DNA from: Myxococcales bacterium
Lineage (GTDB): Bacteria; Myxococcota; UBA727; VGSZ01
Reading direction: 5' to 3'
NCBI GenBank assembly: GCA_023248635.1
Contig: JAHFED010000012.1
Span: forward strand, 1 to 42,107
Length of the DNA stretch: 42,107 bases
Part shown: positions 1-42,107 of the stretch, piece by piece
Layout of the letters: each line of letters opens with the position of its first letter
How positions within the stretch are numbered: the stretch's first letter is position 1
Program-made: the position numbers and the translations under genes
Notes under the pieces: model-generated
Told to the model about the DNA's origin: nothing
The model's input: only the letters and a program-made list of their open reading frames with translations
Databases searched by the model: none

Positions 1-7967: not shown

Positions 7968-8198
7968 GTGCGTCGCAAGGTTGTCGAGGACATTCAGCGC
8001 CAGCTTGGCCACCGGATCCGGGAGGTCCGAGTCACGGCTGGCCTCACGCAGGAGGATGCCGCCCACGCCGCGGGCATAGACGCCAAGCGCTGGCAGCGGC
8101 TTGAGGCCGGTGCGGTGAACGCCACGGTGCGTACCTTGGCCCGTGTCGCCGAAGCTCTTGGCACGGATTTCTGGAGCCTCGTTGGATCGCCGCCCTGA
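7968..8198 (+). CDS. XRE-family helix-turn-helix regulator
   Basis: The 76-residue protein is a single HTH_3/XRE domain: RIREVRVTAGLTQEDAAHAAGIDAKRW (split here as helix 2 GLTQEDAAHAAGI and recognition helix AKRWQRLEAG), then VRTLARVAEALGTDFWSLVG. It has no extra effector domain. The start is GTG. It lies 89 bases from the divergent lipoprotein start and shares its intergenic region, so it probably regulates that gene and itself. A broken paralogue lies at 5637-5770 next to another exported-protein gene. Confidence 0.85.
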   Translation: MRRKVVEDIQRQLGHRIREVRVTAGLTQEDAAHAAGIDAKRWQRLEAGAVNATVRTLARVAEALGTDFWSLVGSPP

Positions 8199-8274
8199 CC
8201 TCACAGCGCGCCCCTGGCGAGGTCGTCCCCCACCCGCGATGTCGACCATTTTCGACGCCGCGCTGGCGGTAGGG

Positions 8275-8727
8275 CTACGCCTCGTCCGGCCACGAGAGGT
8301 CGCAGAAGAGCAACTCTGCATCGTCGACGGTGCATTTCCACGCACGGCACCGAGCCAGTGTCTCGTGAGCGGCGACGTAGTGGGCACGGACGCACGCTGC
8401 GGCGATCAGCAGTCGAACATCGTCGTCGCCATGTTCCTCGCCGTCAGTGTCGTCCTCGTGACGATCGACGGCGGCGCCACCAGCGCCAGCATCGTCGTCG
8501 TCGTCGGCTCTTTCGGCGAGGAGCTTGGCCGCGATCTTCACTCGCCCGGCTGTGAAGAGGTCGATGCCGCGTGCCTGGACTGCCCGCAGCTCACCTCGCA
8601 CCACGACGTCGTATCGGGCGCGGACGAGCACACGCTGATCAAGGGCGACGATCCGTGTCTTGATGGTGGTCGAGTAGGGGCCGCTGCGCACGTCGCTGAG
8701 AATGGCCGCGGGCCATGCTGACGTCAT
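8275..8727 (-). CDS. Hypothetical protein with acidic central stretch
   Basis: From the ATG at 8727 the product is about 150 residues. The first 80 are mixed alpha/beta with many Val and Arg (RVLVRARYDVVVRGELRAVQ). A run of Asp residues and a His/Asp/Glu-rich stretch follow, ending in a helix-rich tail with three Cys. No family is recognised. An ORF on the opposite strand overlaps it fully; I favour this strand because its composition reads like a protein and it is divergent from the gene at 8772. Modest confidence. Confidence 0.4.
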   Translation of the reverse strand: MTSAWPAAILSDVRSGPYSTTIKTRIVALDQRVLVRARYDVVVRGELRAVQARGIDLFTAGRVKIAAKLLAERADDDDDAGAGGAAVDRHEDDTDGEEHGDDDVRLLIAAACVRAHYVAAHETLARCRAWKCTVDDAELLFCDLSWPDEA

Positions 8728-8771
8728 CAAGAACCGGCCACGGCGTTCGGGCATGTCGGGTAGGATCCGCA

Positions 8772-9401
8772 ATGCCGATCGCACCCACTCTGCCGCGCAA
8801 CCAGATCGACGACGCCAAGCGTGCCGCCAAAGCAATGGAGAACATCGCCACCGGCTGGGGCGACGACGCCGATGTGACCAAGGTCGAATCGTTCCTCGTC
8901 AAGGCGACGGCGAACCCCGCGTTGTTCAGTGCGTTCGCCGACGAGTTCCGCGGCGGAGCCAAGGTCTGGCACCCCTCCGAGATCGCGGCGCTGTTGCAGA
9001 AGAACCAGACGGGCGCGGCATCGCCGACAACGACGCGGTTGATGGCCATGACAGCGCCCCCGGACCTCGATCCAACGAAGGTCGGCGGTGCGATGAAGAA
9101 CCTCGCCACCGGCTGGTACAGCAACGACGAACTCGCGCTGATGCTCAAGCAGTTGCCTGGCGTCCTCGCCGATCCGTTTGCCTTCGAGGCCATGAAAAGC
9201 GCGATGGGTGGCAGGGGCTTGAAGGTCGACGACGGACCCGCCGCTGTCGCCGCTGCCGTGATCGCCATCTGCAACGACGGCGAAGGCGACGCTGCGACCT
9301 TGAAGCTCAAGCGCCTGCTGGCCGCGGCTTTGGCGCCGGCGTTGTTGATCCCCGTGCCGGTGCGGTCCGCGAAGCCCGAGGAGCCTGACGACGTGCTCTG
9401 A
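8772..9401 (+). CDS. Hypothetical protein with two related helical halves
   Basis: The protein is about 209 residues, alanine-rich, probably all helical and soluble. Two stretches resemble each other: AKAMENIATGWGDDADVTKV near residue 20 and AMKNLATGWYSNDELALMLK near residue 110. Each is followed by a helix of the form PALFSAFADEF or PFAFEAMKSAM, which suggests an internal duplication. I start at the ATG at 8772; the frame is open 57 bases upstream. No known family is recognised. A small membrane protein gene follows on the same strand after 87 bases. Confidence 0.55.
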   Translation: MPIAPTLPRNQIDDAKRAAKAMENIATGWGDDADVTKVESFLVKATANPALFSAFADEFRGGAKVWHPSEIAALLQKNQTGAASPTTTRLMAMTAPPDLDPTKVGGAMKNLATGWYSNDELALMLKQLPGVLADPFAFEAMKSAMGGRGLKVDDGPAAVAAAVIAICNDGEGDAATLKLKRLLAAALAPALLIPVPVRSAKPEEPDDVL

Positions 9402-9488
9402 GCCGCACCAGGAGTACGGCCAGGCGATGCCGTAAGGCGGTGGGAGTGGGCCTGGGAACAAGAGCTGGAGTTGGAACGTTTGGCGACG

Positions 9489-9761
9489 ATGACAACGTTC
9501 CGCACCTCGTTGCGCATCATCGTTGGTGGTGCCGGAGTCGCCGCCATCGGCGTGAGCTGCTGGGTGTGGTGGAAGGTCGTGTCAGGCCCAGGTGACGACA
9601 ACCCCATCGGCATGATCGCAGCGGTGCTGGCATGCGCCGCGCTCCTGCCGGCTTCTGGTCTCATCTGGGCGAAGAGGGCGCCGTCGTGGGTTCTCGCGTT
9701 GTGGGTTCTTGGATCACTGCCGATCCTCGCTGCCGCCGTGTTGCTCGCCGTGATGATCTGA
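9489..9761 (+). CDS. Small three-helix membrane protein
   Basis: The 90-residue protein has three hydrophobic segments: about residues 10-28 (IIVGGAGVAAIGVSCWVWW), 40-60 and 68-88, joined by short charged loops. The ATG at 9489 is used; a TTG at 9471 would add six residues and sits directly after GGAG. No family is recognised. It follows the helical hypothetical gene on the same strand and may be co-transcribed with it. Confidence 0.5.
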   Translation: MTTFRTSLRIIVGGAGVAAIGVSCWVWWKVVSGPGDDNPIGMIAAVLACAALLPASGLIWAKRAPSWVLALWVLGSLPILAAAVLLAVMI

Positions 9762-9810
9762 CTCGACACCTTGGCGACGGATCAACGGGAGATCCCGCCC
9801 CAGCCCAGCA

Positions 9811-10446
9811 TCAAGACGCTCGACGACGTAGATCGCACCAGGCTCGTTCCACGATCGACCAGAGACCCGCACGAGCGCAGGATCGAACCAACGCGTCCTC
9901 GTCGAACAAGCCGTGAAACAGCACTCGAAGTCCGCGCCAGCCCAGGGCGTCGAAGCGAACAAGGTCGATGATCCGTGACATCGCCTTGGTGGCCAGCGCA
10001 CGCACCAGGCCGTCGTTGTCGAGGCTGGCCGCCTCCACGGCGCCAGCGATCTGGTCGACATCGTGCTGGTGGAACGAGTCAAGGCCCAGGAGAGCGGCGG
10101 TCTTGGTGCTGACGAGGTCGCGCGCCCTGAGCAACTGTGCCGACGCGGATGGCCGCGTGGTGTTCGCCGTCGTTGTCGTCGTCGTCGATGCTGTCGATGC
10201 TGTCGCGGCGATCGCCCTGGCGAGTTGCACTGCAGCCCTTGCTCGAAACGCGATCAGGCCAAGCGCGTTCACTGCAGCCGCACGGACTCCCGGATCCTGG
10301 TCCTGGATTGCAGTGGCGAGGAGGTTGCTGAGGGTCTTCTTCACCGTGGTGGCGTCGGTGGCGAGCATGCCCAGCTCGACGGCGGTTTCGAGGCGGTCGG
10401 GTTGGGTGGTCGTTCGTTCGGCTTCTGCGGTGGCGGTGGTGTTCAT
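9811..10446 (-). CDS. HEAT-repeat-like helical protein
   Basis: The product is about 211 residues, built of helix pairs typical of HEAT/armadillo-like repeats: AIQDQDPGVRAAAVNALGLI, DNDGLVRALATKAMSRIIDL and DEDALVRSCARAGLWSIVER each show the D-x3-VR-x2-A signature. A Thr-rich low-complexity stretch (about residues 90-110) separates the first repeat from the others. Such folds usually bind other proteins. The ATG at 10446 starts the region that looks coding; the upstream frame is Arg/Pro-rich and is probably not translated. No partner is evident from the neighbours. Confidence 0.55.
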   Translation of the reverse strand: MNTTATAEAERTTTQPDRLETAVELGMLATDATTVKKTLSNLLATAIQDQDPGVRAAAVNALGLIAFRARAAVQLARAIAATASTASTTTTTTANTTRPSASAQLLRARDLVSTKTAALLGLDSFHQHDVDQIAGAVEAASLDNDGLVRALATKAMSRIIDLVRFDALGWRGLRVLFHGLFDEDALVRSCARAGLWSIVERAWCDLRRRAS

Positions 10447-10764
10447 GCCGCCGATGTCGGCCGCTGCGCCGTCGCCGTCATCAACAACCGCTCGATCTCC
10501 CCAACGAAGCAGTCGGTCTGCTGAGGGACAGCGCCCCAGACCCCGCGCCGGCCTGGCGACGCGCTCTCCACGGCGGGGTCTTGGGGGTGGGGGTAGAACT
10601 CGGGAAGGCGGGGTGCGGGTGAAGCTCGGCAAGGCCTCCGTCGAAGTCCAAGCCAGCGGCGGTGCTCATCTGGATTCGACGAAGACCGCGGCGACGTCGT
10701 TGGCCTGACCCTGAGCTGGTCGTCGTGAGTCGAGGCCCAAGTGCTCGCAGCCTTGCCTTCACAT
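10447..10764. other. Intergenic, no gene seen
   Basis: This is 318 bases between two minus-strand genes. Open frames here are Arg/Pro-rich shadows of high-GC DNA. I see no RNA gene, clear promoter or strong hairpin. Confidence 0.5.
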
Positions 10765-11919
10765 TCAGAGCGGCCGCACGATGACGACGTAGCCCGCCGA
10801 AGGAGCTGCCCCCGGGAGCGCGTAGTTGGCGGGAGAGAGGGCCGAGAGAGACCCCGTGGTCGACCGGCTGAAAGCGCCGATTGTTCCGCCGGTGAGGTTG
10901 GCCACGTAGACGAAGGACCCGCTGCCCTCGATGGCGATCGCCTGGGGAAACACGCCGCCGGAGCCAATCGTTTCGACGAATGTCAGCGCCCCCGTGGTTG
11001 CGTCGAGCGCATAGGTGCTCACGGTGTTGTTCGAGCGGTTCGTTGCGTACACCTGCGCGCCATTCGGCGCGATCGCGATGCCTCCCCCCAGCGCCCCTGA
11101 AGCGGGTGAAGCACGGCCGACGCCCGTCAGCGCTCCTGTCGTTGACTCGAGCGAGGCAACGGCGACCTTGGTGGGATTCGACGACTCGTCGACGACGACC
11201 AAGTGATCACCAGCGGGAGTGATGGCCAGGTTGCGGGGATCGGCCGTGTTGGCGGCGGCGAGATCGAAGGGAGACGCGGCGACCGCCGCCAGTGCGCCAG
11301 TGGTCGCATTCACGACGAACGCTGTCAGCGTCGTGCCTGTGCCGGTGCCGCTGGCGTAATTCGCGGCGTAAAGAAGCGCGCCGTTTGGCGTGAGCGCCAA
11401 CCCGTGGGGATAGTCCAGACCACCCGCGTCGACTGTGACTTGGCCGCCCAAGGTGCCGTCGCTCGCGTCGTAGCCGACGATGAAGATCTTGCCATTTGGG
11501 GCTGCGGTGCCATCCGCGACGTAGATGACGGGGGCGAACGGGTGCACCGCGATGAAGGTTGCATTCGCACCCGCGAGCACTTGGCTGTCGACGGCGGTGA
11601 GGGCTCCCGTGCTGACGTCGACGCCGATGCAGGTGAGGCCCTCTGCTCCGGCTGCGAAGACAAAGCGGCCATCGGGCGACGAGGCCAACGCGAAGGCGCC
11701 GTCGACGGAGAGCCCGGCGTTGTCGACGAGTGCTATCGCCCCGGTCGCGGGATCGAGCTCGTAGGAAAAGAGCAGGTGGCTCGTGGTGTCGCTGGCAACG
11801 AGGAAGACTGTGTCGGGGACCTGTGGCAGCGACGACGGCGGCCCATCGTTAGCGGGGGCGCAACCCGCAGCAGCCAGAAGCAGCGCCGAGATCAACCATA
11901 GGGTTCGCGTCATGGTCAT
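10765..11919 (-). CDS. Lipoprotein beta-propeller, lactonase/YncE type
   Basis: The product is 384 residues with a signal peptide ending in lipobox AAAGC (Cys about residue 20). The rest is a seven-bladed propeller of the lactonase (PF10282)/YncE kind. Blades recur with phrases such as LDPATGAIALVD, VSTGALTAVDS, SPDGRFVFAAG, TPNGALLYAANYASG, APNGAQVYATN and GSGSFVYVANL. Enzymatic lactonase activity cannot be concluded, because many such lipoproteins are binding or structural proteins. Starts at 11919 and 11913 (MTMTRT) are both in position; I take the first. Expected location is the periplasm or outer surface. Confidence 0.8.
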   Translation of the reverse strand: MTMTRTLWLISALLLAAAGCAPANDGPPSSLPQVPDTVFLVASDTTSHLLFSYELDPATGAIALVDNAGLSVDGAFALASSPDGRFVFAAGAEGLTCIGVDVSTGALTAVDSQVLAGANATFIAVHPFAPVIYVADGTAAPNGKIFIVGYDASDGTLGGQVTVDAGGLDYPHGLALTPNGALLYAANYASGTGTGTTLTAFVVNATTGALAAVAASPFDLAAANTADPRNLAITPAGDHLVVVDESSNPTKVAVASLESTTGALTGVGRASPASGALGGGIAIAPNGAQVYATNRSNNTVSTYALDATTGALTFVETIGSGGVFPQAIAIEGSGSFVYVANLTGGTIGAFSRSTTGSLSALSPANYALPGAAPSAGYVVIVRPL

Positions 11920-12085
11920 CGACGCTCGCGCCAAACGCCAGGCAGCACAACAGTGTGATCGCTCGGCACGATCGCGACCAAGAAGCTTGAGACCGGCGGT
12001 GACGGTCTGACCGTCTCGGGATCCGCAGAACGTGGACCTGGCCAACCAAGAACGTCGCCTTCGCTGCGTCCTCCGACGCGCCAAA

Positions 12086-12116
12086 ATTCTGTGCACTCAG
12101 GCCGGGTGGCCAATTC
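12086..12116 (+). repeat. Partial copy of the third hairpin of the palindromic element
   Basis: This stretch, which contains CAGGCCGGGTGGCCAATTCG, matches the reverse complement of the right half of the 18963-19094 element: ATTCTGTG, then CTCAGGCCGGG, then GGCCAATT. The palindrome is only half present, because the right arm is replaced by CGCGTCGCG. The rest of the 452-base gap 11920-12371 shows no gene apart from the palindrome before the recombinase. Confidence 0.6.
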
Positions 12117-12326
12117 GCGTCGCGAACGTCACGGCGCGTCGAGGACGTAGAACGTTGACGCACTTCATCCCGACCTCGTGCCCCGCGTCGACCTGGGGCG
12201 TCGTCGGCGCAAGAGACTTCGCCCGGCCTTCTGCCTGCCTGTGGTCTTTGGCGGCACCCACGTCGTTCTCGGCGACCGCATCTGCGCACCCTTCTCTGCG
12301 TCACCCGCCCTTTAGATACATAACCA

Positions 12327-12354
12327 TTTACACAGATCGGTCGAACTGTGCAAG
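12327..12354. promoter_or_regulatory. Imperfect inverted repeat upstream of the small serine recombinase
   Basis: TTTACACAG and CTGTGCAAG flank ten bases, about 20 bases before the recombinase start and directly after an A/T-rich stretch (TAGATACATAACC) that could hold its promoter. It could be an operator, a recombination half-site pair, or both. The function is inferred from position. Confidence 0.4.
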
Positions 12355-12371
12355 CTCGGGCCGGAGGTCCC

Positions 12372-13109
12372 ATGGGAAAAACCGCCGGAAAGGCGATCGG
12401 CTACGCGCGTGTGTCGACTGAAGAGCAGTCGCGCGAGGGCGTTTCCCTCGCCGCCCAGGAGGCTGCCGTCCGTGCCTACTGCGCCATGCGGGGCCTGGAG
12501 CTGGTGGAGGTGGTCATCGATGCCGGCGTCACCGCCTCAAAGGCCCTCAGCACACGCGAGGGTGGCCGAAGAGTTCTCGAGGCTGCGAAGACCCACGCCA
12601 TCGACGCCGTCGTCGCGCTGAAGCTCGACCGCGTCTTCCGCAACGCCCGTGATTGCCTGGAGGTGACCGAGACCTGGCAGAAGCGTGACGTGGCCCTGCA
12701 CCTCGTCGACATGGGCGGCCAGGCCGTCGACACCTCGTCGGCGCTGGGGAAGTTCTTCCTCCACCTCCTCGCTGGCGTCGCCGAGATGGAGCGCAACCTG
12801 ATCGCCGAGCGCACCTCGTCAGCTCTTCGTTTCAAGAGGTCGAAATCGGAGAAGACCGGCGGGGAGATGCCGTTCGGGTACGTCGTCGATGACGACGGCA
12901 AGACGCTGATCAAGGACGCCAGCGAGCAGGCCGTGGTCAGGCGCATCCGTCGGCTTCGGGCCGATGGTCACTCGGTGCGCGCCATCGTCGATCGGTTGAA
13001 CAAGTCCCGGACGCCGACGAGGGGCAAGCGCTGGCACCCCACCACCGTCGTGCGACTGCTGGGCGAGACCCGTGAAGCGCGGCAGCGAACCAAGACAGGA
13101 GGCCGATGA
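12372..13109 (+). CDS. Small serine recombinase (resolvase/invertase family)
   Basis: The 245-residue protein opens with IGYARVSTEEQ, where S15 is the catalytic serine. Typical resolvase landmarks follow: ALKLDRVFRNARD, VDTSSALGKFFLHLLAGVAEMERNLIAERT, then PFGYVVDDDG and a short Recombinase-type DNA-binding region ending SRTPTRGKRWHPTTVVRLL. It lacks the long coiled-coil and zinc-ribbon tail of large serine integrases. The ATG at 12372 has GGAGG five bases upstream. Its stop overlaps the next start (ATGATG), which implies translational coupling. Together with the small genes behind it, it looks like the driver or passenger of a mobile cassette. Confidence 0.9.
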   Translation: MGKTAGKAIGYARVSTEEQSREGVSLAAQEAAVRAYCAMRGLELVEVVIDAGVTASKALSTREGGRRVLEAAKTHAIDAVVALKLDRVFRNARDCLEVTETWQKRDVALHLVDMGGQAVDTSSALGKFFLHLLAGVAEMERNLIAERTSSALRFKRSKSEKTGGEMPFGYVVDDDGKTLIKDASEQAVVRRIRRLRADGHSVRAIVDRLNKSRTPTRGKRWHPTTVVRLLGETREARQRTKTGGR

Positions 13110-13444
13110 TGATGGACTTCAAAGCCGACAACGACGAGCTGGAGCGTCTCCTCGCCAACCACGGCGTCATCTACGACACCAGCAACGGCACCGTCGGGCG
13201 TGGATGGTTCCCCATCGTCGACGATCTCGTGGGCCATCTCGTGCGTCTGGGCTGGGACCGCGATCTTCACCAGGTGAAATCCAAGTTCGGCACGTTTCGC
13301 TTCTACGTCGGCGTGCACACACCGGAGATGCGGCGGCGGATCGACGACGCGAAGAACCGGGCTCAGGAAACGTGCAGTGACTGCTGCGCGCTGACTGCCA
13401 GCTGCACAGCCTGCTCGGCCCCGATCTGTGAGAAGCTTGAGTGA
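13106..13444 (+). CDS. Small Cys-rich protein with KFGTFRFY motif
   Basis: The product is 112 residues. The central QVKSKFGTFRFYVGVHTP resembles the KFGGLRFY motif of a widespread family of small hypothetical proteins found in phages and islands. The tail TCSDCCALTASCTACSAPIC holds six cysteines in CxxCC/CxxC spacing and probably binds zinc. The start overlaps the recombinase stop, with AGGAGG just upstream, so both are made from one mRNA. Function unknown. Confidence 0.65.
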   Translation: MMMDFKADNDELERLLANHGVIYDTSNGTVGRGWFPIVDDLVGHLVRLGWDRDLHQVKSKFGTFRFYVGVHTPEMRRRIDDAKNRAQETCSDCCALTASCTACSAPICEKLE

Positions 13445-13510
13445 CGTCGTTCAAGCGGCATTGGCCCGTCGTCGATGTTGCTGGGGTCCATTGTGTCTCA
13501 ACGTTCCATC

Positions 13511-13973
13511 ATGGGCTTCAGGCCAGAGGTGCGGCGCACGCGGGGGTTGATCGATCGCGAGATCGATTTCTGCGTGAACGCTTGGGAGGCATTGAACGCA
13601 GACGCTCAACTGCTCGACGTCACGGAAGCACCGAACCCGCAGTCCAAGACCCGCTACAGCGAGGACGACGGCCTGGTGCATCTTGGGGCGAACGCCTACC
13701 CAGGCGAAGGTGTCGACACTGGCTCTGGCGCGCATGAGCGTGCTGGCTTGCCTCGCACACGAGCTGGCGCACCTCGAACGGCACCAGAAGCACGGCTACG
13801 ACGGGCCCGTCGAGCTGCCCGATGTCCTTCTGGATGAGGCCGAGACGGACCTACACGCCTCGTTCATGCCGCCGTTGACGCCGATGGATCGCGAGTACCT
13901 CGTCGAGGACGGACGCGACCGCATCGACGAATGGCTAAGATCGTGGCGGCGCGGGGGCTCTCATGCGGATTGA
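13511..13973 (+). pseudogene. Frameshifted HExxH metallopeptidase-like gene
   Basis: The first part (from ATG 13511) reads MGFRPEVRRTRGLIDREIDF and runs to VHLGANAYPG near 13705. The coding signal then moves to another frame: STLALARMSVLACLAHELAH, LERHQKHGYDG, LLDEAETDLHASF, ending at 13973. HELAH is an HExxH zinc motif, and the Glu in the DEAETD helix could be the third ligand, as in ImmA/IrrE-like or similar peptidases. One base gained or lost around 13700 explains the break. The downstream half alone could start at ATG 13683 or 13731 and keep the motif, so partial function is not excluded. Its end overlaps the next gene by 11 bases. Confidence 0.6.
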
Positions 13974-14169
13974 ACGTTCCGGCGTGGTGATGGTCGGTGT
14001 CTGCGCCGTCCAGACCGGGGTTTGCACGGCCAAGGAGCCCGGCCCCATCACTGCCGTCTGGACTGCCCCGGCCCGGAACCAGATTGATGTCTGTCAGGCC
14101 TGCCTCAATAAGATGGTCGGGGACGGCGTCTGGAAGGAAGAGGTCGCTCATGAACAGAATCAAAGTTAG
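13963..14169 (+). CDS. Small zinc-ribbon-like protein, tandem paralogue 1
   Basis: The product is 68 residues. Four cysteines lie in the order GVC-x6-C ... VCQAC, and a short central strand reads ITAVWTAPARNQIDV. It is paralogous to the next gene, which has GLCG-x6-C ... VCGACLDERV and GAW in place of GVW. A CxnC...CxxC layout suggests zinc binding. It overlaps both neighbours (11 bases before, 20 after), the packing typical of phage or island operons. Function unknown. Confidence 0.55.
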   Translation: MRIERSGVVMVGVCAVQTGVCTAKEPGPITAVWTAPARNQIDVCQACLNKMVGDGVWKEEVAHEQNQS

Positions 14170-14383
14170 GCCCAGCGGCATCGTGGCCGGTGGCCTGTGT
14201 GGAGTGAAGGGGCCGTCCTGCACGGCGGCCACCAAGCCGAGCGGCATCACCTACGTTTTCCTTCCAGATGGCGCCCAGGTCGCGGTGTGTGGCGCGTGCC
14301 TCGATGAGCGCGTGGCCTCCGGGGCCTGGCGCGTTGAAGGCGCTCGCTCGAAGGCCGCCAGGACCGGAAATATGTCCTCGTGA
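14150..14383 (+). CDS. Small zinc-ribbon-like protein, tandem paralogue 2
   Basis: The product is 77 residues. Its pattern LCGVKGPSC ... VAVCGACLDERVASGAW mirrors the preceding gene, so the two arose by tandem duplication. The C-terminus adds an Arg/Lys-rich tail (GARSKAARTG). The start is inside the previous gene with AAGAGG about ten bases upstream. It is the last gene of the recombinase-led set; a strong terminator lies 217 bases downstream. Confidence 0.55.
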   Translation: MNRIKVRPSGIVAGGLCGVKGPSCTAATKPSGITYVFLPDGAQVAVCGACLDERVASGAWRVEGARSKAARTGNMSS

Positions 14384-14571
14384 ACGACGCGAACCGACCT
14401 CGCTGAGGGACGGACCGGTCGGCTTCTCCCAGTTTCTCCCAGCACACGGAGCCCTCCTGAGGTGGCCGGGCACTCACGAGGATCCGAAGCAGGGAGACCA
14501 GGGAGCGGGACTCGACGACGATGACGAAAAGCTGTGCGATGTCGGGCCATTGAGCATCGGTTCGTCGTGTC

Positions 14572-14594
14572 TTCGAATCCTAGTTCCCCAACCA
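14572..14594 (+). other. 3' tRNA fragment, candidate attachment site
   Basis: The 23 bases read TTCGAATCCTAG then TTCCCCAACCA. This is the T-loop, the 3' side of the T-stem, the 3' acceptor strand, a discriminator A and CCA of a tRNA whose acceptor would start TGGGGAA. The upstream sequence does not pair (GTGTC instead of CTAGG), and no 5' half is found nearby. The fragment overlaps the stop codon of the large serine recombinase on the other strand. A fragment starting exactly in the T-loop is the usual footprint of integration into a tRNA gene. Confidence 0.6.
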
Positions 14595-15965
14595 ACTAGA
14601 ACCCTTCGCCATCCGTGACAGGATGGCGAAGGGTTTTTTCAAGTCATATCGGACCGTTACGCCATCCAGCATCGGGTTCGTAACCAGCTTTTCGAAGAGA
14701 AGACGCTTCTCAGCAGGCGTCCGGGATTCCCAGAGCGATCTCGCGGACTTGGCCAGTTCTAAAACGTCGGCGGCCGTTTTCAGGTAGCGGTCGTCCAAGG
14801 CGGCGCTGGCGGCCTGCACTTGGCGAGTGAGCCGCAGCCGCTCCTCTTGGATGCGCTCAAGCTGACGCTTGGCGACGTCCCGAGAGAGTCCGCCGTCAAA
14901 CATCTCGTCGACGAGCTTGCTCTCTTTGACGTCGAGATCCCGCAGCGAGCGCTCGAACTGGGCGCCCTCTCGACGTCGCTGGTCTTGGACGTCCTTGTGG
15001 GTCGCGTTGAGGCCGTCGGAGACCTGCTTCGCCAACAGGTCGGTGATGTGGATGGCATCGACAGCCCCGGCTGTGGGCCTGCCGCCCGTTCGCGCACCGG
15101 TAGTGGTCGTGACGACGAACGTCGCCACTCTTCAGCGCCTTGGTCTTGGGGTCGTAGCTGATCCAGCAACCGCACTCCGCGCAGCTCAGCAGCCGAACCA
15201 GGGCGCCCCTCTGCTCAGGGGCGGGCTGCGGTGGCGCGTGGTCGGTGGCAAAGGTGGCCTGGAGGCGCTCCCATTCGGCGTGGGTGAAGACGGACTCGTG
15301 GTTCCCCTCGTAGACCTTGTCCTTCCAGCGGAAGCGGCCGGCGTAGAAAGGGTTCTGCAGCATGTGGGCGACCCGGCCTGCCTTGCCGTGATGCTCAAAC
15401 CGCGCGCGAACATGCGGTGGCGCCAAGCTTTCTTCGACGACCTTGCCGGCGACGCAGTCGAGCGCGTGACCACGCATGCGGAGTTCACCGATGCGACGCA
15501 GCAGCAGGCGGCCCCAGTCCGTCAGGGCGATGGTGCCGGCGCCCTCGACGACCTGGCCGTCAGGGCCAAAGGGACGGAGGTTGACGGTAGCCCGTCGGCG
15601 CCTTGCTCGGCAGCCAGCCGGATTTTACTTTCTCGGCCGCGTTCTCGTGGCCACGACGAACGCGATCACGGCTGTGGGACTTCGAGCGCACAGCCTCGTG
15701 GTCCATCATCGACCATTCGGCGTCGGAGGTTTCCTTGTGCAGGACCCGGTCGTCGCAGGCGATGTGGATGACGAGGTCGTCTTCGCACGCAGCGTCCTGC
15801 ATGGTCTCGTGGTCGGTGAGGTTTCGGCTCGCGCGGTCGAAGGCATGAAAGACGAGGTGCCGGATTCCAGCTTCAGCAGCGTCGTCGATAGCCCGGTGGA
15901 ACTTCAGGCGGTCGACCGAGCGGCGAGCAGACTCGTGGATTTCCACGATCCGCACGAGGTCGAGC
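14580..15965 (-). pseudogene. Large serine recombinase, N-terminus lost and frameshifted at least twice
   Basis: Three minus-strand frames join into one recombinase. Frame one covers 15965 to about 15585 (IHESARRSVDRL, HLVFHAFDRASRNLTD, SGWLPSKAPTGYR). Frame two covers about 15585 to 15100 (VEGAGTIALTDWGRLLL, MLQNPFYAGRFRWKDKVYEG, and a zinc ribbon CAECGCWISY ... HYRCANG). Frame three runs to 14580 (coiled coil LDVKESKLVDEMFDGGLS, end SSWLGN). The catalytic Y-x-R-x-S segment should lie upstream, but IS3-like sequence begins there near 15966. It is therefore inactive. The 3' end contains a terminator hairpin and the tRNA fragment. Confidence 0.85.
14600..14639 (+). terminator. Strong Rho-independent terminator
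   Basis: A perfect 15-bp inverted repeat (AACCCTTCGCCATCC at 14600-14614 with its complement at 14621-14635) has a six-base loop and ends in a run of six T on the plus strand. It would end plus-strand transcription of the recombinase-led operon. On the minus strand the same bases encode KPFAILSRMAKGS of the large recombinase. Confidence 0.8.
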
Positions 15966-16720
15966 CCCCGTCGTGAAGCGTGCCGCGTGCTCGGGGTGTC
16001 GAGGAGTGGGTTCTATGCCTCTCGTCGGCGATCGGAGTCGAAGCGCGCAGGCGATGACCGCCGCCTCCGCGTTCTGTGCCGAGAGGCACATGAAAGGTCG
16101 CGGAGGAACTACGGGAGCCCGCGGCTCCACCAGGTGCTGAAAAGGCAAGGCGTGTTCGTGAGCCGCAAGCGAGTTATCCGGCTCATGCGCGTCGAGGGCA
16201 TCGCGGGCAAGCGTCGACGACGATGGACGAGGACGACGGACTCAAACCACGGGTTCCCCATCGCGCTGAACCTCTTGAACCAGGAGCACACAGCGACCGC
16301 GCCGAACCAGCGATGGGCCGGCGATGTCACCTATCTGCGGACGCCCGAGGGCTTCATGTACCTCGCCGTCGTCGTTGACCTGTTCTCGCGCCTCGTGGTG
16401 GGCTGGGCCCTCAGTGCGATGAACGATCGACACCTGGCGCTGTTGGCACTGCGGATGGCATTGAAGCGGCGTTGCCCCGCACGCGGCCTGCTTCATCACA
16501 CCGACCAGGGGAGCCCCTACGCCAGCGAGGACTTCAACGCACCCTCGACGTCAACGGCATCATCTGCAGCATGAGCCGGCGGGGGAACTGCTACGACAAC
16601 GCCGCCGTCGAGAGCTTCTTCGGGACCTTCAAGACCGAGCTCGGCGAGGACTTCGAGAGCGCTGGCGACGTGAAACGAGAGACGTGTTCGACTACATCGA
16701 GCTGCGCAAGCTGCGCAACA
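15966..16720 (+). pseudogene. IS3-family transposase OrfB, truncated and frameshifted
   Basis: The frame opens with ACRVLGVSRSGFYASRRR, about residue 15 of a normal OrfB, and continues through YGSPRLHQVLKRQGVFVSRK. The rve/DDE core follows: WAGDVTYLRTPEGFMYLAVV with the first Asp, then [16 protein letters not shown] with the second. A frameshift near 16540 moves the rest to another frame: [20 protein letters not shown] with the catalytic Glu. A second shift near 16680 gives VFDYIEL, after which the C-terminus is unrecognisable. All three catalytic positions survive as sequence, but no intact protein can be made. Confidence 0.85.
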
Positions 16721-16800
16721 GTTGCCTTCGAGCTGCGGGTCGGCCACGAGCGAGGGCTGCGCCCCAGACACCTTGGGCATCGATCGGGGATCGACCTCGA
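15966..16800 (+). mobile_element. IS3-family insertion sequence remnant
   Basis: An IS3-type orfB without orfA begins abruptly inside the serine recombinase gene near 15966 and fades out near 16800. Neither IS end (terminal inverted repeat) is recognisable, so both edges were probably lost by deletion. It accounts for the missing catalytic end of the recombinase. Confidence 0.75.
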
Positions 16801-16893
16801 CGTCAGTGCTCTGGCCCTGAGTGCGAGGATGGTCCACCCGCGCGCGCGCATGATGGATTGCGGCACCGCGCTGTCACCGGCTCGGCAGGTGCC

Positions 16894-17067
16894 CTACTCG
16901 TCGCCGCCCGCGCTTCTCCCAGAGACGGCGGCGGCGATGGCGGTGCACAGCAGGGCGAAGCTGGCGAGGCCGTCGTCGTCGCCTGGAAGCAGCGTCACGG
17001 TGAGCAGCACGACCAGCAGGGCGGCCAGTGCGAGCAGCTGGGTCAGGGGCTGCAAGAGGTCCTTCAT
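16894..17067 (-). CDS. Small two-helix membrane protein
   Basis: The 57-residue protein starts [20 protein letters not shown]. Two hydrophobic helices (about residues 8-28 and 33-50) flank the acidic turn PGDDD. GGAG lies eight bases before the ATG, so the start is well supported. No family is recognised. Its upstream region carries a conserved structured leader that is repeated before the gene at 18063. Confidence 0.6.
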
Positions 17068-17109
17068 GGCGTGCTCCGGATGTGCACTCACATCAGCTCC
17101 TCCGGCTTC

Positions 17110-17203
17110 TCCACGGCCCATGCCGACCCGAGCATTGGCAGCAGGGCGTGCGCCGACAGAAGCAGCCGCCCGAGATCTGACAAGGCACGACAGCCCGGTC
17201 GTG
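17110..17203 (-). promoter_or_regulatory. Conserved structured leader, copy A
   Basis: On the minus strand, ending about 42 bases before the ATG at 17067, this segment aligns with 17923-18021. Hairpin 1 is CACGAC / GTCGTG with a six-base loop. A conserved GATCTCGGGCGG follows, then a variable stretch. Hairpin 2 is GCCCTGCTGCC / GGCATGGGC around a 12-base loop, then CGTGGA. In copy B hairpin 1 is CATGAC / GTCATG, a compensatory C-G to T-A change, which is evidence that the RNA (or DNA) structure matters. It may be a cis-regulatory RNA. Confidence 0.55.
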
Positions 17204-17424
17204 AGATCACGAGAAGGATCCGGCCCAGCCAGGAAACGTCGTTGGCAAAACTCAGGTGGCGCCGGCGCTCGTCCCGCGCACGGACTTGCCATGGACGAGG
17301 GGCCGGGGGAGGTCGCTCGGCAAGCAGCGCGCAAGGTCGGGGCGTGACGAACGTTCGCGCGGGAGGCCTGCGGCGCCGAGCGAGCGCACGGACGGTGAGC
17401 CCCGAGCAACGGAGGATGACCCCG

Positions 17425-17574
17425 ATGATCCCACCCGCCAAACCCAGTTCTTCAGCGCAGGCTGATGCTGGGGACCCAAAGACCGGACTCGTGGCACCAG
17501 CACGCGTCGGCCAAGCAGCTGTCGTTTTCTTGGCCGTCCTCGTCATCCCGCCCCTGCCGGTCTGCTGCCGCTGA
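17425..17574 (+). CDS. Possible small single-helix membrane protein
   Basis: The 49-residue frame starts MIPPAKPSSSAQADAGD and has one hydrophobic segment (AAVVFLAVLVIPPLPV). GGAGG lies nine bases before the ATG, a well-placed ribosome site and the main support. No homologue is recognised. The rest of 17204-17424 holds no gene that I can support. Confidence 0.35.
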   Translation: MIPPAKPSSSAQADAGDPKTGLVAPARVGQAAVVFLAVLVIPPLPVCCR

Positions 17575-17922
17575 TCGTTGGGGGGATCCGAGTCAACAGG
17601 CGCGCCGCATAGACGAATGGAACGCCACCAACCGCGCACCCATCGCTGCCATCTTCGCGGCGACCATCGAACCGGACGGAAAAACCCGAGGGAGAGCCGT
17701 CGGCCGGTCTCGGTGCCCCACGACGACGGTCACCACCCGGCAACGACGTCGACCAAGCTCTCGGGCGGCCAGAAGTGACACGCTCCCACAGCGCTTTGCC
17801 CTCGACTACGACGGGCCCCAGTTGGGGCACGCCGCAGTCATCGTTATGGGGGCTGCATCGCCAGACCCGAGGCGCAGGCCGCCCTCGGCGTCAGAGCCGC
17901 GGACGGCCAGAACTCTGTTGAG
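17575..17922. other. Intergenic, no gene seen
   Basis: About 350 bases before leader B. Open frames exist on both strands, but none has a convincing start or protein-like composition. No RNA gene or hairpin stands out. Confidence 0.4.
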
Positions 17923-18021
17923 CATGACCGCCCTGTCATGCCCCATCCGATCTCGGGCGGACGACGCCGTTCGACGAGCGCGCGCCCTGCTGCCGAGACC
18001 TGCGTCGGCATGGGCCGTGGA
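17923..18021 (+). promoter_or_regulatory. Conserved structured leader, copy B
   Basis: This is the counterpart of 17110-17203 in the opposite orientation, again ending about 42 bases before a start codon (18063). Hairpin 1 is CATGAC / GTCATG. The GATCTCGGGCGG block and hairpin 2 (GCCCTGCTGCC / GGCATGGGC) are identical to copy A, while the 12-base loop of hairpin 2 differs at six positions. Stem conservation with loop drift is the pattern of a structured RNA. Confidence 0.55.
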
Positions 18022-18062
18022 ATCACCCGCCGGGAGTCCTGAACCCTGACCTGGAGCGACCC

Positions 18063-18838
18063 ATGCTGACCCGACTCTCGCCCCTCTCTCTTGCAGCCCG
18101 ACTGTTCACCGCGACCCTCGTCGCTGCCCCCGCCGCTGCGATCCCTCCTGCCGAAGATCCGGCACCCGTTCCTGCGACCGGCGCCATCGATGTCCCCACC
18201 AATCCGCTCATCCTGGTCAAGGACAACGGCGTCGAGCTGCGCCTCATCGACGACGCCGACGTCGGGGTGGGGCTGAACGTCGCCGAGGTCGCGGGCCACT
18301 TCGTCTCGCTGCTTCGGGTGACGGTGGCCGAGCCGCTGCACCCCAACACGCGGTATCGGCTCCTGGCTCGCAACGAGGGCGAAGGACGGGAGCTCAGCTC
18401 CTTCACCACGGGCAGCGGCGCCGACGACGCAGCACCCGGCCTTCCCCAGCTCAACGATCGCGGTGCCTTTGCCGGCGGCCGTGCGGCGCTCGGCATCGAG
18501 AGCGACGAGCCCATCGAGGTCGTGCGCGTGGGCTCATCCGAAGGGACCTACTTCGACTTCGTCGACGCCGGTGGCATCTCCGTTCTCGGCGAGCCGGACG
18601 CCGTGTCGCCCTTTTCCATCGTCGCGCTCGATCTGCCGGCAATGAGTCGCCGTCGGCCAGCATCGAACTCCAGCTGGGGCCGCCCAGCGAATTCGGCTTC
18701 GACGATGCCTTGCTCGCGGCCGGATGCGCGAGCGCACCGACGAGCACCGCAGCCCCGGCCGCTCCCCTGGCGGTGCTGGCGCTCATCAGCGTGTCTCGAC
18801 GTCGCGACCGCGTTCGCAACGGGCGATCGAAGGCCTGA
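18063..18838 (+). pseudogene. Secreted Ig-like protein with MYXO-CTERM-like tail, frameshifted
   Basis: The first frame gives a signal peptide (MLTRLSPLSLAARLFTATLV, cleavage after AAPAAA) and a bacterial Ig-like (SbsA/Big_5-type) domain: GAIDVPTNPLILVKDNGVEL through HPNTRYRLLARNEGEG. A second beta-rich region ends FSIVALDLPA. At about 18640 the coding signal moves by one base to GNESPSASIELQLGPPSEFG and ends GCASAPTS, a hydrophobic run (LAVLALISV) and SRRRDRVRNGRSKA. This tail is a good MYXO-CTERM-like sorting signal. Read without the shift, the product has a long Arg/Pro-rich tail and no anchor. It could be a true mutation or a sequence error. Confidence 0.7.
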
Positions 18839-18962
18839 GAGCTGTGTCGTCGTCGATGTCGTCGCCGCTGCCGTCGCCGCCGTCGTCGGCTCTGCCATCG
18901 CCGACACTCCCCCCTTGCTCGTTCTTCACCTACCCGCGGAGGGCTTCACGACTCTCGATGAG

Positions 18963-19094
18963 AATTCACCGACAGCGCTGGGCGTGTCGGTGAATTGTCT
19001 ACAGGTTCATCGCCTGGCGGCGATGAATTCTCTGCCCTCAAGCCGGGCGGCCAATTGGCCGCCCGGCCTGAGCCACAGAATCCCCGACAACAAG
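18963..19094. mobile_element. Triple-hairpin palindromic element with 13-bp flanking direct repeats
   Basis: The 132-bp segment is bounded by perfect copies of GACTCTCGATGAG (18950-18962 and 19095-19107), which look like a target-site duplication. Inside are three palindromes in a row: AATTCACCGACA / TGTCGGTGAATT (18963-18996), TTCATCGCC-TGGC-GGCGATGAA (19006-19027), and a 26-base perfect palindrome GCCGGGCGGCCAA / TTGGCCGCCCGGC (19042-19067) extended by CTCA / TGAG. There is no coding capacity, so it resembles a MITE or REP-type element moved by a transposase elsewhere. Related pieces occur at 12086-12116 and inside the gene at 23159. Confidence 0.7.
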
Positions 19095-19169
19095 GACTCT
19101 CGATGAGCGTGCAGGGTGCCGTCTGTCGTGCCGCTCGCCAGGTGTCGTGCACGCGGATATTCCACGCTG

Positions 19170-21338
<2,169 letters not shown>

Positions 21339-21829
21339 CTCCGAGGCCGCGCTCGCGCGCAAACGCCTCGATGGGCAAGGCGCTCTTTCGAGGGGGGCGA
21401 GCATCCCGCGGGCTCTGACCTTTTCCCGTGCGCCATACCTGACAGTCGTTAATGGCCGCCCGACCGTCACGACGTCAAAGCCCGGACGGTTACGCGTACC
21501 GACGGCTCGTCGAGGCTCTCATCCCGCGTCCGCTTGATGTTCGACCGCCTTCCGAGATGGGAAAGACGCGGGATGATGCGCGTGAAGCGCGCCCGTGGAA
21601 CGCGGAGTTGATGGCCCCGCGTCCGGCTCCGCCGGCGCGGAGGGAGGTCTGCACCAGACCTCCCAGAAGAGCATCCCCGACGGCGCTGGGGCGACCTTGC
21701 GGGTGTGGTGCATCGGTGCCGACCCAGCACCGCCGGACGCGACGTCGACGTCGACGTCGGCGTCGGTTTTCGCCGGGCCGGCACAGCCGATGCTGCAGCT
21801 CCCTTGAACCGCACCCAACGGAGCTGCGC
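21339..21829. other. Intergenic, no gene seen
   Basis: 491 bases between two plus-strand exported-protein genes. Near 21674, ATCCCCGACGGCGCTGGGG is faintly like the start of the palindromic element (ACCGACAGCGCTGGG), but no hairpin follows. A short GACGTC repeat lies near 21740. No RNA gene or promoter is clear. Confidence 0.4.
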
Positions 21830-22903
21830 ATGAAGCCGCTCTTCCTCGTTGTCGTTGTCGTCGCCGGACTCGCTGGGTCCTCTGGGGCCGCCGCGCTGCC
21901 CCCTTTCGAGGCCCGCGCGACGACGCCGGCTTTTCACGACGACCTCTCGCCCTTTGGGGAGTGGTTCTGGCGCGATGATCACGGTTGGGTCTGGAGCCCT
22001 TCGGTCGACGTCGGCTGGCGGCCCTACTCGGTGGGTCATTGGGCGTGGACCGCTGAGTTCGGCTGGCTGTGGGTCTCGGCCGAGCCCTTTGGCTGGGCCA
22101 CGTTTCACTACGGCCGCTGGCTCTGGCTCGACGACGCTGGCTGGGTGTGGGTCCCCGGTCGCGTCTGGGGCCCCGCTTGGGTCGATTGGCGGGTCGGCCC
22201 CGGCTTCATCGGCTGGGCTCCGCTTGGACCCGAGGCGGTGTGGATTCCCGGTCGCGGGCTCATCGCCGTCGACGTCGAACCAGTCTTTGGTCCTTGGGGT
22301 TGGGTCTTTGTCGACGAAACGCGCTTTCTCGCGCCCAATCTCGTCGTCGTCTGTGTGCCGCGGGCGCGCAACCGCCAGCTGATGCCCTCAACGCGTGTGG
22401 TGCACCGCCGCGAACGTGAGGAGCGCGAGCGCATCGTCAACGACGCCGTCGACCACGACGCCGTCGAACGGGTGTTGGGGCGCCCCGTGGTGAGCCATCG
22501 CGTCGTCGACGCGCAGCTGCGCGGACCCATACCCGACGACGCCATCCGTGTGCGCCATGCCCGCAGCATCGAGCACGAGCGGGCGCGGGGCGATCTGATT
22601 GGACCGGTGCCGCGCGCCCGGGATCGCGACCTCGAGCTGCGGCCCCTGCGCGGCAGCCCCGATGACAAGCAGCGAGATCAAGCCCGCGAACAGGTACGAG
22701 AGCGCGCGCGTCGAGAACGCGCCCCCGCTCCAGCGCGACCCACGGTGCCTCTGCAGACCGCGCGACCGTGCGAACAAACCCACTCCTGCGACGACATCGA
22801 CGACGCCGACGGACGCGAGCGCGAAGCACGCCGGCAAAAGATGCAGGTGCCGCGCACGGTCAAGAAAGTCCCAGCGCGCCGACCCAGTCCTCGACGACGC
22901 TGA
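21830..22903 (+). CDS. DUF6600-like exported Trp/Gly-rich protein
   Basis: The product is 357 residues. A signal peptide (MKPLFLVVVVVAGLAGSSGA) is followed by a Trp-rich region with tandem phrases: GEWFWRDDHGWVWSP, HWAWTAEFGWLWVS, GRWLWLDDAGWVWVPGRVW, GPAWVDWRVGPGFIGWAPLG. This is the DUF6600 signature of exported proteins of unknown role. The C-terminal 180 residues are very rich in Arg, Asp and Glu (RREREERERIVNDAVDHDAV) and probably form charged helices. GGAG lies six bases before the ATG at 21830, so the long upstream open frame is not needed. A hairpin lies 20 bases after the stop. Confidence 0.8.
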   Translation: MKPLFLVVVVVAGLAGSSGAAALPPFEARATTPAFHDDLSPFGEWFWRDDHGWVWSPSVDVGWRPYSVGHWAWTAEFGWLWVSAEPFGWATFHYGRWLWLDDAGWVWVPGRVWGPAWVDWRVGPGFIGWAPLGPEAVWIPGRGLIAVDVEPVFGPWGWVFVDETRFLAPNLVVVCVPRARNRQLMPSTRVVHRREREERERIVNDAVDHDAVERVLGRPVVSHRVVDAQLRGPIPDDAIRVRHARSIEHERARGDLIGPVPRARDRDLELRPLRGSPDDKQRDQAREQVRERARRERAPAPARPTVPLQTARPCEQTHSCDDIDDADGREREARRQKMQVPRTVKKVPARRPSPRRR

Positions 22904-22923
22904 GCACGCACCGGCTCGCCCAC

Positions 22924-22945
22924 TTGAGCCGTGCTCACGGCTCAA
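22924..22945 (+). terminator. Perfect hairpin after the DUF6600-like gene
   Basis: TTGAGCCGTG and CACGGCTCAA form a 10-bp stem with a two-base gap, 20 bases after the stop. There is no T-run, so it is a terminator of the stem-only type or an mRNA 3' stabiliser. Confidence 0.4.
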
Positions 22946-23158
22946 CATCAGCCCCGAGGCAGGAGGCCACGAAGCACCTTGGCCTTGCCAACGGTGCAAC
23001 GGGAAGCACTCCGGCGTGCCCCGTGGCGCAACGCGGGAAGCGCTCTGGCGTCGGTGGCGCGCGACCGCGCAAAAAGACGATCCGCTTCGGACTGGGACAC
23101 CTTGGGGCAAGGCCAGCAAGCAGGACGACCAGCGCGCGAACCTGCGGGCGAGGTGGTC

Positions 23159-26100
23159 ATGTCGATGTTTCGCCTCGCGCACGCCTCGTTGGTGATCGGC
23201 TTGGCGGTGGGTGGCGGTTGCCGGTTGACGGCCAACGGCGGCAACGACGAGGGAGCACAGAGCCCCGACAGCGAAGGCGCCACGGGCCGCGGCAGCGGCA
23301 GCACGGAGAGCCCCGATGGCGATGGCGACGACGCCAGCCCCGGCGCCAACGATGGCGACGATCTGGACGTGGTCGGCGACGACGGCGGCCAAGATCCCGG
23401 CGGGATCGGCGACGAAACGGGCAAGGGCAGCGGGGGCAAGGGGAGCAAGGATCCGATCAGCGACGACGGCGGCGACGGCGACAGCGCCGACGACGACGAC
23501 GGCGGTGAAACGATCGGCGACCACGATGGAATCGTCGACCCAGATCAAGATCACGACGGTGTTTCTGCTGCGGCGGACTGCAATGACGACGACGCCCTCA
23601 TCGCGCCCACCATGGTCGAAACACCATTTAATGGCCTTGATGATGACTGCAGATCAGACACACTGGATCAACAGCCCTGGAAAAACAGCGTTGATTATCG
23701 CAGCGGAATCTGCACGACCTGGGGCGACACCCACATCACGACCTGCGATGGAACGCTGTATAACTTTCAGGCCGTTGGCGACTTTGTTTTTCTGCAAAAC
23801 GCCGAGCAGACCTTCGTGGTGCAGGTTCGTCAGGTTCCCTATGCGCCCAACGACACCTCCCTCGCCGTCAACCAGGTCATTGGCGTCAAGGTCGGCGGCG
23901 ACGTCGTCGTTGCTCATGCCATCGGCAGCGGGGCCCTGGCCGTGACCGTCAACGGCGACGTCATCGCCGCCAACGGGTTGATCTTGGCCAACGACGCCGC
24001 GGTGGTGCGCCGGGCTGGCAACCAGATCGAAATCCTCTTCGCCGACGGCACGGCCATCTTCATCACGGCTCGTGCTCCCCGGGCCGATGCCTCCGTTTTG
24101 GATATGATTTTGAGCCTCGATAACAGTCATTCAAACCAAGTGTTAGGGCTGGGAGGAAAGTTCAACGCAGACCCGAGCGACGACTTTCAAGCCCGCGACG
24201 AAGACCTGACCCTGAGCCCGACCTCGCCCCTCACGCTCTACGGCTTCTTCGCCCACTCCTGGCGCGTGCGCGAGGGTGAGTCGATCCTGAACGACCAGTT
24301 CGTCGCCGCCGTCGACCCGGTCGTGGCCGTCGGCTTCCCCGCGCAGGTCACGGCCATCGACGACCTCCCCGAGCACCTGCGTGCCGCCGCGCGCGACCTC
24401 TGCGTGGCGGCGGGACTCGAGGACGAGGGCTTGCTGGGGGCGTGCACCCTCGATGTGGCCCTGAGCGGCGACGCTGGCTTTGCGGACCTCAGCGCCGCGA
24501 TGCCCGCTCCCGCCCACGACGAGCCCGTGGAGAGGGGCGGCGGCTGCGCCTCCTGGGGCGATCCCCATGTGACCACTTTTGATGGACTCGCCTACGATTT
24601 TCAGCAAGCAGGCATCTTCACCATTGCCGAGAGCTTTGATCACCAGGTGCTCGTGCAAGCTCTGCAGCAATATTTGCCTGGTTCAAACCGCGTGGCGGTC
24701 AACACGGCAGTAGGGGCCGTCGCCGACGGCGATCGCGTGACCTTCAACTTGAAAAATGGGCTCTCCATCAACGTCAACGGCGTCGCCTTCGTTGGCGCTG
24801 GTCTCCTGCCCGGCGGCGCCACGCTCTCGGGCAGCGGATCCTGGCGCGTCCTGCATTGGTCCACCGGCGACGAGCTGCTGGTGGGCAGCGCGGGCTCCCA
24901 TCTCAATTTCTTCGTCTCCGTGCCCCATGATCGTCGCCACGGGATCTCGGGCCTCTGTGGTCACTACAGCGGCACCACCCTCGACGACTTTCAATTGCGG
25001 GACGGGACCTTTGGCGCTTGGCCTCGCTCCCAAGCCGAGCTCGGGGCCGGCTTTGGCGCGTCGTGGCGGGTGTCCCCGCAGGATTCGATCGTGGACCTCC
25101 CACCGGCGAGCGCCGACGTCGGCGCGGATGCTCCATCGGCCCTCACGCTGGGCGACTTTGATGACGCAGCCAAAGCCGCAGCCGCAGCTGTTTGCCGCGC
25201 GGCGGGCGTCGTCGATCCGACGGTCTTGCGCATGTGCACCTTCGACGTGGCCGCCACTTCAGATCCAGATTTTGCCACCAGCGCCGCACGGATTCCGGCC
25301 CCCTCTGCTGGTCATCTCAACGACTACTTTATCGGCGAGAATCTGACCTGCATTGCCACCGATGTGTACGGCATCGACCCCGCTGATGGGCAGTGCACCC
25401 ATTTCGAAAATCTCTGCGCCATGCCGGTGGATTTCATCCCCTGCGACGCTGTCGATGCTGTCGATCCCACGACTCCCATCGACGCAGATCCGGCGCTCCC
25501 CGGCGATGACAGCGATCCCGCAGTGTCGCCCGGAGCTGCGGAATTCACCGACAGCGCTCCGCCTGGCGGCGATGCACTGTCCGCAGGTTCATCGCCTGGC
25601 GGCGATGCACTGTCTGCAGGTTCATCGCCTGGCGGCGATGCACTGTCTGCAGGTTCATCGCCTGGCGGCGATGCACTGTCTGCAGGTTCATCGCCTGGCG
25701 GCGACGAAATACCCTTTAATGGCATCGACGATGACAACGACATTGGCACAGCCGATCAGCAGCCCTGGAAGAACGCTGCAGAGTATCGCAATGGAACCTG
25801 CGTGAGCTGGGGCGATACCCACATCACGACCTGCGATGGCACCTACTACGACTTCCAAGGCATCGGTGATTTCGTCTTTCTACAGGATGAAAGTCAGAGC
25901 TTCGTCGTGCAAGTTCGCCAAGTCCCCTATCCAGTCGGCAGCCCGTCCGTCGCGGTGAACCGGGTGATCGGCGTCAGCGTAGGCGACGACGTCGTGGTCG
26001 CTCATGCCCTGACGGGGGGCGGCCTGGGTGTGACGCTCAATGGTGAGATCACTACAGCCACGGATGTTCTCGCAGTGAATGATACCGGCATGGTGAGGCG

Positions 26101-29100
26101 CGATGGTGACACAATAGAAATTGTGTTCACCAGCGGAACGGCGATCTTTATTTCGGCCCGAGCGCCGCGTCCTGATGCCGCCATTTTGGACATGGTCATC
26201 AGCGTCGACCCGAGCTTTGCCGGTCACCTGCTGGGCCTCGGCGGAAAATACAACAGCGATCCACGCGATGATTTTCAGGCCCGCGACGAAGACCTCCTCC
26301 TGAATCCCACCGCACCCCTGACGCTTTATGGCTTCTTCGCCAAGAGCTGGCGGGTGCGCGCCGGCGAATCGATTCTCGACGACCGTTTCGTTCCCGAGAA
26401 CGATGCGGTCTTCGCGGCCGCCTTTCCGACGCAGGTGCGCACGAAGGACGATGTCCCCGAGCAGGCGCGCCTCGCTGCGCGCGAAGTCTGCGCGGCGGCG
26501 GGCATCGAGGACGAAGGCCTGTTGGCGGCCTGCACCCTGGATGTCGCACTCACCGGCGACGCTGGCTTCGCGTTTTCGAGCGCCGCCGTCCCCGCTCCGG
26601 CCCGGCAGGAGCCCTTCGGTCACGGCGGCGGATGCGCGTCGGCGGGCGACCCACATTTAATTACCTTTGATGGCTTGGCCTACGACTTTCAGCAGACAGG
26701 TGTGTTCACGCTCGCCGAGACCTTTGATCGCCAGATGATCGTCCAAGCTCTGCAGCTTCCTTGGTTTGGATCGACACGCGTCGCCGTGAATGCAGCGGTG
26801 GGGGCGCTCGCCGACGGTGACCGTGTCGTCTTCTCCCTGACCCACGGGCTGTCGGTCGAGGTCAACGGCGTCGCCTTCACGGGGACCGGGGCCTTGCCGG
26901 GTGGCGCCACGCTGTCGGGCAGCGGGTCATGGCGGAGCCTGCGTTGGTCGACGGGCGACGAGTTGCTGGTTTCCAGCGGTGGCACCCATCTTAATTTCTT
27001 CCTCTCTGTTCCCCAGGAGCGGCGGGAGCACATTGCTGGGCTGTGCGGCTACTACAGCGGCAGGGCCCGCGACGAATTTCGCTTGCGCGATGGGACCTTC
27101 GCCGCTTGGCCGCGGTCCCAGGCGACGCTCTACGCTGAGTTCGGCTCCTCTTGGCGTGTATCTCCAGAAGATTCAATGATCCAAATGGAAGAGGCGGAGA
27201 TCTCCGCTGATTTTCCATCTAGTATTGCCACGCTCGATGATTTCAGCGCCGACGAGCAGGCCAGCGCGCAAGCCGCCTGTCGGGCCGCCGGCGTCGTGCA
27301 TCCGGCGGTCTTGACCATGTGTATTTTCGACGTCGTCGCAACCCTCGATGTGGCATTCGCCGTCGGAGACGCGTGGATCCCAGCACCCTCTTCAGGGCAG
27401 CTCGCCGACTACTTCATCGGCCAAAATAGTTCCTGTGATGGCACCGCCATTTTCGGCGTCAATTCGACCGGAAAGTGTGTGGCCTTCAGCGATCTCTGCG
27501 CCATGCCGGTGGATGTGGTCCCCTGCGATCCGCTGGAGCAGCCCCTCGAGCCGCCGAGCGAAATCACCACGACGCCGGAGTCTCCGGGCGTGAGCGTCGA
27601 CATCGGCGCAACCGGATACACCTCCCCGGGCTATTCCGTTTACTTCTACAACGACGAAGCCTGCCAACATGACGCCATCGCCACCGCTGTGGGTGATGAT
27701 GATGGCGTATTTTCGTTGTCTTTGACTGTGCTGAACAATCAGGAGACCCGGCTGTACGCCGACGTCAGCGACCAGCTTGGATCCTGGTCTTCCTGTGTCA
27801 TGGCCATTGATTACATCCACGATGATCAAGGCCCGGCCCAACCCAGCGACGTCGGCTTGAGCGCGACGTCGGGCAGCGCCCAGATCGTCACGGTGTCGGG
27901 CCAGGCCGAAGCTGAGGTCTGGGTGGAGCTCTTCGCCTCCGTCGGCTGCAGCGGTGACGACGTGCTCGCGGCACGGGCGAATGCCGCTGGGGCCTTTGCT
28001 CTCCCTGCCACCCCGCTCTACTGCGCAACCACCGCCTTTTCGCTGCGCTTGCGCGACGCAGCCGGCAATCTCTCGGCTTGCCTCGACGTCGGCACCTACG
28101 CGCACCACCCCTTGGCCGAAGACAACAGCGGGTGCGGGCCCTACCGGACCTGCGGAGAGGACGTCGGCGGACCGGCCTGCGTCGACGTCGACGAGTGCGA
28201 GACCGACAACGGCGGCTGCGACCCCAGCGCTGCCTGCACGAACAACGATGGAGCCGCGCCGACCTGCGGTGACACCGACGAATGCCAGACCAACAATGGC
28301 GGCTGCGGCGCCTTCAGGTCCTGCACGAACAACGAGGGAGCCCCGCCCACCTGCACGGACGTCGACGAGTGCCAGACGAACAACGGCGGCTGCGGCCCGC
28401 GCCAGGGCTGCACCAACAACGACGGAGCGGCGCCGACCTGTGCCGATCTGGTCTACCCGGTCGCGCTGTCGACGGGGGCCGGCCCGCACATCTGCGCCCT
28501 GATGAGCGATGCCAGCGCCCGCTGCTGGGGCAACAATGTGGGCGGACAAGTGGGAATGGGCAGCACGGCCGTTGCCGATTGGGACATTTCGATCCCGCGA
28601 ACGGTGATCGTTGGACCCGGGACGCCGCTGACGAACGTGAACACAGTTTCAACGGGTGATGGTCGAAGCCAAAACACCTGCGCCCTCGACGCCAGCGGGG
28701 CCCTTTTCTGTTGGGGCTCTGGCGACAAGGGCCAGCTCGGGACGGGCTCCAACTCGACGCAGAGCCAGGCGACGCCCGTGGTGCGGCCGGCGGGGTGGGA
28801 GGCAAGTCGCGTTTGGCAGCAGGTGGAAGCAGGGGATCGGCACGTGACCTGCGCGGTTTCCGCGGGTGAAGCCTATTGCTTTGGCGAAGATGCCTGGGGA
28901 GCCTTGGGCAATGACGCCGTGCACACCAATCGAAACATTCCCGTAAAAGTCGGTGGCAGCGAGTGGAACGAGGACGTACTACAAGTAAGCACAGGGGGAT
29001 TTCATGCCTGTGCTCTGGTCGATGAGCACAATGGCACCACAGGTGTGTATTGTTGGGGCGATACCCGCCATGCCAGTGGCCCCAACGACACCTGGCTGCC

Positions 29101-30691
29101 ACAGCGCGTATTTCCGGACGTCACCGACGCCACGCAGGTGAACGCGAGCTACTCGCACACCTGCGTTCTCACCAGCAGGGGCGAGGTCTGGTGCGCCGGC
29201 GACAACGCGCTGGGCGCCACCGGTGGGGCCGCATGGGGGTCACCACCCGCACCCGTCGCCGGCTTTGGGTCGAGCCCCGGAGAGAAGCCAGCAAAGCGCG
29301 TGATCACGGGTAGCAACATCAGCTGCGCCTTGGTCGATGAAAACGCAACCACCAGCGCCTACTGCTGGGGCGTCAACAATCACTATTCTCTCGGCATCGA
29401 CCTGCCGTACATCGTTGCAATACCGACGCGCATCCAGGGAACCGGGAACGTGCAAGACGTCGTCATCAACGGCCGCAGCCTCTGCACTTTGAACGACCAG
29501 CACCGGGTCTTGTGCCGCGGTGACAACCTGCGTGGCTTTCTGGGTACAGGCACGGTCATGACGTCGAAGAACCCTGTCACTGTGCGCGACCTGAGCGGGG
29601 CCCAGGCCTTGGCGCTGGGGCACCGGCACAGCTGCGCGCTCGACGCCCAGGGTGCCTGGTGCTGGGGCGACAACGCCAGCGGCCAGCTGGGAGATGGCAG
29701 CCTCATGAATTGGGATGTGCCCGTCGCCGTGGAGCACTCCGCCGGCGCCACCCAAATCGTGGCCGGGCGTTTCCACACCTGTTTGCTCGCCGCCGACGCG
29801 ACGGTTTCCTGCACAGGAGACAACAGCGTGGGTGCGCTCGGGCTGGAACCCCTGGGGGGCACGCGCAACAGCGCCGACGTCGCCGTTGCTGGGCTCAGCA
29901 ACGTGGTCGCTCTTGACAGCAGCGCCGAGCACACTTGCGCCATTGCCCAAGAGGGTGGCACCAACAAACTATATTGTTGGGGCCTCAACAACAAAGGTCA
30001 GCTTGGCGATGGCGGTCTCAGCAACCGGGCCTCGATCGGTGCGGCGGTCACCCTGCCCCAAGAGCCGAGGGCAGTGGCGACGGGCGACGAGCACACCTGC
30101 GTGCTGCTGCCGGATTCTACTGTCCAGTGTTGGGGTGCAAACACCTACGGTCAACTGGGTAATCTTTCCAATGTCGATGCGTTGACGCCTGTGCAAGTCA
30201 AGAATGCATCGACCACCCTCACGCTCACAGGAATCGTCCAAATCGCCGCCGGCAGCTCCCATGTCTGCGCGCTCAATGACAGTGGATCGGTGTATTGCTG
30301 GGGCTGGTATCGGGGCCCCAATGGCTCGGCCACCTACGCCAGGAATGCTGCCACGGCCTACAATCCGGGCGGCGTCGCGACGTCGATCTCTGCTGGCGGC
30401 ATGGCGACCTGTGCGCTCTTGGCTGACCAGTCCGCCAAGTATTGGTCGGGTTTCTGGCCGCCGAGCAGCGAATTCGGGGGCATCAACAACAACCTCTACA
30501 CCTACGAGGACAATGCTCCGGGCACCTTCGCCGGCATCAGCGACGGCGGCGGCATCGCCTGCGGGCCCGTGCATGCTTGCGTGGTCCGCGACGACGAGAC
30601 GGTCGCCTGCTTGGGCCAGGGGCTCTTTGGCCAGTTGGGCGACGACAACGCCTGGGCCGTTGACTTCGTGCAGGCGCTCAACCTCGATTGA
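23159..30691 (+). CDS. Giant lipoprotein with four VWD modules, half-EGF repeats and RCC1 propellers
   Basis: The product is 2510 residues. Signal MSMFRLAHASLVIGLAVGGG ends at a Cys (loose lipobox). Domains in order: a Gly/Asp-rich linker (to ~135); a MopE-type DCNDDD ... NGLDDDC motif (~140-172); VWD 1 (CTTWGDTH, ~183); VWD 2 (CASWGDPH, ~462); a second MopE motif split by a repeat insert (~785-860); VWD 3 (CVSWGDTH, ~880); VWD 4 (CASAGDPH, ~1157); beta-sandwich repeats (~1470-1645); three DVDECQTNNGGC units with only four Cys each (~1655-1760); and 14 RCC1-type repeats (CAL ... CWGDN..GQLG, 1765-2510), enough for two seven-bladed propellers. Repeat 13 has KYWSG in place of CWG. VWD 1-2 and 3-4 are an internal duplication. 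GAGGTGG precedes the ATG at 23159. A cell-surface adhesion or binding role is inferred. Confidence 0.85.
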   Translation: MSMFRLAHASLVIGLAVGGGCRLTANGGNDEGAQSPDSEGATGRGSGSTESPDGDGDDASPGANDGDDLDVVGDDGGQDPGGIGDETGKGSGGKGSKDPISDDGGDGDSADDDDGGETIGDHDGIVDPDQDHDGVSAAADCNDDDALIAPTMVETPFNGLDDDCRSDTLDQQPWKNSVDYRSGICTTWGDTHITTCDGTLYNFQAVGDFVFLQNAEQTFVVQVRQVPYAPNDTSLAVNQVIGVKVGGDVVVAHAIGSGALAVTVNGDVIAANGLILANDAAVVRRAGNQIEILFADGTAIFITARAPRADASVLDMILSLDNSHSNQVLGLGGKFNADPSDDFQARDEDLTLSPTSPLTLYGFFAHSWRVREGESILNDQFVAAVDPVVAVGFPAQVTAIDDLPEHLRAAARDLCVAAGLEDEGLLGACTLDVALSGDAGFADLSAAMPAPAHDEPVERGGGCASWGDPHVTTFDGLAYDFQQAGIFTIAESFDHQVLVQALQQYLPGSNRVAVNTAVGAVADGDRVTFNLKNGLSINVNGVAFVGAGLLPGGATLSGSGSWRVLHWSTGDELLVGSAGSHLNFFVSVPHDRRHGISGLCGHYSGTTLDDFQLRDGTFGAWPRSQAELGAGFGASWRVSPQDSIVDLPPASADVGADAPSALTLGDFDDAAKAAAAAVCRAAGVVDPTVLRMCTFDVAATSDPDFATSAARIPAPSAGHLNDYFIGENLTCIATDVYGIDPADGQCTHFENLCAMPVDFIPCDAVDAVDPTTPIDADPALPGDDSDPAVSPGAAEFTDSAPPGGDALSAGSSPGGDALSAGSSPGGDALSAGSSPGGDALSAGSSPGGDEIPFNGIDDDNDIGTADQQPWKNAAEYRNGTCVSWGDTHITTCDGTYYDFQGIGDFVFLQDESQSFVVQVRQVPYPVGSPSVAVNRVIGVSVGDDVVVAHALTGGGLGVTLNGEITTATDVLAVNDTGMVRRDGDTIEIVFTSGTAIFISARAPRPDAAILDMVISVDPSFAGHLLGLGGKYNSDPRDDFQARDEDLLLNPTAPLTLYGFFAKSWRVRAGESILDDRFVPENDAVFAAAFPTQVRTKDDVPEQARLAAREVCAAAGIEDEGLLAACTLDVALTGDAGFAFSSAAVPAPARQEPFGHGGGCASAGDPHLITFDGLAYDFQQTGVFTLAETFDRQMIVQALQLPWFGSTRVAVNAAVGALADGDRVVFSLTHGLSVEVNGVAFTGTGALPGGATLSGSGSWRSLRWSTGDELLVSSGGTHLNFFLSVPQERREHIAGLCGYYSGRARDEFRLRDGTFAAWPRSQATLYAEFGSSWRVSPEDSMIQMEEAEISADFPSSIATLDDFSADEQASAQAACRAAGVVHPAVLTMCIFDVVATLDVAFAVGDAWIPAPSSGQLADYFIGQNSSCDGTAIFGVNSTGKCVAFSDLCAMPVDVVPCDPLEQPLEPPSEITTTPESPGVSVDIGATGYTSPGYSVYFYNDEACQHDAIATAVGDDDGVFSLSLTVLNNQETRLYADVSDQLGSWSSCVMAIDYIHDDQGPAQPSDVGLSATSGSAQIVTVSGQAEAEVWVELFASVGCSGDDVLAARANAAGAFALPATPLYCATTAFSLRLRDAAGNLSACLDVGTYAHHPLAEDNSGCGPYRTCGEDVGGPACVDVDECETDNGGCDPSAACTNNDGAAPTCGDTDECQTNNGGCGAFRSCTNNEGAPPTCTDVDECQTNNGGCGPRQGCTNNDGAAPTCADLVYPVALSTGAGPHICALMSDASARCWGNNVGGQVGMGSTAVADWDISIPRTVIVGPGTPLTNVNTVSTGDGRSQNTCALDASGALFCWGSGDKGQLGTGSNSTQSQATPVVRPAGWEASRVWQQVEAGDRHVTCAVSAGEAYCFGEDAWGALGNDAVHTNRNIPVKVGGSEWNEDVLQVSTGGFHACALVDEHNGTTGVYCWGDTRHASGPNDTWLPQRVFPDVTDATQVNASYSHTCVLTSRGEVWCAGDNALGATGGAAWGSPPAPVAGFGSSPGEKPAKRVITGSNISCALVDENATTSAYCWGVNNHYSLGIDLPYIVAIPTRIQGTGNVQDVVINGRSLCTLNDQHRVLCRGDNLRGFLGTGTVMTSKNPVTVRDLSGAQALALGHRHSCALDAQGAWCWGDNASGQLGDGSLMNWDVPVAVEHSAGATQIVAGRFHTCLLAADATVSCTGDNSVGALGLEPLGGTRNSADVAVAGLSNVVALDSSAEHTCAIAQEGGTNKLYCWGLNNKGQLGDGGLSNRASIGAAVTLPQEPRAVATGDEHTCVLLPDSTVQCWGANTYGQLGNLSNVDALTPVQVKNASTTLTLTGIVQIAAGSSHVCALNDSGSVYCWGWYRGPNGSATYARNAATAYNPGGVATSISAGGMATCALLADQSAKYWSGFWPPSSEFGGINNNLYTYEDNAPGTFAGISDGGGIACGPVHACVVRDDETVACLGQGLFGQLGDDNAWAVDFVQALNLD
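25544..25708 (+). repeat. In-frame 165-nt tandem insert (five 33-nt units)
   Basis: Four 33-base units plus a partial fifth encode SPGGDALSAGS repeats. They sit between PGAAE and IPFNGIDDD, splitting a MopE motif that is continuous in the first half of the protein. GAA occurs at both edges (25541-25543 and 25706-25708). The first 18 bases from 25541 (GAATTCACCGACAGCGCT) are identical to 18962-18979, and TTCATCGCCTGGCGGCGAT matches the second hairpin of the 18963-19094 element. The insert thus derives from that element and then expanded. Confidence 0.8.
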
Positions 30692-30724
30692 TCATCATGG
30701 GGGAGCGCCGCAGGGATTTCCTGC

Positions 30725-30747
30725 TTGAGCTGTTGCTCTGGGCTCAA
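30725..30747. terminator. Hairpin between convergent genes
   Basis: TTGAGC and GCTCAA are separated by 11 bases in the 70-base gap between the giant lipoprotein and the Wzi-like gene. Outside them, TCGATTGATC (near 30686) and GATCAATATCGA (near 30760) are also inverted. This would suit a shared bidirectional terminator, but it has no T-run. Confidence 0.35.
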
Positions 30748-30761
30748 ATGCTCGGCACCGA

Positions 30762-32438
30762 TCAATATCGATAGCGCAAGGACGCGTCGAAAAAGTGCTG
30801 CTGCAGGGATGCACCTGGCACGAGCCCGGCGTTGTCCTGCCACTGCCAAGTGTAGCCCAGCGACGCCGTCAGCCCGCCCCAGCCGCGATCCCAGCCTTGG
30901 TCTGCGGCGTGGGCGGCGTCCAGCGTCCATTGCACCGAGGCGCCGAGCTGAACGGTCTGCTCGATCACGGCCTGGGTCAAAAAACGGGTGGCGGGCTGGC
31001 CGGTGGGGTCGACGAAGGGCGGCTGAAAGGTGGGCGTCCCGTCGAGGAAGCCGTCGTCGAAGATGGAGCCGTCGCGCCCCGGGATGATCCCCGCGCTGGC
31101 GTTGCCGTGGCGAATGAGAGCGCCGCGCAACTCGACGTCGACGAACGACAGGGAGGGGTCGTCCATCGGCCGCCACAACGCGCGCAGCTGCCAGCGATCG
31201 GAGTTGGGTTCCAAGGCCGGACCAAAGTTGGCACCGGCGTTGGTGTAGTCTTCGAAGTTCGCGCCCGATCCAGCTGAATTGATGTGCGAATACATGTAGG
31301 GCATCACCGCTGTATAATCGACGCTGATGAGGCGCCAAGCGTCATGGGTGCCCGCGTGCGCACTGTCGAGGATCGCAGCCGGGGACGCGGACGCGCCGAG
31401 CTGGGCCGCAAATTTGTATTTGGTATCGAAATCGCCACGAACCATGTCGTTAAAGCTGATGTCGTCGACGTACAACTGTCCCTTGATGTCGAGACCTCGC
31501 AGCGGCGTCACCCGGCTGGTGATCCCCACCAGGGAGTTGTCGGCAAAACCCGTGAGCCCCTGGCTGTGAAAGTAGGCGGCGATGGGGATGAAATAGAGCA
31601 GCTCCAAGCGTCCGCCAGAAACCACGGTCTCGAAGGCGCCGACGTCGAGCCAGGGAAAAGGGTGGGCGTCGACGGAATGGTAGAAAAGGTGTTTGCCCGA
31701 GACCGTGCGACCGCCGGCTTCAGCGGCCACGGCAAGCTCGAAGAGGGCGATGTGCGCGGTCACCAGCTCCTGCTGGAAGAGGAGCGAGAAGAGTCCGGCC
31801 TGCGACGCCTGGGGTCCGACGACGATGCCGTTTTCCGAGAAGGGTCCGATGCGGTGGCGACCGAGGCCCACTTGAAAGAGCACCATCCCGTCGCCCTCGC
31901 CGATGCCCAGCGACCCGTAAGAGACTTGGCGCACCTGACGGTTCTCGGAGCCAAGGTCGAAGTCGGTGGAGTCGCTGACAAAGTCCTCGGGGTTCCCCTG
32001 CCCCGCAGCCAACGCCAGGCCGTCGTCGAGCGCGACCGCCATGATGCGAGCCCGGGCGGAGGCACCCAGCCAAGGCGTCACCATGCCTTGGAGATCCGGG
32101 TCGACGGCGAGCAGGGAGTAGCGCCCCGACGACGCCGACGTCGCCCGGGCTTGCATCTCGACGGTGAGGTGCAGCGGATCGCCGATGCGGGCGATGAGCC
32201 ACTGGGCCCGTCGTCGATCGGCTGAGCCCGCGGATGCGTTGGCGGCGACGCTGCGCAGCAGGTGCTCGACGAGTTGGAGGGGGTAGGGCTGAAGAGCCGG
32301 CAGACGCCCGACCAGACCCTTGGCCTCCCAGACCTCAAGGTCTTGGTAGAGGGGATCCGAAGGGTCTGTGACCACTTGCGCCTGGGCTCGACCAGCCACG
32401 GCCAGAAGCACCCAGGCAAGAGCCCGTGCCCCGCCCAT
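30762..32438 (-). CDS. wzi: Capsule assembly Wzi-like outer-membrane protein
   Basis: The product is 558 residues. The signal peptide MGGARALAWVLLAVAGRAQA is followed by a helical N-terminal part (LYQDLEVWEAKGLVGRLPAL) and a long run of amphipathic strands that ends in the aromatic residue of LRYRY, typical of an outer-membrane beta-barrel. The layout and the start DPLYQDLEVWEAKGL match the Caps_assemb_Wzi family, which holds capsule or O-antigen at the cell surface. The ATG at 32438 overlaps the stop of the WecA-like gene by one base (TGATG), implying translational coupling. It is slightly longer than Escherichia coli Wzi. Confidence 0.8.
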   Translation of the reverse strand: MGGARALAWVLLAVAGRAQAQVVTDPSDPLYQDLEVWEAKGLVGRLPALQPYPLQLVEHLLRSVAANASAGSADRRRAQWLIARIGDPLHLTVEMQARATSASSGRYSLLAVDPDLQGMVTPWLGASARARIMAVALDDGLALAAGQGNPEDFVSDSTDFDLGSENRQVRQVSYGSLGIGEGDGMVLFQVGLGRHRIGPFSENGIVVGPQASQAGLFSLLFQQELVTAHIALFELAVAAEAGGRTVSGKHLFYHSVDAHPFPWLDVGAFETVVSGGRLELLYFIPIAAYFHSQGLTGFADNSLVGITSRVTPLRGLDIKGQLYVDDISFNDMVRGDFDTKYKFAAQLGASASPAAILDSAHAGTHDAWRLISVDYTAVMPYMYSHINSAGSGANFEDYTNAGANFGPALEPNSDRWQLRALWRPMDDPSLSFVDVELRGALIRHGNASAGIIPGRDGSIFDDGFLDGTPTFQPPFVDPTGQPATRFLTQAVIEQTVQLGASVQWTLDAAHAADQGWDRGWGGLTASLGYTWQWQDNAGLVPGASLQQHFFDASLRYRY

Positions 32439-33928
32439 CAGCCCGGCAGTGAGCTGTTGCCGTAGTCGCGGATCCCCAGAATGCGCTCGGACCCGGCAGC
32501 GGCGGAGGCGTCGTCGTCGAGGTGAACATCCCGGTTGGCGACGTCGCTGATGGCCTGGTGCAACAAGCGCAGCGCCTGCTGGTGCGCCGCGCGCATCGGG
32601 GCTTCTTCCGCAGCCGCCCAAACCACCCGCAGCTCGCCGACGGCGCCGCGCCTTCGAAAGGAGGGGCGCAAGACGGCGATGCACTCGGGCTGTGGCGGCT
32701 GCGATGCGGTGGGGCTCAGGTCGCGGCGCCAGGAGAGCTCCTTGGATCGCAGGTCGTGGCGCACTGCCAGGAGGGCGTCTTCGCAGCCCAGGGTCGGGAG
32801 GATGTCGGCGACCTCCTGCCAGGCCGCCGTGAGGTTGGCCGAGCGACGGATCACCTGCGCCGCTGCGCCGGCGCGCGCCAGAACCTCGCGGCCGGCGGCG
32901 GGCATGACGCCGAAGACGCCGACCCTGCGCACCAGCACCACGCCGGCCAACAGCGCCGCCCCCCCCGCGATGCTGCGCCGCACGAGGCTGGGGTCGAGCA
33001 TGGCGAGAGCGGCCAGCGCACAGACCAGGGCGAAGGCATAAAGGGTGATGACGGCGCGGCGGTGCGATAGGCCCAGGGCCAACAAGCGGTGGTGCAGATG
33101 TTCACGATCGGGGGTGAAAGGATTCTGCCGGCGGCCCAGCCGTCGAACGATCGCCAAGGTCGTGTCCAGCAGCGGCAGGCCCAAGGCAAAGAGCGGCACC
33201 AGGGTAAGCGCGGGGCTCGCGGAGCCCTTTTGGATCCACAGGGACGTGAGCGCGAGGACAAAGCCCAAAAAGAGCGAACCTGAGTCCCCCAGGAAGATGC
33301 GCGCCGGATTGAAATTGAAGATGAGAAAGCCGCTGAGGCCTCCCGCCAACGCCGCCATGAACAGGCAAGGCAGCCACTGGCCGTTGGCGAGGGCGACACC
33401 GAACATCGCCAGCGCGGCGGCGAGCCCCACGCCCGAAGCGAGGCCGTCGAGACCATCGATCAGGTTCACAGCATTCACGACGCCGACGATCCACAGGAGC
33501 GTGACCGCGAAAGACAAGGGCTCAAGCTCCGGACCCAGGTCGACGCCGAAGCCGGCGGACCACATGCCCACAGCGACAAGGCATTGGACGGCGAGCTTCT
33601 GCTTGGCGTTGGTGTTGCGGAGATCGTCGTAGATCCCGAGGCCAGCAATGGCCAGCGCGCCGAGGACGAAGCCGACGGCAAGCTTGGTGTCAGCAAGGAA
33701 GGGCACCCCATCAGCCAGGACCAAGTTGAGAGCACCGACGGCGACGGCCACAAGGAAGGCCGAGACCACCGCGATGCCGCCGAGGCGGGGCACGGGCCGC
33801 GCGTGCATCTTTCGAACTTGGTCGGGCACATCGACCAGTCCCGAGCGCCGAGCGAGGGCGGTCACGGCAGGCGTGAGCAGGGTGGCGACGACGAGGGCGA
33901 CGACGAAAGCAAACGCACAGGTCAGCAC
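32438..33928 (-). CDS. WecA/TagO-like undecaprenyl-phosphate sugar-1-phosphate transferase with extra C-terminal domain
   Basis: The product is about 496 residues. The first 350 form the membrane glycosyltransferase-4 (MraY/WecA) fold with the diagnostic motifs: KMHARPVPRLGG, YDDLR (101-104), NAVNLIDGLDGLASG (152-166), ARIFLGDSGSLFLGF and DREHLHHRLLALG. It would start glycan assembly by moving a sugar-1-phosphate, probably GlcNAc, from UDP onto the lipid carrier at the inner membrane. The last 120 residues (AWQEVADILPTLGCEDALLA onward) are soluble and look GAF-like, beyond the usual family length. I take the GTG at 33928, directly before the first helix with GGGG six bases upstream; an ATG at 33985 is the alternative. 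It is coupled to the Wzi-like gene. Confidence 0.85.
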   Translation of the reverse strand: MLTCAFAFVVALVVATLLTPAVTALARRSGLVDVPDQVRKMHARPVPRLGGIAVVSAFLVAVAVGALNLVLADGVPFLADTKLAVGFVLGALAIAGLGIYDDLRNTNAKQKLAVQCLVAVGMWSAGFGVDLGPELEPLSFAVTLLWIVGVVNAVNLIDGLDGLASGVGLAAALAMFGVALANGQWLPCLFMAALAGGLSGFLIFNFNPARIFLGDSGSLFLGFVLALTSLWIQKGSASPALTLVPLFALGLPLLDTTLAIVRRLGRRQNPFTPDREHLHHRLLALGLSHRRAVITLYAFALVCALAALAMLDPSLVRRSIAGGAALLAGVVLVRRVGVFGVMPAAGREVLARAGAAAQVIRRSANLTAAWQEVADILPTLGCEDALLAVRHDLRSKELSWRRDLSPTASQPPQPECIAVLRPSFRRRGAVGELRVVWAAAEEAPMRAAHQQALRLLHQAISDVANRDVHLDDDASAAAGSERILGIRDYGNSSLPG

Positions 33929-34138
33929 TGGCGACCCCGTCGCCAGATGGATGAATTCCCACGCACCACAAAGCCCCCGGCACATCAAAAAAGGGCGCCC
34001 GATTCGCAGCTGCGTCTTGGACGTGCGGACGATATGCCCGACCGCTTGCGACGGCGCCAGCGAAAGTAATTTGTGCCTCACCCCGGACAGCTACGACGCC
34101 ACCAGCCGGGCGCGGTCTCTTGCCACAGCGTTGGAGAC

Positions 34139-35560
34139 TCAGGCCGCCGGACGCAGGTCTGGCCACTGTAGGAAGGTGTCAAAGGCCTCAGCCTCGGCGT
34201 CAATGTCGGCGTCGCCGCGGGCGCTGTTGGGCACGGTGACGCGATCAAAGGGTGTCCCTGGAAAACTCTGGGCATGAAGCCAGGCAAGAAATTCGAGTGC
34301 GTTGGAGCGCATTACATCTTTGGTCGGTGGTGTTTGCAGAATCTCGCGCAGGGGCCAATTCAGTGGACTGCGATAGAGGCTTCCGCTCAGCGTGGCGATC
34401 TTGGAGAAAAACACACTGCCCGCCGTCGCCGACGGCGTGCCCAACAGCGAAGCCTCATAAGCCGAGGTACCTGTAATGGTCACCAACAGATCGGCGCGGC
34501 GGATGAGATCAAAGGTGCTCTCTTCCGGATCGATAAGGCGGACATTTGGAAGTCTTGCGATCTGGTCGAACCACGCGCGAGATCGGGCCCCCAAGGCATC
34601 CTTGTGCTCCTTTACCCAGAGCTGATGCGTGGCAGGCAAGATGCGTGAGATCTGTTCAATGAAATGGGCCTGATTGCTGTTGAAAGCACCCAGCACATCA
34701 ACAGCGGCCTCTGGTTGTTGATGGAGTGGGAACAGCACAAAACGCTGGTCAATTCGGCTGTCTTGAAAGAGGTTGCCCATGATGCCGATCCGATTGAATG
34801 CAACGCGGAGGCGGAAGAAGGTCCGCGCATGCAGCGGCCACAGAGTGAGGTCGTTTTGATCCTCGTGCGCTCGGAGAGTGCCCGCCGCCAGCTCGGTCCA
34901 CCAATGCGACTTGAAGACGAAAGGGCTGGCGATGAGCCGCGAGAAAATCGGTCGTGTCGGTCGGTTCGTCCACTTTTCCAGAAACTCTTTGGCCCATATT
35001 TGATCGCTCTCTGTCGGGCTGGCGATCTCCAGAATTTCGTGCGGGTAGGAGTCGAAAAAGGCGAAGCGATCATCTGGAATGCGAACGGTTGTCGGAAAGA
35101 CGCAGCGAATGCGCTTTTGGCGACACATCATCCAGGTGAGGATCTCGAACCCCCACGTCGCCTCGCCGAAACAAACGTCGATCTGGCTGTCGCGAAGGAA
35201 GGTCTCCATGTGGCGGCGAAGAGCAGCGAGATACGCATAGGCCACGCCGGGCGGCCGCTCCCGCAACGACCGGCACATCAGCGTGACGTGGGCAATCGTG
35301 AGGCCGTCGGCTTCCTCGAGGACGGAAAGCTCTTCGACGTCGCTGGGTCTCGGCCGTGCTCCTGCGTCTTTCCACTCCGACGCAAAGTCCGGCAGGTTCA
35401 TGATCCGCTCGCGGGAGACACCTCCATCCGCCATCAGCCACCGGGTCCACCGGGTACTCGGCGACAACCAGAAGACACGATGACCCTTGCGCTCCAGACG
35501 CCGCGAGACATCGGCGAAGTAGTGCGTCATGTGCTTGGCGGCGATAAAGCAGACGTTCAT
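34139..35560 (-). CDS. Capsule-polysaccharide-type glycosyltransferase
   Basis: The product is 473 residues, with N-terminus MNVCFIAAKHMTHYFADVSR followed by a GT-B-like pattern. The middle phrase FVLFPLHQQPEAAVDVLGAF is the FPLHxQPE motif of capsule synthesis proteins (Capsule_synth/KpsC-S-like). The C-terminal half has HQLWVKEHKDALGAR and LLVTITGTSAYEASLLGTPS, a typical nucleotide-sugar-binding end. Its role would be transfer of a sugar during capsule assembly in the cytoplasm; donor and acceptor cannot be read. It is divergent from the GT4 gene with only 14 bases between the start codons, so the promoters must lie inside the coding sequences. The region 33929-34138 behind it holds no supported gene. 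Confidence 0.7.
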   Translation of the reverse strand: MNVCFIAAKHMTHYFADVSRRLERKGHRVFWLSPSTRWTRWLMADGGVSRERIMNLPDFASEWKDAGARPRPSDVEELSVLEEADGLTIAHVTLMCRSLRERPPGVAYAYLAALRRHMETFLRDSQIDVCFGEATWGFEILTWMMCRQKRIRCVFPTTVRIPDDRFAFFDSYPHEILEIASPTESDQIWAKEFLEKWTNRPTRPIFSRLIASPFVFKSHWWTELAAGTLRAHEDQNDLTLWPLHARTFFRLRVAFNRIGIMGNLFQDSRIDQRFVLFPLHQQPEAAVDVLGAFNSNQAHFIEQISRILPATHQLWVKEHKDALGARSRAWFDQIARLPNVRLIDPEESTFDLIRRADLLVTITGTSAYEASLLGTPSATAGSVFFSKIATLSGSLYRSPLNWPLREILQTPPTKDVMRSNALEFLAWLHAQSFPGTPFDRVTVPNSARGDADIDAEAEAFDTFLQWPDLRPAA

Positions 35561-35574
35561 TAAAGGCCCCGCCC

Positions 35575-36702
35575 GTGAAAATCCTCGTCCTCGGCAAGTT
35601 CTATCCCCCCGTGCGGGGCGGCATTGAGACCCATCTCCAGGACCTCGCGCGTGCCATCGGATCCACGCACGACGTCACAGTCTTGGTGCACCATGAGGGG
35701 CGCGAGACCATCGAGGAGCGGGTCGACGGGGTGCGGCTGATCCGCGCCGGCACGCTGCTGCGGCCGCTGAACCAGCCGATCAGCCCCGCGATGCTGTGGC
35801 TCGTCCGCACGCTTCACCCCGATGTTGTGCACCTGCATTTCCCCAACGCCTGGTCCAGCTTGGCGCTTCTGGCAACCGGCGGCCGCCAGCCGCTGATCAT
35901 CTCCCACCACGCCGACATTCTGGGCCGCGAGCCGGCGCGCTCGCTGGTGGTGCTCGGCTACCGCCAACTGGCGCGCCGGGCGCGCGTCGTAGTTGTGTCG
36001 CGCCGAAACAACCACCGATGTTCGGCGCACCTTCAGGCCCTTCCACTCCGAGAGGTCCGCGAGATTCCCTTCTGCGCCGAACCCTCTCCCTTTGCCGCCG
36101 AACCCGGCTTTGTCGATGAGGCGAACGCGTTACGTCGCTCTCATTTCGGCGACAAAAGGGTGGCGATCTTCGTGGGGCGCTTGGTCGCCTACAAGGGCGC
36201 CGACCAGATGATTGCGGCGCTGCAGCCGACGCCGCTTCTCCGGCTCGTGGTGGTGGGCGGAGGGCCGCTGGACGGCGCCTTGAGAGCGCAGGCGAGGGCC
36301 TTGGGCGTAGACGACCGCATCTTCTTCACGGGGGCTTGCGACGAGCGCACCAAGCAGCTTTGGCTGGCGGCGTCGGACTTCTTGATTCTGCCGAGCACCA
36401 CGATTGCCGAGGCCTTCGGCATCGTTCAGATCGAGGCCATGCTCTGGAGCAAGCCAGTGCTGACGACGAACCTGCCGTCGGGCGTACCTGAGGTGGGGGA
36501 GCCCAACGAGACCAGCTTGGTCGTGCCGCCTTCTGACGTCGTCGCGCTCGCCGAGGCGATGCGCCGACTCACCAACGACGTCGACCTATGCGGACGTTTG
36601 GGGGCTGCCGGCTTCGAACGCGCTCGAAAGCTCTTCAGCTTCGAGCGTTTCACGCGCAACTGCTTGGAACTCTATTCCGACGCAGTCCGCCGCCCTGGCT
36701 GA
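35575..36702 (+). CDS. Glycosyltransferase family 4
   Basis: The 375-residue protein is of the GT4 GT-B fold. It has N-terminal ILVLGKFYPPVRGGIETHLQ, DVVHLHFPNAW, the nucleotide-sugar domain VAIFVGRLVAYKGADQMIAA, VVVGGGPLDGAL, and the E-x7-E motif in EAFGIVQIEAMLWSKPVL. It probably adds one sugar to the lipid-linked repeat unit in the cytoplasm. The start is GTG with AAAGG upstream. Its stop lies three bases from the stop of the convergent flippase gene, so the two transcripts overlap at their ends. Confidence 0.88.
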   Translation: MKILVLGKFYPPVRGGIETHLQDLARAIGSTHDVTVLVHHEGRETIEERVDGVRLIRAGTLLRPLNQPISPAMLWLVRTLHPDVVHLHFPNAWSSLALLATGGRQPLIISHHADILGREPARSLVVLGYRQLARRARVVVVSRRNNHRCSAHLQALPLREVREIPFCAEPSPFAAEPGFVDEANALRRSHFGDKRVAIFVGRLVAYKGADQMIAALQPTPLLRLVVVGGGPLDGALRAQARALGVDDRIFFTGACDERTKQLWLAASDFLILPSTTIAEAFGIVQIEAMLWSKPVLTTNLPSGVPEVGEPNETSLVVPPSDVVALAEAMRRLTNDVDLCGRLGAAGFERARKLFSFERFTRNCLELYSDAVRRPG

Positions 36703-36705
36703 TGT

Positions 36706-37968
36706 TCACGCCAACGACGCGAGGAAAGCGAGGGCCAGGTAAATCACGACGGTGAAGGCCCAGACGCGCGTCATCTGAATGCCCGCCGCCCGCATCACCA
36801 GAGCTTGGGTGGCATAGAAGACCACCATGATCGCGCCGTGGATTCGCACAAAACTAGACAATGAAACGCCGACCCAATGCAGAACGAGCACACCTGACAG
36901 CACGAGAATCAGAAACACAGGCAGGGTGAGTCGAAGGACCTTGGAGGCGGTGTGAAACCGGGCGCTGAGGAAATCGTTGAGCGCTATTCCCGACCACAGG
37001 ACCGACTGGCTCAGTAACCACAACAGGTCAGCACGATGCGCAGCAGCCGCACGGGCGAAGGCAGGTCCGAGCGCAAAGGAGAGCCAAGGGCAAAAGCACC
37101 AAAACCCGAGCGCAGAGGCGGCGACGGCGGCGAGGATCGTCAAAAGAGTGCGCTCGAGATCGCGTCGTTCTTCGACGAATATGCGCCTGAACCGACCCAC
37201 CGTGATCAGCTGGTGGGCAATGACGGGCAGGGCCGCACCGCGCGCGAGTACCGAATACAGCCCCGTGGTTTCAGGATCAGACAGCGAGCCCATGGCGAGC
37301 CGGCCCAACGACGTGAGAAGCGTGGCGAGCAATCCCGTGAACAGCAGGGGCACCCCAACGCGCAGCGATGGCCCCCAAGCCACGGACGCCGGTCCAAGGC
37401 CGGCGCGGCGGAGTTCGAGAAGAAGAGGGAGCAGTAAGCACAACAGGCAAGCGGCAGCGGCCCCCCACGCGGCAATGGTGACCAGGTCAGGCCGCAGGGC
37501 GTGCATTGCGATACCCGCGAGCATCATGCAGCCCATGAGTGCCGCGTCGGTGAGGAGGGACGCGTCCGCTCTGTTGTTGGCTCGCAGCTGCGTGCTTTGG
37601 AACGACTGCAGCGAAATGACGGCTGCCAGGAGCGCTGCCTGGGAAGTCTGCAGAAGCCCCGCCATGGCCGCCGCGGCAGCACTCACGCCGAAAAAAGCTG
37701 CAACGAGGATTTGATGCAGGCGGAGGCCGTCGATCGACGTCCCCGGCGGGGACGCCCCGGTCAAGACCAGAGGGACGACGCTTACCGTGCCAACGGCGGC
37801 GAGAGTCGCGACAACCGTGGCCGTCGCGTAGGCCCACTCCAGCGCGCCGTAATCGGCAGTGGGCAACAGGCTCGCCAGCACGAGCGGCGCGAAGAAAAGC
37901 GTCCCGCGTGCCAGGCCAAACGTGGCGAGGTAGCGGCTCAAACTCAAGAGCTTCCCCGCGATTCTCAT
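36706..37968 (-). CDS. Polysaccharide flippase-like membrane protein (Wzx type)
   Basis: The product is 420 residues with about 12 hydrophobic helices and an N-terminal amphipathic segment (MRIAGKLLSLSRYLATFGLA, then GTLFFAPLVLASLLPTADYG), as in oligosaccharide flippases of the MOP superfamily. The pattern ASLLPTADYGALEWAYATAT matches the first-loop signature of Wzx-like proteins. It would move lipid-linked repeat units across the inner membrane. Its ATG overlaps the stop of the acyltransferase gene as ATGA. Sequence conservation in this family is low, so the call rests on topology and context. Confidence 0.75.
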   Translation of the reverse strand: MRIAGKLLSLSRYLATFGLARGTLFFAPLVLASLLPTADYGALEWAYATATVVATLAAVGTVSVVPLVLTGASPPGTSIDGLRLHQILVAAFFGVSAAAAAMAGLLQTSQAALLAAVISLQSFQSTQLRANNRADASLLTDAALMGCMMLAGIAMHALRPDLVTIAAWGAAAACLLCLLLPLLLELRRAGLGPASVAWGPSLRVGVPLLFTGLLATLLTSLGRLAMGSLSDPETTGLYSVLARGAALPVIAHQLITVGRFRRIFVEERRDLERTLLTILAAVAASALGFWCFCPWLSFALGPAFARAAAAHRADLLWLLSQSVLWSGIALNDFLSARFHTASKVLRLTLPVFLILVLSGVLVLHWVGVSLSSFVRIHGAIMVVFYATQALVMRAAGIQMTRVWAFTVVIYLALAFLASLA

Positions 37969-38735
37969 TCGCGTCCGATCCCCGCCTGCTTTCGAAAAAC
38001 GGTTTCGGTGAGCCCGCCGTCGGTGACGCGCACGAGATCGGCGCGGAGCTCAGGTGCCGCGGGACGGGGCAAATACCTCAGAGCCGCCGATACGTAGAGT
38101 CCAGGCTCTTTGAGGTCGCGCGCCACCGTGCTGCCAGCTCCGATGATCACACCGTCGGCGACGCGCACGCCCATGCTGATGATGCTGCCGGCACCAATGT
38201 AGACATTATTGCCGATTACAATGCGGCCATCGATTCGGTATCTTCCAATGCCTTTTGTCTCGTGAATATAGCCATGGGTCCAAATCTGTGTGCCAATTCC
38301 TGCGAGGGTGGAGAAGTCGCCGATATCCACGCTACATCCACAGTCGATGCGGTGTTGCGCCGTGATGGCAGCGACTTCGCCGAGGCGTAACCGTGCAGGA
38401 CCGACTGTGACGGATCCTTGCGGCGCACGCGTGACCTTGTTAGAATTCCCGATTTTAGACTGCACGCCTAGGCAGATAGAGAAAGGGCCGTGAAGTATAT
38501 TTAGTCGACCGATGCGCGACTCTTTGCACATCAATATCCGTCGTACCTTGATGAGATTTAGGCTGCCGATGCGTGCATCACGGCCTAGGTAAAGTCGATC
38601 CGCAAATACCAGCGAGAAGCCGATCTTCGCCCCCGGACCGATGCGGTGGCCCAGTGGTCGTAGGGCGACTCGAAGCAATGCAGAAGGCAGCAAGAATATT
38701 GCGATTGCACCGAATATGGCGGCGAAAGTTCTCAT
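37965..38735 (-). CDS. Hexapeptide-repeat acyltransferase
   Basis: From ATG 38735 the protein has 256 residues. An N-terminal hydrophobic helix (TFAAIFGAIAIFLLPSALL) is followed by left-handed beta-helix repeats (IGPGAKIGFSLVFADRLYLG, IGRLNILHGPF, IGNNVYIGAGSIISMGVRVA, GVIIGAGSTVARDLKEPGLY). The family (LbH, WbbJ/NodL-like) transfers acetyl or similar groups to sugars. The His in TQIWTHGYIHETKG could be catalytic. It overlaps both neighbours by four bases (ATGA) and so belongs to the polymerase-PhyH-acyltransferase-flippase operon. A role in decorating the repeat unit is inferred. Confidence 0.82.
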   Translation of the reverse strand: MRTFAAIFGAIAIFLLPSALLRVALRPLGHRIGPGAKIGFSLVFADRLYLGRDARIGSLNLIKVRRILMCKESRIGRLNILHGPFSICLGVQSKIGNSNKVTRAPQGSVTVGPARLRLGEVAAITAQHRIDCGCSVDIGDFSTLAGIGTQIWTHGYIHETKGIGRYRIDGRIVIGNNVYIGAGSIISMGVRVADGVIIGAGSTVARDLKEPGLYVSAALRYLPRPAAPELRADLVRVTDGGLTETVFRKQAGIGRE

Positions 38736-39661
38736 GGATGGTTCAGGTATACGCGATTGATCCACGGGTCGGGGCGCCCGGGAGCCGATACACCGACATC
38801 GTTCAGGCTAGCGACCGGTTTTTTTGGTCCATATGGCACGGGAAACATGCTGTAAACCACCTGGAAAATCAACCGTGGTCCACGCATGACGGGTTGTCCT
38901 TTATGAAGACCAAAGGTGTTCTCAATGAAGGCATCTCCAGCGGGTCCGACGAGGGTTAGTATGTTCTCTTGCCCAAAGGATGTGACTACTTCCTCATTGC
39001 TGAAACGGCGGATTTCCCGCAGCCGGGGGCTGCTGACCGAGTTTTGAACATAGATGTGCGGGCCGTCGTCGGCCGTGACGTCCGAGAGGTAGATGAATAG
39101 TTTGAGGAAACGCCAGTCGTCGACGTCGCGGTGGAAATTCTCCGCCTCCTGTGCACCGATCGGTGTGGCATAGCTCCACCAAGCCGCCAGGTAGCCGATC
39201 GTCGGCCGGCAGCCGAGGATGCGAGATGCGAGGTCGATGAGGTCTGGGCGATTGACCAGCTCCAACAGGTAGGGCGCGAGAACAACATCGCGCGCGGTGT
39301 GAAAGGCGACGTGGCTGTTTGCATGGCGACGGCCGCTCCCCGGCAGATACGAACCCTCGGTCGGCCGGTAAGGATCAGCGACCTCCCTTGCCTCGAAATA
39401 CGAGCGCAATTCCGCCGCTCGTGCCGGCCCGAGGAGTGGCCCGAGGCGGGCGATTCCCGCTTGCCGCACGGCAGCCTCCCGAGCACGTGCTTCGTCCGTG
39501 CGGGCCAGTTCGGGGGCTGCGCGTGGCCGCAGGCGCGTCGCCAGCCCAGCAAGCTCGTCGCGCGTTAGGCGACTCATGAATCGCCGCTGTACGTAAAAAG
39601 GCCACCAACGCCAATCGGAGAGTATAAGTCGAAGGTGCTGAATGCGGCGATCAACACGCAT
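38732..39661 (-). CDS. PhyH-family 2OG-Fe(II) dioxygenase
   Basis: The 309-residue protein carries the phytanoyl-CoA dioxygenase-type iron site: H177 and D179 in NFHRDVDDWRF, distal H253 in FGLHKGQPV, and R260 for 2-oxoglutarate. The strand KLFIYLSDVTADDGPHIYV between them is typical. Such enzymes occur in O-antigen and capsule loci, where they may oxidise a sugar or lipid; the substrate is unknown here. It overlaps the polymerase-like gene by 11 bases and the acyltransferase by four. It is unrelated in detail to the P4H-like enzyme at 330-905. Confidence 0.8.
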   Translation of the reverse strand: MRVDRRIQHLRLILSDWRWWPFYVQRRFMSRLTRDELAGLATRLRPRAAPELARTDEARAREAAVRQAGIARLGPLLGPARAAELRSYFEAREVADPYRPTEGSYLPGSGRRHANSHVAFHTARDVVLAPYLLELVNRPDLIDLASRILGCRPTIGYLAAWWSYATPIGAQEAENFHRDVDDWRFLKLFIYLSDVTADDGPHIYVQNSVSSPRLREIRRFSNEEVVTSFGQENILTLVGPAGDAFIENTFGLHKGQPVMRGPRLIFQVVYSMFPVPYGPKKPVASLNDVGVSAPGRPDPWINRVYLNHP

Positions 39662-40946
39662 TTTTATTCGCCTCGCGACGCGGTTTGGCCAGCAGCGGAA
39701 TGGTAAGTGCTGCCACGAAGGGATAGGTGCCTGAAGCGCTGAGGAGCAGGTTTACAACGGGGAAGAGGATCACCACGCAGCCCACCACGGACGCTGCCGG
39801 AAAGAACCGGACGTCACCCAGCGCGAGCCTGCGCGCTGGCCAGGAGAGGGCCCAGAAGAGGGCGGCGATGAGCGGTGGTGCTGCCCAGCCGAAATCAACA
39901 TAGATAGGCCCAATAAATGTCGTGAAAATTCCACTTCTCCATCCAACCAATAAGTCCGGGTCGACGTTCATATTGGTGCCAATTATGAGCGATATAATCT
40001 TGATGGGAAGCCACAGAGTAAATCCGCCAAGAGTGTGCCGGCTCGTGAAGTCAGTGTATAGAACATTGAATTCAAAAAAACCATGAAACACATATTGGGC
40101 GAGACTAAAGAAGCTGCCGAGCAGTGGCGTCCACTCGGAGTTGCTCTGCATGGTCGCGAGCGCCGAGGGCGCTGGCTGCAGCCACTCGGCATAACCCGAG
40201 GATTCAATGCTGAACATCGGGTCGAGGCCCGTCTGGGCCAGCCGTTCCAGCATCATGCTGGCACTCGCCAAGGCAAGTCCGCAAAAGGCCAGTAGGACGC
40301 CGCCAACCACGACAGCGTTCACCGTTCGTCCACTGAGCCGTCGCAGATAGATCATCGCCAAAACGTGAATCAGGACGATCACGAGGAGGACCGACCGCCC
40401 GCCGGTCGCCAGTGAGGCCGCGACGTAAGCCAGCAGGACCAGCCCTGCCAACAGGTGAAGTCGCCACGGCACCCGCGCACCGTGTGCCCCTGCCAGCAGG
40501 CCCATCATGACGCCGAGCGGTGCGAACGCCGCCAGAAAACCGGCCGTTGTTCCGATGAAGCCTGTCGCCGTGTCCTCGAGCGCCGCCCGGACAGCGAAGA
40601 AATCCCACTCCAGCGGAGCACCACGAATGCCGTAGCGTTCGAAGAAGAGCAGCAACACACCAATTGTGCCCAGGTAGGTCGTTCGTCGCGCACCGCGCAG
40701 GAGGTCGGCCCCGCTCGCTGCGCCGAGAAGGGGGCTCGTTGGCCGCGAGATGCTCAAACCAAGAATGGCCCCCCCAGCGACGAGGAACCAATAAAAGATG
40801 CCGACGGCATTCGGCTGGATGCTCGACACCACTGGAGCGACGGCGAGCGCCATAAAATAGACGATGAGACTTCCCACCAACAAGCGACGTGGGGCGACGG
40901 CTCTCGCCGCCCCAGCGTAATCGAGCACCCTGCGGTTGGAACTCAT
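39651..40946 (-). CDS. O-antigen/capsule polymerase-like membrane protein (Wzy type)
   Basis: The product is 431 residues with about 11-12 hydrophobic helices and a larger loop between late helices (FFSLAQYVFHGFFEFNVLYT through DFTSRHTLGG), the topology of oligosaccharide-repeat polymerases. The phrase TGGRSVLLVIVLIHVLAMIY follows the G-G-R-S motif common to Wzy and O-antigen ligases. The ATG at 40946 is chosen because it forms ATGA with the stop of the upstream gene; Mets at 40958 and 41003 are also in frame. Several stretches (around 39900-40090) are notably A/T-rich for this genome, as is usual for exchanged polysaccharide genes. Confidence 0.75.
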   Translation of the reverse strand: MSSNRRVLDYAGAARAVAPRRLLVGSLIVYFMALAVAPVVSSIQPNAVGIFYWFLVAGGAILGLSISRPTSPLLGAASGADLLRGARRTTYLGTIGVLLLFFERYGIRGAPLEWDFFAVRAALEDTATGFIGTTAGFLAAFAPLGVMMGLLAGAHGARVPWRLHLLAGLVLLAYVAASLATGGRSVLLVIVLIHVLAMIYLRRLSGRTVNAVVVGGVLLAFCGLALASASMMLERLAQTGLDPMFSIESSGYAEWLQPAPSALATMQSNSEWTPLLGSFFSLAQYVFHGFFEFNVLYTDFTSRHTLGGFTLWLPIKIISLIIGTNMNVDPDLLVGWRSGIFTTFIGPIYVDFGWAAPPLIAALFWALSWPARRLALGDVRFFPAASVVGCVVILFPVVNLLLSASGTYPFVAALTIPLLAKPRREANKNAC

Positions 40947-42107
40947 CTCGAAAGCCATTGTGCGCTTGAGGGGTCCACCCTGATCGAGCCGTTGTTGACC
41001 CAAAACCGGAGTTCGTTGGAGCCCAGCTCGGCGGTGGCGGCGAGGTCAGGCAGCCCGTCGCCCGTGAAATCGGCGCCAATAATCTGATTCGCGCGCGCCC
41101 AGCCATCCTTAACAAGGTGCATCAACCAGGGATGATCGTGGGACCCGGTGTTTTCGAACCAGACCACCATACCGAGGTACGATGTCGCGACGATATCGAG
41201 GTCTGCATCGCCATCGAGATTGACGGCGATGGCTTCGAAGCCACCCGCGAGCGCGCCGACCAGGTGCTCGTTCCATGTTTCGCCAAATCCAGGGGCGCCG
41301 ACATTTTCGTACCAGGCAACGTGATGCTGCTCGGTTGCCGCCGATGTGACCGTCATTCCCAGTGCCATCACCACATCTATGTCGCCGTCACCATCGAGGT
41401 CAACTGGGTGACCATGAATCGGTGCGGCAGAGTGGTTGTCGATTTGGTGCTGTAGCCAGGATGTTCCGCGATTCTCGTACCACGCAATCAGCGGCGCGAG
41501 GGTGGCCGTGCCCAACAAATCGGGTTTGCCATCGCCGTTGAAGTCACCAACCGCGATTGTTCTCGTTTCCGACAGGGAGTCGGCAACGAGATGTTTGCGC
41601 CACTCGGAGCCGAGCAGCTGGCGCCCCGAATTCTCGAACCAACACAACTGGTTGCCTCGGATCCAACTGGACGCCGCAACATCAAGATCGCCGTCAGCGT
41701 CGAAGTCGGCCAGGGCAACGTCATACGCGCTGGGCAGGCCGTGTTGGGTGACCACGTGCCGCGGCCACAGCCCAGGCCCGCGCGGCTCGCCGCTGTTTTC
41801 AAACCACAGGATGCTGTTGGACTTGTTCTTCACGATGACGACGTCAGGCCGGCCATCGCCGTTCACATCGCCCGTGACGTGGCGCTCCAACCAGCCCGAC
41901 TCGTCCTCTTGAATATGGTGGAGTTGGAATCCTCCGGCGCCGTCGTTTTCGAACCAGTTGAGAGTGCCTCGAGTGGCATCGGCGCTCGTGAGGTCCAAAT
42001 CACCGTCGCCATCGAGATCCGCGGCCGCAATGCCGAAGGCGTAGCCGTACCCGCGGTGCAGCAGTTTTTCGGTCAGCGAGATCGGCCCGGCGGAGTACGC
42101 AGGGCGG
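40943..42107 (-). CDS. FG-GAP/VCBS-repeat protein, 5' end outside the window
   Basis: The frame is open to the window edge (the first readable residues include GYGYAFGIAAADLDGDGDLD). At least six repeats follow of the form V-x-DxNGDGxPDVV and ALADFDADGDLDVAAS, each followed by ILWFENSG or IAWYENRG. These FG-GAP/VCBS repeats bind calcium through the DxDxDG loops and form a beta-propeller. It is the first visible gene of the polymerase operon and is coupled to it by ATGA. Extracellular location is expected, but the signal peptide lies outside. Its presence in a polysaccharide operon suggests a secreted binding or capsule-associated protein, by inference. Confidence 0.85.
   Translation of the reverse strand, partial: RPAYSAGPISLTEKLLHRGYGYAFGIAAADLDGDGDLDLTSADATRGTLNWFENDGAGGFQLHHIQEDESGWLERHVTGDVNGDGRPDVVIVKNKSNSILWFENSGEPRGPGLWPRHVVTQHGLPSAYDVALADFDADGDLDVAASSWIRGNQLCWFENSGRQLLGSEWRKHLVADSLSETRTIAVGDFNGDGKPDLLGTATLAPLIAWYENRGTSWLQHQIDNHSAAPIHGHPVDLDGDGDIDVVMALGMTVTSAATEQHHVAWYENVGAPGFGETWNEHLVGALAGGFEAIAVNLDGDADLDIVATSYLGMVVWFENTGSHDHPWLMHLVKDGWARANQIIGADFTGDGLPDLAATAELGSNELRFWVNNGSIRVDPSSAQWLSR

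Follow-up and report, generated by a model that had tools for sequence, protein, structure and literature searches.

A stretch of five 33-nt units inside the open frame of a giant lipoprotein gene derives, with a probability that we put at about 0.87, from a recently spread, non-autonomous palindromic element, one copy of which was captured in frame and then duplicated in tandem. The genome holds a family of the same DNA that is seen to have spread recently, to have entered existing genes in frame and to have been duplicated locally. At the level of sequence comparison, insertion in frame can be seen from orthologues for the other genes involved, and for the lipoprotein from paralogous segments together with the restoration of a protein motif once the insert is left out. 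By the window we mean the whole stretch of DNA that was analysed (42,107 nt).

An insert that splits a MopE-type motif

The host gene (22931-30691, plus strand) encodes a giant lipoprotein whose VWD domains and RCC1 repeats are accompanied by two MopE-type motifs. It also carries other low-complexity stretches, and at 28189-28440 an 87-nt sequence, present three times in tandem, encodes Cys-rich EGF-like units (DECQTNNGGCG...). Elsewhere in the window, hexanucleotide arrays (3826-3961, 4788-4912, 5933-5988, 7576-7698 and 19252-19345) encode GEGEGE linkers directly after the lipoprotein signal of several genes.

The insert (plus strand) can be placed either at 25541-25705, where it starts with GAATTC, or at 25544-25708, with the duplicated GAA codon put at the right end, since a GAA codon is present at both ends. 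In the first placement it is read as the peptide EFTDSAPPGGD followed by four copies of ALSAGSSPGGD. The original prediction of a 165-nt insert of 5 x 33 nt was borne out by the sequence itself and by Tandem Repeats Finder, which delimits a repeat at 25560-25704 with a period of 33, 4.4 copies and 99% matches. The prediction had also placed the insert within a MopE-type motif, and this agrees with the domain scores. The motif (25481-25741, plus strand) is interrupted between DADPALPGDDSDPAVSPGAAE and IPFNGIDDDND; when the flanks are joined without the insert (PGAAEIPFNGIDDDND) the motif is recognised at 29.6 bits, above the Pfam cut-off of 27, and with the insert left in it is found in two pieces at 25.7 bits, below the cut-off. 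The other motif of the protein, in its first half (23576-23650, plus strand), had been proposed as an unsplit control and does serve as one, along with two further paralogues (C59 and C41): in all three of these segments of the same genome the motif is unsplit and the insert is absent. No orthologue of the giant lipoprotein was found in the 18 relatives searched, so we infer its own empty site from these paralogues.

A dispersed family of short modules joined at AATT

The first 18 bases of the insert, GAATTCACCGACAGCGCT, are identical to the start of an element at 18962, as had been claimed. This element (18962-19030, plus strand) is a complete pair of one 30-nt module A (AATTCACCGACAGCGCTTCGCGTGTCGGTG) and one 33-nt module B (AATTGTCTACAGGTTCATCGCCTGGCGGCGATG) with terminal GAATT, and is abutted by a palindromic module C (19026-19080, plus strand) made of two 27-nt halves joined at CAATTG. 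Module C (AATTCTCTGCCCTCAGGCCGGGCGGCC, 27 nt) is also found as its mirror and is present only sometimes; 37 halves of it occur across the fetched loci, some of them in frame (EFSALRPGGQ, LAARPEGREF), and a diverged half copy lies at 12089-12111. The element at 18962 was called intergenic, and it falls within the tail of an ORF (18063-19106) that is apparently frameshifted about two thirds along, where it is read as NSPTALGVSVNCLQVHRLAAM.

Throughout the genome (6.53 Mb in 135 contigs) the core of B was found 245 times (a 24-mer of the second hairpin, allowing up to three mismatches) and that of A 135 times (a 35-mer of the first hairpin), counts that are probably lower bounds given that several arrays are at the ends of contigs or close to them (L135, L144, L076, L096, L081), where this fragmented assembly probably breaks or collapses. 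Reversed-pattern controls for both cores gave no match in the whole genome, and the agreement of the insert with the dispersed element is thus far beyond chance. Most of the known sites were fetched with their flanks and 114 arrays were parsed. The arrays of A and B DNA number more than 100, are mostly outside genes and occur in both orientations. A search of Rfam gave no match to the element.

The modular structure of the arrays is very regular. The segments running from one AATT to the next peak at 30 nt (128 segments), 33 nt (137) and 27 nt (14), and AATT itself has a density of 29.7 per kb within modules versus 0.79 per kb outside, in DNA of 65% G+C. Modules are chained head to tail in types such as AB, AAB, ABAB or ABBBB, with A-B, B-A and B-B joints dominating, and complete AB units are usually flanked by GAATT at left and right. 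The hairpins of A and B fold far better than shuffled sequences (z of -7.7 and -5.1). Within the genome the copies are too uniform to offer enough compensatory changes for analysis. Two further palindromic families, often beside A/B arrays, were found in the fetched loci, one with the core GCCGTTGGCACGGC (L130, L163, L073; 20 core matches) and the other with the core CAAGACGCTGGCGCGTCTTG (L118, L146, L098, L107; 23 core matches). At L098 the latter seems to supply an in-frame stretch of the MshEN protein (FKTRQRLEHPNFKTE).

That the repeat is an old linker minisatellite, produced by slippage in the lipoprotein gene without any mobile element, is hardly credible against this background. Its near-perfect, in-frame units and the low complexity of other parts of the gene are what slippage could produce, but the same DNA, and not the peptide alone, is found in over a hundred other arrays, mostly non-genic and in both orientations, the paralogous segments do not have the repeat, and the left end of the insert is the left end of module A.

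Tandem growth within the lipoprotein gene

The 18962 element's second hairpin had been said to recur in each 33-nt unit of the insert. It is indeed present in all of them, but the first unit (25541-25573, plus strand) needs a refined description: by sequence comparison it appears to be a hybrid in which the left-hand 18 nt of module A are fused to the right half of B, as would result from a 30-nt deletion of an AB pair. Units 2 to 5 (25574-25705, plus strand) are tandem B modules that depart from the B consensus by GAATTG to GCACTG and by CTAC to CTGC or CCGC. The resulting combination, GCACTG with C(T/C)GCAGG, is common to these four units and is confined to this array among the 207 B modules of the fetched loci, the remaining 203 all lacking it. 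Such private changes indicate that the units arose via tandem duplication in place. The predicted expansion therefore stands, but not as something special to this gene, because the element forms tandem arrays generally, intergenic copies included. Along the same lines, B copies are more alike within an array than between arrays (1.60 versus 2.49 differences, 0 of 500 shuffles).

According to our preferred reading, an AB copy would have inserted in frame into the lipoprotein gene, within the MopE-type metal-binding motif and at a GAA(T) site or next to one. A loss of 30 nt across the A-B joint would then have kept the reading frame, and the B unit would have been duplicated in place to four copies, giving the SPGGDALSAGS repeats. 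Three of the six frames of the AB consensus are open. The insert may be tolerated because its sense frame is free of stops, the peptide is hydrophilic and rich in Gly, Ser, Pro and Asp, and the module lengths are multiples of three, with all 11 of the genic chains measured and 73 of 83 others having lengths divisible by three. The effect on host proteins is probably close to neutral.

In-frame captures in other genes

At least 13 of the 114 parsed arrays are located in frame inside real genes, as judged by codon-usage score, Pfam domains and orthologues (gene calls came from a simple codon model plus homology). Besides the giant lipoprotein, these are aroA (L089), lipB (L099), tsaB (L090), an alpha/beta hydrolase (L115), a MerR regulator (L085), a lytic transglycosylase (L131), two Ser/Thr kinases (L113, L129), a PilZ-AMIN protein (L164), the MshEN protein (L098) and the tails of a histidine kinase (L106) and of a PLD-VTT protein (L132). 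By our count, ten of the 13 are read in the frame EFTDSASRVGELSTGSSPGGD and three in the antisense frame SSPPGDEPVDNSPTREALSVN. ORFs at eight other loci (L146, L103, L104, L125, L080, L105, L093, L079) were excluded, the array lying upstream of the likely start or the frame being probably an antisense shadow. Most of a bacterial genome is coding, and the small genic share (13 of 114) suggests that insertion into genes is mostly selected against. Nevertheless, aroA, lipB and tsaB are usually essential or near-essential genes.

The hydrolase is the cleanest case of an empty site. It reads RGGRSDRWS...DELRRLHEA in our genome (G000) versus RGGRSDRWSADEQERLRAA in the same-genus genome G002, and the extra stretch, absent in three relatives, is exactly 74 aa, that is, 222 nt or four B plus three A modules. 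In lipB two AB units separate GC from HxVExR, a junction at which the same-genus G001 reads GCHFHVVEHR and G002 GCHFHQVERR; about 20 more extra residues beside the element are left unexplained by it. For tsaB and aroA the insert is also absent in relatives, with flanking loops that align less surely. A second extra stretch in aroA, unrelated to the first, comprises some 16 residues (PAGLTQGPHVYALGLWQ) and sits immediately ahead of the conserved IDE motif, close to the active site. The MerR and PilZ inserts align in variable linkers, and the transglycosylase (slt) is a weaker case, with a single B in the inverted frame within a poorly conserved region. The claim that a palindromic element was captured in frame is thus upheld by the dispersal of the same DNA over more than 100 arrays and by in-frame copies elsewhere with empty orthologous sites in the same genus.

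One could also read the relationship in the opposite direction, with the intergenic elements being copies of coding repeats. In its favour, the modules keep lengths that are multiples of three outside genes too, where 73 of 83 chains are divisible by three. However, the intergenic copies show the intact consensus with both hairpins and it is the lipoprotein copy that is degraded (half of A lost, GAATTG changed to GCACTG), and the relatives of the host genes do not have the insert, all of which makes this direction very improbable. No relative was found to have the repeat in a gene while lacking the intergenic element.

Age and distribution of the family

The element has spread recently in this Myxococcota genome. 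Copies differ at about 2.2-2.5 positions in 33-35 nt, a low divergence that indicates a young family. We searched 38 relatives in all. G001 contains three copies that are clearly diverged, plus a 22-nt match, and the clearest of these copies keeps the two-hairpin fold, with an inner stem of A that has changed yet remains paired and a paired exchange in the stem of B. No copies were found in G002, nor in the other 36 (the family member G003 and 35 more), except for one 27-nt match in G019 (E 0.007). When a collection of 84,980 species genomes was searched with the A-B joint, the only match was the record of G001, an uncultured Myxococcales bin, and collections of viral contigs, plasmids and phages gave no match. 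Literature searches on palindromic elements in Myxococcota returned nothing relevant. A recent burst in this genome, set against a handful of diverged copies in one sister genome and their absence from a second, makes the age, the entry sites and the growth of the element directly testable.

How the copies may move

Both ends and every joint carry AATT, which points to insertion at this sequence or to joining through it. Clear target duplications were not seen at the left and right ends of the elements, and between nearby copies there are only ordinary genes, with no autonomous relative or transposase. A trans-acting activity may have moved the copies, or they may have arisen by copying that is primed by the hairpin and joins at AATT. 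A more speculative reading, which we consider doubtful, is that the modules are frame-compatible by construction, i.e., that they are selfish AATT-joined cassettes of 27, 30 and 33 nt, chained as if ligated, which act as a mobile protein linker and are moved by an AATT-joining activity. If so, the gain or loss of modules within genes would be silent to the frame. AATT joints combined with modules divisible by three offer a handle on how protein-coding palindromes spread.

Comparison with known palindromic elements

The original prediction drew a parallel with the palindromic elements of Rickettsia, which holds for behaviour; in sequence the two probably differ. The Rickettsia and Wolbachia elements (RPEs) are dispersed, palindromic, free of stops in a usable frame, found both between genes and, in frame, within conserved ones, and tolerated (PMC2229807, PMC10969869). 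Ours is likewise a dispersed family of hairpins with in-frame insertion into conserved genes and an empty site in orthologues. The differences are that RPEs are 105-150 nt long in Rickettsia, whereas here there are modules of 30, 33 and 27 nt in another phylum, every one a multiple of three, forming head-to-tail AATT-joined arrays. By lineage the element is outside the RPE families; the sole outside match of its A-B joint in the species collection is the same-genus Myxococcales bin, with no occurrence in Rickettsiales. A 2024 review held protein evolution by in-frame palindromic elements in prokaryotes beyond Rickettsia to be merely conceivable (PMC10969869), and intragenic REPs in other bacteria had been listed earlier (PMC3733652). 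The family described here adds a clear and recent case in a phylum unrelated to Rickettsia, with empty sites in the same genus and visible tandem growth.

REPs of the GTAG/CGTC type share with this family the short hairpins, the high copy number, the presence of some copies in ORFs, where REP clusters encode 43-82 residues (PMC3733652), and perhaps a GTAG/CTAC beside the hairpin. The CTAC beside hairpin B, read on the minus strand as a GTAG at a distance of two bases from the foot of hairpin A, is conserved in the copies of G001, yet it is internal to the AB unit. A classical GTAG-type family, moved by a RAYT (Y1) transposase and arranged in the usual REP dimers, would account for these features and for the copies in genes, but we think it unlikely. 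No Y1 transposase reaches the Pfam cut-off in this genome, against five of 14 control genomes that score; REP dimers are mostly inverted, and head-to-tail arrays are reported to be absent or under-represented (PMC3733652), whereas here head-to-tail joints dominate and two hairpins alternate; and the tag has been lost in the lipoprotein copy.

Among the miniature, non-autonomous elements (MITEs), Correia/NEMIS and ERIC are in some cases fused in frame to genes (PMC2229807). These have TA ends and longer bodies, unlike the present family, for which neither a TA duplication nor a matching insertion sequence was seen. In build, the family is reminiscent of BOX of Streptococcus pneumoniae, a modular composite, thought to be parasitic, in which one module occurs in variable tandem number and of which large copies can hold open frames (PMC3049150). 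Our family has A, B and C modules, with B, A and AB repeating in tandem. BOX follows the order boxA-(boxB)n-boxC with terminal repeats resembling ISSpn2, whereas the notable feature of the Myxococcota element is its in-frame capture in conserved genes.
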